Positions 1 to 64,000 of a stretch of 64,000 bases of DNA are shown one piece after another (within the stretch, counting starts at the first letter, position 1; each line of letters begins with the position of its first letter). The stretch spans positions 2,792,451-2,856,450 of the forward strand of contig AP024683.1 in assembly GCA_025999455.1 (NCBI GenBank), given 5' to 3'. The notes under the pieces are model-generated. The model searched no databases and was not told the DNA's origin. It saw nothing but the letters and a program-made list of their open reading frames with translations. Source of the DNA: Geminicoccaceae bacterium (GTDB lineage Bacteria > Pseudomonadota > Alphaproteobacteria > Geminicoccales > Geminicoccaceae). Made by a program: the position numbers and the translations under genes.

Positions 1-1
1 C

Positions 2-82
2 GCCGACGGTGGTGGCGAAAGCTGGCGGCTCCTGGCCGGCCACCTCGCCCCGATCGCCGCGGTCCGCTTCCTCCCGGATTGA
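2..82 (+). CDS. 3' end of an unidentified protein (partial)
   Basis: The frame is open from the left edge to a TGA at 80-82 and encodes 26 residues ending VRFLPD. Third codon positions are almost all G or C, as in the genes that follow, and the stop lies 15 bp before the glcD start. This suggests the end of a real upstream gene in the same transcription unit. The fragment is too short to assign a family. Confidence 0.4.
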   Translation, partial: ADGGGESWRLLAGHLAPIAAVRFLPD

Positions 83-97
83 GCTCGAGGTGGCACC

Positions 98-1537
98 GTG
101 AGCGGCATCGCCTTCCCCGCCCCCGATCCGAAGATCCTCGCCCGCAAGACCGAGATCGTGGCGGCCCTGCGCCGGCTCGTCGCCGCCCCGGACGCGGTGA
201 TCGACGATCCGGTCGAACTCGCCCCGTACGAAACCGACGCCTTCACGGCCTATCGGCGCCTGCCGCTCGCCGTCGTGCTGCCCTCTTCCACCGACGAAGT
301 GAGCCGCGTCCTCGCCCATCTCGCTCGTGAGGGCGTGAAGGTCGTGCCGCGCGGTGCCGGCACCTCGCTCGCGGGTGGCGCCATCCCGCTCGAAGACGCG
401 GTGGTGGTCGGTGTCGCGCGGATGAACCGGGTCCTCGCGATCGACCCCGCCAACCGGACGGCCCGTGTGCAGGCCGGGATCACCAATCTCGCGATCAGCG
501 AGGCGGTGGCCGAACAGGGTTTCTTCTACGCCCCGGACCCCTCCTCGCAGCTCGCCTGCACGCTCGCCGGCAACATCGCCATGAACTCGGGCGGGGCGCA
601 TTGCCTCAAATACGGCGTCACGACCAACAATCTCTTGGGCGTCACGCTCGTGCTGACGGACGGCAGCGTCGTCGAGCTCGGCGGCGAGGCGCTCGACGCG
701 CCGGGTTACGACCTCGTGGGCCTGGTCTGCGGCAGCGAGGGCCAGCTCGGGATCGTGACCGAGGCGGTCGTGCGGATCCTGCCGAAGCCCGAAGGCGCCC
801 GGCCCGTGCTCTTGGCCTTCCCGAGCTCGGAAGCGGCCGGGGCTTGCGTGGCCGAGATCATCGGCGCGGGCATCGTGCCGGTCGCGATCGAGTTCATGGA
901 CAATCCGGCGATCCGCATCTGCGAGGCCTTCGCGAAAGCCGGCTATCCCACGGAGGCCGCAGCGATGCTCATCGTCGAGGTCGAGGGCTCGGATGCCGAG
1001 ATCGACGCGGAACTTTCCCGGATCGTCGCGATCGCCCGCCGGCACGGCGTGACCACGATCAAGGAGAGCCGCTCGGCGACCGAGACCGCGCAGATCTGGA
1101 AGGGCCGCAAATCCGCCTTCGGCGCGACCGGCCGGGTCGCCGACTACATCTGCATGGACGGCACGATCCCGACCGGCCGGCTGCCCGAGGTGCTGCAGCG
1201 GATGGAGGCGATCGTGCGCGGCTACGGCCTGCGCGTCGCCAACGTCTTCCACGCGGGCGACGGTAATCTCCACCCCTTGATCCTCTACGACGTCAACGAT
1301 CCCGACCAAGCCGCCAAGGCCGAGGCCGCCGGGGCGGACATCCTGAAACTCTGCGTCGAGGTCGGCGGCTGTCTCACGGGTGAGCACGGCGTCGGCATCG
1401 AAAAGCGTGATCTCATGCGCCACCAATTCACGGAAGCGGAGCTCCGCCTGCAGGCCGCCGTCCGGCGCGTCTTCGACCCGAACGAGCTCCTCAATCCGGG
1501 CAAGGTCTTCCCGCTCGACCTCGCGAAGGCGGCATGA
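98..1537 (+). CDS. glcD: Glycolate oxidase subunit GlcD, FAD-linked oxidase
   Basis: The 479-residue FAD subunit of a glycolate/2-hydroxyacid dehydrogenase oxidises 2-hydroxy acids to 2-oxo acids at the inner membrane face. The FAD-binding type 4 (PCMH) fold is seen in PRGAGTSLAGGA (84-95) and NSGGAHCLKYGVT (about 163-175). The C-terminal cap carries HAGDGNLHP (385-393) and GEHGVG (428-433), typical of GlcD and D-lactate dehydrogenases. The GTG start at 98 has a GAGG ribosome site just upstream. The stop overlaps the glcE start as ATGA, so the two are probably translationally coupled. The family and the D-E-F order are clear; the exact substrate (glycolate or another 2-hydroxy acid) is inferred from the order. 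Confidence 0.93.
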   Translation: MSGIAFPAPDPKILARKTEIVAALRRLVAAPDAVIDDPVELAPYETDAFTAYRRLPLAVVLPSSTDEVSRVLAHLAREGVKVVPRGAGTSLAGGAIPLEDAVVVGVARMNRVLAIDPANRTARVQAGITNLAISEAVAEQGFFYAPDPSSQLACTLAGNIAMNSGGAHCLKYGVTTNNLLGVTLVLTDGSVVELGGEALDAPGYDLVGLVCGSEGQLGIVTEAVVRILPKPEGARPVLLAFPSSEAAGACVAEIIGAGIVPVAIEFMDNPAIRICEAFAKAGYPTEAAAMLIVEVEGSDAEIDAELSRIVAIARRHGVTTIKESRSATETAQIWKGRKSAFGATGRVADYICMDGTIPTGRLPEVLQRMEAIVRGYGLRVANVFHAGDGNLHPLILYDVNDPDQAAKAEAAGADILKLCVEVGGCLTGEHGVGIEKRDLMRHQFTEAELRLQAAVRRVFDPNELLNPGKVFPLDLAKAA

Positions 1538-2718
1538 GGCTCGAGCCCACGAGCGAGGACGAAGCGGCATCCCTCGTCCGCACACTCGCGCGCGACCGCA
1601 GCCCCGTCCGCCTCGAAGGTGGTGGGACGCGTCGGGCGATCGGGCGGCCGATCCGGACCGCGGCCACGCTCTCGAGCCGGAAGCTCGGGGGCATCACGCT
1701 CTACGCCCCGGCCGAGATGGTGATCGCGGCGCGAACCGGCACGCCCGTGGCCGAACTCGAAGCAGCTCTCGCCTCGAAAGGCCAGATGCTGCCCTTCGAG
1801 CCGCCCGATCACCGACGGCTGCTGGGCAGCGAAGGCGAGCCCACGATCGGCGGGATCGTCGCCGGTAATCTCTCGGGTCCGCGGCGCCTGGCCGTCGGGG
1901 CCTGCCGCGACGCGGCGATCGGCCTGCGCTTCGTCGACGGCCGCGGCGAGGTCCAGCACAGCGGCGGGCGGGTCATGAAGAACGTGACCGGCCTCGACCT
2001 CGTGAAGCTCCTCTGCGGCTCGTGGGGCACGCTCGCCTTCCTCACGGAAGTCACCTTCAAAGTCCTCCCCCGGCCCGAGTCCGAGCTCACCCTGCTCTTC
2101 GAAGACTTGCCGGACGATCGGGCGAACGCGCTCCTCTGCGCCGCCATGGCCACACCGTTCGGCCCGAGCGGTGCGGCGCACCTGCCGGCCGGCGTCGGTG
2201 CGGCGCGCGCCCGTACCGTCCTGCGCCTCGAAGGCTTTTCGGAGTCGATCCGCTACCGGGCCGATCGGCTCGCCGCCGCACTCGCCGCGTACGGGCGGGC
2301 GGACCGGGTCGAGGGGGAGGAGAGCCGCGCACTCTGGCGGGCGATCCGCGACGTCGAGCCGCTCGCCGAGCCGCGCGAGCGGGCGGTCTGGCGCCTGTCG
2401 CTGCCGCCGAAGCGCGGTGCCGAGGCCGTCGCGGCGATCCGCACCGAGCGCGACTGCACCGTCCTCTACGACTGGTCGGGCGGCCTCGTCTGGCTCGCGA
2501 CCGAGGAGGGCGACGACGCAGGCTGCGCGGTGATCCGCGCGGTCGCCCGTAAGCTCGGCGGCCATGCCACGCTCCTGCGCGGCTCGCCCGAGCTGCGGCT
2601 TCGGATCCCGCCCTTCCATCCGCCGGCCGAGCGGGTCCGCGCGCTCGAAACGGGCCTCAGGCGAACCTTCGATCCCGTGGGCCTGTTCAATCCGGGCCTG
2701 CTCGAAGCGGGGAGCTGA
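1534..2718 (+). CDS. glcE: Glycolate oxidase subunit GlcE, FAD-binding
   Basis: The 394-residue second flavin subunit of the GlcDEF complex. It has an FAD-binding type 4 domain with GGIVAGNLSGPRR at about 106-118 and the C-terminal sequence FDPVGLFNPG near 380-390, as in GlcE. It is shorter than GlcD, which is normal for this subunit. It starts at ATG 1534 inside the glcD stop (ATGA) and ends 5 bp before the glcF start, so the three are one coupled unit. In the family GlcE is essential for complex activity; its role in electron transfer from GlcD to the iron-sulfur subunit is inferred from family knowledge. Confidence 0.92.
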   Translation: MRLEPTSEDEAASLVRTLARDRSPVRLEGGGTRRAIGRPIRTAATLSSRKLGGITLYAPAEMVIAARTGTPVAELEAALASKGQMLPFEPPDHRRLLGSEGEPTIGGIVAGNLSGPRRLAVGACRDAAIGLRFVDGRGEVQHSGGRVMKNVTGLDLVKLLCGSWGTLAFLTEVTFKVLPRPESELTLLFEDLPDDRANALLCAAMATPFGPSGAAHLPAGVGAARARTVLRLEGFSESIRYRADRLAAALAAYGRADRVEGEESRALWRAIRDVEPLAEPRERAVWRLSLPPKRGAEAVAAIRTERDCTVLYDWSGGLVWLATEEGDDAGCAVIRAVARKLGGHATLLRGSPELRLRIPPFHPPAERVRALETGLRRTFDPVGLFNPGLLEAGS

Positions 2719-2723
2719 GGCCC

Positions 2724-4049
2724 TTGCAGACGAGCTTCCGCCCCGACCTCCTCGCGAAGCCCGAGATCCGCGACAGCGAGCGGATCGTCCGGACCTGTGT
2801 GCATTGCGGCTTCTGTACGGCGACCTGCCCGACTTACGTCCTCCTCGGCGACGAGCTCGACAGCCCGCGCGGCCGCATCTACTTGATCAAAAAGATGCTC
2901 GAGGAAGGTCGACCGGCCGACGAGCGGACGGTCCGGCACGTCGACCGCTGCCTTTCTTGCCTGTCCTGCATGACGACCTGCCCCTCGGGCGTGCATTACA
3001 TGCACCTCGTCGACCACGCCCGGGCCTGGATCGAGACGACCTACCGACGTCCCCTGCCCGACCGGCTGGTGCGCGCTCTGCTCGCGACCGTCCTCACGCG
3101 ACCCGGCCTCTTTCGCCTGGCGCTCCTCGCCGCGGCGGCGGCCCGGCCGTTCCGCCGCCTCCTGCCGAACGCGGGCCCGCTCGGACGGGTGCGGGCGATG
3201 CTGGAGCTCGCACCGAGGACCGGCCCCGCCCCGCCCTCGCCCGTCGAGCGGCCGCAGGTCGTCGCCGCGCGCGGGCCGCGTCGCGCCCGGGTCGCCTATC
3301 TCGTGGGCTGCGCCCAGCCCGTGCTCGCCCCCGAGATCGGCGAGGCGACCGTCCGCCTCCTGACCCGGCTCGGGGTCGAGGTCGTGGTGGCGAGGGGTGC
3401 CGGCTGCTGCGGCGCGCTCGTCCACCACATGGGCAAGGAGACGAGTGCGCACGCCGCGGCCCGGGCCAACATCGAGGCCTGGCTCGCGGTCGAGCGCGAC
3501 GGGCCGCTCGATGCGGTCGTGATCGACGCCTCGGGCTGCGGCACGACCGTCAAGGATTACGGCTGGATGTTCCGCCACGATCCGGCGATGGCCGAGAAAG
3601 CGTCGCGGATCGCGTCGCTTGCCCTCGACGTGAGCGAGCTCTTGGACCGGCTGGGTCTGCCGCCCGCCGCCCGCGATCTCGACCTCGAGGTCGTCTACCA
3701 TTCGGCCTGCTCGATGCAGCACGGGCAGAAGATCACCGATCTGCCGAAGCGCCTGCTGGCGACGGCCGGCTTCACGGTGCGCGAGCCCAAGGAGGGTCAT
3801 CTCTGCTGCGGCTCGGCCGGCACCTACAACATCCTGCAGCCCGAGATCGCCGCCCGGCTCCGCGAGCGCAAAGTGCGCAACCTCGAGCGGACCCGTGCCG
3901 CGGTCGTGGCGACCGGCAACATCGGCTGCATCACGCAGTTGCGCGGCGCCACCCGGCTGCCGGTCGTCCACACGGTCCAGCTCCTCGACTGGGCCACGGG
4001 CGGGCCGACTCCGCCGCCCCTCCGCTCGCTCGCGGGAGAGCCCGGGTGA
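2724..4049 (+). CDS. glcF: Glycolate oxidase iron-sulfur subunit GlcF
   Basis: A 441-residue iron-sulfur subunit that passes electrons from the flavin subunits to the respiratory chain. Two 4Fe-4S motifs are visible: C25, C28, C31, C35 and C76, C79, C82, C86. Two CCG domains follow, with CCG at 228-230 and 361-363. This is the standard GlcF architecture. The start is TTG at 2724, six bases after the glcE stop. The stop overlaps the GTG start of a tiny membrane protein gene (GTGA), so that gene is probably co-translated. Substrate is inferred as for glcD. Confidence 0.93.
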   Translation: MQTSFRPDLLAKPEIRDSERIVRTCVHCGFCTATCPTYVLLGDELDSPRGRIYLIKKMLEEGRPADERTVRHVDRCLSCLSCMTTCPSGVHYMHLVDHARAWIETTYRRPLPDRLVRALLATVLTRPGLFRLALLAAAAARPFRRLLPNAGPLGRVRAMLELAPRTGPAPPSPVERPQVVAARGPRRARVAYLVGCAQPVLAPEIGEATVRLLTRLGVEVVVARGAGCCGALVHHMGKETSAHAAARANIEAWLAVERDGPLDAVVIDASGCGTTVKDYGWMFRHDPAMAEKASRIASLALDVSELLDRLGLPPAARDLDLEVVYHSACSMQHGQKITDLPKRLLATAGFTVREPKEGHLCCGSAGTYNILQPEIAARLRERKVRNLERTRAAVVATGNIGCITQLRGATRLPVVHTVQLLDWATGGPTPPPLRSLAGEPG

Positions 4050-4336
4050 GCCCCGACGTGGCCGCCTGGGCGTCGCTCGTCTTCGAGTTCGCCTTGATCT
4101 TCGCCCTGCCGCTCGCCTTCGCGGTGCGCGAGCTCGTCCTCTTGCGGCGCGAGGATCGGCTCCGCGCCCGAGGCGTGACGCCGCCCGAGCCCGCCTGGTA
4201 TCGGATCGCGATCGCCCAGCAACGCCGGCTCGCCGAACGCCGTCGACGCGAGCTCGGGATCGACGAGGGGGCCGGCACGAGCCGCGCGCCCGGCCTCGGT
4301 GATCGGGCGACGGCGGCGGAGCGTACCGAACCGTGA
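4046..4336 (+). CDS. Small single-helix membrane protein, first of a pair
   Basis: A 96-residue protein with one hydrophobic segment (about residues 7-29), then a basic stretch with alternating Arg, Asp and Glu, and a hydrophilic tail. It is not recognised as a named family. The GTG start at 4046 overlaps the glcF stop as GTGA, which argues that it is translated with the oxidase genes. Its post-helix segment (ELVLLRREDRLRARG) resembles that of the next small gene (ELRILRRDERAARAR), suggesting two diverged copies or partners. A membrane anchor or electron-transfer accessory for GlcDEF is possible, but that is inference from position only. Confidence 0.7.
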   Translation: MSPDVAAWASLVFEFALIFALPLAFAVRELVLLRREDRLRARGVTPPEPAWYRIAIAQQRRLAERRRRELGIDEGAGTSRAPGLGDRATAAERTEP

Positions 4337-4375
4337 CCAGCGGCGGCAAGGGCACGCTGCCCCGGGAGAGACGGC

Positions 4376-4567
4376 ATGTCCGAGACCACGGCGTTCCTGC
4401 TGCTCAAAGGGTGGTTCACGGTGGCCCTGCTCGCCTTCGCGATCAACGAACTGCGGATCCTGCGGCGCGACGAGCGCGCGGCCCGCGCCCGCGCCGCCGC
4501 CGAGGTCGTACCGCTGCGGAGCTCGCCCGCGACCGCCGAGCCCGCCTCCGAACGACGGGCCGCGTGA
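4376..4567 (+). CDS. Small single-helix membrane protein, second of a pair
   Basis: A 63-residue protein with one membrane segment (about residues 6-24), followed by NELRILRRDERAARARA and a short polar tail. ATG at 4376 has GGGAGAG about 5 bp upstream. It lies 39 bp after the preceding small membrane protein and shares with it a motif of helix, then E-L-x-x-L-R-R, then a charged run. The expected topology is N-out or within the membrane with a basic cytoplasmic tail, by the positive-inside rule. The family is unknown. The pair looks like the end of the glcDEF transcription unit, because the next gene is on the opposite strand. Confidence 0.65.
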   Translation: MSETTAFLLLKGWFTVALLAFAINELRILRRDERAARARAAAEVVPLRSSPATAEPASERRAA

Positions 4568-4574
4568 CCGCGGC

Positions 4575-5135
4575 TCAGCCGGCCTCGAGGCTCGTGCCGG
4601 CGTAGATTTCGTCGAGCTCGAGCGCGAGCCCGAGCGGCGGCAGCTCGACCCGGCCGCGGCCGATGTGGTCGGTCACGATCCAGCGCTCGCCCTCTCGTAC
4701 CCAGCGCTCGACCCGCCGGCGGTCGGCGTGGACGAGCAGGATGAGCCGGACCTCGGGGATCTCGCGATAGCCGGCCGCCTTGCCGTGATCGTGGTCGGCC
4801 CCGTCGGGCGAGACGATCTCGACGAGCGCCGTGGGTGCCGGCGGCGGCTCACCCGGCCGCCAGGGCCGACAAACGACCGCCACGTCCGCCTGCCAATATG
4901 TCCGCTCGCCCTTCGGCACCCCCCATTCCACGGCGACTCGGCAAGGAGGCTTCACCTTCGAAAACATGAGACCGGCCAGGTTCCCCGCGATCGTGCTGTG
5001 ATCGGGCGAGGGTGCCGCCATCGCGACGATGCGCCCGTCCAGAAGCTCGTAGCGGGTGTCGGTGCCGTCGTGCCAGGCGAGGAACGCCTCGACGGTCACG
5101 GGCTCGGGCGGCGAGTTGCGGGCGGGCTCGGCCAT
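4575..5135 (-). CDS. Uma2 family (DUF820) putative endonuclease-fold protein
   Basis: A 186-residue protein of the Uma2/DUF820 family, a PD-(D/E)XK nuclease fold expanded in cyanobacteria and scattered elsewhere. Family features seen are the N-terminal YELLDGRIVAM (29-39, acidic E30), the PSPDH motif (42-46), D84 in WQADVAVV, E106 in ALVEIVSPD and K119. These match the expected D...ExV...K active-site arrangement. The start is ATG at 5135 with no strong ribosome site. It sits alone, tail to tail with the glc operon. The cellular role of Uma2 proteins is mostly unknown, and nuclease activity here is inference. Confidence 0.85.
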   Translation of the reverse strand: MAEPARNSPPEPVTVEAFLAWHDGTDTRYELLDGRIVAMAAPSPDHSTIAGNLAGLMFSKVKPPCRVAVEWGVPKGERTYWQADVAVVCRPWRPGEPPPAPTALVEIVSPDGADHDHGKAAGYREIPEVRLILLVHADRRRVERWVREGERWIVTDHIGRGRVELPPLGLALELDEIYAGTSLEAG

Positions 5136-5175
5136 GGCCGAAAGGTAACGCGAAAGGGCGCGCCGGGCGAGCCCG

Positions 5176-6147
<972 letters not shown>

Positions 6148-6260
6148 GCGCCCCTCCCCTGTCGGACCCCGCCCTTCCTTGACGGCCGCGACGCCCCGTC
6201 GCAAGGCTGCGCGCCGCGGCCCACGCCTGCGCGGGCCGCGCGGGATCGGGGAGGCGAGCG

Positions 6261-7853
6261 ATGCGGGAGCTTTTGACCGTCGGGCAGATGCTCGAGGTGC
6301 ACGCGCGCCTGCACGGCAACCGGCTCGGTGCGCGCGACCTCGAACGCGAGCTGACCTTCGCGAGCTGGAACGCCCGCGCCCGCCGCCTCGCCAACGCGCT
6401 CCTCGGCCTCGGGCTCGGCAAGGGCGATCGGGTCGCCGTGCTCGCCTACAATTGCCTCGAATGGGCCGAGCTCTACGCCGCGACCGCGAAGGCGGGGCTC
6501 GTCATCGTCCCGATCAACTTCCGCCTCGTGGCCGAGGAGATCCGCTACATCCTCGAGCATGCCGAAGCCGCGGCCCTCGTCGTCCAGGACGAGCTCCTGG
6601 GTGCCGTCGAGCCGATCCTGCCCGAGCTCGCGATCCCCGAGAGCCGGCGGATCCTCTTCGGCAAGGGCCGCGTTCCGGCCGGCTTCTGCGCCTACGAGGA
6701 TCTCGTGGTGAGCGGTGCCGATCGGGAACCCGAGGTCGCGGTCGGGATCGAGGATCCCTGGACGCTCATGTACACCTCGGGGACCACGGGTCGGCCCAAG
6801 GGCGTGCTCAAGAGTCACCGGGCGGCCGTCCTCCTCTCGCTCGTGACCGAGATCGAGCTCGCGCTGCACCGGCGGGACACGGCGCTCCTGGTCATGCCGA
6901 TGTGCCACGCCAACTCGCTCAACTTCTTCACCTCCTTCGCCTATTGCGGCGGGGCGACCTACGTCTATTCGCGCAAGAGCTTCGATCCCGAACATTGTCT
7001 GCGCACGCTCGCCGAGGGTGGGGCCACCTTCACCTCGCTCGTCCCCACCCAATACGTCATGCTGCTCGACGTGCCGGCCTCGGCGCGGGCGGGTCTCGAC
7101 CTCGGAGGGGTGAAGAAGCTCATGATCTCCTCCGCCCCGGCCCGCGCCGAGACCAAGCTCGCGACCATGGAGCTCTTCGCCCATGCCGGGCTCTTCGAGC
7201 TCTACGGCTCGAGCGAGGCCGGCTGGGTCACGATGCTCCACCCCGAGGAGCAGCTCGCCAAGCTCGGCACGGTCGGTCGGGAATGTGTGGGCACGGCACC
7301 CGTCAAGCTCCTCGACGAAGCCCGCCGCGAGGTGCCGGACGGGGAAGTGGGCGAGCTCTTCTCCTGCACGCCCTACACGTTCGACCGTTATTGGAAGGAC
7401 CCCGAGAAGACGGCCGAAGCCTTCCACGGTGCCTGGTGCTCGGTCGGCGACATGGCCCGCCGCGATCCGGACGGCTACATCGTGCTCGTCGACCGCAAGA
7501 GCAACATGATCATCTCGGGAGGCGAGAACATCTACCCGGCCGAGGTCGAAGCCGTCCTCGCCCGCCATCCCGCGGTCCGCGACGTGGCGGTCGTGGGCTT
7601 GCCCGACCCGCTCTGGGGCGAACGTGTCCACGCCGTCCTCGTCCTCGAGCCCGGCGCCACGATCGACGAGCGCGAGTTCCTCGAATGGGCGCGGCCGCAG
7701 CTCGCGGGCTACAAGCGGCCCCGCTCGGTGAGCGTCATGCCCGATTCCGAGATGCCGCGGACCGCCACCGGCAAGATCCAGCACCGCATCCTGCGCGACC
7801 GGCTCGTCCGCGCCGGCGCCACCACGACCGGCCAGGGAGAGCGCGCCCCGTGA
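6261..7853 (+). CDS. Acyl-CoA synthetase (AMP-forming), first gene of a three-gene operon
   Basis: A 530-residue ANL-superfamily ligase that forms an acyl-adenylate and then an acyl-CoA. It shows the P-loop [11 protein letters not shown] (171-181), YGSSEAGW near 315, the hinge region [17 protein letters not shown] (GGENIYP from 420) and the catalytic lysine K505 in TATGKIQHR. It resembles medium/long-chain fatty-acid or hydroxy-acid ligases, but the substrate is not readable from sequence. ATG at 6261 follows GGGGAGGCGAGCG. The stop overlaps the GTG start of the ThDP-enzyme gene (GTGA), so the two proteins are probably made together and act in sequence. Confidence 0.9.
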
Positions 7854-9598
7854 GCGAGCCCACGACCCCCGTCGTCGATCTCAACACCGATCCGCTCGCC
7901 TGCGCCGCCTGGATCGCGCGCTTCCTCGAAGCCCGCGGCGTCGATCGGATCTTCGGTCTCCAGGGCGGCCACATCCAGCCGATCTGGGACCATGTCCACC
8001 GCCGCGGCATCCGCATCGTCGACGTCCGCCACGAGGGCGCGGCGGTCCACATGGCGCACGCCCATGCCGAGCTCACAGGAAAGCTCGGCGTCGCCATGGT
8101 GACGGCGGGGCCCGGTGTGACCAACACCGTGACGGCGGTCGCGAATGCCCATCTGGCCCGGGTGCCGGTGCTCGTGATCGGCGGCTGCCCGCCCCGGCCG
8201 CAGGCCAACATGGGCCCGCTCCAGGACATCCCGCACGTCGACATCCTGCGCCCCGTGACCCGCCGGGCCCGCACGCTCCGGGTGCCCGAGCAGGTGATCC
8301 GCGAGCTCGACGAGGCGGTGGCGGTGGCGATGGGCGATGCGGGCGAGCCCGGCCCGGTCTACGTCGAGATCCCGACCGACGTCTTGCGCGCCGCCGTTCC
8401 CGAAACCCTCGTGCTCGAGGAGTGGCTGCGGCCGAAGCCGCCCCGTCGCCTCCTCCCCGACCCCGCTTCGGTCGACGCCGCGGTCGAGGCGCTTTGGGGG
8501 GCGCGCCGGCCGCTCGTGATCACCGGCCGCGGTGCCCGCAACGCCTCGGCCGAGCTCGTCCGCCTGCTCGACGCCACGGGGGCGGTCTATCTCGACACCC
8601 AAGAAAGCCGCGGCCTCGTGCCCACGGACCATCCGGGCTTCGTGGGCGCGATGCGCGGCCAGGTCATGAGCGAGGCCGACCTCGTCCTCGTGATCGGGCG
8701 CAAGCTCGACTATCAATTGGGCTACGGCTCGCCCGCCGTGTTCCCGGCCGCCCGCCGCTTCGTGCGGATCGCCGACACGGCCGCGGAGCTCATCGACAAT
8801 CGCCGCGGCGATCCCGAAATCCTGGCCGATTCCGCCCTCGCCCTCGCGGCGATCGTCGAACGGGCGGGCAATCGCGAGCCCGCGACCGACCGCGATTGGG
8901 CCCGCGGGCTGCGCCGCCGCCACGAGGAGCGCGCCGCCGCGGCCGCGCGGGCCGCCGCTTCGGCCGGGCTCGGGAGCGACGGCAAGATCCACCCGATGGC
9001 GATCTTCGCCGCTTTGCGCGAGCTCCTCGCCCCCGACCACGTCGCGGTGGCGGACGGCGGTGATCTCCTCTCCTTCGCCCGGGTCGGCCTCGACTCGCGC
9101 ACCTACATGGACGCCGGCGCCTTCGGCTGCCTCGGCGTGGGCGTGCCCTTCGCGATCGCCGCCGCCTTGGCCTTCCCGGGCCGGCAGGTGATCTCGGTCA
9201 ACGGCGACGGGGCCTTCGGCCTCAACGCGATGGAAATCGACACCGCGGTCCGCCACGGGGCGCGGGCGGTCTTCCTCGTCTCCAACAACGCCGCCTGGAA
9301 CATCGAACGGTTCGACCAGGAGACGAACTATGGCGGGCGGGTCGTCGGCACGACGCTCGCGCATTCGGACTACGCCGCCATGGCCCGGGCGTTCGGCGCC
9401 CACGGCGAGCGGGTCGAGCGGCTCGAGGATCTCCGCCCGGCGCTCGCCCGCGCGTTCGAGCGAGCACCCGCGGTCGTCGACATCGTGACCTCGCGCACCG
9501 CGGTCTCCTCCGACGCGAAGAAGGGTCTGGGCTTCGTCCCCGACTACCAGCCGCTCACGGTCTGGGACGAGGCCGAGCAGCGGCGGCGCGGCCGATGA
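7850..9598 (+). CDS. Thiamine-diphosphate-dependent enzyme, acetolactate synthase/2-hydroxyacyl-CoA lyase type
   Basis: A 582-residue ThDP enzyme with the three-domain POX/AHAS layout: N-terminal pyrimidine-binding domain with catalytic E62 (VRHEGAA), middle domain (about 205-335), and C-terminal diphosphate domain with GDG at 452-454 and NN at 479-480. The family includes acetolactate synthase, oxalyl-CoA decarboxylase and 2-hydroxyacyl-CoA lyase. The start is GTG at 7850 inside the ligase stop, and its own stop overlaps the SDR start (ATGA). No small regulatory subunit gene (ilvH type) is adjacent, which argues against a biosynthetic acetolactate synthase. With an acyl-CoA ligase before it and a dehydrogenase after it, C-C cleavage of an acyl-CoA is a plausible role, but that is inference. 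Confidence 0.88.
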
Positions 9599-10362
9599 GC
9601 CTGCGTGCCGATCTCTCGGGCAAGGTGGTGCTCGTGACCGGCGCCTCCTCGGGCCTGGGCCTGCACATGGCGAAGACGCTCGCCCGCGCGGGTGCCAAGG
9701 TGGCGCTCGCCGCCCGCAGGCTCGAGCGGGTCGAGGCCGAAGCGCGCGCGCTCGCGGATGAAGGGGCCACGGCCGTGGCGGTACCGCTCGACGTGACCGA
9801 CCCGGCGAGTGTGGAGGCGGCCGTCGCGCGCGTGCGCGACGCGCTCGGCCCGCCCACGATCCTCGTCAACAATGCCGGGATCGCGCACACCGACCGCGCC
9901 CTCGAGCTCACCCCCGAGACCTTCCGCGAGGTCGTCGCGACCAATCTCGAAGGTGCGTTCTACGTCGCGCGCGCGACGGCCCGGGCGATGATCGAGGCCG
10001 GGGTCGGTGGCAGCATCGTCAACGTCGCCTCGATCCTGGGCCTGCGCGTCGCCGGCCGGGTCGCGGCCTACGCCGCTTCCAAGGCCGGGCTCGTCCGCTT
10101 GACGGAAGCCTTGGCGCTCGAATGGGCGCGTCACGGCATCCGGGTCAACGCCCTCGCCCCGGGTTACGTCGAGACCGACCTCAACCGCGAGTTCCTGTCG
10201 AGCGAGGCAGGCCAAGCGCTCCGGGCGCGGATCCCGCAGCGCCGCTTCGGCCGGCTCGAGGACCTCGACGGCCCGCTCCTCCTCCTGGCCTCGGATGCCT
10301 CGGCCTACGTGACGGGTGCGGTGATCGTGGTCGACGGCGGGCATCTCGTCTCGAGCCTCTGA
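9595..10362 (+). CDS. Short-chain dehydrogenase/reductase (SDR)
   Basis: A 255-residue classical SDR oxidoreductase. It has the nucleotide motif TGASSGLG (15-22), the NNAG motif (92-95) and the catalytic residues S146, Y159 and K163. It ends VIVVDGGH, as in FabG-like enzymes. An Arg pair (about 41-42) after the second beta strand suggests NADP preference. ATG at 9595 overlaps the stop of the ThDP enzyme gene (ATGA), so it is the third gene of a tightly coupled operon. It probably interconverts an aldehyde/ketone and alcohol made or used by its neighbours. The exact substrate is unknown. Confidence 0.9.
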
Positions 10363-10416
10363 CGGCCGAGGCCCGCGGCCGACCGAGAAGACCGCCCCTA
10401 CGATGTGGAATTCGCG

Positions 10417-10678
10417 ATGAGCCCAAGCATCTTCCGGGTCGATCTCGCGAACCTCGACGCTTCCGGCGGGGCCCCGGTGCGCGAGCTCGACCTCGGCACC
10501 GACGACGAGCGCATCCTCTCGGGCGAGGTCTCCGGCCTCTTCCTCGCGGCCGAGCCCTTTCCCTTCCGGCCGGCGGATCGGTGGTCGTCGGCGCCGGCGG
10601 GCGTGCCCGGGCGACGGTCCACGATGCCGGTTTCGTCGGTCGGCTCAGGAGGCCGGTCGCGTGGGTCGGCCTCGAACA
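10417..10678 (+). pseudogene. Possible decayed or truncated reading frame beside tRNA-Ser
   Basis: This fills most of the 316-bp stretch between the SDR stop and tRNA-Ser. An ATG at 10417 opens a frame starting MSPSIFRVDLANLDAS, with GC-rich third positions like local genes, up to about 10570. Coding character then seems to continue in another frame (VVVGAGGRARATVHDAGF...) and runs into the antisense of the tRNA. That pattern fits a frameshifted remnant whose 3' part was lost, perhaps by an event at the tRNA. No family is recognised. A chance open frame in GC-rich DNA is the alternative. Confidence 0.3.
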
Positions 10679-10772
10679 TGGCGGAGGGGAAGGGATTCGA
10701 ACCCTCGATAGGGCTTTAGGGCCCTATAACGGTTTAGCAAACCGCCGCCTTCAGCCACTCGGCCACCCCTCC
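10679..10772 (-). tRNA. tRNA-Ser(GCT)
   Basis: On the minus strand the sequence folds as a class II tRNA. The 7-bp acceptor stem is GGAGGGG with CCCCTCC, followed by discriminator G and an encoded CCA. There is a long variable arm as expected for serine tRNA, a T loop GGTTCGAATCC, and the anticodon loop TTGCTAA with anticodon GCT (plus-strand AGC at 10736-10738). Length is 94 nt including CCA. It decodes AGC/AGU serine codons. Confidence 0.96.
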
Positions 10773-10783
10773 GCGGCGGCCGC

Positions 10784-10813
10784 TATATGGGGGCCGGCAG
10801 CCAGGCCTGTCAA
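10784..10813 (-). promoter_or_regulatory. Sigma-70-type promoter for tRNA-Ser
   Basis: On the minus strand a perfect -35 hexamer TTGACA (10808-10813) is followed by an 18-bp spacer and CATATA (10784-10789) as a -10 candidate. The -10 lies 11 bp before the tRNA 5' end. The same arrangement precedes tRNA-Phe elsewhere in the window. Confidence 0.6.
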
Positions 10814-10861
10814 CGCGACCCCGCCCTCGCGGCCCGTTCGCCTCGCCGCCCCCGACCGCGC

Positions 10862-11581
10862 TCAGAGCCCGAGATAGGCCGCCTTGACGGCCGGATCGTC
10901 GAGCAGCGCCCGTCCGCTCCCGGCATGCGCGATGCGGCCGGTCTCGAGCACCCAGCCACGGTCGGCCAGAGAGAGCGCCGCGACCGCGTTCTGCTCGACG
11001 AGCAGCACCGTCACCCCCTCACCGCGCAGCCGTGCCACGGTCGCGAGGATCTGCTCGACGAGCGTCGGTGCCAGGCCCATCGAGGGCTCGTCGAGGAGGA
11101 GGAGCCGCGGACCGGCCATGAGCGCCCGGCCGATCGCGCACATCTGCTGCTGGCCGCCCGACAGCGCCCCCGCCGGCACGTCGCGCCGTTCGGCGAGCTG
11201 GGGGAAGAGGGCGAAGACGCGCGCGAGATTGGCCTCCGTCCGCTCGCGCCCGCGGCGGAAGGCGCCGAGCCGGAGATTGTCCTCGACCGAAAGGGGCGCG
11301 AAGAGCTGGCGCCCCTCGGGGACCTGGACGATCCCGTGCGCCACGCGCTCGTGCGGGCGAAGGCCCTCGATCGGCTCGCCCGCGAAGCGGATCGAGCCGG
11401 CGCGGATCGGCAGCACCCCCGAAATCGCGCGCAAGAGTGTCGTCTTGCCGGCGCCGTTCGCGCCCACGAGAGCCGCGATCTCGCCTTCCCGGACCTCGAG
11501 GTCGACGCCCTTGACGGCCTCGATCCGCCCGTAGCCGCAGCGCAGCCCCCGGACCTCGAGGAGCGGCTCAGGCGGCGGCAT
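10862..11581 (-). CDS. livF: Branched-chain-type ABC transporter ATPase LivF (phenylacetate locus)
   Basis: A 239-residue ATPase subunit of a Liv/HAAT-type importer. It has Walker A GANGAGKTT (40-48), signature LSGGQQQ (140-146) and Walker B LLLLDE (160-165), and ends with the AYLGL tail typical of LivF. The start at 11581 overlaps the end of livG by 14 bp. It is the last gene of the paaN-livK-livH-livM-livG-livF operon. The operon context points to uptake of phenylacetate or a related aromatic acid rather than leucine, which is inference. Confidence 0.93.
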   Translation of the reverse strand: MPPPEPLLEVRGLRCGYGRIEAVKGVDLEVREGEIAALVGANGAGKTTLLRAISGVLPIRAGSIRFAGEPIEGLRPHERVAHGIVQVPEGRQLFAPLSVEDNLRLGAFRRGRERTEANLARVFALFPQLAERRDVPAGALSGGQQQMCAIGRALMAGPRLLLLDEPSMGLAPTLVEQILATVARLRGEGVTVLLVEQNAVAALSLADRGWVLETGRIAHAGSGRALLDDPAVKAAYLGL

Positions 11582-12353
11582 GGGCGGCTTCGAGGCCGAG
11601 GCGGCCGAGATAGGCCTCGATCACGCGCGGGTCACTCCGGACCTGTTGCGGTGTGCCCTCGGCGAGCGGACGGCCCTGGTCGAGGACGAGGACGCGATCG
11701 GAGATCCGCATGACGAGCTTCATGTCGTGCTCGACGAGGACGACGGCCGTGCCTTTGCGGGCGATCGCCAAGATCAGCCGGTCGATCTCCTCGGTCTCGA
11801 CCGGGTTGCAGCCCGCAGCCGGCTCGTCGAGCATCAAGACCTTGGGCTCGCAGGCGAGCGCGCGGGCGATCTCGAGCCGCTTCAACGCCCCGTAAGGCAG
11901 GGCCGAGGCCGGCTCCTCGGCCCGCTCGGCGAGGCCCACGAAGGCCAAGAGCTCGAGCGCCCGCGCGCGGCTCGCGCGGTTCTCGGCGAGCACCGAAGGC
12001 AGGCCCAGAAGCTCCGCCCAGAGCCGGCGGCGCTCCTTCAGATGCCGCCCCACCATGACGTTCTCGAGCGCGCTCATCCGGAAGAAGATCTGCAGGTTCT
12101 GGAAGGTCCGGGCGAGGCCCCGCGCCGCGAGCACGTGCGGCGGCAGGCCGGTCACGTCCCGGCCTTCGAGCCGGACCTCGCCCGACTGCGCGCGGTAGAG
12201 ACCCGTCACGACGTTGAAGAGGGTCGTCTTGCCCGCCCCGTTCGGGCCGATGATCGCGAGGACCTCGCCCGGATCGACGGCGAAGCCAACGCCGTCGAGG
12301 GCCCGGAGCCCACCGAACGCGATTCCGATCCCGCGCGCTTCGAGGAGGCTCAA
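11568..12353 (-). CDS. livG: Branched-chain-type ABC transporter ATPase LivG (phenylacetate locus)
   Basis: A 261-residue ATPase paired with LivF. Walker A is GPNGAGKTT (36-44), the signature region is LPYGALKRLEIARAL in place of LSGGQ as usual for LivG, and Walker B is LMLDEPAAG. The C-terminal VIEAYLG motif is typical. The long open frame extends far upstream, but the TTG at 12353 has GGAGG six bases before it and overlaps the livM stop as TTGA, matching the family N-terminus (LLEARGIGIAFGG). It is part of the paaN-liv operon. Confidence 0.92.
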   Translation of the reverse strand: MSLLEARGIGIAFGGLRALDGVGFAVDPGEVLAIIGPNGAGKTTLFNVVTGLYRAQSGEVRLEGRDVTGLPPHVLAARGLARTFQNLQIFFRMSALENVMVGRHLKERRRLWAELLGLPSVLAENRASRARALELLAFVGLAERAEEPASALPYGALKRLEIARALACEPKVLMLDEPAAGCNPVETEEIDRLILAIARKGTAVVLVEHDMKLVMRISDRVLVLDQGRPLAEGTPQQVRSDPRVIEAYLGRLGLEAAHAAA

Positions 12354-13297
12354 GCGGGCCTCCGCCGCGTGACGAGGGCCGCGAGCCCCGGGACGATCCC
12401 CTGCCGCAGGAAGACCATGAAGAGGATGATCGAGAGCCCGAGCACCGCGTGCTCGTAATCGTGGAAGAGGGTCAAGGCCTGCGGCAGCACGGTGAGCAGA
12501 GCGGCACCCACGACCGCCCCCAAAATCGAGCCCATCCCGCCGATCACGACCATGGTGACGAGCTCGATCGAGCGCAGGAACCCCGCCACGTCGGGGGTCA
12601 CGAAGCGGTTGAAGAGGGCGAAGAGCCCGCCCGCGAGCGCGGCGTAGACCGCGGCGATCACGAAGACGACGAGCTTCGCCCGCGCCACGTCGACGCCCAC
12701 GACCGAGGCTGCGATCTCGCTGTCGTGCAGCGCCCGGAGTGCTCGGCCCGTGGAGCTGTCCTCGAGGTTGAGGGCGAGCCAGGCCGCGAGGAGCAGCGTG
12801 ATCCCGGTGATCCAATACCAGAGTTCGGGGCCCACGAGCCGGATGCCGAAGAGCTCCAGGCGCGGCACCTGGATCCCGTCCGGGCCGCCGGTGGTCGGGA
12901 CCTCGCTCACGAGCACGAGGTGGACGAGGATGCCGAGGCCGAGCGTGGCGACCGCGAGATAATGGCCCTTGAGGCGCAGGATGGGCCGGCCGACCAGGAA
13001 GGCGAGCGCCCCGGCGAGGAGGATCCCCGCGCCCATCGAGAGGAGCGGGTCGAGCCCGAGATGCTTGGGCCCGAGTGCCGTGGCATAGGCACCGATGCCC
13101 ATGAAGCCCGCGTGACCCAGGCTCACCTGGCCCGCGAGGCCCATCAGAAGCGCGAGGCCGAGCGCCGCCACCGCGTTGATCCACACCAGCGCCGCGACCC
13201 GCAGATGGAAGGCCGAGGGCAGGAGCAGCGGCACGAGCAGGAGGACGAGCCCGAGCGCACCCAGGACGAGGAGCTTGGTGCGGGTCCCGGGGGCCAT
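12350..13297 (-). CDS. livM: Branched-chain-type ABC transporter permease LivM (phenylacetate locus)
   Basis: A 315-residue inner-membrane permease with about 8-10 hydrophobic segments. It has the LivM motif GQVSLGHAGFMGIGAYA (about residues 55-71) and a conserved GGMGSILGAVVGAAL loop near 255. ATG at 13297 lies 5 bp after the livH stop; the upstream extension of the open frame is a shadow of livH. Its stop overlaps the livG start. It forms the translocation channel with LivH. Confidence 0.92.
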   Translation of the reverse strand: MAPGTRTKLLVLGALGLVLLLVPLLLPSAFHLRVAALVWINAVAALGLALLMGLAGQVSLGHAGFMGIGAYATALGPKHLGLDPLLSMGAGILLAGALAFLVGRPILRLKGHYLAVATLGLGILVHLVLVSEVPTTGGPDGIQVPRLELFGIRLVGPELWYWITGITLLLAAWLALNLEDSSTGRALRALHDSEIAASVVGVDVARAKLVVFVIAAVYAALAGGLFALFNRFVTPDVAGFLRSIELVTMVVIGGMGSILGAVVGAALLTVLPQALTLFHDYEHAVLGLSIILFMVFLRQGIVPGLAALVTRRRPA

Positions 13298-13302
13298 GGC
13301 GA

Positions 13303-14175
13303 TCAGACGCGCTCGACCGCGCGGCGGCCGAGCAGGCCTTGCGGTAGGGCGAAGAGGACGAGGAGGATCACGAGGAACGCCACCCCGTCCTTGTAGGTCG
13401 AGGAGATCCAGCCCGCCGCGAAGGACTCGAGGAGCCCCAGGAGGAGCCCGCCCACGACCGCCCCCACGGGATTGCCGATCCCGCCCAGCATGGCCGCGGC
13501 GAAGCCCTTCAAGGCGAGGAGGGTGCCGACCGCGTAGGACGTGAGCGTGATCGGGGTGACGAGGATGCCGCCCACCGCGCCGATCGCGGCCGAGACGGCG
13601 AAGGCCAAGGCGAGCACGACCCGCGTGTCGATGCCGACGAGCTCGGCCGCGAGGCGATTGGCGGCGGTGGCGCGCACCGCTTTGCCGAGGAGCGTGCGCT
13701 CCATGAAGAGCCAAAGACCCAGGACGATCGCCGCCGCCCCGCCCAGGACCCAGAGCGATTGCGGCAGGATCGCGGCACCCAGGAGCCGGATCGGCTCGTC
13801 CCCGGTGAAGGCCGGGAGCGCGTGGAACTGCTTGTCGAAGACGATCTGGGCGAGGCCCCGGATCAGGATCGAAGCGCCGATCGTGACGATGATGAGGGTC
13901 ACGACCGTGGCACCTTTGGCGGGCTCGATCGCGAGGCGGTGGAGGAGGAGGCCCGTCGCGACCGCCACCAGAACGGCGAGCAGCGCCGCGAGCGGCAAAG
14001 GCAGCCCGGCCTTCATCGCGAAGACCGTGACCATGCCGCCCAGCATGACGAACTCGCCCTGGGCGAAGTTCACGACCTCGGAAGCTTGGAAGATCAGCGT
14101 GAAGCCGAGGGCGACGAGGGCGTAGACCGCCCCCGTCGTGAGGCCCGCGAAGAGGAGCTGGACGAGCTCGACCAT
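13303..14175 (-). CDS. livH: Branched-chain-type ABC transporter permease LivH (phenylacetate locus)
   Basis: A 290-residue permease with several transmembrane segments. The N-terminal signature GLTTGAVYALVALGFTLIF and FAQGEFVMLGG (about residues 11-46) are typical of LivH, as is GGIGNPVGAVVGGLLLG near 220. ATG at 14175 lies 49 bp after the livK stop. It acts with LivM, LivG, LivF and the binding protein LivK encoded just upstream. Confidence 0.93.
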   Translation of the reverse strand: MVELVQLLFAGLTTGAVYALVALGFTLIFQASEVVNFAQGEFVMLGGMVTVFAMKAGLPLPLAALLAVLVAVATGLLLHRLAIEPAKGATVVTLIIVTIGASILIRGLAQIVFDKQFHALPAFTGDEPIRLLGAAILPQSLWVLGGAAAIVLGLWLFMERTLLGKAVRATAANRLAAELVGIDTRVVLALAFAVSAAIGAVGGILVTPITLTSYAVGTLLALKGFAAAMLGGIGNPVGAVVGGLLLGLLESFAAGWISSTYKDGVAFLVILLVLFALPQGLLGRRAVERV

Positions 14176-14224
14176 GTGCGCAGCGGGGCCGGCACCCCGG
14201 CCGGCCCCTTCCCACTCCCGCCGC

Positions 14225-15367
14225 TCAGTAGAGGAGCTTCCAGTTGCCGTTGCGGATCTCGAGCATCCGGAAGGCCGAGAGATCGAGGCCCATGTGGTCG
14301 GTCGGGCTCATGTTCACGACCCCACCCGTGCCGACGAAGCCCTTGGTCGCCCGGAGCGCGTCGCGGATCTTCACGCCGTCGGTCGAGCCCGCCTTCTCGA
14401 TCGCGCGCACCAGCAGCATGAGCCCGTCGTAGGCGTGGCCACCGAAGGTGCTCACGGGCTGCTTCTGCGTGCTCTCGTAGGTCGTCTTGTAGTCGAGCAC
14501 GACCTTCTTCTGCGGATCGTCGTCGGGGAGCTGTTCGGCCACCAGCATCGCCGCGGCCGGCAGCCGCACCCCCTCGGCCGCCGGGCCGGCCAGATCGATG
14601 AAGCTCTTCGAGGCGACGCCGTGGCTCTGGTAGAGCGGGAGGTCGAGCCCGAGCTGGCGGACGTTGCGCGTGACGATCGCCGGGCCCTGGCCGAAATCGG
14701 CGTTGACGATCACTTCGGCACCGGAGGCCTTGATCTTGTTGAGCTGCGGGGTCGTGTCGGTGTCGCCCGGTGCGTAGCGCTCGTCGGCAACGATCTGGAT
14801 CCCGCGCTCGGGGGCGACCTTCAGGCACTGGTTGCGCATCGAGGCGCCGAAGCCCGCGGTCGAGCTGATCATCCCGACCTTCGTGAACCCGCGCTTCTTG
14901 ACGTCCTCGAAGATCTTCTCGCAGGCCATCCGGTCGGTGTGCGGGGTCTTGAAGGTGAAGGGCTTGACCGGCTCGACGATCTCGATGCCACCGGCGAGGC
15001 TGATGAACGGGATCTGCGCGTCCTCGAGGACCGGGATCGCCGCCATCGTCGTGGCCGTGGTCGTCCCGCCCACGACCGCCACGACCTTGTCGCTCTCGAC
15101 GAGCCGCGTGGCGAAGGTGCGGGCGTTGTTGGCGTCGCCGCCGTCGTCGTAGATCACGAGCTCGATCTTGCGGCCGAGCACGCCACCCGCGGCGTTGATC
15201 TTCTCGACGTAGAGCTCAAGCGTGCGCTTTTCGGGATCGCCCAGGAACGAGGCGGGCCCGGTGACCGACAGGAACGAGCCGATCTTGATCGGCTCGGCGG
15301 CCACGACCGCAACGGGCAGGAGGAAGCTCGCCGTGGCGGCCCCGAAGATCAGTCGACGACGGTTCAT
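14225..15367 (-). CDS. Periplasmic binding protein LivK-type (phenylacetate locus)
   Basis: A 380-residue type 1 periplasmic binding protein. It has an Arg-rich signal peptide (residues 1-24, ending VVAAEPIK) and the start of the mature fold IKIGSFLSVTGPASFLGDP. It belongs to the HAAT family, which binds amino acids or small carboxylates, including aromatic acids in some members. ATG at 15367 follows GGGGAGAG, and it overlaps the paaN stop as ATGA. Direct coupling to paaN suggests that the ligand is phenylacetate or a related acid. The start chosen gives a clean signal peptide; longer frames upstream are shadows of paaN. Confidence 0.9.
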   Translation of the reverse strand: MNRRRLIFGAATASFLLPVAVVAAEPIKIGSFLSVTGPASFLGDPEKRTLELYVEKINAAGGVLGRKIELVIYDDGGDANNARTFATRLVESDKVVAVVGGTTTATTMAAIPVLEDAQIPFISLAGGIEIVEPVKPFTFKTPHTDRMACEKIFEDVKKRGFTKVGMISSTAGFGASMRNQCLKVAPERGIQIVADERYAPGDTDTTPQLNKIKASGAEVIVNADFGQGPAIVTRNVRQLGLDLPLYQSHGVASKSFIDLAGPAAEGVRLPAAAMLVAEQLPDDDPQKKVVLDYKTTYESTQKQPVSTFGGHAYDGLMLLVRAIEKAGSTDGVKIRDALRATKGFVGTGGVVNMSPTDHMGLDLSAFRMLEIRNGNWKLLY

Positions 15368-17058
15368 GACGGCTCTCCCCGATCTGAGCGCGTGGTCGCG
15401 GGCGCCGGCCGCCGCACCCCGCAGAAGCGGAACCGCCCGGCGACGAAGGCCGGGTCGACGAAGGTCGCGTTGCCGGCGGGATTGGCACCCGTGACGTGGA
15501 AGTCGCTGAAGGCCGCGGCCTGGTTCACGTAGATGCCGCCTTCGAGATTGACCGAGAGCGGCGCACCGGCGCGCACGAAGGCTTCGACCGCGCGTTCGAC
15601 GAATCCCTCGTCGGTCGCCCAGAGCGCGGCCGTGATCGCCCCGCGTCGGGCCGCCGAGTCGGCGGCTTTGGCGAGCGCCTCCTCGGCGTCGCGGCAGCGG
15701 ATCAGGAAGGCGATCGGCCCGAACCATTCCGAGCACCAAGCGGCTTCGGCCTCGGGCCCGAGCTCGACGAGGAGTGGGGTGGCGGTCCGCGCGGGCCCGG
15801 CCCCGGCGAGCGGGGCGCTGTCGCGCAGGATCCGCCCGAGCCCGCGGGCCTTCTCGATCCGCGCGAGCGTGGCCGGGTCGCGGATCGTGCCGAGCACGGC
15901 CGAAGCACGCGCCGGATCCGCCAGGAGCTCGTCGATCGCCCGGACGAGCGCGCTCGCGAACGCGTCGAAGTCGATCGTGCCGTCGCCCGCCGGGATCCCG
16001 CGCTCGGGCACGAAGATGTTCTGCGGGGCCGTGCACATCTGGCCCGAATAGAGCGCGAGCGAGAAGGCGAGGTTGGCCGTGACCGCGGACAAGTCGCGGC
16101 AGCCCTGGACGACGACCGGGTTGGTTCCCGCTTCCTCGGTGAAGAGGAGCTTGCCGCGCAGGTTCTCGCGCAACCACGCGCCGAAGGCGGGCGAGCCCGT
16201 GAAATCCACGATCCCGATCGCCGGGTGGAGCGCGAGCTCCTTCGTGATCGGTGCGGCGCTCGTGTCGACCGCGAGCTGGACGATGTCGGAATCGAATCCT
16301 TCCTCGCGGAGCACGGCGCGCGCGGTCTCCACCGTGAGCGCGAGCGGCAGCACGGCCGCCGGGTGCGGCTTCACGATCAGCGCGTTGCCGGTGACGAGCG
16401 AGGCGAACAGGCCCGGATAGCCGTTCCAGGTCGGGAAGGTCGAACAGCCGATCACGAGCCCGATGCCGCGGGGCACCCGCCGCCATTCCTTGTCGAGCCG
16501 GATCGGGGGCGCCTTGCCCTGCGGCTTCTCCCAGACCGCGCGAGCCGGAAAGCGGGTCATCTCCTCGAAGGCCAGGGCCACGGCCTCGAGCCCGCGGTCC
16601 TGGGCGTGCGGGCCGCCCGCCTGGAAGGCCATGACGAAGCTCTGGCCCGTCGTGTGCTGGACGGCGTTCGCCATCAGGAACGAGTCGCGGTTGAGACGGG
16701 TGAGGATCTCGAGGGCGATGCCGACCCGGATCTCGACCGGCGCCGCGGCCCAAGCCCCGCGCGCCCGCTCCGCCGCGGCCACGAGCGTCTCGACCTCGCC
16801 GCGCGGGTAGCGGATGCCGAGCGGCTCGCCGGTCCAGGGCGAGACCTCCTCGCCCACGGGCTCGCCGCGGCTTTCCTGGTCGAGCGGGAAGAGCGTGCCC
16901 CGCAGGCGCGCGAACGCCGCCTCGGCCTCGGCCTTGGCGGTCTCGCCGTAGACCTTGCCCGACGGCACCTCGGGATAGGGGCTCCAGAAGCCGCGCGTGC
17001 GGCAGGCGGCCAGGGCCGCCTCGAGCGTCGCGCGGTGTCGGGCGAACAGCTCCGCCAT
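15364..17058 (-). CDS. paaN: Phenylacetate degradation protein PaaN (aldehyde dehydrogenase)
   Basis: A 564-residue aldehyde dehydrogenase of the PaaN family. In the aerobic phenylacetyl-CoA pathway it is linked to oxidation of the ring-opened semialdehyde. The glutamate pair E308/E309 (FTEEAGTNP) and the catalytic Cys C342 (SGQMCTAPQ) are visible, as is the cofactor-site sequence near 200-215 (GCSTFPTWNGYP). PaaN lacks the MaoC hydratase domain found in PaaZ, so a separate hydratase is needed and was not seen here. ATG at 17058 is preceded by GGGGGAGG. It is the first gene of the paaN-liv operon and is divergent from paaG over about 130 bp. Confidence 0.94.
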   Translation of the reverse strand: MAELFARHRATLEAALAACRTRGFWSPYPEVPSGKVYGETAKAEAEAAFARLRGTLFPLDQESRGEPVGEEVSPWTGEPLGIRYPRGEVETLVAAAERARGAWAAAPVEIRVGIALEILTRLNRDSFLMANAVQHTTGQSFVMAFQAGGPHAQDRGLEAVALAFEEMTRFPARAVWEKPQGKAPPIRLDKEWRRVPRGIGLVIGCSTFPTWNGYPGLFASLVTGNALIVKPHPAAVLPLALTVETARAVLREEGFDSDIVQLAVDTSAAPITKELALHPAIGIVDFTGSPAFGAWLRENLRGKLLFTEEAGTNPVVVQGCRDLSAVTANLAFSLALYSGQMCTAPQNIFVPERGIPAGDGTIDFDAFASALVRAIDELLADPARASAVLGTIRDPATLARIEKARGLGRILRDSAPLAGAGPARTATPLLVELGPEAEAAWCSEWFGPIAFLIRCRDAEEALAKAADSAARRGAITAALWATDEGFVERAVEAFVRAGAPLSVNLEGGIYVNQAAAFSDFHVTGANPAGNATFVDPAFVAGRFRFCGVRRPAPATTRSDRGEPS

Positions 17059-17111
17059 CTCGCCTCCCCCGATCTCCCCGGGGCCTTGCCGGGCTCGTCC
17101 GCGTTCGATAT

Positions 17112-17127
17112 CTGAACGCTCGGTCAG
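17112..17127. promoter_or_regulatory. Candidate operator between paaN and paaG
   Basis: The 16-bp imperfect palindrome CTGAACGCTCGGTCAG has arms CTGA/TCAG and an inner CG..CG. It sits in the divergent paaN-paaG intergenic region, which is less GC-rich here. Read on the minus strand (CTGACCGAGCGTTCAG) it resembles the ACCG-nn-CG type operators of TetR-family PaaR/acyl-CoA regulators. A TetR gene closes the paaG operon. Binding is inference. Confidence 0.45.
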
Positions 17128-17187
17128 CGAATGGCAAGAGGGGTGCATCGAGCTTTTCGCATGGCTCGACGCCCCGGGGAGGCGGCG

Positions 17188-17964
17188 ATGAGCGAACCCG
17201 TTCGGGTCGAGCCGCGCGAGGGCTTCTGGCGGATCGTCCTCGACCGCGCCGACCGGCTGAACGCCTTCGACCGGCCGATGCACGCGGCCCTCGCGGCCGC
17301 CCTCGACCGCGCGGTCGCCGATCCCTCCTGCCGTGCCGTGCTGCTCACCGGCGCCGGGCGCGGCTTCTGCGCGGGTCAGGACCTGGCCGCGGTCGAGGGC
17401 GAGGCCGACCTCGGCCGGCTCCTGGCCGAGACCTGGAACCCGCTCGTCCGCCGGCTCCGCGAGCTCCCGGTGCCGACCGTGGCCGCGGTCAACGGGATCG
17501 CCGCGGGTGCGGGTGTGGCGCTCGCCCTCGCCTGCGACCTCGTGCTCGCCGCCAGGAGTGCGCGCTTCTTCATGGCCTTTTCGAAGCTCGCGCTCGTGCC
17601 GGACAGTGGCGCCTCCTGGCACCTGCCGCGCCTTTTGGGCCCCGCCCGCGCCCGAGCGCTCGCCCTCCTGGGCGACCCGCTCGGGGCCGAGGAGGCCGAG
17701 CGCGCCGGTCTCCTCTGGCGCGTGGTCGAGGACGAGAAGCTCCAAACGGAAGCGGATGCGGTCGCGGGCCGGCTCGCCCAGGGGCCGACCGCGGCCCTCG
17801 TCGCCACCCGCCAGCTCCTGGACGGCAGCTGGCAGCGCTCCTTCGCCGAGCAGCTCGAGGAAGAGGAAAGGCTGCAGCGCGCGCTCGGCAACGCACCCGA
17901 TTATGCCGAGGGTGTGCGCGCCTTCCTCGAGAAGCGTCCGACCCGGTTCGGAGCCCGGTCATGA
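17188..17964 (+). CDS. paaG: 2-(1,2-epoxy-1,2-dihydrophenyl)acetyl-CoA isomerase PaaG
   Basis: A 258-residue crotonase-fold isomerase that converts the ring epoxide of phenylacetyl-CoA to an oxepin-CoA. The oxyanion-hole segments are GRGFCAGQDL (57-66) and GIAAGAGVALALACD (103-117), and the catalytic acid candidate is D139 in ALVPDSGASW, as in PaaG. ATG at 17188 has GGGGAGG upstream; an in-frame ATG 57 bp earlier lacks a good ribosome site. The stop overlaps the paaI start (ATGA). First gene of paaG-paaI-paaK-tetR. Confidence 0.92.
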   Translation: MSEPVRVEPREGFWRIVLDRADRLNAFDRPMHAALAAALDRAVADPSCRAVLLTGAGRGFCAGQDLAAVEGEADLGRLLAETWNPLVRRLRELPVPTVAAVNGIAAGAGVALALACDLVLAARSARFFMAFSKLALVPDSGASWHLPRLLGPARARALALLGDPLGAEEAERAGLLWRVVEDEKLQTEADAVAGRLAQGPTAALVATRQLLDGSWQRSFAEQLEEEERLQRALGNAPDYAEGVRAFLEKRPTRFGARS

Positions 17965-18404
17965 GCGAAACGGAACGTCCCCCGGTCGAAGCCGTCGCGG
18001 CCGCCATGTGGGCGGAGGACCGGGCGAGTCGCGGGCTCGGCATGGAGCTCCTCGAGGTCGGCCCCGGCCGCGCCGTGCTCGCCATGCGGATCACCGAGAC
18101 GATGGTCAACGGCCACGGCATCGCCCACGGCGGCTTCATCTTCACCCTCGCCGACAGCGCCTTCGCCTTCGCCTGCAACTGGACGGGCGAGCGCACCGTG
18201 GCGGCCCATTGCCAGATCACCTATCTGCGGCCGGCGCGGCTCGGCCAGCGGCTCGTCGCCGAAGGCATCGAGACCTTCCGCGAGGGCCGCAACGGCATCA
18301 CGGACGTGCGCGTGCGCACCGAGGACGGCGAGACGATCGCCATGTTCCGCGGCCATTCGCGCACGATCGGCGGCAGCATCTTGCCCGGGGAGGCCAAGTC
18401 GTGA
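17961..18404 (+). CDS. paaI: Hydroxyphenylacetyl-CoA thioesterase PaaI
   Basis: A 147-residue hotdog-fold thioesterase. It hydrolyses dead-end ring-hydroxylated phenylacetyl-CoA esters and so frees CoA. The active-site region is GIAHGGFIFTLADSAFAFACN, with HGG at 56-58 and the acidic residue D65, as in PaaI. It overlaps paaG (ATGA) and paaK (GTGA), so the three are translated together. Length and motif fit the family well. Confidence 0.93.
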   Translation: MSETERPPVEAVAAAMWAEDRASRGLGMELLEVGPGRAVLAMRITETMVNGHGIAHGGFIFTLADSAFAFACNWTGERTVAAHCQITYLRPARLGQRLVAEGIETFREGRNGITDVRVRTEDGETIAMFRGHSRTIGGSILPGEAKS

Positions 18405-19729
18405 GCAGGACGAAGCGGCTCGGGCCGGCGCCCGATCCGGCCCTTCTCGATCCCATGGAGCGGGCGAGCCTCGACGAATTGCGGGCCGTGCAGCTCGAGC
18501 GGTTGAAGGCCACGCTCCGCCGCGTCTGGGAGAACGTGCCCCACTACCGCGCCAAGTTCGAGGCCCACGGCGTCCACCCCGACGACCTGAAGTCGCTCGC
18601 CGACCTCGCCAAGTTCCCCTTCACGACCAAGGAGGATCTGCGCGCCACCTATCCCTTCGGCCTGTTCGCCGTCCCGCGCGAGCAGGTCGTCCGCGTGCAC
18701 GCCTCCTCCGGCACGACCGGCAAGCCCACCGTGGTCGGCTACACGAAAGGGGACGTCGAGCGCTGGGCCGAGGTCGTGGCCCGCTCGATCCGCGCTTCGG
18801 GCGGCCGGCCCGGGATGATCGTCCACGTGGCCTACGGCTACGGGCTCTTCACGGGCGGGCTCGGCGCCCATTACGGCGCCGAGCGGCTCGGGTGCACCGT
18901 CGTGCCGGTCTCGGGCGGGATGACCGAGCGTCAGGTCCTGCTGATCGAGGATCTGAAGCCCGACATCATCATGGTCACCCCCTCCTACATGCTCGCGATC
19001 CTCGACGAGTTCCGCCGCCAGGGGAGAGATCCGCGCGCGAGTTCGCTGAAGATCGGCATCTTCGGCGCCGAGCCCTGGACGGATGCGATGCGCGCCGAGA
19101 TCGAGGACAGTTTCGACATGCACGCGGTCGACATCTACGGCCTCTCCGAGGTCATCGGCCCGGGTGTCGCCAACGAGTGCGTCGAGACCAAGGACGGGCT
19201 GCACGTCTGGGAGGACCATTTCTACCCGGAGGTCGTCGACCCGCAGACGGGCGAGGTCTTGCCCGAGGGCTCGTTCGGCGAGCTCGTCTTCACGAGCCTC
19301 ACGAAAGAGGCGATGCCGGTGATCCGCTACCGCACCCGCGATTTGACGCGGCTCATGCCCGGCACGGCGCGCCCGACCATGCGGCGGATCCAGAAGATCA
19401 CCGGCCGCAGCGACGACATGTTGATCATCCGGGGCGTCAACCTCTTCCCCTCGCAGATCGAGGAGCAGATCCTCGCGACCGACGGGCTCGCGCCGCATTA
19501 CGAGCTGCGCGTCACGCGCGAGGGCCGGCTCGATCAGCTCACCGTGCGCGTCGAAGCGGCGCCGAAGGCGGCCGCGCACGAGGCGCGGACGATCCTGGCC
19601 GAGCGGCTCCAACACCACATCAAGAGCGTGATCGGTGTGACCTGCACGGTCGAGGTCGTCGAGCCCGGCGCGATCGAGCGCTCGATCGGCAAGGCGAAGC
19701 GGATCGTGGATCTGCGCCCCAAGGGCTGA
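18401..19729 (+). CDS. paaK: Phenylacetate-CoA ligase PaaK
   Basis: A 442-residue ligase that activates phenylacetate to phenylacetyl-CoA with ATP. It shows the P-loop ASSGTTGKPT (101-110), YGLSE (246-250) and the C-terminal-domain sequence ITGRSDDMLIIRGVNLFPSQIE. The last segment is diagnostic for PaaK. GTG at 18401 overlaps the paaI stop; longer open frames upstream are shadows. It is the entry step of the pathway. A TetR gene begins 5 bp downstream. Confidence 0.95.
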   Translation: MSRTKRLGPAPDPALLDPMERASLDELRAVQLERLKATLRRVWENVPHYRAKFEAHGVHPDDLKSLADLAKFPFTTKEDLRATYPFGLFAVPREQVVRVHASSGTTGKPTVVGYTKGDVERWAEVVARSIRASGGRPGMIVHVAYGYGLFTGGLGAHYGAERLGCTVVPVSGGMTERQVLLIEDLKPDIIMVTPSYMLAILDEFRRQGRDPRASSLKIGIFGAEPWTDAMRAEIEDSFDMHAVDIYGLSEVIGPGVANECVETKDGLHVWEDHFYPEVVDPQTGEVLPEGSFGELVFTSLTKEAMPVIRYRTRDLTRLMPGTARPTMRRIQKITGRSDDMLIIRGVNLFPSQIEEQILATDGLAPHYELRVTREGRLDQLTVRVEAAPKAAAHEARTILAERLQHHIKSVIGVTCTVEVVEPGAIERSIGKAKRIVDLRPKG

Positions 19730-19734
19730 GCCGC

Positions 19735-20391
19735 GTGGGACGACCCCGTTCGGCCGACTACGAGGCCAAGCGTCGGCGTATCCTCGAAGTCGCGGCCCCG
19801 CTCTTCGCCCGCCACGGCTACGACCGCACCTCGCTCGCCATGATCGGGGCGGCGGCCGGTGTGGCGAAGTCGCTCGTCTACCACTATTACCGCGACAAGG
19901 ACGCGGTCCTGGCCGACCTCCTGCGCCGCCACCTCGAGGAGCTCGTGGCAGCGGTCGAAGCGGTCGCGGTGCCGGACGATCGACCGCCCGAGCGACGGCT
20001 CGCCGACATGGCGGTGGCCCTCCTCGAGCATTACCGCAACGCCGATGCCGAACACGAGGTGCAGATCGCGCACTTGAAGCTCCTGCCCGAGCCGGTCCGG
20101 GAAGAGCTCTACGCGCTCGAGCGGCGGCTCGTCCGGCTCTTCACCGACGCCCTCCTGGCGGTCGAGCCGGCGCTCGCGGGCGACCGCCGGCACCTCAAGC
20201 CCTTGGTCATGAGCCTTTTCGGCATGCTCAATTGGGCCTTCCTCTGGTTCCGTGAGGACGGGCCCATGGACCGCCGCTCTTATGCCGAGCTCGCCACCCG
20301 CCTAGTCATCGGCGGGGCCCGGGCGATCGCGGCGGAGCGCGCCGCCGCGGCGGAGGACGCGCGGCGGCCCGTGGCTCAGGCCGCGTCGTAA
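19735..20391 (+). CDS. TetR-family regulator, probably PaaR type
   Basis: A 218-residue TetR repressor. The N-terminal helix-turn-helix domain (about 10-56) runs from EAKRRRILEVAAPLFARHGY through VAKSLVYHYYRDKDAVL, and an effector domain follows. It starts at GTG 19735, 5 bp after paaK. As the last gene of paaG-paaI-paaK it is expected to sense phenylacetyl-CoA and repress pathway promoters, as TetR-type PaaR proteins do in other proteobacteria; that is inference from context. Its last 16 bp overlap the end of paaE on the opposite strand. Confidence 0.88.
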   Translation: MGRPRSADYEAKRRRILEVAAPLFARHGYDRTSLAMIGAAAGVAKSLVYHYYRDKDAVLADLLRRHLEELVAAVEAVAVPDDRPPERRLADMAVALLEHYRNADAEHEVQIAHLKLLPEPVREELYALERRLVRLFTDALLAVEPALAGDRRHLKPLVMSLFGMLNWAFLWFREDGPMDRRSYAELATRLVIGGARAIAAERAAAAEDARRPVAQAAS

Positions 20392-21455
20392 TCGACCGAA
20401 AGGCGGACGCTCTTGGGCCGGCTCTGGCAGGTGAGCACGTAGCCGGCCGCGAGCTCCCAATCGCGCAACGACCAGTTCTGGTCCATCGCGACCTCGCCCT
20501 CGCCGAGCTTGGCCCGGCAGGTGCAGCACATGCCGGCGCGGCAGGACCAGGGCGCGTCGATGCCGGCGCGCAGGACCGCCTCGAGCACGGTCTCGCCCTC
20601 GACCATCCCGATCTCACGGGTGATGCCGTCGAGCGTCACCCGCACCGTGGCGACGGTCCGCCCGTCCTCGGCCGGCTCGACCCGGGCGCGGGCCGCAGGC
20701 GCGCCCTCGGCCGGGGTGAAGCGTTCGACCAGGATCCGCTCGGCCGGCACACCGAGCTCGACGAGTGCGGCGCTGCAGGTCTCGGAAAGGCCGGCCGGGC
20801 CGCAGAGATAGACGGCATCGATCGTCTCGGCCGGCGCGAGGCGCGGCAACAGGGCTTCGAGATGCGCCCGGTCGATCCGCCCGTGCAGGATCGGCAGTTC
20901 CGAGGCTTCGCGGGAGAGCACGTGGACCAGCGCCAAGCGATCGAGATGGCGGTCCTTGAGGTCCTCGAGCTCGGCCTTGAACATGATGTCGCCGCGCGTG
21001 CGGTTGCCGAACAGGAGGACGAGGCGCGAGCCCGGCTCGTGGCGCAAGAGCGCGTGCGCGATCGAGAGGATCGGCGTGATGCCGGAGCCCGCGGCGATCG
21101 CGAGGACGGTGCGTGCCCGCCCCGGATCCGGCTCGAAGGTGAAGCGCCCCTCGGGCGGCATGGCTTCGAGCACGTCGCCGGGCGCGAGCTTCGTGTTCGC
21201 CAAGCTCGAAAAACGCCCGCCCGGCACCCGCTTGATCCCGACCTTGAGCACACCCTCGGCCGGGTCGGCGCAGATCGAATAGCTGCGGCGGACCTCCTCG
21301 CCGTCGATCACCCGGCGGAAGGTCAGATATTGGCCGGGGATGAAGCGGAACCGCTCGCGTGCCTCTTCGGGCGCGGCGAGGGTCACGGCGATCGAATCGG
21401 CCGTGAGCCGCTCGGTGGCGGTGACGAGAAGCGGCCAGAACCGGCTACCCGACAT
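20376..21455 (-). CDS. paaE: Phenylacetyl-CoA epoxidase reductase subunit PaaE
   Basis: A 359-residue flavodoxin-reductase/ferredoxin fusion that delivers electrons from NADPH to the PaaABC oxygenase. The FAD-binding motif is RRSYSIC (about 60-66), the nucleotide region is AGSGITPILS and CGPAGL, and the C-terminal plant-type 2Fe-2S cluster has C305, C310, C313 and C343. ATG at 21455 has GGGAGA upstream. It is the last gene of paaABCDE. The 3' end overlaps the tetR gene by 16 bp with no room for a terminator between them. Confidence 0.95.
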   Translation of the reverse strand: MSGSRFWPLLVTATERLTADSIAVTLAAPEEARERFRFIPGQYLTFRRVIDGEEVRRSYSICADPAEGVLKVGIKRVPGGRFSSLANTKLAPGDVLEAMPPEGRFTFEPDPGRARTVLAIAAGSGITPILSIAHALLRHEPGSRLVLLFGNRTRGDIMFKAELEDLKDRHLDRLALVHVLSREASELPILHGRIDRAHLEALLPRLAPAETIDAVYLCGPAGLSETCSAALVELGVPAERILVERFTPAEGAPAARARVEPAEDGRTVATVRVTLDGITREIGMVEGETVLEAVLRAGIDAPWSCRAGMCCTCRAKLGEGEVAMDQNWSLRDWELAAGYVLTCQSRPKSVRLSVDYDAA

Positions 21456-21491
21456 GTTCGCTCGTCTCCCGGCGCCCGACGGGCGGGCACC

Positions 21492-21974
21492 TCAGAGGCA
21501 CTTGAAGCGGTCGAAGGGCTCGCCACAGGAACGGCAGCGCCAGAGCGCCTTGCACGGGGTCGAGCCGAACCTGGAGATCTCCTCGGTGTCGGTGCTGCCG
21601 CAGCGCGGGCAGGCGACCGGCGCGTCCGGGTCGGCCCGCCGCGGCGGCGGGGCGATCCCGTAGCGCTCGAGCGCGGCCAGCCCTTCGGGTGTGATCCAAT
21701 CGGTCGTCCAAGCGGGGCTCGTGAGGAAGCGGATGCGCGGCGTGCCGAGCCCCGCCGCCTCGATCGCCGCCCTGACCTCCTCGCCGATGAGCCGGGTGGC
21801 GGGGCAGCCCGTGTAGGTGGGCGAAAGATCGACCTCGACGACCCCGTCGGCCGCGACCCGCACGGCCCGGACCATGCCGAGATCGGCGATCGAGACGACC
21901 GGGATCTCCGGATCGGGCACGGCCGAGACGGCCTCGATCGCCCGCTCCAGCCGGTCGAGGGCGAGGGTGCTCAC
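21492..21974 (-). CDS. paaD: Phenylacetyl-CoA epoxidase subunit PaaD
   Basis: A protein of about 160 residues of the MIP18/DUF59 family required for maturation of the phenylacetyl-CoA epoxidase, probably for its iron-sulfur or di-iron centre. The N-terminal half carries VPDPEIPVVSIADLGMV, the DUF59 hallmark. The C-terminal half has a zinc-ribbon-like set of cysteines (CPRCGS, then SCGEPF and a final Cys). GTG at 21974 overlaps the paaC stop as GTGA with GGAG seven bases upstream; a TTG one codon earlier is also possible. Confidence 0.92.
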   Translation of the reverse strand: MSTLALDRLERAIEAVSAVPDPEIPVVSIADLGMVRAVRVAADGVVEVDLSPTYTGCPATRLIGEEVRAAIEAAGLGTPRIRFLTSPAWTTDWITPEGLAALERYGIAPPPRRADPDAPVACPRCGSTDTEEISRFGSTPCKALWRCRSCGEPFDRFKCL

Positions 21975-22741
21975 CAAAGGGCTCCGGGATAGGCGCGCGG
22001 CAGGTGCTGCATGACCGCGAGCATGTGGCCCAAATGTTCGGTGTGCACGCCTCGGAGCCCGCCCGTCTGCATCCAGGTGAGGGCGGGCCGCGGCAGATCG
22101 GCCTCGGCGAAGAGCCGCTCGAGCGTGTCCTCGAAGCTCGGTCGGAGGCTCGCCGGATCGGGCGCGATGCCGGCCTCGATCATGGTCTCCCCCACCTCGT
22201 CGACTTCGAAGAACTCGCCCGTGTAGGGCCAGAGCGCGTCGACCGCCTCGAGCGTACGCCGGCGGCTCTCCTCGGTGCCGTCGCCGAGCCGGACGAGCCA
22301 GGCCCCGGCGTGGCGCAGATGGTAGGCGACCTCCTTTTCCGCCTTCTCGGCGATCCCGGCGAGCGTGCGGTCCGTGGAGCTCCGCGCGAGCTGCCAGAAG
22401 GGGTGGAAGAACGCGGAAAAGAAGGTCTGGCGGACGATCGTGAAGGCGAAATCACCCCGCGGCAGCTCGCAGATCAACAGGTTGCGGAACTGCGGCGCGT
22501 CGCGCAGGTAAGCAAAGTCGTCCTCGCTCCGTCCCTTCCCCTCGAGCGTCGCGGCGTGCTCGTAGAGGAGCCGCGCCTGGCCCAAGAGGTCGAGGGCGAT
22601 GTTCGTGAGGGCGAGATCCTCTTCGAGCATCGGCGCGTGCCCGCACCATTCCGAGAGCCGGTGCGAGAGCACGAGCGCACTGTCGGCGAGCCGCAGGACG
22701 TAAGCCAGATGCGGCGTCTCCTCGACCCGGATCGTGGTCAA
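21971..22741 (-). CDS. paaC: Phenylacetyl-CoA epoxidase subunit PaaC
   Basis: A 256-residue ferritin-fold structural subunit that pairs with PaaA in the epoxidase. Family sequence is clear: YVLRLADSALVLSHRLSEWCGH, NIALDLLGQARLLYEHAA and a HLRHAGAWLVRLGDGT segment. PaaC lacks a full di-iron site and supports PaaA. The open frame begins at GTG 22747, but GGGGAG directly abuts that codon; TTG at 22741, six bases further, has better spacing and gives the usual N-terminus, so it is preferred. It overlaps paaD. Confidence 0.93.
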   Translation of the reverse strand: MTTIRVEETPHLAYVLRLADSALVLSHRLSEWCGHAPMLEEDLALTNIALDLLGQARLLYEHAATLEGKGRSEDDFAYLRDAPQFRNLLICELPRGDFAFTIVRQTFFSAFFHPFWQLARSSTDRTLAGIAEKAEKEVAYHLRHAGAWLVRLGDGTEESRRRTLEAVDALWPYTGEFFEVDEVGETMIEAGIAPDPASLRPSFEDTLERLFAEADLPRPALTWMQTGGLRGVHTEHLGHMLAVMQHLPRAYPGALW

Positions 22742-22768
22742 CGGCACCTCCCCGGCCGGCTCGGCCGC

Positions 22769-23056
22769 TCACATGTGCCCGACTTCCTCGGGGATCTCGT
22801 AGAAGCTCGGGTGACGGTAGATCTTGGAGGCCGTGGGCTCGAAGAGCGGCCCCTTGTCGGCCGGGTCGGAGGCGGTGATCGCCGCCGACGGCACGACCCA
22901 GATCGAGAGCCCCTCGCCGCGCCGGGTGTAGGTGTCGCGCGCCGCCTGCAGCGCCATCTCGGCATCCGGCGCGTGGACCGAGCCCACGTGGCGATGGGCG
23001 AGCCCCGTGCGCGAGCGGATGAAGACTTCCCAGAGCGGCATCTTGGCTTCGGCCAT
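22769..23056 (-). CDS. paaB: Phenylacetyl-CoA epoxidase subunit PaaB
   Basis: A 95-residue small subunit of the epoxidase, thought to bridge PaaAC heterodimers. It has the PaaB sequence MPLWEVFIRSRTGLAHRHVGSV near the start, ALQAARDTYTRRGEG in the middle and a C-terminal YRHPSFYEIP. Length matches the family (about 95). It starts at ATG 23056, 5 bp after the paaA stop. The longer open frame containing it is a shadow of paaA. Confidence 0.95.
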   Translation of the reverse strand: MAEAKMPLWEVFIRSRTGLAHRHVGSVHAPDAEMALQAARDTYTRRGEGLSIWVVPSAAITASDPADKGPLFEPTASKIYRHPSFYEIPEEVGHM

Positions 23057-23061
23057 GGCGG

Positions 23062-24063
23062 TCACTCCGCGGCGATCCGCTGCGCCCGCTCGCGCGCCCG
23101 CCGCTTGGCGGCGTGCGCCAAGGCGGCCTCGCGCACCCAGGCGCCATCCTCGTGCGCCTTGCGCCGGGCGGCCAGGCGCTCGCGGTTGCAGGGTCCGTGA
23201 CCGGCCAGCACCCGCTTGAACTCCTCCCAGTCGATCTTCCCGAACCGCCAATGCCCGGTCGTCTCGTCGTAGCGCAGCTCCGGGTCGGGGAAGGTGAGGC
23301 CGAGATAGAGCCCCTGCGGGACGGTCGCGTCGACGAACTTCTGGCGCAGCTCGTCGTTGGTGAAGCGCTTGATCTTCCAGCGCATCGACTGCTCGGTGTG
23401 CTGGCTCTCGGAATCCGGCGGCCCGAACATCATGAGCGCCGGCCACCACCAGCGGTTCAGGGCGTCCTGCGCCATGGCCTTCTGCTCGGGCGTGCCGCGG
23501 CAGAGGGTGAGCATGATCTCGTAGCCTTGCCGCTGGTGGAAGCTCTCCTCCTTGCAGATCCGGATCATCGCCCGGGCGTAGGGGCCGTAGGAGGTCCGGC
23601 AGAGCGGGATCTGGTTCATGATCGCCGCGCCGTCGACGAGCCAGCCGATACAGCCGATGTCGGCCCAGGTGAGCGTGGGATAGTTGAAGATCGAGCTGTA
23701 CTTGGCCTTGCCCGCCAAGAGCTGCTCGTAGAGCTCCTCGCGCGAGACGCCCAGGGTCTCGGCCGCGGCGTAGAGGTAGAGGCCGTGGCCGCCCTCGTCC
23801 TGGACCTTGGCGAGCAGCGCCGCCTTGCGGCGGAGCGAGGGGGCGCGGGTGATCCAGTTCCCCTCGGGCAGCATGCCCACGACCTCGGAATGGGCGTGCT
23901 GGCTGATCTGACGGATCAGCGTCCGGCGATAGGCCTCGGGCATCCAATCGTTCGGCTCGATCCGTTCCTCGGCGTCGATGCGCGCTTGGAACGCCGCGAG
24001 CTTTTCCGGATCCTCGACGATCCGGGGGCCCTCGACCCGCTCGTTGAGCGCCTGACTGTACAC
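23062..24063 (-). CDS. paaA: Phenylacetyl-CoA epoxidase catalytic subunit PaaA
   Basis: A 333-residue di-iron monooxygenase subunit that forms ring-1,2-epoxyphenylacetyl-CoA. Metal ligands are visible in HAHSEVVGM (E60) and [11 protein letters not shown] (E90, H93), with a second ligand pair in [12 protein letters not shown] near 170. The GTG start at 24063 has GGGAGG eight bases upstream. It is the first structural gene of paaABCDE, and paaX ends 52 bp upstream on the same strand. Confidence 0.96.
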
Positions 24064-24115
24064 GGCCCGACCTCCCTGCCCGACGCCGACACCTTACGAA
24101 AAATCCGCCGTCGGT

Positions 24116-25021
24116 TCAAGCCGTGTAAGATGTGGCGGCCGGCGCGGGCTCGGGCAAGAGGTCGGCGAACCGGGTCCGGAGCTCCGGCCCGGGCGGCGGC
24201 AGGGGCCCGGCCTCGGTCGTGGCGTGGGCGTCGAGCCAGGCTTCGGAGGGCCCGAGCAGGCGGTGCCAGAGCCGGCCGCACAGCGCCCGGGCGGCGGGCT
24301 TCGGCCAATCCGCGGGCAGGAGCGGCCCCGGCAGGAGCGGATCCTTCAAGACCACGCGGCGATAGTCGTGAATCAGGAGGAGTCGTGCGACGAGGGCGGC
24401 GAGGGGGGCGACCGGCCGGTCGTCGGCGAGCGCCGGCCGCCAGGTCTCGAGGAACCGCCGATAGCGGGCCGCGATCGCCTCGAGCGGCCAGGCGAGGGCG
24501 GCGAGCGCCGGACCCTGGCCCGCCGCCGGCTCGGCCTCGAGCCGCAAGAGGCCGGGAAGGTCGGGAACCGCGCGCCCGCGCGGCGCCACGAACACGCCGG
24601 GTGCGATCGCGGCGAAGCCCGCCGCCTCGAGCGCGGCCCGCGCCCGCTCGCGGTCGGCCTCGGGCCCGAGCACGACGAGCACCAGCCGGCCGTCCTCCCC
24701 GGCCGGTGGCGGGCCGTAGATCCGCCGGGTCGCTTCGGCGAAGACCGCCTCACCTTCCTTGGCGAGCCGATAGAACGCCCGCCGGCCGACCCGCCGCCGC
24801 TCGAGCCAACCCTCGGCCGAAAGCCGCGAGGCGGCGGTCCGCACCACCCCTTCGCCGATCCCCATGGCGTTCATGATCGCGAGCAGCGAGACGACCGAGA
24901 GCTCGCCGCCGCGCGGCACGATCGCATCGCCGAAGAGCGTGACGATCAGCGAGCCCGTGCGGTGCGGGCCGTCGTGCAGCGCGGAAAGGCGCGGGGCGAG
25001 CCAAGGGGGCGGGTCGATCAC
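24116..25021 (-). CDS. paaX: Phenylacetate pathway repressor PaaX
   Basis: A GntR-like winged-helix repressor of about 301 residues that responds to phenylacetyl-CoA in other bacteria. The sequence SLIVTLFGDAIVPRGGELSVVSLLAIM and RTAASRLSAEGWLERRRVGRRAFYRL is the PaaX DNA-binding region. The C-terminal half has the PaaX effector-domain features (HDYRRVVLKDPLLP). The open frame extends to 25099, but GTG at 25021 gives a normal family length; the exact start is uncertain. Location directly before paaA suggests autoregulation and control of paaABCDE. Confidence 0.92.
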   Translation of the reverse strand: MIDPPPWLAPRLSALHDGPHRTGSLIVTLFGDAIVPRGGELSVVSLLAIMNAMGIGEGVVRTAASRLSAEGWLERRRVGRRAFYRLAKEGEAVFAEATRRIYGPPPAGEDGRLVLVVLGPEADRERARAALEAAGFAAIAPGVFVAPRGRAVPDLPGLLRLEAEPAAGQGPALAALAWPLEAIAARYRRFLETWRPALADDRPVAPLAALVARLLLIHDYRRVVLKDPLLPGPLLPADWPKPAARALCGRLWHRLLGPSEAWLDAHATTEAGPLPPPGPELRTRFADLLPEPAPAATSYTA

Positions 25022-25164
25022 GGCCGCGGCGCATGGCACGAGCGACGCCGTTCGGGAAGATCGCCCGTGGTGGCGTGGCGTGCCGCCCTGCTTCCCCATA
25101 TGAGGGGGCGCACGGTCTGCCGCGGCGCGGGCGCGAGCCTCGCGCCCGATCGTTTCGAGGAGGC

Positions 25165-26907
25165 ATGGAGCACGACGTCTTTCCCGCCGGCACCGGCGAC
25201 ATTTTGCTCTACCTCGCCACCGCGGGCGTGGTCGTGCCGCTCCTCCAACGGATCGGCGTGGGCCAGGTGCTGGCCTTCCTCACGGTCGGGGTGGTGCTCG
25301 GCCCGCACGTCGCGGGCCGGCTCGCCGAGCACGCGCCCTGGCTCGAGCTCTTCACCTTCGCCGATCCGGACACGCTCGAAAAGCTCGGCGGGCTCGGCGT
25401 CGTCTTCCTCCTGTTCGTCCTCGGCCTCGAGCTCTCGCTCGACCGGCTCGCGGCACTCCGCCGCTGGATCCTGGGGCTCGGCAGCCTCCAGGTCCTGGTC
25501 ACGGCCGCCGTCATCGCGGCGATCGCGGCGGCCTTCGGCAACGGCTTCGCCGCCTCGATCCTGTTGGGCGCGAGCCTCGCGCTCTCCTCGACCGCGGTCG
25601 TCATGCAGCTCCTGATCGAACAGCGCCGACAGACGACCGAGGCCGGCCGGATCGCCTTCGCCGTGCTCTTGGCGCAAGACGTCGCGGTCGTGCCCATCCT
25701 CCTGCTCGTGGGTCTCCTCACGGGGCTCGCCGCGGCCGATCCCTGGGGGGCGCTCGCCGAGACGCTCGCCTTGACCGCGCTCGCCCTCGCCGCCCTGCTG
25801 CTGCTGGGGCCGCGGGTGATCCGCCCGCTCCTGCGTCTGGCGAGCCGGGCGGGTGGCCGCGAGGTCCTGGTCGCCGCCGCCCTCCTCCTCGTGATCGGCA
25901 GTGCCGGGATCACGGCCGGCGCCGGGGCGTCGCCGGCGCTCGGCGCCTTCATCGCCGGCGTGCTGCTCGCCGAAAGCGAGTTCCGCCACACGATCGAGGC
26001 CGACATCGAGCCCTTCAAAGGCCTTCTCCTCGGCCTCTTCTTCGTCACGGTCGGGACCGGCGTCGATCCGCTCGCGATCCTCCCCGAACTCCCGCTCGTC
26101 CTCCTCTCGGTCGTGGGTCTCGCCCTGATCAAGGCCGGTCTCGTGGCGCTCCTCGGCCTCGGCATGGGTCTGAGCTTGCCGGTCGCGGCCGAGGTCGGGA
26201 TCCTCTTGGGCCAGGCCGGTGAGTTCGCCCTCGTGGTCGTGGCCCTCGCCGAGCGGGGCGGCCTCCTCCCGGCCGAGATCGCCCGCTTCATGGTCGCGGT
26301 CGTGCTCGTCTCGATGCTCGTCTCCCCGCTCCTCGCCCGCTTCGCCCCGACTGTCGCGGCGCGCCTCGGCGCGCGCCGGCGGGCCGTGGCCGGCGCCACG
26401 CCCGACCTGCCGCCGGTGCCCGAGCAGGTGGGACACGTCGTGATCGCCGGCTTCGGCCGGGTCGGCCGGACCGTCGCCCAGATCTTCGATCAGGCGGCCT
26501 TGCCCTGGCTCGCCCTCGACCTCGACCCGGTCCGCGTCGCCGAGGAGCGCGGCCGTGGCCGGCCGGTCTACGTGGGCGATGCCGGTCGGCCCGAGATCCT
26601 GGCCCGGCTCCGCCTCGAGGAAGCGCAGGCGCTGATCGTGACCCTCGACCAGCCGGCCGCCGCCGAGCGCACGGTGACCGCCGCGCGGCGGATCGCGAGC
26701 CGCATCCCGATCGTCTCGCGCGCCCGCGACGCCGCCCACGCCCGCAGGCTGCTCGAGCTCGGCGCCGACGCGGTCGTCCCCGAAGCCGTCGAAGCGAGCC
26801 TGCAGCTCGCCGGCCGTGCCTTCGAGATCATCGGGCTGCCGGCCGAGGAGGTGGCACTCCGGCTCGCCCGCGAACGCGACCTCTTGCTCGCCCCCGAGGC
26901 GAGCTGA
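25165..26907 (+). CDS. Kef-type cation/proton antiporter (CPA2) with TrkA-N domain
   Basis: A 580-residue membrane protein with about 12 transmembrane helices (residues about 10-400) of the CPA2 Na+/H+ exchanger family. A cytosolic RCK/TrkA-N nucleotide-binding domain follows, with VVIAGFGRVG (425-434) and the acidic LALDLDP strand. The family exports K+ under glutathione adduct or pH control. ATG at 25165 has GAGGAGG upstream. It is divergent from paaX and convergent with the DUF815 gene, 12 bp away. No KefF/KefG ancillary protein is adjacent. KefB, KefC and RosB-like homologues cannot be told apart here. Confidence 0.9.
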   Translation: MEHDVFPAGTGDILLYLATAGVVVPLLQRIGVGQVLAFLTVGVVLGPHVAGRLAEHAPWLELFTFADPDTLEKLGGLGVVFLLFVLGLELSLDRLAALRRWILGLGSLQVLVTAAVIAAIAAAFGNGFAASILLGASLALSSTAVVMQLLIEQRRQTTEAGRIAFAVLLAQDVAVVPILLLVGLLTGLAAADPWGALAETLALTALALAALLLLGPRVIRPLLRLASRAGGREVLVAAALLLVIGSAGITAGAGASPALGAFIAGVLLAESEFRHTIEADIEPFKGLLLGLFFVTVGTGVDPLAILPELPLVLLSVVGLALIKAGLVALLGLGMGLSLPVAAEVGILLGQAGEFALVVVALAERGGLLPAEIARFMVAVVLVSMLVSPLLARFAPTVAARLGARRRAVAGATPDLPPVPEQVGHVVIAGFGRVGRTVAQIFDQAALPWLALDLDPVRVAEERGRGRPVYVGDAGRPEILARLRLEEAQALIVTLDQPAAAERTVTAARRIASRIPIVSRARDAAHARRLLELGADAVVPEAVEASLQLAGRAFEIIGLPAEEVALRLARERDLLLAPEAS

Positions 26908-26919
26908 GCCGAGCGTCGC

Positions 26920-27774
26920 TCAGGCGAGCGCCACGCCGAGCCGGCCCGCGAGGTCCTGGATGTACTGGAACGCCACCCGGCCGGAGCGGGCGCCGCGGCC
27001 GGTCGCCCATTCGAGCGCTTCCCGCTCCAACCGCTCGCGCTCGATCGGCAGCGCGAACCGCTCGGCGTAGCGGCGGACCATCTCGAGGTAGGTCTCCTGC
27101 GAGCAGGGGTGGAAGCCGAGCCAGAGCCCGAACCGGTCGGAGAGCGAGACCTTCTCCTCCACCGCCTCGGACGGGTTGATCGCGGTCGAACGCTCGTTCT
27201 CGATCATCTGCCGCGGCATGAGGTGGCGGCGGTTCGAGGTCGCGTAGAAGAGGACGTTGGGCGGCCGCCCCTCGATCCCGCCCTCCAGCACCGCCTTCAA
27301 CGACTTGTACGAGGTGTCGTCCTGGTCGAAGGACAGATCGTCGCAGAAGATCAAGCAACGCCGTGGCGTCGCGGCGAGGATGTGGAGGAGGCGCGGCAGG
27401 GCCTCGATGTCCTCGCGGTGGATCTCGACGAGGAGGAGCGGGCCCAGACCCTCGGCGTTGACCTTGGCGTGCACGGCCTTGACGAGCGAGCTCTTGCCCA
27501 TCCCGCGCGCCCCCCAGAGGAGCGCGTTGTTGGCCGGCAGGCCGCGCGCGAAACGGCGGGTGTTGTCGAGCAGGATCGAGGCCACCCGGTCGATCCCGCA
27601 CAGAAGCTCGAGCTCGACCCGCGCGACCTTGGCCACCGGGCGCAGCCGCTCGCCGCCCTCGAAGACGAAGGCCTCGGCCGCCTCCAGGTCGACCGGTGCC
27701 GGAGGGGGCGGGGCGAGCCGCTCGAGCGCGGCGGCGATACGGCCGAGGAGAGGCAGGAGCTCGGGGTCGGTCAT
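26920..27774 (-). CDS. DUF815 family AAA+ ATPase
   Basis: A 284-residue P-loop ATPase of the DUF815 family. Walker A is GARGMGKSSL (88-97) and Walker B is CLIFCDDLSF (about 134-143), followed by LYATSNRRHLMPR as sensor 1. Family members are common in alphaproteobacteria and have no settled function. ATG at 27774. It is divergent from yajC across 151 bp. A remodelling or chaperone role is the general AAA+ expectation only. Confidence 0.88.
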   Translation of the reverse strand: MTDPELLPLLGRIAAALERLAPPPPAPVDLEAAEAFVFEGGERLRPVAKVARVELELLCGIDRVASILLDNTRRFARGLPANNALLWGARGMGKSSLVKAVHAKVNAEGLGPLLLVEIHREDIEALPRLLHILAATPRRCLIFCDDLSFDQDDTSYKSLKAVLEGGIEGRPPNVLFYATSNRRHLMPRQMIENERSTAINPSEAVEEKVSLSDRFGLWLGFHPCSQETYLEMVRRYAERFALPIERERLEREALEWATGRGARSGRVAFQYIQDLAGRLGVALA

Positions 27775-27860
27775 CGCGGCGTCCGGAGGAAGGCGGAGCG
27801 GCGGCGGAAGCTAGCAGCGCGCCCGGCCTCGGCAAGAGCCGGCCCCGAGACCGGCCGCGG

Positions 27861-27888
27861 TTGCATCGCGGGCTCCCCCCGCTATAGT
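27861..27888 (+). promoter_or_regulatory. Sigma-70-type promoter for yajC-secDF
   Basis: A -35 hexamer TTGCAT (27861-27866), a 16-bp spacer and a -10 hexamer TATAGT (27883-27888) lie 37 bp before the yajC start, in an otherwise very GC-rich stretch. Confidence 0.55.
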
Positions 27889-27925
27889 CCGGCCCCGATC
27901 GGCCTCACCTTCCTCCGAGGAGCCC

Positions 27926-28381
27926 ATGCTGGTCTCTCCGGCCTACGCCCAGGCCTCGGGCGCCGGGGGCGGCGACGTGTTCGTCTCGCTCTTGCCGCTC
28001 GTCCTGATCTTCATCGTCTTCTACTTCCTGCTGATCCGCCCGCAGCAGCAGAAGATGAAGCAGCACAAGGCCATGCTCGAGGCCCTCAAGAAGGGCGATC
28101 AGGTGCTGACCGGCGGTGGCATCGTCGGCAAGGTCACCCGGGTCGACCCCGACGGCATGGTCATGGTCGAGATCGCCCAGGGCGTGCAGGTCAAGGTCCT
28201 CAAAGGCACGATCTCCGACGTCATGAGCAAGCCCGCCCCGGCCGCCAACGCCAACGCCGCCGCGGCCGGCTCCGGTCAGCCGACCGGCGGCACGGGTCAG
28301 GCGAGCGGGAACGCGGCGCCGACCCCGGGCGCGAGCGAGCCCGCCTCGGGCGGCTTCTTGAACCGGCTCTTCAAGCGCTGA
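27926..28381 (+). CDS. yajC: Preprotein translocase accessory subunit YajC
   Basis: A 151-residue single-helix membrane protein that associates with SecDF. The transmembrane segment (about residues 20-38) is followed by the family signature RPQQQKMKQHKAML and GDQVLTGGGIVGKV. Beyond residue 105 there is an Ala/Gly/Pro-rich low-complexity tail ending in a basic FLNRLFKR; this tail makes it longer than the E. coli protein (110). ATG at 27926 has GAGGAG upstream. secD starts 10 bp downstream. Confidence 0.95.
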   Translation: MLVSPAYAQASGAGGGDVFVSLLPLVLIFIVFYFLLIRPQQQKMKQHKAMLEALKKGDQVLTGGGIVGKVTRVDPDGMVMVEIAQGVQVKVLKGTISDVMSKPAPAANANAAAAGSGQPTGGTGQASGNAAPTPGASEPASGGFLNRLFKR

Positions 28382-28391
28382 GCCCGGCCCC

Positions 28392-29993
28392 GTGCGCATC
28401 CCGACCTGGAAGCGCTGGCTCGTCGCCGTCGTCTGCCTCGTCGCCCTCCTGGCGCTCGTGCCGAACTTCCTGTCGCGCGAGACGATCGCCCGCCTGCCCG
28501 GCTTCCTGCCCAAGAACTACGTCGTGCTCGGCCTCGATCTGCAGGGCGGCTCGCAGCTCCTGCTGGAGGTCGAGGCCGATGCGGTCGTCAAGGACCGGCT
28601 CGAGCAGCTCGTGGGCGAGGTGCGGCAAGCCCTGCGCCCGGCGCAGATCGGCTATCGCGGCCTGGGCGTCCAGGGCGAGGCCGTGGTCTTGACGCTCACC
28701 GATCCGAGCCGGCTCGATCAAGCGCTCGGCGAGCTCGGCAAGCTCAACCCGCTCCTGCCGACGGCCGGGTTCGGCACGGGCTCGGTACGCGAGCTCGAGA
28801 TCGAGGGGCAGAGCGACGGCCGCATCCGCATCACCCTCTCCGAGCGCGCCCGCGCCGAGCGGATCGGGGCGGCGGTCACCCAAGCGCTCGAGGTCGTGCG
28901 CCGGCGGATCGACGAGCTCGGCACCCGCGAGGCCTCGATCCAGCGGCAAGGCGCGGATCGGATCCTCGTCCAGGTCCCGGGCGAGCGGAACCCCGAGGCG
29001 ATCAAGCGGCTCTTGGGCAAGACCGCGCGGCTCACCTTCCACATGGTGGCGCTCGACGTCGATCCGGCGGAAGTGCGCGCCGGGCGCGGTCCGGCGGGTG
29101 TCATGATCGTCGAGTCGGCCGAGCGCTCGGGCCCGCGCGAATGGGTGCTCTATCGGCAGGTCGAGCTCTCGGGCGAAAACCTCGTCGACGCCCAGGCGAC
29201 CTTCCAGAACAACGAGCCGGTCGTGAGCTTCCGCTTCGACACCCAAGGCGCCCGCAAGTTCGCCCGGATCACGCAGGAGAACGTCGGCAAGCTGTTCGCC
29301 ATCGTCCTCGACGACAAAGTCATCTCGGCACCGCGGATCCGCGAGCCCATCCTGGGTGGCTCGGGCATCATCTCGGGCAGCTTCACGACCGAGACCGCGA
29401 ACGAGCTCGCCGTGCTGCTGCGCGCCGGCGCGCTTCCCGCCCCCTTGACCGTCATCGAGGAACGCACGGTCGGACCCGATCTCGGCGCCGATTCGATCCG
29501 TGCGGGGGTGATCGCCTCGATCGTGGCGCTCGTCGCGGTGATCGTCTTCATGGTCCTCTATTACGGACTGTTCGGCATCATCGCCGATCTGGCACTCCTC
29601 TTGAACCTCGTCTTGATCGTCGCGGCGATGTCGCTCTTGGGTGCCACGCTCACGCTCCCGGGCATCGCCGGCATCGTCTTGACCATGGGCATGGCGGTCG
29701 ATTCGAACGTCTTGATCTTCGAGCGCGTGCACGAGGAGGTGAAGGCCGGCCGCACCCCGCTGTCGGCGCTCGAGACGGGCTTCGACGAGGCGCTGCGGAC
29801 GATCGTCGACGCCAATCTCACGACGCTGATCGCCGGGGCGGTGCTCTTCCAGTTCGGCACCGGGCCGATCAAAGGCTTCGCCGTGACCCTCGTGATCGGC
29901 GTGATCACGACCATGTTCACCGCGGTCACCGTCACGCGGATGATGGTCGCCGCTTGGTATTGGCGCGCCCGTCCGGCGCAGCTCGCGATCTGA
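28392..29993 (+). CDS. secD: Protein translocase subunit SecD
   Basis: A 533-residue RND-type subunit that, with SecF, uses the proton gradient to pull exported proteins through SecYEG. It has an N-terminal helix, the D1 motif LGLDLQGGSQLLLEV (about 40-55), a large periplasmic domain with P1 head (TREASIQRQGADRILVQVPG) and six C-terminal helices containing VLTMGMAVDSNVLIFER. GTG at 28392 is the chosen start. secF begins 7 bp after the stop. Confidence 0.96.
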   Translation: MRIPTWKRWLVAVVCLVALLALVPNFLSRETIARLPGFLPKNYVVLGLDLQGGSQLLLEVEADAVVKDRLEQLVGEVRQALRPAQIGYRGLGVQGEAVVLTLTDPSRLDQALGELGKLNPLLPTAGFGTGSVRELEIEGQSDGRIRITLSERARAERIGAAVTQALEVVRRRIDELGTREASIQRQGADRILVQVPGERNPEAIKRLLGKTARLTFHMVALDVDPAEVRAGRGPAGVMIVESAERSGPREWVLYRQVELSGENLVDAQATFQNNEPVVSFRFDTQGARKFARITQENVGKLFAIVLDDKVISAPRIREPILGGSGIISGSFTTETANELAVLLRAGALPAPLTVIEERTVGPDLGADSIRAGVIASIVALVAVIVFMVLYYGLFGIIADLALLLNLVLIVAAMSLLGATLTLPGIAGIVLTMGMAVDSNVLIFERVHEEVKAGRTPLSALETGFDEALRTIVDANLTTLIAGAVLFQFGTGPIKGFAVTLVIGVITTMFTAVTVTRMMVAAWYWRARPAQLAI

Positions 29994-30000
29994 GGTCTCG

Positions 30001-30945
30001 ATGCGCGTCCTGCCCCGGATCGTCCCCGACGGCACGAACTTCCCGTTCTTCAAGTTCCGCCATTGGGCGTTCGCCGGCTCGGCCGTCGTGATCGTGCTCG
30101 CGATCGTCATGATGGTGGTGCGCGGCTTCAATCTCGGCATCGACTTCGCGGGCGGCATCCTGCTCGAGGTGAAGACCCCGGGCCCGGCCAAGCTCGCCGA
30201 GATGCGCACCACGCTCGGCGGGCTCGGCCTCGGCGAGGTGGCGCTCCAAGAAGCCGGTGCCGAGGACCTCGTCTTGATCCGCGTCGTCCGCCAGCCCGGC
30301 GACGAGAGCGCCCAGCAGGCGGCGATCGAGAAGATCAAGCAGACCCTCGACCAGACCTTCGGCCCCGGCTTCGACTACCGCCGGGCCGAGTTCGTCGGCC
30401 CCAAGGTCGGCGAGGAGCTCCGCCGGGCCGGCACGCTCGCCGTCGTGATCGCCCTCGTCCTCGTCCTCGTCTATCTCTGGTTCCGCTTCGAATGGCAGTT
30501 CGGCGTGGGCGCCATCCTCGCTTGCGTCCACGACGTCTTCGCGGTGCTGTTGGTCTTCACCTTGACCGATCTCGAGTTCAACCTTTCGAGCATCGCCGCG
30601 ATCCTGACCGTCGTGGGTTACTCCTTGAACGACACGGTCGTCGTCTTCGACCGCGTCCGCGAGAACCTGCGCCGCTACAAGACCATGCCGATCGACCAGC
30701 TCATCGACAAGAGCGTCAACGAGACGCTCGCCCGCACCGTGATGACGACCGCGACGACGCTGCTCGCCCTCCTGGCGCTCTACGTCTTCGGCGGGCCGGT
30801 CATCCAGGGCTTCACCTTCGCGATGCTGTTCGGGATCGTGATCGGGACCTACTCGACGACCTACATCGCGGCCCCCGTGCTCTATTACCTCAAGATCCGT
30901 CCCGCCGCCGTCGCGGCGGAAGAGGCGGCGCCGCGGGCGGGTTGA
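30001..30945 (+). CDS. secF: Protein translocase subunit SecF
   Basis: A 314-residue partner of SecD. Family motifs are FNLGIDFAGGILLEV (about 43-57) and the membrane-domain motif VVGYSLNDTVVVFDRVREN (about 205-223). Six transmembrane helices are expected. It starts at ATG 30001, 7 bp after secD. A Mth938-like gene follows 6 bp after its stop, the usual alphaproteobacterial arrangement. Confidence 0.96.
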   Translation: MRVLPRIVPDGTNFPFFKFRHWAFAGSAVVIVLAIVMMVVRGFNLGIDFAGGILLEVKTPGPAKLAEMRTTLGGLGLGEVALQEAGAEDLVLIRVVRQPGDESAQQAAIEKIKQTLDQTFGPGFDYRRAEFVGPKVGEELRRAGTLAVVIALVLVLVYLWFRFEWQFGVGAILACVHDVFAVLLVFTLTDLEFNLSSIAAILTVVGYSLNDTVVVFDRVRENLRRYKTMPIDQLIDKSVNETLARTVMTTATTLLALLALYVFGGPVIQGFTFAMLFGIVIGTYSTTYIAAPVLYYLKIRPAAVAAEEAAPRAG

Positions 30946-30951
30946 GGGGTC

Positions 30952-31347
30952 GTGGAGCTCCGAGCGGTCTCGACCGGCGAGCGCCCCTTCGTCCGCGGCT
31001 ACGGGCCCGGTTGCTTCACGATCGGTCCGAGCCGCTTCACGAGTGCCCTCCTCTTGTTCCCGGACCGGGTCGAGCGCTGGGCACCGGTCGATCCGGAAGC
31101 GCTCGTGGCCGAGGATTTCCGGCCCTTGCGCCCGCTCGCCGGCTCGGCCGTGACGCTCCTCGTCCTGGGGTTGGGGGCCACGAACCGTCGGCTGCCGGCG
31201 CCGCTCCTGGCCGAGCTCCGCGGCTGGGGGCTCGCGGTCGAGGCGGTCGCCACACCGGCCGCCTGCCGGACCTGGAACCTGCTCTTGGCCGAAGGCCGCC
31301 CGGTCGCCGCGGCCTTGATCCCCCTCCCGCTTCCCGACGCCCGCTGA
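30952..31347 (+). CDS. Mth938-like domain protein (NDUFAF3 homologue)
   Basis: A 131-residue protein of the Mth938/DUF498 family. The conserved block GPGCFTIGPSRFTSALLLFP (about 19-38) and the central LLVLGLGA segment are seen. The mitochondrial homologue NDUFAF3 is a respiratory complex I assembly factor; a similar role in bacteria is inference. The GTG start at 30952 lies 6 bp after secF. In many alphaproteobacteria the next gene is a squalene/phytoene-synthase-like gene; here that gene sits at 34318, after a gene-free spacer and two inserted genes. Confidence 0.9.
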   Translation: MELRAVSTGERPFVRGYGPGCFTIGPSRFTSALLLFPDRVERWAPVDPEALVAEDFRPLRPLAGSAVTLLVLGLGATNRRLPAPLLAELRGWGLAVEAVATPAACRTWNLLLAEGRPVAAALIPLPLPDAR

Positions 31348-32785
31348 CGCGATCCGGCCCGGCCCCGCGCCCGATCGTTGCGAACGCAGGGAGGCGATCG
31401 GCCAGGTGATCCGGCTGCGGCGCCCTGAAAAGCGGCGCCACATCGGCCCCGAACGGCCGTCGTGCGGCGCTCCTTCCTTGGACGGGCCCCGGCCTCTCGA
31501 ACACGGCGCCCGATCGGCGTCGGCCCACAGGAGCCCGAAGAGACGAGCGGCCACGGCCGTTTGCCGTTCCGCTCACGCTCGCGCGGACGACCGACCCGGG
31601 AGGTCCTCGATCGCCGCGTCCCGCACGGCGACCCTCGGCGCTGTCCCGACACGCGAGAGCCCGGACCGATCGTCAGCTCCCGATTTTCGAGTTTGCCCGC
31701 CTCTTCGAGCACGCCGCCCTGCGCGCTCGGCCGATTGCGGCGAGGAAGGACGACCGGTCGCGATCCTTTCGGGGCCGTTTCGGTCGTTCGCTCTGACGAG
31801 GACGATCGACCCGCGGGATCCTCGATCGCGGGGTCCCGCGCGGCGATCGTCGCGGACGTCGCAAGAAGCTGGAGCCCCGACGAATCCGGCAGCCCTCGAC
31901 TTTCGAGGTCACCGTCCCTTCGAGCGCGAGGCGCCACTCGGTCGGCCGATCACAGCGAGCGTGGACGAGCGGCCACGGGCTTTTCGGGGCCGTTCCGTTC
32001 GTCAGCCCTCACACAGACGGAACGATCGGCGCGGTCGGCGATCGCCGGGTCCCGTGCGGCGATCGTCGCGGACGTCGCAGGAAGCTGGAGCCCCGACGAA
32101 TCCGGCAGCCCTCGACTTTCAAATTCACCGTCCCTTCGAGCGCGAGGCGCCGCTCGGTCGGCCGAGCTCGATCGGGTGGCCGAGCGGCACGTGCCGACGT
32201 TCGGAGAACGTGACCCGTGGCCTCGCACGGGAGCCGACCGAGCGTTTTCTTTTCTTTGTCGAGCCCGTGATCCGGCCCTAGCCGAATGCAAGGCCGTGGA
32301 GCTCGAGGCCGGTCACCAGGCGGGCCGGGTTGCCGAGGTCGGCTCGCCGTTACGCCAACGCACCGGTCCTACCGGTGTGCGCCCCCGGTTGGGGATCGCA
32401 TGCCCGTCGCCCCGGTTCGCTCGACCAGCGACGCGACCCGCGCGCGTCAGACGAGCCCCTGTGAGTTCACCGGTACGACCTCCGTCCGCCACGGACACGG
32501 TCCGCGAACCGGTCGCCACACGGATGCGGCAGCCGTCCGCGCCGGCGAGGTGAGGATGCGCCTTCGCGTAGGCGGGCCTCGGCGGAAGCGCGTTCGCACC
32601 GAGGCGCAGCGAGACTCACCGAAACGAACGGCCGCGCACGCCGTGGAGCGTTTCGCCCTCGTTGCGCCGCCGAGGACTCCCGAAAAGTTGTGCCGACGAC
32701 GGCCCGGCACCGCCCCGGATCACCGACGGGCCGACATCACGCCGGCACGCCTCTGCAACGGCCGCCGAGCGGCCCCCGCTCCTGC
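31348..32785. other. Gene-free spacer of 1.4 kb
   Basis: This is a convergent interval between the Mth938-like gene and traT. Open frames exist in all six frames, but they are Arg, Ser and Pro rich, have no ribosome sites or family features, and lack the strong third-position GC bias of the real genes. It contains the about 215-bp tandem repeats described separately and a hairpin at 32359-32381 (stem CACCGGT/ACCGGTG, loop CCT). The rest shows nothing I can name. Confidence 0.7.
31556..32200. repeat. Degenerate tandem repeat, period about 215 bp, three copies
   Basis: Three units begin near 31556, 31771 and 31986. Anchor words recur at constant spacing: GCGTCCC/GGGTCCC at 31616, 31831 and 32047, and GGGGCCGTT at 31771 and 31986. 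Units 2 and 3 are about 95 percent identical over 119 bp (31831-31949 and 32047-32165), with about six substitutions. Unit 1 is more diverged, and a possible fourth remnant lies at about 31340-31555 (GAGCGGCCACGG shared at its end). The repeat is not clearly translated in one frame. It may be a degenerate amplified spacer element or structured RNA; function is unknown. Confidence 0.8.
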
Positions 32786-33544
32786 TCAGAAGATCCCGGC
32801 GACCACGCGGGTGAGGCCGTCGACGAGCTGCGGCGCCGCCTCCGGCCAATCGAGATTGACCTTGTTGGCGATCGACATGACGCGGGTCGTGTGCCGCCGC
32901 ATGTCGGTCGTCCGGCTCGAGGTCTGGGCGATCTGGCCCGAACGACCCTGGGCGACCCGGCTCGTGCGGGTCTCGCTCACGACCTCGCCGGGTGCCCGCT
33001 CCTGGATCTGGATGTCGGTGACGATGCTGTAGGTGACGTCCTGCACCGCGGCCCCGGACACCGTCTCGGCGAGGCCGCCGACGATCGCCCCACCCAGGCC
33101 CCAGACCGCGGCGTTGCCCGGCGCCGCCCTGCCGATCACGTAGCCGGCCGTACCACCGACCGCGGCCCCCGTGACCGGCGCCCCGTAGCCGCGCCCGTAC
33201 ATCTGCTCCGCCGCGGTCTCGCTCGTCCGACCCGCCTGCAGTACGTTCGCCTGCAAGATGAAACGGGCACGGCGTGGATCGTCGACGATCTGCCAGCCGC
33301 GGCTCGCGATGCGCTCGCGGATCGGCCGCTCGATGTCGAGATCGGGCTTGTCCGAGGTGTTCTTGACCTCGACGAACACGGTCCGCTCGGACGGCGGGAC
33401 CGGATCGAGGAAGATCGTGTCGGTCATCTTGGTCTGCACGTCGAGCTCGCGCTTGGCGACGGCGGTGTAGGTCGCGGCACAGCCCGACAATCCCACGAGG
33501 GCGACGAGCGCGAGGGCCGTCTTGCGCAGACCGCTTCCGAACAT
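32786..33544 (-). CDS. traT: TraT-type outer-membrane lipoprotein (complement resistance/surface exclusion family)
   Basis: A 252-residue lipoprotein with a signal peptide ending in the lipobox LSGC (Cys at about 22). The mature part matches TraT throughout: KRELDVQTKMTDTIFL, RTVFVEVKNTSDKPDLD, FILQANVLQAGR, two glycine-rich hydrophobic stretches (about 125-160), QDVTYSIVTDIQIQERAPG, and a C-terminal SIANKVNLDWPEAAPQL. On the F plasmid TraT blocks mating and complement; chromosomal members are of unknown role. ATG at 33544 (GGGAGG five bases upstream) is preferred to GTG at 33550, which abuts the ribosome site. No conjugation genes are nearby. Confidence 0.88.
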   Translation of the reverse strand: MFGSGLRKTALALVALVGLSGCAATYTAVAKRELDVQTKMTDTIFLDPVPPSERTVFVEVKNTSDKPDLDIERPIRERIASRGWQIVDDPRRARFILQANVLQAGRTSETAAEQMYGRGYGAPVTGAAVGGTAGYVIGRAAPGNAAVWGLGGAIVGGLAETVSGAAVQDVTYSIVTDIQIQERAPGEVVSETRTSRVAQGRSGQIAQTSSRTTDMRRHTTRVMSIANKVNLDWPEAAPQLVDGLTRVVAGIF

Positions 33545-33569
33545 GAACACCTCCCAATGGCCGCCCCCG

Positions 33570-33598
33570 CGGGATGCCGGCCCGGCGCCGGCATCCCG
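33570..33598 (-). terminator. Hairpin terminator downstream of sodB
   Basis: A perfect 11-bp stem CGGGATGCCGG / CCGGCATCCCG with a 7-nt loop starts 11 bp past the sodB stop on the minus strand, just before traT. No U run follows, as is common in GC-rich genomes. It may limit read-through from sodB into traT. Confidence 0.6.
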
Positions 33599-33608
33599 AC
33601 GTCTACCA

Positions 33609-34214
33609 TCAGGCGAGGGCGTTGTGCAGCTCTTGCTCGACCGCTTCCCAGTTCACGAGATGGTTCAAGAACGCCGCGACGTAGTCCGGCCGGCGATTGC
33701 GGTAGTCGAGATAATAGGCGTGCTCCCACACGTCGATGCCGAGGATCGGCCGCATGCCGTGCACGAGCGGGTTCTCGCCGTTCGGGGTCTTGGTGACCTT
33801 GAGCCGGTCGCCGTCGAGCGACAGCCAAGCCCAACCCGAGCCGAACTGGGTCACGGCCGCCGTCTTGAACTGCTCGGTGAACGCCTCGAACGAGCCGAAA
33901 TCGTGCTCGATGCGCTTCAAGAGCTCGCCACCGGGCTTGCCGCCACCGCCTCGCTTCATCACCTTCCAGAACAGGATGTGGTTCCAGTGCTGGCCGGCAT
34001 TGTTGAAGATGCTCACCTTCGCCGGGTCGTTGAAGGACAGGCGGCAGATCTCCTCGAGGCTCTTGCCCTCGAGATCCGTGCCGGCGATCAGGTTGTTGAG
34101 GTTGGTGACGTAGGCCTGGTGGTGCTTGCCGTGATGCAGCTCGAGGGTCTCCTTGCCCATGTAGGGGACGAGCGCATCGTGCGGATAGGGCAGATCGGGC
34201 AGGGTGAAAGCCAT
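33609..34214 (-). CDS. sodB: Superoxide dismutase, Fe type
   Basis: A 201-residue Fe/Mn superoxide dismutase that converts superoxide to oxygen and hydrogen peroxide. Metal ligands are H27, H79, D161 and H165 (DVWEHAYYL). Q75 in NNAGQHWNH occupies the position of the active-site glutamine in Fe enzymes, which favours Fe over Mn. No signal peptide, so cytoplasmic. ATG at 34214 with GGAGAGG upstream; the longer open frame is a shadow of the gene on the other strand. It is followed by a hairpin and traT. Confidence 0.95.
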   Translation of the reverse strand: MAFTLPDLPYPHDALVPYMGKETLELHHGKHHQAYVTNLNNLIAGTDLEGKSLEEICRLSFNDPAKVSIFNNAGQHWNHILFWKVMKRGGGGKPGGELLKRIEHDFGSFEAFTEQFKTAAVTQFGSGWAWLSLDGDRLKVTKTPNGENPLVHGMRPILGIDVWEHAYYLDYRNRRPDYVAAFLNHLVNWEAVEQELHNALA

Positions 34215-34317
34215 GGTCCGGGTGCCTCTCCGTTGTCGGCTGGTCGTCGCTGCCGAGGGACAGGCCGCTAGATAGGGCGTCGTACCCGCCGATGAAAGGC
34301 CGCGGCGCGAGATCCGG

Positions 34318-35196
34318 GTGAGTGCGAAACCGCGCGATCCCGCTGACGAGCTCTTGGCCGAGGCGCGCCGCGTCGATCCCGACCGCGCCTCGTGCCTGCT
34401 GTTCGCCGAACCCGAACGGCGGACCGAGCTCGCCGCTCTCGTCCTCTTGCACCACGAGCTCGCGCGGGTCGCCGAGATCGTCCGGCAGCCCTTGGCCGGA
34501 CTCCTTCGCCTCCGCTTCTGGCGCGACCAGCTCGCCCTCGCCGCGGAGGGCGGCCGGCCGGACCCGCCGATCCTCCGCGCCCTGGCCGAGCCGTTGCGCG
34601 ATGGACGGCTCTCCCTCGCCGAGCTCGAGGCGCTGATCGACGCCCGCGAAAAGGAGTTGGACGGCCTGCTCGCGCCCGATGGCGGAGAGGCCGGCCCTCC
34701 GCCTTCGATCGAAGCCGTCGAAGCCCATCTCAGGGCCACCTCGGGCGGGCTCGCCCGGGCGATGGGCCGCCTGCTCGAAGCCCCCACCGCCGAGCTCGCA
34801 GCGGCCGAAGAGGCCGGAACCGCTTACGGCCTCGTGGGCATCGTCCGGGCCACGCTTTTCGAAGCCCGGCGCGAGCGGCGGCTTCCCATCCGTTCGCTCG
34901 CCGATCTCGCCGGCACGCGGCCCGACGAGCTCACGACGGCAGGGGGTCGGGAGCGGGTGCGCGCCCTCGCCGAGGAGCTCGCGCGGCGTGCCGCGCGGGC
35001 GATCGCCGCCGTACGGAGCGCCGGCGCGCCTTCGGTCCGCACCCGGCTCGCCCCGCTCCTCCTCGCGACGGTGGCCGAAGCCCAGCTCCGCCGGCTGCGG
35101 CGGGCCGGCTTCGACCCCTCGCGGCTCGCCGAAATCCACCGCTCGCCCGTCTTGCCGCTGCGGTTGCTGCTCGCCTGGGCACGGGGCCGGCCTTGA
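34318..35196 (+). CDS. Squalene/phytoene synthase family protein (NDUFAF6-like)
   Basis: A 292-residue all-helical isoprenoid-synthase-fold protein. Features are RTELAALVLLHHELARV near 36-52, LRLRFWRDQLALAAEG near 63-78 and TAYGLVGIVRATLF near 167-180. The two DXXXD substrate motifs of true squalene or phytoene synthases are not evident, as in the NDUFAF6 subgroup, whose mitochondrial member assists complex I assembly. GTG start at 34318. In relatives this gene follows secF-Mth938 directly. A strong hairpin lies just after its stop. Confidence 0.8.
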   Translation: MSAKPRDPADELLAEARRVDPDRASCLLFAEPERRTELAALVLLHHELARVAEIVRQPLAGLLRLRFWRDQLALAAEGGRPDPPILRALAEPLRDGRLSLAELEALIDAREKELDGLLAPDGGEAGPPPSIEAVEAHLRATSGGLARAMGRLLEAPTAELAAAEEAGTAYGLVGIVRATLFEARRERRLPIRSLADLAGTRPDELTTAGGRERVRALAEELARRAARAIAAVRSAGAPSVRTRLAPLLLATVAEAQLRRLRRAGFDPSRLAEIHRSPVLPLRLLLAWARGRP

Positions 35197-35217
35197 GCCG
35201 TGGCCGCCCGCTCCTCT

Positions 35218-35239
35218 GCCGAGCCGGAACCGGCTCGGC
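35218..35239 (+). terminator. Hairpin terminator after the NDUFAF6-like gene
   Basis: GCCGAGCCGG and CCGGCTCGGC form a perfect 10-bp stem around AA, 21 bp after the stop codon of the squalene/phytoene-synthase-like gene. No U run follows. Confidence 0.6.
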
Positions 35240-35425
35240 GCCAAACGGCACACGACGGCCTGGCCAGCCCACAACAGCCAGAACGTCAGGAGACGAACGA
35301 CACGCGCCATGCGGCCCCACGAATTCGAGGCCCATGCGACCGTGCGGGCCTCCGTCGCGATCGGGTTTAGCGGGCGAAGGTTGACGAAAGCTTAAGGCCG
35401 ACCGGCTCTGGCCCGCGATTTGCCT

Positions 35426-35467
35426 CTTGCCGAGCGGGCGCCGGGCGGATTTGCTCGGCGAGGCAAG
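35426..35467 (+). promoter_or_regulatory. Imperfect hairpin in the leader of the NMT1-type ABC operon
   Basis: CTTGCCGAGC pairs with GCTCGGC..GGCAAG (with a bulge) 22 bp before the start of the binding-protein gene. The 292-bp stretch from 35197 to 35488 also holds the terminator described separately. I saw no TPP-riboswitch core here. The leader could affect expression, but this is inference. Confidence 0.3.
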
Positions 35468-35488
35468 CGCGGGGAAGCGGAGGCGGCG

Positions 35489-36496
35489 ATGCGCATGCGG
35501 TTCGTGACGGCGATCTTCGCGGCAGGACTCTCGGCCGGTGAGGCCGCCGCGCTGGACATCAAGTTCACGCTCGACTGGGCGTTCCAGGGCCCGACCTCGG
35601 TGTTCATCGCCGCGAAGGAGCTCGGCTATTACAAAGAAGCCGGGCTCGACGTCACGATCGACCGGGGATCGGGCTCCGCCGCCGCGATCCAACGGATCGC
35701 CACCGGTGCCTATCAAATGGGCATCGGGGACATCAACGCGCTCGTCGAGTTCAACGCCGCCAATCCCGGCCAGGCCGTCAAGGCCGTCATGGTGATCTAC
35801 GACGCTCCACCCTTCGGCCTCTACGCGCTGAAGAAGAGCGGGATCAAAGAACCGAAAGATCTCGTCGGCAAGAAGCTCGGTGCCCCGGTTTTCGACGCTT
35901 CCTACAAATTGTTCCCGGCCTTCGCCTTCAAGGTCGGCATCGATCCGGCGGCCGTGCCCCGGGTCAACATGGATCCACCTCTGCGCGAGGCCATGTTGGT
36001 GCGCGGTGAGGTCGACGTCATCTCCGGGCACTATTTCTCCTCGATGCTCGATCTCCAATCGAAGGGCGTGAAGGCGGACGACATCGTCGTCATGCTCTAC
36101 AAGGATTACGGTATGGACTTTTACGGCAACTCGGTCCTCGCCTCGAGCAAGTTCTTGACCGAGCAGCCCGAAGCCGTCCGCAAGTTCAACGCGGCGACCG
36201 TCCGGGCGATGCGGTGGGTCATGGCGAACCGCGACCAGGCGGTCGACATGGTCGCCAAGGTCGACCCGCTCATCGACAAGAAGCTCGAGCGGACCCGACT
36301 CGACATGGCGCTCGAGATGAACGTGCTCACCCCCTACGTCCGCGAGCACGGCATGGGCGCGGTGGTCCCGGAACGGCTCGCCCGCTCGATCGAGCAGATC
36401 GCGCAGGCCGTGAAGCTGCCGACCGTGCCCAAGGTCGAGGACATCTGGACCGACGCCTTCCTCCCGCCCGCGGCCGAGCGCAAGCTCGTCGACTGA
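35489..36496 (+). CDS. NMT1/SsuA-type ABC substrate-binding protein
   Basis: A 335-residue periplasmic binding protein of the NMT1/THI5-like family. It has a short signal peptide (residues about 1-21, ending GEAAA) and the typical mature start FTLDWAFQGPTSVFIAAKELGYYKEAGLDV. It then has GSGSAAAIQRIATGAYQMGIGD. The family carries pyrimidine, sulfonate, nitrate or other small ligands, and which one cannot be read. ATG at 35489 with GGAGG upstream; the upstream in-frame extension lacks a signal peptide. It is followed by ATPase and permease genes in one operon. Confidence 0.9.
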   Translation: MRMRFVTAIFAAGLSAGEAAALDIKFTLDWAFQGPTSVFIAAKELGYYKEAGLDVTIDRGSGSAAAIQRIATGAYQMGIGDINALVEFNAANPGQAVKAVMVIYDAPPFGLYALKKSGIKEPKDLVGKKLGAPVFDASYKLFPAFAFKVGIDPAAVPRVNMDPPLREAMLVRGEVDVISGHYFSSMLDLQSKGVKADDIVVMLYKDYGMDFYGNSVLASSKFLTEQPEAVRKFNAATVRAMRWVMANRDQAVDMVAKVDPLIDKKLERTRLDMALEMNVLTPYVREHGMGAVVPERLARSIEQIAQAVKLPTVPKVEDIWTDAFLPPAAERKLVD

Positions 36497-36500
36497 GGCG

Positions 36501-37283
36501 ATGCCTCTCATCGAGGCCGAGCGGGTCGCGCTGCGCTATGGCGGGCCCGCGGGCACGCTCGCGCTCGAAGACTTCTCGCTCACCGTGGAGCCCGGCGAGT
36601 TCACCGCCCTCGTCGGGCCTTCGGGCTGCGGCAAATCCTCCTTCCTCAAGATCGTCGCGGGCCTCCACCCGATCTCCGCCGGGATCGCGCGGCTGCACGG
36701 CGTGCCGATCGACGGGCCGCAGCACGGGATCGGCATGGCCTTCCAGAACGCCACGCTCCTGCCCTGGCGGACGACCCTCGAAAACGTGCTCCTGCCGCTC
36801 GAGGTGAGCCGCGATCACCGCGCGACCTTCCGCCGGAAGCGGCGTGAGCACGAGGCGCGAGCGATGGCGCTCTTGCGGACCGTGGGGCTCGCCGAGTTCC
36901 GTGATCACGCGCCCTACCAGCTCTCGGGCGGCATGCAGCAGCGGGCCAATCTCTGCCGCGCGCTCGTCCACGAGCCCGAAATCCTCCTCCTCGACGAGCC
37001 CTTCGCCGCCCTCGACGCCTTCACCCGCGAAGAGCTGTGGGGCGTTCTGCAGGATCTCTGGCTCGAGCGGCGCTTCACGGTCGTGCTCGTCACCCACGAT
37101 CTCCGCGAGGCCGTCTTCTTGGCCGACCGGATCCACGTCGTGAGCCAGCGGCCCGGGCGGATCGTGAAGAGCCGGGTGGTCGATCTGCCACGCCCGCGTA
37201 CGCTCGCGACGACGTTCGAGCCTGCCTTCGTCGACATCGTCCACGAGCTCCGCGACGAGATCAGCCGGGTCCGCCGCGCATGA
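36501..37283 (+). CDS. NMT1/SsuB-type ABC transporter ATPase
   Basis: A 260-residue ATPase subunit of the nitrate/sulfonate/taurine family. Walker A is GPSGCGKSS (39-47), the signature is LSGGMQQR and Walker B is ILLLDEPFAALD. A TLLPWRTTLENV Q-loop region is typical. It begins 4 bp after the binding-protein stop, and its stop overlaps the permease start (ATGA). Substrate unknown. Confidence 0.92.
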   Translation: MPLIEAERVALRYGGPAGTLALEDFSLTVEPGEFTALVGPSGCGKSSFLKIVAGLHPISAGIARLHGVPIDGPQHGIGMAFQNATLLPWRTTLENVLLPLEVSRDHRATFRRKRREHEARAMALLRTVGLAEFRDHAPYQLSGGMQQRANLCRALVHEPEILLLDEPFAALDAFTREELWGVLQDLWLERRFTVVLVTHDLREAVFLADRIHVVSQRPGRIVKSRVVDLPRPRTLATTFEPAFVDIVHELRDEISRVRRA

Positions 37284-38050
37284 ACACCACGACGCGCCTC
37301 GCCCTGGCGCCCTGGATCGCGACCGCAGCCCTCCTCCTCCTCTGGGAGGTCGGCTGTCGGGTCTTCGCGGTCGAGGAGTTCTTGTTGCCGACCCCGAGCG
37401 CCGCCTTGGCAGCGCTCGCCCAATATGCCGAGGCGATTTGGCACAACGCGATCTTCACGCTCTGGGTGACGCTCCTCGGCTTCGCGCTCGCCGTCGTCTT
37501 CGGCCTCGTGCTGGGCGTGGCGACCGGTGCGAGTCGCCTCGCCTACGCGGCCCTCTACCCCATGCTGATCGGCTTCAACTCGATCCCGAAGGTGGCGATC
37601 GTGCCGATCCTCGTCATCTGGTTCGGGATCGGGGCCGTACCGGCCGTGCTGACCGCTTTCCTGATCAGCTTCTTCCCGATCGTCGTCAACGTCGCGACCG
37701 GGATCGCCACGCTCGAGCCCGAGCTCGAGGACGTGCTCCGCTCGCTCGGGGCCCGGCGGAGCGACATCCTGCTCAAGGTGGGCCTGCCCCGCGCGATGCC
37801 TTATTTCTTCGCGAGCCTCAAGGTCGCGATCACGCTCGCCTTCGTGGGCTCCGTGATCTCCGAAACGATCGCCGGCAATCGCGGCATCGGTTATTTGATG
37901 CTGCAGGCTTCTTCGAGCTTCCGCGTCCCGCTCGTCTTCGCGGGCTTGATCGTCGTGGCGGTCATGGGCATCGGCATGTACGCGCTCTTCGCGTGGGTCG
38001 AACGGCGGATGACCGGCTGGGCCTTCCGCGGCCAGACGCCGATCGTCTGA
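37280..38050 (+). CDS. NMT1/SsuC-type ABC transporter permease
   Basis: A 256-residue inner-membrane permease with about six transmembrane helices. The EAA loop is visible as RSLGARRSDILLKVGLPRAMPYFFASLKVA (about 157-186), and the SsuC-like start LLLLWEVGCRVF..LLPTPSA is clear. ATG at 37280 overlaps the ATPase stop. It completes a three-gene importer; a strong terminator hairpin follows at 38118. Confidence 0.92.
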   Translation: MNTTTRLALAPWIATAALLLLWEVGCRVFAVEEFLLPTPSAALAALAQYAEAIWHNAIFTLWVTLLGFALAVVFGLVLGVATGASRLAYAALYPMLIGFNSIPKVAIVPILVIWFGIGAVPAVLTAFLISFFPIVVNVATGIATLEPELEDVLRSLGARRSDILLKVGLPRAMPYFFASLKVAITLAFVGSVISETIAGNRGIGYLMLQASSSFRVPLVFAGLIVVAVMGIGMYALFAWVERRMTGWAFRGQTPIV

Positions 38051-38117
38051 GCGATTGTCGGCGACGTTGCGGCTTCGGAAGGGCCCGGGAGGCTCGTGAA
38101 AGGGCCCGGCCGGGACG

Positions 38118-38144
38118 GACGGCGTGCCGCTCGGGCACGCCGTC
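38118..38144. terminator. Bidirectional hairpin terminator
   Basis: A perfect 11-bp stem GACGGCGTGCC / GGCACGCCGTC with loop GCTCG lies between the convergent ABC permease gene and the Wzc-type gene. It can serve both strands. Confidence 0.75.
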
Positions 38145-38154
38145 TCCGTGTCGA

Positions 38155-40440
38155 TCAGTTCACGTAGTACTTGTGGTACTTGCTGTAATAGTGGTCGACG
38201 CCGCCATAGCCGTAGCGTGCGTGCTTCTTCACGTCGACCTGGGTGATCACGCAGCCGCCGAGCGGGACGCGATGCTCGACGAGCTGCTTCAACGCGTCTT
38301 CGGCGACGTCCTTGGTCGTCTTCTCCCAGCGGACCACGAAGAGCACCGTGTCGACCAGCTCGGCGCTCAACTTCGAGTCGGTCACGCCGAGCACGGGCGT
38401 GCTGTCGACCACGATGTAGTCGTAGCGCTCGCGCAAGTTCGCGAAGAGCTCCCGCATCCGCTGCGAAGCGATGATCGCCCCCGGGTTCGCCGACTGGCGA
38501 TTCACCGAGATGACGTCGATGCCGAGCTCCCGCACAGGGTAGATCAGCTCCTCGGCGGGCGCGTCACCCGCCATGTACTCGACGAGCCGGCCGAGCGACT
38601 TCGTGCCGAGCTCGCGGCCCACCGAAGGATGGCGGATGTCGAGGTCGACGAGGACCACCTTGTGCCCGGCCTGGGCGAGCGAGGTCGCGAGCGAAATCGA
38701 CAACGTCGTTTTGCCTTCCGCCGGAACCGAAGAGGTCACCTGGATCACGCGCGGCGGCCGGTCGACGTTGGACAGCCGCAAAGCCGTGAAGATCTGACGG
38801 ATCGTCTCCGCGTAGATCGAGAGCGGCTTGGCCACGAGATAGCCGGCGAGCCCACCGTGCTTCCTGGTCACACTCGGACTCACGTAAGGCACGAGGCCGA
38901 AGCAGGGCAACCCGTACAGGCGCTCGATCTCCTTGCCGCTCCGGATCGTGTTGTCGAGCCGCTCGATCGCCCAAGCGAGACCCGTACCCGCCATCGAGGA
39001 CACCAGCAGACCAGCCAGGACCCAGAAGAGCGGTGGTTGCGACGACGGTTTCTCGGGCGGCTTCGCCCGCGCCACGACCTTCGCGTCGGCTGCGGCGAGC
39101 TGTTGCTGCTCGCGCGTCTCCTTGAGACGCTGCAGGAACTGTTCGTAGAGCGCGCGGTTGACGGCGACCTGGCGTTCGAGCTCGCGCAGCTTGATCTCCG
39201 CTTGGCCCGCCTTGTCGGTCTCGGTCATGAGCCGCGCGATGTCCTGTTCGATCGACCGCTCGCGCGCCTGGAGAACCTTGATCTCGTTGGCCGTGTTGTC
39301 GACGATCCGCTGAACTTCGGCGCGGATCTTTTCGGCGACCTTGGCTTGTTCCGCCTTCAAGAGCTGGACACGCGGATGTTTCTCGCCGAACGTGCTCAAG
39401 AGCTCCGCCTCGGCCTTCTGCAGCTCACGCTCTTGCTCCCAGAGCCGGGTCATGTAGGGCGAGTTCATGACCTCCGAGAGCGTGTTGAGACTGGCGCCCC
39501 GCGTTTGCAGGTCACGGATGTAACGTAGCCGCGATTCCTTCTCGCTCCGCTCGGCCCGCGCCTGGACCAGCATCTGCGTGAGGTTCATGATCTGCTGGCC
39601 CTGGAGCGTGAGCCCGCCCTTGGCCTCGTAAAGACCATGCTTGGCGCGGTACTGCTCGATCTCGGCTTCGCCCTGAACGACCTGCTCCTGGAGCTCGGCG
39701 ACCCGGATCTCCAGCCACTCGCTGGCTTTCTGGGTGATCCCGGCCTTCTCTTGGATCTGCGCGGCGATGTAGAGGTCGGCGAGCCCATTGGCGATCCGCG
39801 CTGCCTCCGCGGGGCTCGGTGACGTGTAATTGATCGACAAGACGAGCGAGCGGCCCTCCTGCTTGACCTTCAGATTCTGCAGGAGTTTTTCGATCCTCTG
39901 CTCCTTGGCCACCTCGTAGGCGAGCTCGGGCTCGACCTCCGGCTGCTCTTGGGCGAGGCCCGTCGCGAAGAGCCAATCCTGGGGCAGCCACGAGCCGACC
40001 GTCTTGGCGAACCACGCGACGACCGGGCTTTCGGGCTCGGGCGGCGGCAAGGGTGCCGAGCGATCGACGAGCGCGAGGCGCTCGACGAGCTGATCGAGCA
40101 TCGCGCGCGACTGGATGAGGCGGATCTGCGTTTCGACCGTAGCGGCGTCGGCCGAAAGCCCCGCCGCGACGGCCTGGATGTCGACGATCTTCGCCTCTTT
40201 CGGCTCGATCTTCACGAGCGCTTGAGCGGTGTAGAGCGGCTTGCGGGAAAAGCCCCAATAGCCGGCGGCGAGCGTTCCGATCAGCGTGACGCCGAGGATC
40301 ACGCCCCGGCGGCGGCGCAAGAAGGCCAGGATACCGCGCAGGTCGGCGCCGTCTGCGGCTTCCTCGCGCGGCGCAGGATAGTATCGCTCGGCCGCCGGGT
40401 CCGAATTCGAATCCGATCGTGCGCTCATCATCCGATCCAT
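38155..40440 (-). CDS. Wzc/ExoP-type polysaccharide co-polymerase and tyrosine autokinase
   Basis: A 761-residue inner-membrane protein that controls polymerisation and export of a surface polysaccharide. The N-terminal Wzz domain has a first membrane helix (about 45-63), a periplasmic coiled-coil region (about 230-430) and a second helix (about 467-485). The BY-kinase domain has Walker A with K577 (PAEGKTTLS), Walker A' VVLVDLDIRHP and Walker B YIVVDSTPV. The C-terminal tail has seven tyrosines (743, 745, 751, 752, 755, 758, 759), the phosphorylation cluster of these kinases. Start ATG 40440 has AAGG upstream and a small GTGCC/GGCAC hairpin in the leader; ATGs at 40431 and 40428 are alternatives. 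No Wza or Wzb gene is adjacent. Confidence 0.92.
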   Translation of the reverse strand: MDRMMSARSDSNSDPAAERYYPAPREEAADGADLRGILAFLRRRRGVILGVTLIGTLAAGYWGFSRKPLYTAQALVKIEPKEAKIVDIQAVAAGLSADAATVETQIRLIQSRAMLDQLVERLALVDRSAPLPPPEPESPVVAWFAKTVGSWLPQDWLFATGLAQEQPEVEPELAYEVAKEQRIEKLLQNLKVKQEGRSLVLSINYTSPSPAEAARIANGLADLYIAAQIQEKAGITQKASEWLEIRVAELQEQVVQGEAEIEQYRAKHGLYEAKGGLTLQGQQIMNLTQMLVQARAERSEKESRLRYIRDLQTRGASLNTLSEVMNSPYMTRLWEQERELQKAEAELLSTFGEKHPRVQLLKAEQAKVAEKIRAEVQRIVDNTANEIKVLQARERSIEQDIARLMTETDKAGQAEIKLRELERQVAVNRALYEQFLQRLKETREQQQLAAADAKVVARAKPPEKPSSQPPLFWVLAGLLVSSMAGTGLAWAIERLDNTIRSGKEIERLYGLPCFGLVPYVSPSVTRKHGGLAGYLVAKPLSIYAETIRQIFTALRLSNVDRPPRVIQVTSSVPAEGKTTLSISLATSLAQAGHKVVLVDLDIRHPSVGRELGTKSLGRLVEYMAGDAPAEELIYPVRELGIDVISVNRQSANPGAIIASQRMRELFANLRERYDYIVVDSTPVLGVTDSKLSAELVDTVLFVVRWEKTTKDVAEDALKQLVEHRVPLGGCVITQVDVKKHARYGYGGVDHYYSKYHKYYVN

Positions 40441-40603
40441 GTTGCCTTGTGCCTTGGGGCACGGACGGTCCCGACCCGAACATTTTTTTACATGGCCGGA
40501 CAGCCCGACGGTGTAAAGTAGGTGAATTGGGGGGCCATCTTCTATCTGCGGGCACCGTGCCTCGCCTTTCTCCGCCGACATCGGTTTTGTGGCGAATCCC
40601 CCT

Positions 40604-42049
40604 TTAGATCTTCAACTTTGAGTTTTTCTCGGAAAACCGCGTGTACGCGGCCCGTCCGACAGCGAGCCCCAGGACCATCGCCAGACAGGTCGTAACGGCC
40701 GGAATTTGCGCGGGGAAGTCGACCAGGCTGTGCGCGCCGACGAGGACGGCGACGCCGAGGCCGATCGCGGGCAGGGGATCGTCGCGGCGGCGCGCTGCGC
40801 GGAGGCAGGTCCACGTGAGGAGACAGAGAGCCGAAAGGAGCGCGACGAAAGCCGGCGCGCCCAATTCGACGAGGAGTTCGAGCCACGTGTTGTGAACGTA
40901 GTCGAAGACGACGGTCGGGAAGCGCTCGTCCCGTAGATGATGGAACAGGGCTGGCCAGGCTCCGAGGCCGTGGCCGAGCCAGGGCCGCTCGAGCCAACCG
41001 ACGAGCGCCACGGCGAAGATCGCGATCCGCCCACCCGCTCCGGGCTCGAGCTCGCTCGCCGGAAGGAGCTGATCCAGCCGCTCGAGGATCGGCACGCCTG
41101 CCGTCAACAGAAGGATCGTGCCGAGCCCGGCGAGTGTGGCGAGGAGCACCGCGAGCAGCTTCCCACGACCGAGGCGAGCCGAGGCCACGACGGCGACTGC
41201 GAGCACGAGGCTCAGAAACCCGCCGCGCGAGCCGCTCGCGAGCGATCCCATCGCCAAGATCGCCCAGAGCGCGGTCAAAGGCGCGTGCGCTTCGAACAGC
41301 CGTCGAACCGTTCGCGCGAGGGCCACGACGGCACTCGGCGCATCCGCGCGGGCGCGGATCGCATCCAGCAGCAGTACCGTGGCCGCGACCAGCGCGACGT
41401 TGACGTAGGCCGCGAAGTGGTTCGCGTTGACGAAGGTACCACTCGCGCGTCCGAGGCCGAGTGGCACGCCGAACAGCTCGTCGATCCGCAAACCTTCGCG
41501 AAGGAGCCCGACGATCGCCTGCGCCGTCGCGGTTGCGAGGAAAATCCGGAGCAGCCATCGGGCCCGATCCCGATCGCGAGCGGCGAGATGGGCCAAGACG
41601 CCGATCACGATCCACGCGGACAGCCGGGCCGTCGCTTCGACGGTCCGATCGGGATCGAGGCTGATCGTGCCGAGCACCCCCGGAAGATGTCCCGCGACCG
41701 CCGCCCGAAGCGGATGAACCCAACCCTCCGGCACGGACGGACTGGCCTGGACGATCGCCCAACCGAGCACGCCGATCAGCAACACGGCCGCCAAAAAAAC
41801 ATCCGCGGGCAAGGCGATGCCGGCTCGCGGGCGCAGCAGCAAGCCGATCCCGCGGATCGCCAACAACAGCCAGCTCGCCAGAACGATCAGCCAAACGGCC
41901 GAGGGGCGGACCGATCCGAGCGGCCAAGGTGTGACGACGATCAGCAGCGCGAGACCGGCCGTCGTGACCGCGGAGGGTTTCTCCGCTAGGCTTTTCGCGA
42001 TGGTAGGCTTGGAAGGTTCGGCGCTCGAGACGCCCGGCCGCGTTACCAT
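40604..42049 (-). CDS. O-antigen ligase/polymerase-like membrane protein
   Basis: A 481-residue polytopic membrane protein of the O-antigen ligase (Wzy/WaaL/ExoQ) superfamily. About ten hydrophobic helices are separated by a long periplasmic loop (about 315-380). The loop shows ASGSRGG (about 270) before it and FDYVHNTWLELLVELG within it; the latter is the H-N family signature for ligase activity. The frame is open to 42172, but ATG at 42049 keeps clear of the divergent gene. The start is uncertain (weak ribosome site, only 32 bp to the divergent start). It lies 163 bp upstream of the Wzc-type gene and probably acts with it. Confidence 0.85.
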   Translation of the reverse strand: MVTRPGVSSAEPSKPTIAKSLAEKPSAVTTAGLALLIVVTPWPLGSVRPSAVWLIVLASWLLLAIRGIGLLLRPRAGIALPADVFLAAVLLIGVLGWAIVQASPSVPEGWVHPLRAAVAGHLPGVLGTISLDPDRTVEATARLSAWIVIGVLAHLAARDRDRARWLLRIFLATATAQAIVGLLREGLRIDELFGVPLGLGRASGTFVNANHFAAYVNVALVAATVLLLDAIRARADAPSAVVALARTVRRLFEAHAPLTALWAILAMGSLASGSRGGFLSLVLAVAVVASARLGRGKLLAVLLATLAGLGTILLLTAGVPILERLDQLLPASELEPGAGGRIAIFAVALVGWLERPWLGHGLGAWPALFHHLRDERFPTVVFDYVHNTWLELLVELGAPAFVALLSALCLLTWTCLRAARRRDDPLPAIGLGVAVLVGAHSLVDFPAQIPAVTTCLAMVLGLAVGRAAYTRFSEKNSKLKI

Positions 42050-42081
42050 CGGATGTTGTCGCCCTCGGAGGATTTGCCGAA

Positions 42082-42897
42082 ATGGGGTCCGGGTCGGACG
42101 ATCGAACGCGAGCCGAGTGGACGCAACGGTCTTCGGCTCCTTCCGAGCAGCGGCGTGTTCGGATCGGGGCACCGCAAGGTGCGGCTCGACGCGGCGTGCC
42201 GGGACGTCGGGTCGGTGCGGTGCTGGCGACGAGCGCCGTCGTGGTGCTGAGCTCGCTCGTGCCCCAGGCCGCCTCGCGGCTCGCGGAGCTGCCGGGCGAC
42301 GGCGCGGTCCGACTCCTTTATGCCGGGGAGCGACCGACGGAAGCGGGGCTGCTCCGCGTCCTGGACAGCCGCGAAGCTGCGCTCGCTTGGGTCGAGCGGG
42401 CCGGGCCCCACCGCGACCTCGGCCATTTCTACTTCGTCCTCGCCGACGAGCTCGGCGACACCGAAGAGCGTCGGCGCACGCTTCTCCTTCGTGCCGAAGC
42501 GGAACTCACCACGGCGATGGCGCGGAGCCCCGCGGATCCGCCTACTCTGGCCTTGTTAGCGACGACCTACGTCGAGCTCGATCGCCCGGAACAGGCACGG
42601 CGCTGGCTGGAGGTGGCGCAGCGAATCGCTCCCTTCAGTCCCGAAACGGCCCTCGTCCGGGCTTGGATCGCACTCACCACGGCGCCCCCCGACGACCCGC
42701 CCCGGCCGACCGACGCACGCGACTTTCGCGCGGCCTTCGCCTACGACCGTGCTCGCTTCGTTCAGATGGTGATGGAACTCGGCGCCAGAGACCGCGTCTT
42801 ACCCGCATTTGCCGGCACCGAAGCCGACTACGAGTTACGCGTCGCGCTCATGCGCGCAGAAGAGGATCGGCTCGACGACAGCCGAGCCGATCCCTGA
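42082..42897 (+). CDS. TPR-like protein of the polysaccharide locus
   Basis: A 271-residue protein with an Arg-rich N-terminus (about 1-45) and a hydrophobic segment (about 46-62), so probably membrane anchored or exported. A helical region follows, with degenerate TPR-like repeats (DPPTLALLATTYVELDRPEQARRWLEVAQRI, about 150-181). No family name can be given. ATG at 42082 has CGGAGGA nearby. It is divergent from the O-antigen-ligase-like gene and convergent with the Ser/Thr-rich protein. TPR proteins often accompany polysaccharide assembly; that link is inference. Confidence 0.75.
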   Translation: MGSGSDDRTRAEWTQRSSAPSEQRRVRIGAPQGAARRGVPGRRVGAVLATSAVVVLSSLVPQAASRLAELPGDGAVRLLYAGERPTEAGLLRVLDSREAALAWVERAGPHRDLGHFYFVLADELGDTEERRRTLLLRAEAELTTAMARSPADPPTLALLATTYVELDRPEQARRWLEVAQRIAPFSPETALVRAWIALTTAPPDDPPRPTDARDFRAAFAYDRARFVQMVMELGARDRVLPAFAGTEADYELRVALMRAEEDRLDDSRADP

Positions 42898-42909
42898 CGA
42901 AGCGAAAGA

Positions 42910-43320
42910 TCAATTGATCCGAAGCCGGGCGACCAGGTTCCCCGCGCTCGACGAACCACCACCGGCAGCCGTCGATCCCGGTCCCGTCGCCGACGCCGTC
43001 GTCTTCGAGCTCGCACTGTTCGTGCGGGTCGAGCTGAACGTCGAAGAGGTCGGCGTCGTCCTGCTCGAAAGCGAGGTCTTCGTGGTCGAGCTGGTCGAGC
43101 ACGACCCGGAGGCCGAACTGCCCCCGCTCGCCAGGAAGCCGCAGTCCGACTTCGCCCAGTTCTTCTTGATCCGGATGTCGACGGGGCTGGCCGGGAGGGT
43201 GCGGTTCGAGAGGCCGACCACCCCGAGCCCGTTCGAGCGCCGGGCGGCAAGCGCTTCCGAGGTGATCGACACGCCCCCCAAAACGACCGCCGCGAACACC
43301 ACGACCGAAGTACGTGCCAT
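42910..43320 (-). CDS. Exported Ser/Thr-rich protein of unknown function
   Basis: A 136-residue protein with a clear Sec signal peptide (about 1-25, ending SEALA-AR), a short ordered part to about residue 60 (IRIKKNWAKSDCGFLASGG) and a Ser/Thr-rich low-complexity tail (about 65-125). ATG at 43320 has GGGAGGGAGG with ideal spacing. Two cysteines (about residues 60 and 73) could form a disulfide. No family is recognised. The Ser/Thr tail could be glycosylated or flexible at the cell surface; its place beside polysaccharide genes is suggestive only. Confidence 0.75.
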   Translation of the reverse strand: MARTSVVVFAAVVLGGVSITSEALAARRSNGLGVVGLSNRTLPASPVDIRIKKNWAKSDCGFLASGGSSASGSCSTSSTTKTSLSSRTTPTSSTFSSTRTNSASSKTTASATGPGSTAAGGGSSSAGNLVARLRIN

Positions 43321-43507
43321 AATCCTCCCTCCCGAATCCGGCCTTTTGAAGGTTAACTAGCCGACAGCTTACCGGCAAGAGCACGAAATCGCGAAAAGCG
43401 CCCGCGCTGTTTCTACCGAGAGGCTTTTGCGCGTCTGCGATGTGGTTCGGGAAGCTGCGCGTCGCGCAGCCGCGCGCGCGTCACGAACCGGCCTCGTGTG
43501 GGAGGAA

Positions 43508-43583
43508 TGGTGCCCAGGGGCGGAATCGAACCACCGACACCGTGATTTTCAGTCACGTGCTCTACCGACTGAGCTACCTGGGC
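43508..43583 (-). tRNA. tRNA-Phe(GAA)
   Basis: The minus strand gives a canonical 76-nt tRNA with encoded CCA. The acceptor stem is GCCCAGG with CCTGGGC and discriminator A, the D arm is AGCTCAGTCGGTAGAGC, the anticodon loop is CTGAAAA (anticodon GAA) and the T arm is GGTTCGATTCC. Confidence 0.97.
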
Positions 43584-43592
43584 GGCGCGCCC

Positions 43593-43621
43593 CCTATAGA
43601 TAGCCGCGACCGACCTGTCCA
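43593..43621 (-). promoter_or_regulatory. Sigma-70-type promoter for tRNA-Phe
   Basis: On the minus strand TGGACA (43616-43621), a 17-bp spacer and TATAGG (43593-43598) lie 9 bp before the tRNA 5' end. The pattern is like that upstream of tRNA-Ser. Confidence 0.6.
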
Positions 43622-43660
43622 GGGCCGCCTCGAACGATCACGGTCGACAGCCGCTGCAGC

Positions 43661-43984
43661 ATGGTGCGGCAGCTCGGCACGCCGCCTCGACAAGGCACCG
43701 GCCGGCAACTTAGATTACCGATCGTCAACCTCGACACCGACCTGCGTGGGATGCCGGGCATGGACGTTCGCGATCTCGATCCACCGCCCGCCCGAACGCC
43801 GGGGCGGCTCTGGCGCGAGACCCTGGAGCGGCTGACCGCCTGGCTCGAGGGCCAGGGCCTCGATCCCGACCAGGCCCGCGAGCTCTCCGAGAGCGCCGTC
43901 ATCGTCTGCGCGCTGCGCGACACGCCGCGCTCGAGTGAGCAGGCGCTCCGCCTCGCGATCGACCAGGCCGCGCGGATGCGCTGA
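43661..43984 (+). CDS. Small protein of unknown function
   Basis: An open frame of 107 residues. The last 75 residues, from MDVRDLDPPPARTPGR, look like a compact helical protein (LWRETLERLTAWLEGQGLDPDQARELSES) with normal codon bias, while the first 30 are Arg-rich and less convincing. The true start may be ATG at 43751 or 43760. It lies between tRNA-Phe (opposite strand) and the deacylase gene (convergent). No family is recognised. Confidence 0.5.
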   Translation: MVRQLGTPPRQGTGRQLRLPIVNLDTDLRGMPGMDVRDLDPPPARTPGRLWRETLERLTAWLEGQGLDPDQARELSESAVIVCALRDTPRSSEQALRLAIDQAARMR

Positions 43985-43990
43985 GCGCGC

Positions 43991-44988
43991 TCAGCCCGCG
44001 ACATCCGCGCCCAGGTGGAAGAGGCAGTCGCCGCGCTCGACGAGCGGAATCGGCCGGCGGCAGAGGACGAGCCCCCCGGCCGCGAAGCGCAGCTCGAGCG
44101 GTGCGCGCTCCGGCTCGTCCGGATCGTGCAGCCAGCCGGCCGTCTGCCCCGCCACCACCTCCTCGCCCTGCACCACCGCCGGCTCGAAGAGCCCCGCCCG
44201 CGGCGCGTAGAGGTAATGCTCGGCCCGCACCTCGACGAGCCGCGTCGGACCCGGCTCCGGCCCGCCCTCGAGCACGCCCAGATGCGCGAGGAAGCCGAGC
44301 ACGCCCCTGCGAGCGACCGCGAGCGTGGCGGGTGTCACCGTGCCCGCCCCGCCGAGCTCGGTGCCGAGCGCCAAGACGCCTTTGCGGTCGGCCGCGGCCA
44401 GGAACCCCGTGTCGTTGCCGATCGGCGGAACGAGGTAGCTCACCGGCGCGCCGAACGCCCGCAGCGCTGCGAGCTTGGGGGCCCGGAGCGGATCCTCGGG
44501 GCCGGTCCGGGCGAGCGCGCTCGGCAGGTAGTCGAGCGTCCGGCCGCCCGAATGGAGGTCGATCGCCGCGTCGCAGCGGGGCAAGAGAAACTCCTCGACG
44601 AAATGCGCGATCGCCTTGGTGGGCTCGTGGTCGAGGCCGGGATCGCCCACGAACATCCGGTTGAGGTTGGCCCCGTCGATCGGCGAACAGCGCTGCCCGG
44701 CCAAGACCGCGGGTAGGTTCGTCATCGGCAGGAAAACGAGCCGCCCCCGAACCCGGTCGGGCTCGAGCTCGTGGAAGAGCCGCAGGAGGGTGATCGGCCC
44801 CTCGTATTCGTCGCCGTGATTGCCGCCGCCCAGATAGACCGTGGGCCCCTCCCCGCCGCGGATCACACCGATCGGCACGCCGATCCAGCCATAGGCCGAA
44901 CGGTTCGAGGAGAAGGGCACGCGCAGATGGCCGAGCCGCTTGCCCGGGGCGTCCAGATCGACGGGGCAGCTCACGCGCGTGGCGCCGC

Positions 44989-44992
<4 letters not shown>
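43991..44992 (-). CDS. M14-type deacylase (succinylglutamate desuccinylase/aspartoacylase family)
   Basis: A 333-residue zinc-dependent amidohydrolase of the AstE/AspA family, related to the N-acetyl-diaminobutyrate deacetylase DoeB. Zinc ligands are H59 and E62 ([11 protein letters not shown]) and the His of IDLHSGG (about 150). A C-terminal domain follows ([17 protein letters not shown]). It is expected to release an amino acid from an N-acyl or amide derivative in the cytoplasm. ATG at 44992 overlaps the stop of the upstream ABC ATPase gene (ATGA), making it the last gene of the dipeptide-type ABC operon and probably the first enzyme acting on the imported ligand. Confidence 0.87.
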
Positions 44993-45992
<1,000 letters not shown>

Positions 45993-45996
<4 letters not shown>

Positions 45997-46997
45997 GCGA
46001 CCCGCTCCACGGGCGGCGTCGCGAGTTCGGCGCGGAAGCAGGCGACGGCGCGGGCACCGGCCCGAGCGAGCGGCGGGTCGGCCTGCCGACAGGCCGGCCC
46101 GGCGAGCGCACAGCGGGGGGCGAAGCGGCAGCCGGGCCCGAGCTCGCCGAGCTGGGGGACGCTCCCGGGGATGACCTGCAGCCGCTCGCGGTCGCTCTCG
46201 GGATCGGGCAGGCTTTCGAGCAGCCCGCGCGTGTAGGGATGGGCCGGGGCCTCGAAGATCGCCTCGACCGGGCCCTCCTCGATCACCCGCCCGGCGTACA
46301 TGACGAGGACCCGGTGCGCGAACTCGGCGACGATGCCGAGATCGTGGGTGATGAGGACGACCGCCATGCCGAGCTCGGCCTGCAGCCGCTCCAGGAGGTC
46401 GAGGATCTGCGCCTGGATCGTGACGTCGAGCGCCGTGGTGGGCTCGTCGGCCAGGAGCACCTTGGGGTTGCAGGCGAGTGCGATCGCGATCATCACCCGC
46501 TGCCGCATGCCACCCGAGAGCTCGTGCGGGTAGGATTCGAGCCGCTCGGCCGGCGAAGGAATGCCGACCTTGGCCAAGAGCTCGATCGCCCGATCCCGCG
46601 CCGCCCGCCGCCCGAGCCGCTCGTGCTGCCGCAAGGTCTCGAGGATCTGCTCGCCGACCGTGAAGACCGGGTTCAAGGAGGTCATCGGCTCCTGGAAGAT
46701 CATCGCGATCTTGGCACCGCGGATGCGCTGGAGCTCGCGTTCGGGGAGCTGCAGGAGATCGCGCCCCTCGAAGAGCACCCGACCGGCCACGACCCGGCCC
46801 GGCGGCTGCGGCACGAGGCCCAGGATCGAGAGCGCCGTCATGCTCTTGCCGCAGCCCGATTCGCCGACGATTCCGAGCACCTCGCCGGGCCAGAGGTCGA
46901 AGGAGACCCCGTCGACGGCGTTGAACCGGCCGCGTTCGGTCCGCAGTTCGGTCGTGAGGCCCTGGACCGAGAGGACGGGCGCCGGGCTGGTGGTCAT
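45993..46997 (-). CDS. Dipeptide/oligopeptide ABC transporter ATPase (DppD/OppD type)
   Basis: A 334-residue ATPase. Walker A is GESGCGKSM, the signature is [15 protein letters not shown] and Walker B is [12 protein letters not shown]. The C-terminal Cys motif ([15 protein letters not shown]) of peptide transporters is present. ATG at 46997 overlaps the permease stop (ATGA); the longer open frame is a shadow. It works with the DppF-type ATPase encoded just downstream. Confidence 0.93.
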
Positions 46998-47873
46998 TGC
47001 TGGACCTTGAGGCGCGGGTCGAGCACGTCGCGGAGCCCGTCGCCCAGCAGGTTGAGCCCGAGCACGGTCATCGCGAGCGCCAAGCCCGGGATCAGCGTGA
47101 TCCAGGGCGCTTCGCGGATGTAGAGCCGGCCCTCGGCGATGATGTTGCCCCAGGTCGGCGTGGGCGGGGCGGCACCCAGGCCCAAGAAGCTCAGCACCGC
47201 TTCCGAGAGCACGGAATAGGCGAAGATGAAGGTGAGCTGGACGATCAAGGGTGCGGTGCAGTTGGGCAGGACGTGGCGCAGCAGGATGCGCAGGTTCGAG
47301 GCCCCCATGGCGCGCGCCGCCTCGACATAGGCCTGCTCGCGCACGACCAGGACCGAAGCGCGCACGATCCGGGCGGTGCGCGGGGTGTAGACGGCGGCCA
47401 AGGCGATCACGGCGTTGATCGAGCCCGGGCCGAGGGCGGCCGTGATGCCGATCGCCAAGAGGATCACCGGGAAGGCCATGAAGGCGTCCATGATCCGCAT
47501 CAAGAGATTGTCGAGGGCGCGGAAATAGCCCGCGAGCGCACCCAGGAGCGTGCCGAACAGGGCGTTCAAGAGCACGACACCGAAGCCGATCGCGAGCGAG
47601 AGTTGGGCACCCTTGACGACCCGGCTCCACTGGCTGCGGCCGAAATTGTCGGTGCCGAAGATCCATTCCGACCCCGGCGGGCGGAACTTGTGCCGCATCG
47701 AGATGCGGTTGGGGTCGACCTGGATCAACAGATCGGCGAACAGCGCCGCCACGAGGACGATCGAGAACAAGAAGGCGCCCACGAGGAAGAGCTTGTGGCG
47801 CAGGAGCCGGCGGAGCGTCGGAAAGCGCCGCCGCGGCGGCGCCGCGACCGCGTCGAGCGGGCTCGACAGCGCC

Positions 47874-47884
<11 letters not shown>
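46994..47884 (-). CDS. Dipeptide-type ABC transporter permease (DppC type)
   Basis: A 296-residue permease with an N-terminal cytoplasmic segment, the OppC N-domain helix (about 32-52) and five further helices. The EAA loop is [22 protein letters not shown] (about 181-202). ATG at 47884 overlaps the end of the DppB-type gene by 11 bp. Confidence 0.93.
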
Positions 47885-48827
<943 letters not shown>

Positions 48828-48871
48828 GGCCCCTCCTCCCGATCCCGGTGCTCAGCGCCTCGACGCGCGGA

Positions 48872-50449
48872 TCACTTCTCCATCCAGACGTTGTACATGC
48901 GCGGGATGCGGAAGGGCACGAAGTTTTTCACGTTGCTGCGCACCGCTTGGTTCTTGGTGAGCCAGCCGAAGGGCAGTGCCAGCCCGTTCTCCATGACCCG
49001 GTACTGGACCCGTGCGAAAGCCACGTAGCGTTCCTCGACCGTGGGCTTCGAGATCATGTCGTTGTAGGCGGCGTCGAACACCGGGTCGGTGTCGTTCGGG
49101 TTCTTGAAATTGTAGATCGGCGTCGGCCGCGCCAGGAACTTGAAGACGGCCAGATAGCCGAGGGCCGTGTTCGTGCCCCAGCCGGTGAAGTGGTAGTTCC
49201 AGGCGTCGTGGTTCTTGTCCCGGGTGGCGATCGTGGCCGGCCAGTCCTGCACCTCGAGGCGCACGTTCATGCCGATCGCCTTGAGCTGCTCGGCCATGAC
49301 GAGCGCCGCATTGTACATCGAGGTGTAATCTTTGTTGGTGAGGAGCACGAGCTCCTCACCCTTGTAGCCGGCCTGCTTCAAGAGCTCCTTGGCCTTCTCC
49401 GGGTTCTTGACGTTGTAGAACTCCTTGCCGGCATCCGAATAGACCTTGCGGTTCTTGGGCTGGAACCCGAAGTCGAGGCTGTAGGCGCCGTCGGTCGCCG
49501 CCTCCATGATCTCTTCCATGTCGAGGGCGGTCTGGATCGCCCGGCGGACGAGCGGATTGTCGGTCGGCGGCTTGGCGAAGTTCGGCGTGGCGATGTGGAT
49601 CCAGAAATTCTCGTACGGGATGATCGTGATCGCCTTGTTCTGCTTCAACCGCGCGACACTCGCCTGCGGCACGTCCTCGACCGCGTGGAGCTCACCCGTC
49701 TCGAGCCCCGCCACCCGCGCCCCGGGCTCGGTCACGATCCGGAAGGTGACCGTGTCGAGGCACGCCACCTTGTAGCCGCCGAAGCCCGTGCGGTCCGCGA
49801 ACGCCTCGTTCGGCACGTAATTTTCGAACCGCGCGAGCTTGACGTGGCTGTCCGGCACGAACTCGACGAAGCGGAACGGCCCCGTGCCGATCGGCTCCAT
49901 CTTCAAGGGCGGCGCTTCGGTGTTCTCGGCCGGCGTGATCACGATCGGCACGCTGAAGGAGGACAGATCCTCGAGGAAGGTCGGCTGTGCCACCTTCATC
50001 TTGATGACGAAGGTGTGCGGGTCCGGCGCCTCCCAGCTCTCCACGTTGTTCAAGATCACCTTCTCGATGCCGACCTTCTTGTAACGGTCGAACGAAGCCG
50101 CGACGTCCTTCGACGTCATGGGCTTGCCGTTGTGGAAGGTGATACCTTTACGCAGCTTGAAGGTGTGGACCTTGCCGTCGTCGCTCGTCGTGAGCGATTC
50201 GGCGAGCTCCAGGATCGGCTCGTTCTCCTCGCTCCGCGTCATCAGCGATTCGTAGACGTGCATCGCGATGTTGCGCGTGCTGATCGTCGAGGAGGCGTGC
50301 TGGTCGAGCGAGTTGACCTTGGCCTCCTGGCCGAACACGAGATCGCCGCCTTCGACCGGGCAGCTGAACTTGGCGAACGCCGGCCCGCTCGCCAGCCCGA
50401 TCCCGAGTGCCACGGCCGAAGCCGTCCCGAACAGCCGGATCCCCCGCAT
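48872..50449 (-). CDS. Dipeptide-type ABC substrate-binding protein (SBP family 5)
   Basis: A 525-residue periplasmic binding protein of family 5, with a signal peptide (about 1-26, ending GPAFA-KF) and the family stretch SLTTDDGKVHTFKLRKGITFHNGKPMTSKDVAASFDR. It binds peptides, or in some members glycosides, opines or N-acyl amino acids. ATG at 50449 follows GGAGGGAGG. First gene of a six-gene operon ending with the M14 deacylase, which hints that the ligand carries an N-acyl or amide bond. Confidence 0.92.
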   Translation of the reverse strand: MRGIRLFGTASAVALGIGLASGPAFAKFSCPVEGGDLVFGQEAKVNSLDQHASSTISTRNIAMHVYESLMTRSEENEPILELAESLTTSDDGKVHTFKLRKGITFHNGKPMTSKDVAASFDRYKKVGIEKVILNNVESWEAPDPHTFVIKMKVAQPTFLEDLSSFSVPIVITPAENTEAPPLKMEPIGTGPFRFVEFVPDSHVKLARFENYVPNEAFADRTGFGGYKVACLDTVTFRIVTEPGARVAGLETGELHAVEDVPQASVARLKQNKAITIIPYENFWIHIATPNFAKPPTDNPLVRRAIQTALDMEEIMEAATDGAYSLDFGFQPKNRKVYSDAGKEFYNVKNPEKAKELLKQAGYKGEELVLLTNKDYTSMYNAALVMAEQLKAIGMNVRLEVQDWPATIATRDKNHDAWNYHFTGWGTNTALGYLAVFKFLARPTPIYNFKNPNDTDPVFDAAYNDMISKPTVEERYVAFARVQYRVMENGLALPFGWLTKNQAVRSNVKNFVPFRIPRMYNVWMEK

Positions 50450-50469
50450 CGTACCCTCCCTCCGTCGGC

Positions 50470-50494
50470 CGGGTCGGCGACCCGCCTTTTTTTT
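50470..50494. promoter_or_regulatory. Hairpin with adjacent T8 tract upstream of the peptide ABC operon
   Basis: CGGGTCGGCGACCCG (50470-50484) is a hairpin followed by TTTTTTTT (50487-50494) on the plus strand. That is a classic plus-strand terminator shape, but no plus-strand gene precedes it. On the minus strand it forms an A-tract and hairpin in the leader just before the binding-protein ribosome site. It may block antisense read-through or separate the aminotransferase transcript from the ABC operon. Confidence 0.45.
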
Positions 50495-50564
50495 CTCGAT
50501 GCAAGCCTAATGCCAACGCCGCCCCTGGCAACCCGTCTCGCGTGCGCCCGCCCCTTCGCCTCGC

Positions 50565-51482
50565 TCATCCCGGCCAGACCGGGGTGAGCCAGCCCCGCCG
50601 CTCGGGCCGCTCGCCGCGCACGGTCGCGAAATAGGCTTTCTGAAGGGCGCGCGTGATCGGCCCCGGCTTCCCGTCCCCGACCGGCAGCCGGTCGACCGAG
50701 ACGATCGGCACGATCTCCCAACCCGAACCGCAGGCGAGCACTTCCTCGGCGGCCCAGAGCTCGCTTCTGTCCACCGACCGCTCGACGACCTCGATCCCCG
50801 CCTCCCGGGCGAGCTCGATCAGGGTGGCACGGGTGATGCTCTCGAGGATGTCGCTCGTCACCGATGGCGTGACGAGCCGCCCGTCGCGCACCAGCATCAC
50901 GCACGCCCCGGAGGCCTCGGAGAGCTTGCCCGACGCGGTCGAGAGCAGCGCCCCGTCGTAGCCGTCGCGCTTGGCTTCGAGCTCGGCGGCCCGGTTGTTG
51001 AGATAGTTGCCGGTCGCCTTCACCCGGGCGGGGAGTGCCGCGTCGGCGATCCGGGCCCAGGAGGTGACCTTGACGTGCATCCCGGTCTCGACGAAGCGCG
51101 AGGAGCCGCGCGGCACCGCTCCCGCCATCCAGCCGACCGGGCCCGTCGCGGAAAGCTCGTCGTCGCCGTCGAGATGGACGATCACCCGCACGTGGCAGGT
51201 CTCGCGCAGCTCGTTGGCGCGCAGCATCTCGAGCACGCCCGCCTCGATTTCCTCGAGCGGTGGTGCGCCTTCGAGCCGCAGCACGCGGATCCCGAAGGCG
51301 AGCCGCGCCAGGTGCTCCTTCATCCGGAAGACCCGGAGCTGGCGCTGCTCGTCGTTCCAATAAGCGCGCAGGCCCTCGAAGACTCCGCAGCCGTACTTCA
51401 CCGCACCCGAAAATCCGTGCAGCCGACAGTCTGCGTAACGGACGATCCGGCCGTTCTGGACCATGAAGGGTGCGGTCGGCAT
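50565..51482 (-). CDS. Class IV PLP aminotransferase (branched-chain type)
   Basis: A 305-residue fold-type IV aminotransferase. The N-terminal part has KYGCGVFEGLRAY (about 29-41), the catalytic lysine is K155 (VKATGNYLNN) and the PLP-phosphate region is ITRATLIELAREAGI, followed by ACGSGWEIVPI. This is the branched-chain aminotransferase arrangement (IlvE-like), although D-amino-acid aminotransferases share the fold. ATG at 51482 with GGAGGA upstream. It lies 16 bp after the acyl-CoA dehydrogenase gene, so the two are probably co-transcribed, which would fit branched-chain amino-acid breakdown. Confidence 0.88.
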   Translation of the reverse strand: MPTAPFMVQNGRIVRYADCRLHGFSGAVKYGCGVFEGLRAYWNDEQRQLRVFRMKEHLARLAFGIRVLRLEGAPPLEEIEAGVLEMLRANELRETCHVRVIVHLDGDDELSATGPVGWMAGAVPRGSSRFVETGMHVKVTSWARIADAALPARVKATGNYLNNRAAELEAKRDGYDGALLSTASGKLSEASGACVMLVRDGRLVTPSVTSDILESITRATLIELAREAGIEVVERSVDRSELWAAEEVLACGSGWEIVPIVSVDRLPVGDGKPGPITRALQKAYFATVRGERPERRGWLTPVWPG

Positions 51483-51498
51483 CGGTCCTCCGCCCGGC

Positions 51499-52641
51499 TC
51501 AGCGATCGCCCGCCGCGGCGAACAGCTCGCGGGCGATGATCTCGCGCTGGATCTGGTTGGTGCCCTCGTAGATTTGGCAGACCTTGGCGTCGCGGTAGAG
51601 CCGCTCGACCTCGAAGCCCCGGACGTAGCCCGAGCCGCCGAAGAGTTGGACGGCGTCCCGGGTCGCCTTCACCGCCACGTCGGACGCGAAGCATTTCGCC
51701 ATCGAGCAGGCGAGCGTCGCCCGCTCGCCGCGGTCGAGCCGGCGCGCCGCGTCGTGGACGAGGAGCCGTGCCGCCTGGATGTCCTTGGCCATGTCGGCGA
51801 GCATCCAGCGCACGCCCTGATGGTCGCCGATCGGCCGGCCGAACTGGCGCCGCGTCCGGACGTGGGCGAGCGCCGCCTCGAGCCCCGCCCGGGCGATCCC
51901 GACCGAAAGCGCCGCGATCCCGACCCGGCCCTTGTCGAGCACGCTCATCATGAGATGGAAGCCGCGCCCCTCGGGGCCGAGGAGTGCATCGGGCGGCAGC
52001 TCCACACCGTCGAAGCGGAGCTCGCCCAAGGGGCTCGCCCGCTGGCCCATCTTGTGTTCGGCCCGGCCGCGCACGAAGCCCGGCCGATCGGCGTCGACGA
52101 GGAAGATGCTCATGCCGCGCTTGCCGGCCTCGGGATCGGTGCGGGCGAGCACGACCGCGAAATCGCAGACGGGCGCGTTGTGGATCCAGAGCTTCGCGCC
52201 CTCCAGTCGCCAGCCGCGCTCGGTGCGCACCGCCCGCGTCGCGATCGCCGCCACGTCCGAGCCGGCCTCGGCCTCGGTGATCGCGTAAGCGGGGTGCCGT
52301 GCGGCCGCGAGCAACGGTCCGAGGTAGCGGGCGCGCTGCGCTTCGGTTCCCTGCTCGACGAGGAGGGTCGCCACGAGCTCGACGAGTCCCACCTGGTCGG
52401 CGACCGAGGCGTAGCCGCGGGCGAGCTCTTCCATGACGATCGCGTAGCCGAGATGGTCGAGCCCGGCTCCACCGAGCTCGGCCGGCACGGTGAGGCCCAG
52501 GAGCCCGAGCCCCGCCATCTCGCGGTAGAGCTCGGCCGGGAACCGCTCGCTCGCGTCGAGCTCGCCCGCGATCGGCCGGATCCGCTCTTCGGCGAAGCGC
52601 CGGACCATCGCCTCGACCGCGCGGTGCGGCTCGTCGAGCAT
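51499..52641 (-). CDS. Acyl-CoA dehydrogenase
   Basis: A 380-residue FAD-dependent acyl-CoA dehydrogenase. It has AITEAEAGSD (about 119-128) as first signature, the arginine-containing RRQFGRPIGDHQGVRW region, and CQIYEGTNQIQREIIAREL at the end, with the catalytic glutamate in YEG (about 360). ATG at 52641 has GGGAGG upstream; the longer frame adds 19 residues without support. Chain specificity is not readable. It is upstream of the aminotransferase gene and divergent from the racemase-type gene. Confidence 0.92.
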   Translation of the reverse strand: MLDEPHRAVEAMVRRFAEERIRPIAGELDASERFPAELYREMAGLGLLGLTVPAELGGAGLDHLGYAIVMEELARGYASVADQVGLVELVATLLVEQGTEAQRARYLGPLLAAARHPAYAITEAEAGSDVAAIATRAVRTERGWRLEGAKLWIHNAPVCDFAVVLARTDPEAGKRGMSIFLVDADRPGFVRGRAEHKMGQRASPLGELRFDGVELPPDALLGPEGRGFHLMMSVLDKGRVGIAALSVGIARAGLEAALAHVRTRRQFGRPIGDHQGVRWMLADMAKDIQAARLLVHDAARRLDRGERATLACSMAKCFASDVAVKATRDAVQLFGGSGYVRGFEVERLYRDAKVCQIYEGTNQIQREIIARELFAAAGDR

Positions 52642-52733
52642 CGACCGCCTCCCTTTCCCGGCCCTTTCCGGGTTGCACGCAGCACCCGGGTCCGGCAAGC
52701 CTGGCGACGGCGGGGCGGGGGAGCGGGAGCCGC

Positions 52734-53387
52734 ATGGCGACGATCCTCGTCGTCAATCCGAACAGCAACGCCGCGGTCACCCGGGGTCTCGATCGGGCGG
52801 TCGAGCCCTTCCGCTTGCCGGGTGGGCCCGAGATCCGCTGCGTCCAGCTCGACGCCGGGCCGTTCGGCATCGAGAGCGAAGCCGACATCGCGGCGGTCGC
52901 CCCGCTCCTCGTCGAGCGGGTTCGTGCCGAGCCGGCCGACGCCTACGTGATCGCCTGCTACAGTGATCCGGGGCTGGCCGCCTGCCGCGAGGCGACATCC
53001 TCACCGGTCTTCGGCATCCAGGAGAGTGCCGTCTCGACCGCGCTCGCGCGGGCCGACCGGTTCGGCGTCGTCGCGATCCTGGACCGTGCGATCCCGCGCC
53101 ATCGGCGCGCGCTGCGCCAGATGGGCGTCGAGGCCCGGCTCGCCGGCGAGCGGGCGCTCGGGCTGCGCGTCCACGAGCTCGCGGACGAGGCCCGGACCTG
53201 GGCGCGCCTGCTCGAGGTCGCCCGGGCCCTCGTCGTCGAGGACGGTGCGGGCGCGGTGATCCTGGGGTGCGCCGGCCTGACGCCCTACCGTACCCGCCTC
53301 GAGGCCGAGCTCCGGGTCCCGGTGATCGATCCCACGCTCGCCGCGGTGGGTCTGGCGCTCGCAACGCTGCTCGCCGGCCGGGGTTGA
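52734..53387 (+). CDS. Asp/Glu/hydantoin racemase family protein
   Basis: A 217-residue racemase of the two-cysteine type. VVNPNSN at the start (6-12) is typical of hydantoin racemase-like members. The catalytic pair is C75 (ACYSDPG) and C179 (LGCAGL). It could racemise hydantoins, allantoin or a dicarboxylic amino acid. ATG at 52734 follows GGGAG. It is divergent from the acyl-CoA dehydrogenase gene. Confidence 0.9.
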   Translation: MATILVVNPNSNAAVTRGLDRAVEPFRLPGGPEIRCVQLDAGPFGIESEADIAAVAPLLVERVRAEPADAYVIACYSDPGLAACREATSSPVFGIQESAVSTALARADRFGVVAILDRAIPRHRRALRQMGVEARLAGERALGLRVHELADEARTWARLLEVARALVVEDGAGAVILGCAGLTPYRTRLEAELRVPVIDPTLAAVGLALATLLAGRG

Positions 53388-53873
53388 ACCGCGCCGCGGC
53401 GGGCCCGGTCGGGCGGTCGGGTCCGCCGCCGGGATCGATCGCTTGCGCCCACGGATCGCCGCGAACCACGCCCTTCGAGGGGCGGTCACGACCGAGGGTC
53501 GAGCCTCGGCCGCCTTCGTTTCGCGCGCCCTCGGGCCGAGGGCGCGAGAAGGGTTGCGCCCGAAATCGTCGCGATCCGGCGTGCGCGGCCCGAGCCACCG
53601 GCCGTTTCGGATCGGCCGCCGGCGCTCGAAACCTCGGCCGAGCTCGTCCGCCTCGGCGCCGCCCCCGATCGCGCGGCGCGCGCCCGCATCGCCCCAGGGC
53701 CACGCTGCCGACCGCGCCGTTCTCCGAGCCCTCGCCCGCCGCCGCGCGCCGCAGCCCATCGGCTGCGGCGGGTCGGCGGATCGGACGGCCCGACCGGTCG
53801 AGGACGCGGGCCCGTATCGGCGCAGCTCGGTTCGGCGCTGCTCGACCGGTCGGCGAGCGGCCTCGGGGAGCCG
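53388..53873. other. Gene-free spacer of 0.5 kb with a strong hairpin
   Basis: This convergent interval between the racemase and flavin-reductase genes has open frames that are Arg/Pro/Ser rich and do not look coding. A near-perfect palindrome, CGCGCCCTCGG-G-CCGAGGGCGCG (53524-53546), could be a terminator. Nothing else is recognised. Confidence 0.6.
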
Positions 53874-54515
53874 CTAGGTGCTGCGCCCCTCGCGTTCGGC
53901 GAGCCAGGTCCGGTAGCTCTTGCGCACGAGCTCGAAGCGGTCACGGGTGCGGCAATAGAGATTGCCGAAGAGCCGACCGATCGGCCGCCAGCGGTCGAGG
54001 TCGAGCCGGAGCGTGGCGGGGTCGATCAGCGCGTCGCGGACCTGGACCGCCTGGATCTCGCCCACGACGAGCTCGCGCCCGCCGCCCGGCAGGAGGGTGA
54101 CGAGCTTCCTGCATTCGAGGGCGGCCGGGGCCTCGGCGAGGCGGGGTGGCCGGACCGTCGCACTCGGGGCGAGGCCGAGACCGGCGATCTCGACCTCCGA
54201 GATCTCGGGCGGGAAGTCGACGGCGCAGAGGTTCATCTGCTCGGCGAGATCCTCGTCGACGAGGTTGACGACGAACTCGCCCGTCGCCTCGACGTTGCGG
54301 CCCGTGTCCTTCTGAACGGGCCCCTCCCGCCGCTCGATGCCGAGCACGACGAGCGCCGGGTCCTGGCTGAAGAGGTTGAAGAAGCTGTAGGGTGCGGCGT
54401 TGACGATCCCCTCGGGGCCGACGCTCGTCACGAGCGCGATCGGCCGCGGCACGACGAGGGCGGTCAAGAGCTTGTAGCGCTGGGCGCGATCGAGATCGGC
54501 GAGCCGGAGCTGCAA
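53874..54515 (-). CDS. Flavin reductase-like, FMN-binding split-barrel protein
   Basis: A 213-residue protein of the flavin reductase-like domain family. The FMN-binding region is VVPRPIALVTSVGPEGIVNAAPYSFFN (about 21-47), followed by KDTGRNVEATGEFVVNLVDEDL. Such proteins reduce flavin or act as small FMN oxidoreductases. The start is TTG at 54515 with GGGAGGA eight bases upstream. It stands alone between two gene-free spacers. Confidence 0.87.
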   Translation of the reverse strand: MQLRLADLDRAQRYKLLTALVVPRPIALVTSVGPEGIVNAAPYSFFNLFSQDPALVVLGIERREGPVQKDTGRNVEATGEFVVNLVDEDLAEQMNLCAVDFPPEISEVEIAGLGLAPSATVRPPRLAEAPAALECRKLVTLLPGGGRELVVGEIQAVQVRDALIDPATLRLDLDRWRPIGRLFGNLYCRTRDRFELVRKSYRTWLAEREGRST

Positions 54516-55613
54516 GGTGGGTTCCTCCCGGGCGACGGGTGCGGCCCGCCCCTCCTGCCCGAGCCGCGCGCAGCCGTCGAGCCGTCGGGCCGCGGCCGAT
54601 GCCGGCTACCGACCGACCCTCGCCTCGCGCGGCCGGGCTCCGGAGCCCGGTCCCCGGGGTCCGGGCTGTTCGGGCTGCCGTCCGCGCTCTCGACCTCGGG
54701 CGAGGCTCGCCCGTGGGCCGAAGCCGGCTGCCGACTGACCCTCGGGTCGCCGACCTCCGAGGTCGTTCGGATGGGTCACGAGGCGGAGCCGATCCCCCTC
54801 CTCCCCAGGGCCAGGGGCACCGTGGAGCCGCCGAACCTCGGCCGGTGGCGACCGTCGCCGGATGTCCGGACGACCCGCCCGGCACTTCGCAGCGCGGTCT
54901 CGAGACTCGACCACCGCGTACTCCCCTCCGCCCGAGCCCGCGAGCTCGGTCACGTCACCGTTCCGAGCCGTGGGTGACGGCCGAACGACCCTGGGACGTG
55001 AATGCGCCGCGGTTCCGAGGTTCGGATCCGTCCAGAACCTACCGGTTCGGCATCTTTCCTCCGGCCCGAGCGGGGACTTCCAGGGCCGCGGTGGTTCCCG
55101 ACCGCCGGGGCCGGGCACCGACGCCTCGAGCACGACCGCCCGCGCTCGAGAGCCGCCTCCTTCCTCTGCCAGCCTTTCGAACACCCCTTTCTTCGAGCGC
55201 GGGGGATGCCGACAGGCCGCCGGGGCGCGAGCGACGGCGGCGCTCGTACGACCCTCGCGGTGCGGAGGACGACGTTCCGTGGTGCCGTTCTGCGAACCGC
55301 AATCGCGCGGCCGACCCCTCCTGCCCGAACCGATGCAGCCTCGAAGGCACCGGGGCCCGGCCGTGCAGCTCGCCGCCTCGCCTTGGAGCCGCAGGGTGGG
55401 AGCGAAAGTCGGGAAACCCTCGGGCACCACTCGGCCGGACCCGCCACCTTCCCGAACTCTCGGCGGGATGCTGCACGGTCGACCAGCGTGGACCGGCAGC
55501 GACGGCCGATCGCGAAGTGGCCCGCGGACCCGGTCCCGTCCCGGCCTCGTCGGGGATCACAGGGTTTGGACCACCTGCCGCGCGAGCCGAGACGGGCTCG
55601 AAAGCGCCGGCGC
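54516..55613. other. Gene-free spacer of 1.1 kb
   Basis: No frame looks coding; predicted peptides are Arg/Pro/Ser rich and lack start signals. It contains a short direct repeat (separate entry) and a perfect 18-bp palindrome at 54633-54650 (CCGGGCTCCGGAGCCCGG). The flavin reductase promoter is expected near 54516-54600 but no clear hexamers were seen. Confidence 0.6.
54594..54744. repeat. Direct repeat of about 29 bp, 122 bp apart
   Basis: 54594-54622 and 54716-54744 share GGCCGA.GCCGGCT.CCGAC.GACCCTCG with three differences. The spacing of 122 bp and weaker similarity around the copies suggest a degraded tandem duplication within the spacer. Confidence 0.5.
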
Positions 55614-56549
55614 TCAACCGTGGAGGGAAGCCAGCCGTCGTTCGAGCCGTGCCAGGAGGAGTTCGACCTCGGCCCGGGTCTCGGCGGTGAGGCGCGGCGC
55701 CGGCGGTCGGACGGAGGGGTCGGCGAGCGCCCCGCGGCGGTGCAGGAGCCATTTGCGCACCACGAGGCCGATGCCGGGCTGCTGCTCGTAGCGGACGAGC
55801 GGCAGGTAGATGTCGAACAGATCGAACGCCGCGTCGCTCCGCCCTCCCTCGACGAGCCGGCAGACGTCGACCAACATCTCGGGAAAGGCGAAGCCGGTCA
55901 TCGCCCCGTCCGCGCCGCGCAACAGCTCGTGCGGCAGGAAGAGACCACCGTTCCCGACCAGGATGCCGAGCCGGCGCGCCCCTTCCGCTTCGAAGGCGCG
56001 GAGTGCGGTGATCTTGTCGAGCCCCGGCCAGTCCTCGTGCTTGAGCGTGACGAGGGCCGGGCAAGCTTCGCCGATGCGGCGGATCAGAGCCGCGCTCAGG
56101 GGCGGCCCACCCGAGAGCGGGAAATCTTGCAGGACCCAGGGGATTTCGCCGAGCCCGCGGTCGAGCTCGGCGCACCAAGACGAGACCGCCTCGTCGCCCC
56201 GGAGATGGCCGGGCGGGGCCACCATCACGCCCGCAGCACCCGCCTCCACGACCGCTCGAGCGAGAGCCAGGATCGAGGCGAAGCCCGGTGCGGTCGCACC
56301 CACGACGACCGGCACCCGTCCCGCGACCCGCGCGAGCACGCGGCGGGCGAAGGTGAGCTGTTCCTCGAAGGTGAGCTTCGCCGCTTCCCCCATCTGGCCC
56401 AGGATGGCGAGCCCGCTCACCCCCTTCTCGAGGTACCATTCGACGAGCCGGTCGGTGCTCGAAAGGTCGAGGGCACCCGTGGCGTCGAAGGGCGTGGCCG
56501 CGATCACGAAGACACCGCGCTCGCGGCCGGTGAGCACGGACACGGGCAT
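55614..56549 (-). CDS. DapA family lyase/aldolase (class I, Schiff-base)
   Basis: A 311-residue TIM-barrel protein of the dihydrodipicolinate synthase/N-acetylneuraminate lyase family. The Schiff-base lysine is K170 (LVTLKHEDWPG), and ILGQMGEAAKL (49-59) is the substrate-carboxylate loop. The usual YN.P tyrosine motif is replaced by LQDFP (140-144), so it is probably not a true DapA; an aldolase or lyase acting on a 2-keto acid is more likely. ATG at 56549, 12 bp after the methyltransferase stop on the same strand. Confidence 0.87.
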   Translation of the reverse strand: MPVSVLTGRERGVFVIAATPFDATGALDLSSTDRLVEWYLEKGVSGLAILGQMGEAAKLTFEEQLTFARRVLARVAGRVPVVVGATAPGFASILALARAVVEAGAAGVMVAPPGHLRGDEAVSSWCAELDRGLGEIPWVLQDFPLSGGPPLSAALIRRIGEACPALVTLKHEDWPGLDKITALRAFEAEGARRLGILVGNGGLFLPHELLRGADGAMTGFAFPEMLVDVCRLVEGGRSDAAFDLFDIYLPLVRYEQQPGIGLVVRKWLLHRRGALADPSVRPPAPRLTAETRAEVELLLARLERRLASLHG

Positions 56550-56561
56550 CTCCCCGGCGGA

Positions 56562-57359
56562 TCAGCCCTGGCCCGGGCGCGGGCGGGCCGGATCGAGCGG
56601 CAAGGGCACGACCTTGCCCCGCGCCGCCGCGTCGCGGGCCGCGCCGATCGCCGGTGCGGCGGCGACGTAGCGGCGGGCTTCGCGGCGTCGCTCGAAGACC
56701 ACGGCTCCCTGCCAGATCCGCTTCTCGGCCTCGACGATCACCACGCCCGAAAGCTCCTTCGCCAAGCGCAGCCCCAAGCGCTCGATCGGGATCGCCGCCC
56801 GCAACAGGAGGTTCGAGCGCGTGGGCCAGAGATAGAGCGCCCGCTCCTCGCCGACCGGGTGGAAGAGCCGCCGGGCCAGGAGCTTGGCGAGCCTCGCCCC
56901 GGAATAGGGCTCGCCGTGGCCGAACGGGGTCCGTTCGGAAAGACACCAAGCGCCGTGCCGGTTCGGCACGACGGCGAGGAGCCGCCCGCCGTCCACGAGC
57001 ACGCGCCAGATCTCGCGCAACAGCCCCTCGACCCGCTCGCTGTGTTCGAGGGCGTGGACGAGGAGCACCCGATCGACACTGCCGTCCGCCAAGGGCAGCT
57101 CCTCCTCGCGCACCAGCGCGGTCCGCGAGCGGTCTTCGCTCGGCCAGGCACGGGCGCCTTGCGAAGCCGGCATGAAGGCGAGACAGCGCTCCGCCTCCTC
57201 GAAAAGGGGCAGATAGGGTGCGGCGTAGCCGAGACCCACGACCCGTTGGCCGCGCACGTCGGGCCAGAGCGCGCGCAGCCGGGCGGCGATCAGCCGCCGC
57301 GCGAGCTGCCCCTCGCGCCCCTGATAGAACGCCACGAGCTCGTCGACTTCGGGCCGCAT
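56562..57359 (-). CDS. Class I SAM-dependent methyltransferase domain protein
   Basis: A 265-residue protein with the SAM-binding motif I region RVVGLGYAAPYL (39-50) and VDRVLLVHALEHSERVEGLLREIWRVL, the motif typical of UbiE-like methyltransferases. The end is basic and Pro-rich. In many alphaproteobacteria this gene is divergent from gloB, as here, but usually much closer. ATG at 57359. The substrate is unknown. Confidence 0.86.
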   Translation of the reverse strand: MRPEVDELVAFYQGREGQLARRLIAARLRALWPDVRGQRVVGLGYAAPYLPLFEEAERCLAFMPASQGARAWPSEDRSRTALVREEELPLADGSVDRVLLVHALEHSERVEGLLREIWRVLVDGGRLLAVVPNRHGAWCLSERTPFGHGEPYSGARLAKLLARRLFHPVGEERALYLWPTRSNLLLRAAIPIERLGLRLAKELSGVVIVEAEKRIWQGAVVFERRREARRYVAAAPAIGAARDAAARGKVVPLPLDPARPRPGQG

Positions 57360-58863
57360 GACGCCTCCACCGCCAAAGCTCCCCGAGCATAGCGCGCCCG
57401 AGCGCCGGATGCACGCCGTCCACGCCGGAACCGCGCCATTCCATGCCCGTGAACGACAGGGGATCGATCATCCGCCCTGCCCGCGCGGGAACCATGTCCG
57501 ACCCCGTGCCAAGTGCCCGATGATCGACGCCGTCCGCCCTGCGCCCGCGAGAACGAGCCCTCCGCGCTCCACCCTCGGCAAGCGCCGTATCACGGCTCGA
57601 CGCCGGAGCGTTCCGAGCCCTCGGAGCCCGAACTCGAACGGGGACGCGCCCGACCGGCCGGGCCTTCCCCCGAGAACCGCCGCGAGCCCCGCGCGTCCGC
57701 GCCGAGCCCCCCTCGGGCGATCCGCCGACCCGGAAAATACACGGTAGCGAACTCCCACCCGGCGCGGAAGGAGGGCGGGCGCCACACACCTCATCGGGCC
57801 GGCGCCGGCCGCGAGGGAGGAGAGCAAGCGTCGGGTGACCGCGCAGCCAGGTAGACCGGTCCGCCGGACGAGCCCCGTGGGTCGCGTCCGAAGCGACCTG
57901 GCAGGTGCCGACACCAGGTCCGCGAGGAGGAGGGTTGTGGCCACCGAAACGTTCCCGGAGGCGGTCGCGATACCGAACACGGCCGGAATTCGGATGCGCG
58001 CCTTTGGATCGGCCCGGAAACGGCGCCCGTGGATGCGCTGCGGGTTCGAGCGGGGCTCCCCCGTGCTCGCCGTCTGCCGGGATCGGATCCTCGGCACGGT
58101 CCGCCGGTGTATCGAGCCCGCAAGTGAAGGCACCAGTCGGGGTCACCCGGCCGTCGCGCCCGCCGGGCTCGCGTCGGACGACGAGGCCCGCGCCAACCTC
58201 TGCGAGGCGGGCCTTTCGGGGCGTCGGGCGCGCGGGGGCCGGACGGTCGAAATCGTCCTCCTCCCGTTCGAGCCAGACACCGGTCGCGTACGTTCGGAGC
58301 GCGGAAGACCCGGGAGGTCGATCCAGCCGCCCCCCATCGCCCGAAAGCACGTGTTCCGTCGGGACCCCGCCGTCGAGCTCGCCCCCTGTCGGTCGATCCG
58401 AATGCTCCCTTCCGCGCCCTTTCGGCAATGCCGAGTCGGCCGCCGAGCGGATCGGGCGCGGCCCGTCCGATACGGAACGCAGCGGGCGCGCTTCGTCGTC
58501 GTGACCCCTTCGGGCCGGGCCGGGGCCCTGGCGCGTCGCGAGGGCTCGGAACGCGTCGCGTCCGGCCAGCCAGCTCGGCCCGTGCGTGCCGCCCGGAGTG
58601 CTGCGGTGCATCCGCAGATCCGCCCCACCATCGCACGGAGCGCTGCCGATGCCGGCACCGCTTCCGCACTTTCGGGGCGGAGCAGGGTCGAGCGCCGGCT
58701 GCACAGCGTCCCTCTTGCCGGTAGCGGAGGCGTGCCGCCGTGTTTCGTCGTCGCGACCGCTCGGTGCCGAGCCGACGAGGAAATCCGTCGCGAGATCCTG
58801 GAGCCCCGGTCCCACGGGCGCTAGATCGACGCCGTCCGAGCCACCCGCAGACGAGGGCCGCGT
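57360..58863. other. Gene-free spacer of 1.5 kb between methyltransferase and gloB
   Basis: This divergent interval is far longer than needed for two promoters. Long frames in several phases encode Arg/Pro/Gly-rich peptides with no ribosome site, domain or codon bias. A 15-bp perfect direct repeat GATCGACGCCGTCCG lies near both ends (57522-57536 and 58824-58838), the second 25 bp before gloB. No tRNA, riboswitch or transposase was seen. Confidence 0.65.
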
Positions 58864-59637
58864 ATGGGCGTGACCGTCGAGATCCTGCCGCTCCTCACCG
58901 ACAACTACGCGTACCTCGTCACCGACGCCGAGAGCGGTGCGGTCGCGGTCGTCGACCCGGGTGAAGCCGGGCCGGTCCTCGCCCGCGTGCGGGAACGCGG
59001 CGGCCGACTCGACTGGATCCTCTTGACCCACCATCACGGCGACCACGTGGCCGGTGTGGGCGAGCTCGTCGCGGCCACCGGCGCGCGCGTGGCCGGCCCG
59101 GCGGCCGACGCCCGGCGGCTCCCGCCGCTCGATCGGGCGCTCGCCGAGGGCGAGGTGTTCGAGCTCGGCCGCGCCGCGGCGCGGGTGATCGCGACACCGG
59201 GCCACACCGCGGGCCACCTCTGCTATCTCTTCGAAGCTTCGGGTGATCTCTTCTGCGCCGATACCCTCTTCGTCATGGGTTGTGGCCGGCTGTTCGAGGG
59301 CGATGCCGCGACGATGTGGGCCTCGCTCTCGAAGCTGTCCCGCCTCCCGCCCGAGACGAAGGTCTGGTGCGGCCACGAATACACGCTCGCCAATGCGCGC
59401 TTCGCCCTCTGGGTGACACCCGACGATCCGGCGGTCCGAGAACGGGCCCGCGAGGTCGAGCGGCTGCGATCGGAGGAGCGGCCGACCGTGCCCTCGACGA
59501 TCGGGGTCGAGCGCGCCACCAACCCGTTCCTGCGCCCCTTCGATCCGGCGATCCGCCGCCGGCTCGGGCTCGAGGGGGCGAGCGACGCCGAGGTCTTCGG
59601 CGCGCTGCGCCGTGCCAAGGACGGCTTCAAGGGCTGA
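58864..59637 (+). CDS. gloB: Hydroxyacylglutathione hydrolase (glyoxalase II) GloB
   Basis: A 257-residue metallo-beta-lactamase-fold hydrolase that converts S-lactoylglutathione to lactate and glutathione. The metal site is THHHGDH (55-61), with GHTAGHLCYLF near 117 and the second-shell ADTLFVMGCGRLFEG. CGHEYT near 172 and the C-terminal NPFLRPFDPAIR match GloB. ATG at 58864 has GAGGG upstream. It completes methylglyoxal detoxification; the glyoxalase I gene is not here. Confidence 0.95.
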   Translation: MGVTVEILPLLTDNYAYLVTDAESGAVAVVDPGEAGPVLARVRERGGRLDWILLTHHHGDHVAGVGELVAATGARVAGPAADARRLPPLDRALAEGEVFELGRAAARVIATPGHTAGHLCYLFEASGDLFCADTLFVMGCGRLFEGDAATMWASLSKLSRLPPETKVWCGHEYTLANARFALWVTPDDPAVRERAREVERLRSEERPTVPSTIGVERATNPFLRPFDPAIRRRLGLEGASDAEVFGALRRAKDGFKG

Positions 59638-59921
59638 GCCGCCGCCCGTTCCCGGCGTCCCGACGTCGCGGCCGGCGAGCGACCGGACGAAGGCGGCGCA
59701 GCGGCGAGCGAGCCGGGCGAGGCCCTCCAGCCCACGCCGTAACCATCGTCCCACCCGTTCGAGCCGGTCGTGCAACGCCCCGCTCCCGCCGTGTTCGGGT
59801 GCGGAGCCTAGCGGTCGAGGGTTAACGGAACGTTACCCGGTGAGCGGAAGCCGCGACCGCGTAGGAACGCGGACGGGGCTTTCGGAAAACCGCGGGGTCG
59901 TCGGCCCGAAGCGCCCGCCCC
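59638..59921. other. Convergent intergenic region with hairpin
   Basis: 284 bp lie between gloB and livF2. GGGTTAACGGAACGTTACCC (59819-59838) has perfect arms TAACG/CGTTA around GAA and G/C flanks; it can form a hairpin acting on both strands or be a protein site. The rest shows nothing recognisable. Confidence 0.5.
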
Positions 59922-60638
59922 TCAAAGCCCGATATAGGCCTTCTTGATCTCCTCCGAGGCGAGCATGGCCGCGGCCGGGCCCTCGCCGCGGATCCGACCC
60001 GCTTCCAAAAGATAGGCACGGTCGACGATCCGCAGCACCTGTTGGACGTTCTGCTCGACGATCAGGACCGTGAGCCCGGAGCGGGCGATCCGCCGGACGA
60101 GCTCGAAGACCTGCTGGACCACGACCGGCGCGAGCCCGGCCGAGGGCTCGTCGAGCAGGAGGAGCCGCGGTGCCGACATGAGCCCGCGACCGATCGCGCA
60201 CATCTGCTGCTCACCGCCCGAGAGCGTGCCGGCGAGCTGGCCGCGCCGCTCCTTGAGCCGCGGGAAGAGCGCGTAGACCTCCTCGAGCCGCTCGGAAAAG
60301 CGCGCCCGCGCCTTGGGCGTGAAGGCGCCCATCCGGAGATTCTCTTCGACCGTGAGGCGCGGGAAGAGCCGCCGGTTCTCGGGCACGTGCGCCACCCCGA
60401 GCTCGACGATCCGGTGCGGCTCGACCTCCGCGAGATCGCGCCCGTCGAGCCGGATCCGCCCGGCGCGCGTCGGCACGAGCTTCGAGATGACGCGCAAGAG
60501 CGTCGTCTTGCCCGCCCCGTTGGGCCCGATCACCGCCACCGCCTCGCCCGGCTCGACCCGCAGCGACACGCCGAAGAGCGCGGTGAAACCGCCGTAGCCC
60601 GCAACGACGCCCTCGAGCTCGAGCAAAGGCTCAGGCAC
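59922..60638 (-). CDS. livF: Branched-chain-type ABC transporter ATPase LivF (second set)
   Basis: A 238-residue ATPase: Walker A GPNGAGKTT (38-46), signature LSGGEQQM, Walker B LLLLDEPSAGL and C-terminal KKAYIGL. GTG at 60638 overlaps the end of the LivG gene by 8 bp. It belongs with the downstream ATPase and the binding protein; no permease gene follows at its 3' side. Confidence 0.93.
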   Translation of the reverse strand: MPEPLLELEGVVAGYGGFTALFGVSLRVEPGEAVAVIGPNGAGKTTLLRVISKLVPTRAGRIRLDGRDLAEVEPHRIVELGVAHVPENRRLFPRLTVEENLRMGAFTPKARARFSERLEEVYALFPRLKERRGQLAGTLSGGEQQMCAIGRGLMSAPRLLLLDEPSAGLAPVVVQQVFELVRRIARSGLTVLIVEQNVQQVLRIVDRAYLLEAGRIRGEGPAAAMLASEEIKKAYIGL

Positions 60639-61386
60639 GGCGCGCCACCCGCTCCTGCACGGCCGTCGCCTCGCTGCCGAGATAGACCTCGATCACCTTC
60701 GGGTCGTGGGCGACCTCGGCGGGCAGCCCTTCGGCGATCTTCTCGCCGTGGTCGAGGACGATGCAGCGGTCGACCACGCGCATGAGCACGCCCATGATGT
60801 GCTCGACCCAGACGATCGTGATCCCCTTCTCGCGGCGGATCCGCTCGAGCGTGTCGGCGGCCTGCTCGATCTCCGCCTCGTCGAGCCCGCCGAGCGATTC
60901 GTCGGCGAGCAGCAGGCGCGGCCGGGTGGCGAGGGCTCGGGCGAGCTCGAGCTTCTTGAGGCCCGCCGCCCCCAGTTGATCGACCGAGGCGTCGCGGTCG
61001 GTCGGCAGCCGGACGAGCTCGAGCGCTTCGAGCGCCCGGGCCTCGGCCGTGCGCCGGTCGAGCCGCTCGGCGTGCCCGAACCAGGCCGCGACGAGCACGT
61101 TCTCGAAGATCGAGAGCTTCTTGAAGGGCCGCGGGATCTGGAAGGTCCGGGCGATCCCCTTGTGGCAGATCGCGACCGGCGAGAGCCCGGCGATCTCCTC
61201 GCCCAGGAAGCGGATCGAGCCCGAGGTGGGCGCGAGCATGCCGGCGATGCAGTTGAAGGTCGTGCTCTTGCCCGAGCCGTTGGGCCCGATCAGCCCCAGG
61301 ATCTCGCCTTCCGCGACGTCGAAATCGACCTCGCGGACCGCCGTGAACCCGCCGAACCGCTTGGTGAGCCCGCGGACCTGCAGCAC
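60631..61386 (-). CDS. livG: Branched-chain-type ABC transporter ATPase LivG (second set)
   Basis: A 251-residue ATPase: Walker A GPNGSGKST (34-42), the alternative signature LGAAGLKKLELARAL, Walker B LLLADESLGGLD and the terminal VIEVYLG. The aspartate-glutamate-serine triad in ADES is slightly unusual compared with DEP. GTG at 61386 lies 7 bp after the binding-protein stop, so the two are coupled. Confidence 0.92.
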   Translation of the reverse strand: MLQVRGLTKRFGGFTAVREVDFDVAEGEILGLIGPNGSGKSTTFNCIAGMLAPTSGSIRFLGEEIAGLSPVAICHKGIARTFQIPRPFKKLSIFENVLVAAWFGHAERLDRRTAEARALEALELVRLPTDRDASVDQLGAAGLKKLELARALATRPRLLLADESLGGLDEAEIEQAADTLERIRREKGITIVWVEHIMGVLMRVVDRCIVLDHGEKIAEGLPAEVAHDPKVIEVYLGSEATAVQERVARRA

Positions 61387-61393
61387 ACCGGCC

Positions 61394-62695
61394 TCAAGGC
61401 GCGTAAGCGTGGCCCTTGGGGAAGGGCAGCACCGGGTCGACCGTGGCGATCGACTTGGGCCAGGCGATCTTGGTCTTGCCGTCGATGTACTGCATGACGA
61501 CGGGCGAACTCCGGAGGTTCTGCCCCGACATCGGGTGCCCCGGCGGGGCGAACTTGACGCCGTAGCCCTGCATCGTGCCGCCCTCGGGGATGTCGATCTC
61601 GAGCGCCGCCTTGCGGAGGGCCTCGGGGTCGAAGCCGCCGTGCTTCTCGATCGCCCGCGGCAGCACGTGCTCGAGGAAGATCCAGGTGTTGTTCCAGCCC
61701 ATGCTGGTGTGCGGCGGCAATTCGCCCGGCCCCTTCACCGCCTGGTAGCGCTTGATCATCTCCTGGATGAGATCCCCCAGCCCCGGCGCCAAGGTCTTGG
61801 GGTCGAGCAGTTGCGCCGCGACCGGGTCGACGTTGAAGAAGTAGTTGACGTCGTCCTTGAAGGTCTCGCGCAGCTTGTCGATCTGGCCGTAGCCGGCGCC
61901 GTGGCCGATCAGCCCCTTGAACTTGAGCCCCTGCTCCTTGGCCTGGCGCAAGAAGAGGGTGATGTCGGGATTGTAGCCCGTGTGCAGGATGACGTCGGGC
62001 CGCGCCCGGCGCAGCTTCGTCACGAGCGAGGAGAGGTCGGGTGCCGAGGCCGCGTACCCCTCCTTCAAGACGATCTGCATGCCGAGCTTCTTGCAGGTCT
62101 CCTCGTTGCCGGCCGCGACCCCGGCGCCGTAGGGCCCGTCCTCGTAGATGATCGCGACCTTGAGGTCCTTGGGCTCGAGGCCGAGCTTCTCGCGCGAGCG
62201 TTCGCCCAGGAACGTGCAGGAAGCGGCGCCGAACTGGTCGGTGTGGACCTGCGGCCGGAACACGTATTCGAGCCCCTTGTCCTTGAAGACGGCCGAGGCG
62301 GTGCACACCGTCGCCCACATGAACTTCTTCGCGGCGTTGACCTTCTGGGCCATCGGCACGCAGTGCGCGCTCGAATAGACGCCGAGGATCAGATCGACCT
62401 TCTCCTGGTTCAAGAGCCGCTCGGCTTCGGCGATCGCGACCTCGGCCTTGGACTGCGCGTCGGCGTAGATCGCGTTGATCTTGTAACCTTTGACCCCGCC
62501 CCGCTCGTTGTAATAGTCGATGAGCGTCCGCGTGCCGATCTGCGCGGCTTCCGATCCACCCGCGGCGAAGGGGCCGGTGACGTCGTAGATCACGCCGATC
62601 TTGATTTCTTTCTGCTGCGCCGCGGCGTCCCCGCCGATCACCGCCAACGCGATCGCCGCCGCACCCGAGAGCCACGCCCGCCGCGCCGTCCGCAT
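61394..62695 (-). CDS. Periplasmic binding protein, HAAT family (second Liv set)
   Basis: A 433-residue binding protein of the branched-chain/amide family, with a signal peptide (about 1-26, ending GDAAAQ) and the mature start EIKIGVIYDVTGPFAAGGSEAAQIG. It is longer than typical LivK, as in the larger class that binds aromatic or other carboxylates. ATG at 62695. It is followed by LivG and LivF but no LivH or LivM. The ligand is unknown; the aspartate dehydrogenase gene upstream on the same strand may hint at amino acids. Confidence 0.9.
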   Translation of the reverse strand: MRTARRAWLSGAAAIALAVIGGDAAAQQKEIKIGVIYDVTGPFAAGGSEAAQIGTRTLIDYYNERGGVKGYKINAIYADAQSKAEVAIAEAERLLNQEKVDLILGVYSSAHCVPMAQKVNAAKKFMWATVCTASAVFKDKGLEYVFRPQVHTDQFGAASCTFLGERSREKLGLEPKDLKVAIIYEDGPYGAGVAAGNEETCKKLGMQIVLKEGYAASAPDLSSLVTKLRRARPDVILHTGYNPDITLFLRQAKEQGLKFKGLIGHGAGYGQIDKLRETFKDDVNYFFNVDPVAAQLLDPKTLAPGLGDLIQEMIKRYQAVKGPGELPPHTSMGWNNTWIFLEHVLPRAIEKHGGFDPEALRKAALEIDIPEGGTMQGYGVKFAPPGHPMSGQNLRSSPVVMQYIDGKTKIAWPKSIATVDPVLPFPKGHAYAP

Positions 62696-62777
62696 GACCC
62701 ACCTCCCCTGTTCCTGCGCGCGGGACTGTCCGGGCCGCTCCGCCCCCTGTCAAGGCCGGGAGCCGCCGGCCGCCGCG

Positions 62778-63566
62778 TCAGACCCCGACGAGGACGGGTG
62801 AGGCGAGCCGGCGCAGGCTCGCGGTCACGGCCATCGCCACGAGGACACCGGTCTTGGGGTTGGCCGCGGTCGGCCGGATCGTCTCGCGGAAGGCGAAGCT
62901 GCCGAAGGCCCCGCGCGCCTCGATCTCGACGAGATGCTCGCGGATCGTGGGATCGGCCAGGATCACGAGTTCGGTCGCATCGAGCCCGGCACCGGCCAGT
63001 GCCGCGGCGGCGGCGATGTTGACGTTCTGCGGATAGAGCCTCGCCCCTTCCCGGACCGGCCCGCGGAAGAGCACGGTGGGCGCCTCGAGCCGGGCGAGAT
63101 CGACGAGCCGCTCCCCCGGCGTCCCCCACCAGGCCGAGGGATCCTTGCGCACCGTGACGGTCACGGCCTCGAGCCCACCGACCGCGGCGCCGGCCAGGAT
63201 GTCGAGGGCCCCGATGCCGGCCGAGAGGATCCGCAGCCGCCGACCGCTGCGCCGGGCCGCCTCCTCGAGGGCCCCGCGCAGAGCGTCGTCCACGAGCGCG
63301 CCGACCGACGTCAGGAGGAGATCCGCGCCGGCCTCGAGGCAGGCGAGCCCGTGCGCGCGCACCGCTTCGTGCCCGGCCACTTCCAGGACCGCTTCGGGGC
63401 GCGCGGCGAGGAACGCCCTCCGGTCGGTCGTGACGAGCGGCTCTTCGGGCCGCGGTGTCCGGGTCAAGATGGCGACGAGCTCGAGCCCGGACCCGAGCTC
63501 ACCCGCCCGGGCGCGGGCCAGCACCTCGGCCCCGATCGCCCCGAGCCCGATCATCCCGACCCGCAT
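62778..63566 (-). CDS. nadX: L-aspartate dehydrogenase
   Basis: A 262-residue NAD(P)-dependent dehydrogenase that oxidises L-aspartate to iminoaspartate/oxaloacetate. Features are the N-terminal Rossmann motif GLGAIG (7-12), the family segment TVRKDPSAWWGTPGE (about 147-161), and YPQNVNIAAAAALAGAGLD with the conserved NVN. ATG at 63566 has GGGGAGGAG upstream; the extension to 63605 is unsupported. It may feed NAD synthesis or act catabolically; context with a Liv importer leaves both open. Confidence 0.9.
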   Translation of the reverse strand: MRVGMIGLGAIGAEVLARARAGELGSGLELVAILTRTPRPEEPLVTTDRRAFLAARPEAVLEVAGHEAVRAHGLACLEAGADLLLTSVGALVDDALRGALEEAARRSGRRLRILSAGIGALDILAGAAVGGLEAVTVTVRKDPSAWWGTPGERLVDLARLEAPTVLFRGPVREGARLYPQNVNIAAAAALAGAGLDATELVILADPTIREHLVEIEARGAFGSFAFRETIRPTAANPKTGVLVAMAVTASLRRLASPVLVGV

Positions 63567-63681
63567 GCCCGCTCCTCCCCGAGCCTCGGCCGGCCCCGCC
63601 GCCACGGCCGAACGATCGAGCCTTGGCCGGGTTTCCGGGCGCGGCGATGATGAGGGCGCTTCGGTGAGCAGGAGAAGAGCG

Positions 63682-64000
63682 GTGAGCGAGGTCGAGGCGT
63701 TGCGCGAACGGGTGAGCTTCCTCGAGGATCAGCTCCGCGCCGCGCACCGGGGTCGCGGTCTCTTCTACGCGGCCATGTTCGAGGAGCTCGCCCGTCGGTT
63801 CGGCGAAGCCGAGGCCGAAGCGATCATGAAGGCCGCGATCCGGCGGCGGGGCGCCGAGGTCGGCCGCCGCTTCGCCGTGTTCGCGCCGGACGACCTCGAA
63901 GGCCTTTGCCGAGCCTTTCTCGACTTCGTCCCCGATCGCGGCCGCTTGTTCGAGCCCGAAGTCCGGCGTTGCGACCGAGACGAGCTCGTGATCCACATGC
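63682..64000 (+). CDS. L-2-amino-thiazoline-4-carboxylic acid hydrolase-like protein (5' part)
   Basis: The first 106 residues of a gene that runs off the right edge. Sequence resembles the ATC-hydrolase family (PF14196): LFYAAMFEELARRFGEAEAEAIMKAAIRRRGAEVGRRFA, then FEPEVRRCDRDELVIH. The GTG start at 63682 has AGGAG seven bases upstream; GTG at 63664 is a longer in-frame alternative. It is divergent from the aspartate dehydrogenase gene. The family links to cysteine release from thiazolines, but many members act on unknown substrates. Confidence 0.65.
   Translation, partial: MSEVEALRERVSFLEDQLRAAHRGRGLFYAAMFEELARRFGEAEAEAIMKAAIRRRGAEVGRRFAVFAPDDLEGLCRAFLDFVPDRGRLFEPEVRRCDRDELVIHM

Follow-up and report, generated by a model that had tools for sequence, protein, structure and literature searches.

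Intergenic repeats of the RU/ERIC, REP/BIME and MITE types are dispersed over the bacterial genomes that carry them. Tandemly repeated DNA has been treated in a survey of prokaryotic satellites with units of 10-260 nt, which reports that most long satellite repeats are multiples of 3 and that non-coding families are rare, and which also describes satellites that are unique and intergenic (PMC6749651); for Clostridium difficile it presents satellites that are unique and unrelated to others (Subirana & Messeguer 2019, PMC6749651). None of the literature titles and abstracts matched in our search concerns the array described here, and in the one Geminicoccaceae paper among the matches the passage on tandem repeats belongs to the description of how the genome was annotated (PMC9659566).

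The locus lies in the genome of a Geminicoccaceae bacterium (G000; 71% G+C), in a window of 64,000 nucleotides (positions 2,792,451-2,856,450 of one 3.76-Mb contig) to which all coordinates below refer unless another locus is named. It consists of about 3.5 head-to-tail units with a period of 215-216 bp, at 31446-32194. Like the non-coding satellites of the survey, these units are intergenic, constant in length and not a constant multiple of 3, and their size falls within the surveyed range; unlike the satellites described there, they amount to only ~3.5 diverged copies (PMC6749651). The SATFIND rule of that survey calls for one decamer at least 4 times in 800 nt (PMC6749651), and here none is present in more than two copies across the spacer, so that the array qualifies as a tandem repeat in a general sense and not as a satellite by the SATFIND rule. 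With RU/ERIC, REP/BIME and MITEs it shares an intergenic position, a scale of 100-200 bp and some hairpin potential, and it differs from them in that the unit was found at one locus only. Its copies recur head to tail at a constant period beyond chance and are non-coding, as in other bacterial non-coding tandem repeats, and the array is therefore a small, decayed case of a known kind of sequence, in that general sense. In 464 kb (the window plus 20 stretches of 20 kb, ~12% of the genome), a filter requiring 50 matching bases out of 70 retained no other pair whose lag lay between 100 and 700 without being a multiple of 3; the other lags that passed (21, 27, 243, 297 and 492) are all multiples of 3. 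Three of these (27, 243 and 492) were seen at G000 1,241,249-1,241,859 (L062 1249-1859), which is probably a gene for a repetitive protein.

The array occupies part of a gene-free spacer of 1438 bp, stop to stop, at 31348-32785. To its left is a run of plus-strand genes, secD (28392), secF (30001) and a DUF498/DUF598 open reading frame (30952-31347; Pfam PF04430, E 1.1e-25); its right border is a convergent, minus-strand TraT-family gene (32786-33550; Pfam PF05818, E 4e-72), which is followed by an Fe/Mn superoxide dismutase gene, also on the minus strand. A crude codon-model gene finder likewise leaves the spacer empty. The preliminary description, made from the sequence of the window, had placed a gene-free spacer downstream of secDF; this is correct, and strictly the spacer is 3' of the DUF498 gene that comes after secF.

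A ~215-bp array of direct units spaced 215-216 bp apart had been proposed in that description, and it is confirmed. The lag analysis of the spacer scored 118 for a lag of 216 and 77 for one of 215, where the highest value from 15 first-order Markov sequences was 21; a repeat search listed 146-nt copies at three positions, 31589, 31804 and 32020 (spacing 215 and 216), of which the first and last are respectively 64% and 90% identical to the middle one; and one self-alignment, whose period near 215 bp is significant, reached E 3e-93 over 504 columns. We divide the array, on the plus strand, into a partial and decayed unit U0 (31446-31588), two full units U1 (31589-31803, 215 bp) and U2 (31804-32019, 216 bp), and a partial unit of 175 bp, U3 (32020-32194), which shares 90% identity with U2 across 146 bp. 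U1 was delimited by repeat search and local alignment, U0 by local alignment to U2. In gapped local alignments against U2, judged by 500 dinucleotide-preserving shuffles, U1 scored 176 (shuffle maximum 45), the stretch 32020-32262 that holds U3 scored 250 (maximum 50), and the stretch 31348-31588 that holds U0 scored 57, a small margin over the maximum of 51.5; none of the 500 shuffles reached any of these scores. The array ends on the right near 32194, and the rest of the spacer (32263-32785) carries no repeat signal against U2 (27.5, a score reached by 316 of 500 shuffles). U1 and U0 are ~64-75% identical to the other units, with 66% ungapped identity between U1 and U2 (73 differences in 215). 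U0 is the least certain part of the array. The fourth remnant suspected at about 31340-31555 is thus real, its actual place being about 31446-31588, ~100 bp further to the right, and it comprises just the two-thirds of a unit nearest the 3' end. With a score setting of 40, Tandem Repeats Finder missed the array, presumably because the copies are too diverged.

The similarity of U2 and U3 is unevenly distributed. The two differ at 7 of the first 19 positions and at 8 of the next 128, a split with p = 0.0007 by Fisher's test and 0.013 by a permutation that allows for the choice of the split point; after ~31950 their ungapped similarity is down to background. The ~95% identity over 119 bp noted in the preliminary description is about right, as the inner block 31824-31943 agrees at 113 of 120 positions (94%, the sum of six 20-bp bins). 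The simplest reading of this sequence pattern is that events of two ages are superimposed, old duplications and then a recombination between U2 and U3, a suggestion based on 15 differences in one pair of units.

The array is non-coding. Its G+C content by codon position is flat (0.72, 0.70, 0.71), as is that of the remainder of the spacer, while the plus-strand genes have a strong contrast among positions (SecD 0.70, 0.44, 0.93; SecF 0.66, 0.41, 0.95). Because the unit length is either 215 or 216, no single reading frame is kept through the array. Translation of the spacer in six frames gave no PHROG or NCBIfam match at E 0.01. At a threshold of E 0.1 the only Pfam match of the spacer frames was OB_cyt-4 (E 0.016), which with 16.1 bits against a cut-off of 27 we attribute to chance. 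The absence of a clear coding frame, as first reported, is therefore upheld, and no credible match to a coding domain was found.

Nor has the unit been found at a second locus. Among the best 40 of 356 first-look candidates in its own genome, nothing exceeded matches of 26-46 bases. Thirty other genomes of the family and order, from a set with a single genome for each species and with 22 first-look candidates scored, contained no array-scale match, and matches of 32-50 bases occurred in 3 of them; in a wider set, with 8 candidates scored per genome, 26 of 59 other genomes had matches with E no higher than 0.01, each 21-61 bases long. Because scoring was confined to the best first-look candidates, a relative that is short or highly diverged could have escaped these searches. 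The 21-61-base matches in relatives, the lowest E among them being 5.6e-5, are scattered short G+C-rich stretches, and we have treated them as chance. Searched with blastn, the spacer had no match in plasmids or phages, and a 50-base core of the unit had no exact match in the viral contigs of IMG/VR. The comparison with the genome and its relatives that the preliminary description had proposed thus points to a single locus, with no array-scale copy in 30 other genomes.

The spacer itself varies widely among relatives. Measured between the ends of tblastn hits (the figure for G000 being stop to stop), the DUF498-TraT spacing is ~30 bp in a member of the same genus (G002), 40 in G020, 48 in G007, 52 in G006 and 56 in G011, ~410 bp in G005, ~1302 bp in G003, and 1438 bp here. 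TraT was seen next to DUF498 in 7 of 29 DUF498 loci (the flank of our own locus in that set, L011, is too short to show TraT), and no TraT match was obtained in G001. G004 has the two genes on different contigs, which continue beyond the gene on its 3' side and stop 868 and 1152 bp from the matches; judging from these contig ends, its spacer is probably ~2 kb or more. As five relatives have only ~30-56 bp at this place, the spacer is dispensable, its growth having taken place in this genus. Compared with six other spacers, with 12 base-content shuffles per pair, that of G000 shows no clear similarity: against G001 it scored 61.5 on the plus strand (best shuffle 59.0) and 54.5 on the minus strand (50.0), and against G003, L042 and G004 it was 1 point above the best of the 12 shuffles in the reverse orientation and not above it in the plus orientation. 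A looser alignment, run with no control, extended from the end of DUF498 into the spacers of G000 and G004; with the spacers alone the score was 77, against a control mean of 64 and maximum of 100, and as 51 of 500 controls scored as high this similarity is not significant. The pieces from G004, L042 (a locus assigned to G004 by inference) and G001 exceed the shuffles more clearly when compared with each other, in both orientations (for example 109.5 vs 91 and 102.5 vs 62). Smaller excesses were obtained in the reverse orientation for G003 and L042 (49.5 vs 40.5) and for L042 and G005 (44.5 vs 41.5), and G003 against G002, whose piece held some flanking coding sequence, gave 30 vs 29 in shuffles. 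The G003 spacer (L040 5831-7018) contains direct repeats of its own, three two-copy pairs (5831/5905, 6068/6141 and 6905/6979) with a spacing of 73-74 bp and different sequences, the two best of which reach 30 and 22, the highest control being 16. In this genus the spacer locus is thus prone to growth and duplication, though with differing products.

These results can be interpreted in terms of a lineage-specific non-coding tandem duplication, a minisatellite of long unit and low copy number that was later patched by recombination in a weakly constrained spacer; we consider this the probable explanation, and it is about equally probable that the array has no function of its own. A spacer between convergent 3' ends, short in several relatives, would have gained DNA in this genus, and a stretch of ~215 bp would then have been duplicated head to tail in this species, slippage of a strand or unequal recombination during replication being the likeliest mechanisms. 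The copies would have drifted to ~64-75% identity, and recombination between neighbouring units (gene conversion or unequal crossing-over) may have re-equalised the inner 120-130 bp of U2 and U3. The array, its non-coding character, the one locus found, the varying length of the spacer and the uneven U2/U3 identity are observations; the slippage or unequal recombination origin, the gene conversion and the lack of constraint are what we infer. Of the suggestions made in the preliminary description, expansion by slippage fits best, although tandem duplication plus recombination is the better way to put it. In this sense the array is a modest example of how duplication and recombination enlarge and homogenise bacterial intergenic DNA: its repeats seem to be of two ages, and the spacer around it is ~30-56 bp long in five relatives and ~1.3-1.4 kb in two genomes; it would be more important only if the repeated growth of the spacer in the genus, or transcription as far as the terminator, proved to have a function.

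Other explanations carry less weight. Two plus-strand frames cross the array without a stop, U2 has the length of 72 codons, and the U2/U3 differences are distributed as 5, 1 and 9 over the three positions, all of which would be consistent with the remnant of a gene with 72-residue repeats. This reading is largely refuted, and we give it very little credence: U1 has 215 bp, the U1/U2 differences are spread evenly (25, 20, 28), and G+C by position is nearly flat within each unit. The long frames themselves exist because the array (31446-32194) has no TA dinucleotide in 749 bp and little TG (odds 0.37), a composition that would by itself open frames; of 4471 background windows, 72 lack TA, 7 have TG so low, and none has both properties. 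The 363-aa plus-strand frame across the array has no relative in the 30 other genomes. A 311-aa minus-strand frame, which overlaps DUF498 antisense, has matches in 13 other genomes; in 10 of the 13 the match overlaps DUF498 antisense (G025, G026 and G028 are without coordinates), and where it overhangs DUF498, in G002 as far as its TraT gene, we take the overhang as alignment extension. The composition also includes 10 copies of CGATCG in the 749 bp, against 1.83 expected from the background, a count reached by none of 1805 background windows (maximum 8). Such copies could be binding sites, for instance for a nucleoid protein or a methyltransferase, in an array that organises the chromosome or blocks convergent transcription, one of the possibilities raised at the outset. 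We rate this as slightly less improbable than the gene remnant: the copies are partly inherited between units and only partly in register, the array is at one locus and was not found in relatives, and GC skew in the 20 stretches sampled shows neither an origin nor a terminus clearly. Least probable of all is that a MITE-like mini mobile element was inserted repeatedly head to tail. The hairpin at the boundary of U2 would be in keeping with such an element; the single genomic locus and the lack of plasmid, phage and viral matches argue against it, and none of the 10 inverted repeat pairs listed in 30500-33500 bounds a unit, so that the mini-element first suggested finds no support. The CGATCG excess, the lack of TA and TG, and the T tract with its hairpin described below need not be expected of plain neutral DNA, and these tests were chosen after the data had been seen.

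Transcription of the array as RNA is the alternative to which we assign the most weight, while still regarding it as unlikely. The array would be part of a long 3' UTR of secD-secF-DUF498, or a non-coding RNA of its own, ending at ~32257, and its repeated hairpins would serve as RNase barriers or sponge sites. Past the array, ~900 bp 3' of the DUF498 stop, a G+C-rich plus-strand hairpin of about -25 kcal/mol (z -2.38) is directly followed by the T tract TTTTCTTTTCTTT at 32245-32257; this arrangement (32196-32257) is that of an intrinsic terminator, and we predict that it likely is one. Among 69 T-tract sites in 464 kb it has the lowest hairpin energy by a narrow margin (-25.1, the next being -24.6), and 462,540 bp of background contain not one 13-mer in which 11 or more bases are T (or A); a standard terminator scan, which considers loops of 3-8 only, returned nothing in 30900-33000. 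Among nine stretches of relatives' and own spacers (two of them from G004), terminator-like sites were found only in G000 and G003. If the site works, its position past U3 would allow transcription from the secDF side to run through the array, which may then form a long 3' UTR. A second plus-strand hairpin, at the end of U3 (32145-32195), has -36.7 kcal/mol and z -4.50, and the 5' end of U2 (folded as 31796-31855) forms a strong one on the same strand (-41.9 kcal/mol, z -3.56). The U2 pairs are matched in 72.2% of cells over the three units, against 37.5-47.2% for slid versions of the hairpin, an excess that is expected anyway for a hairpin taken from one of the units; the same 72.2% is below the column-shuffle mean of 75.0%. 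On the plus strand the corresponding region is weak in U3 (z -1.04) and forms no hairpin in U1 (z +0.64), and this failure of U1 to keep it argues against a repeated structured RNA; no pair is altered on both sides, a count which with only three units has weak power. Folding of the whole of U2 is little or no better than that of shuffles on the two strands (z -1.31 and +0.16). The covariance search that had been suggested returned, for the window, nothing at Rfam gathering scores except two tRNAs outside the array, and hence no Rfam family for the array; a microRNA match at relaxed thresholds (E up to 5) was at chance level (19.9 bits, cut-off 80). The structured RNA of the preliminary description is accordingly not supported, lacking a family, a whole-unit fold clearly better than shuffles, and compensation for the hairpin lost in U1. 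Three further points weigh against a transcribed role: the spacer is only 30-56 bp in five relatives, a weaker T-tract site inside U1 (~31684, -15.1 kcal/mol) might stop transcripts before they get that far, and the terminator could work even if the array had no role. A wider form of the same idea is that the spacer after secDF-DUF498 is a growth hotspot of the genus, in which species independently build a tandem-duplicated 3' UTR ending at a strong terminator; the array would then be a recently born, lineage-specific 3' UTR or non-coding RNA that modulates the stability of the secDF transcript or shields it against convergent TraT transcription. This we hold to be more doubtful than transcription alone, and somewhat less so than the binding-site array; tandem duplication with later recombination is the explanation that we retain.

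The corresponding loci of relatives have some features of their own. In G003 (L040) there is a perfect 19-bp inverted repeat at 5721-5739 and 6015-6033, with 275 bp between the arms, the first of which begins with TAA directly after the TraT match. The pieces L052 (G001) and L042, translated in the three frames of a single strand, contain no Pfam match. Stretches of 77-78% G+C extend past DUF498 or TraT up to the end of the contig at L052 842-2759 (G001) and L012 1849-2716 (G004), and L042 5410-6561 is also 77-78% G+C to the contig end; the stretch in L052 is nearly without TA, with 2 in 1918 bp.
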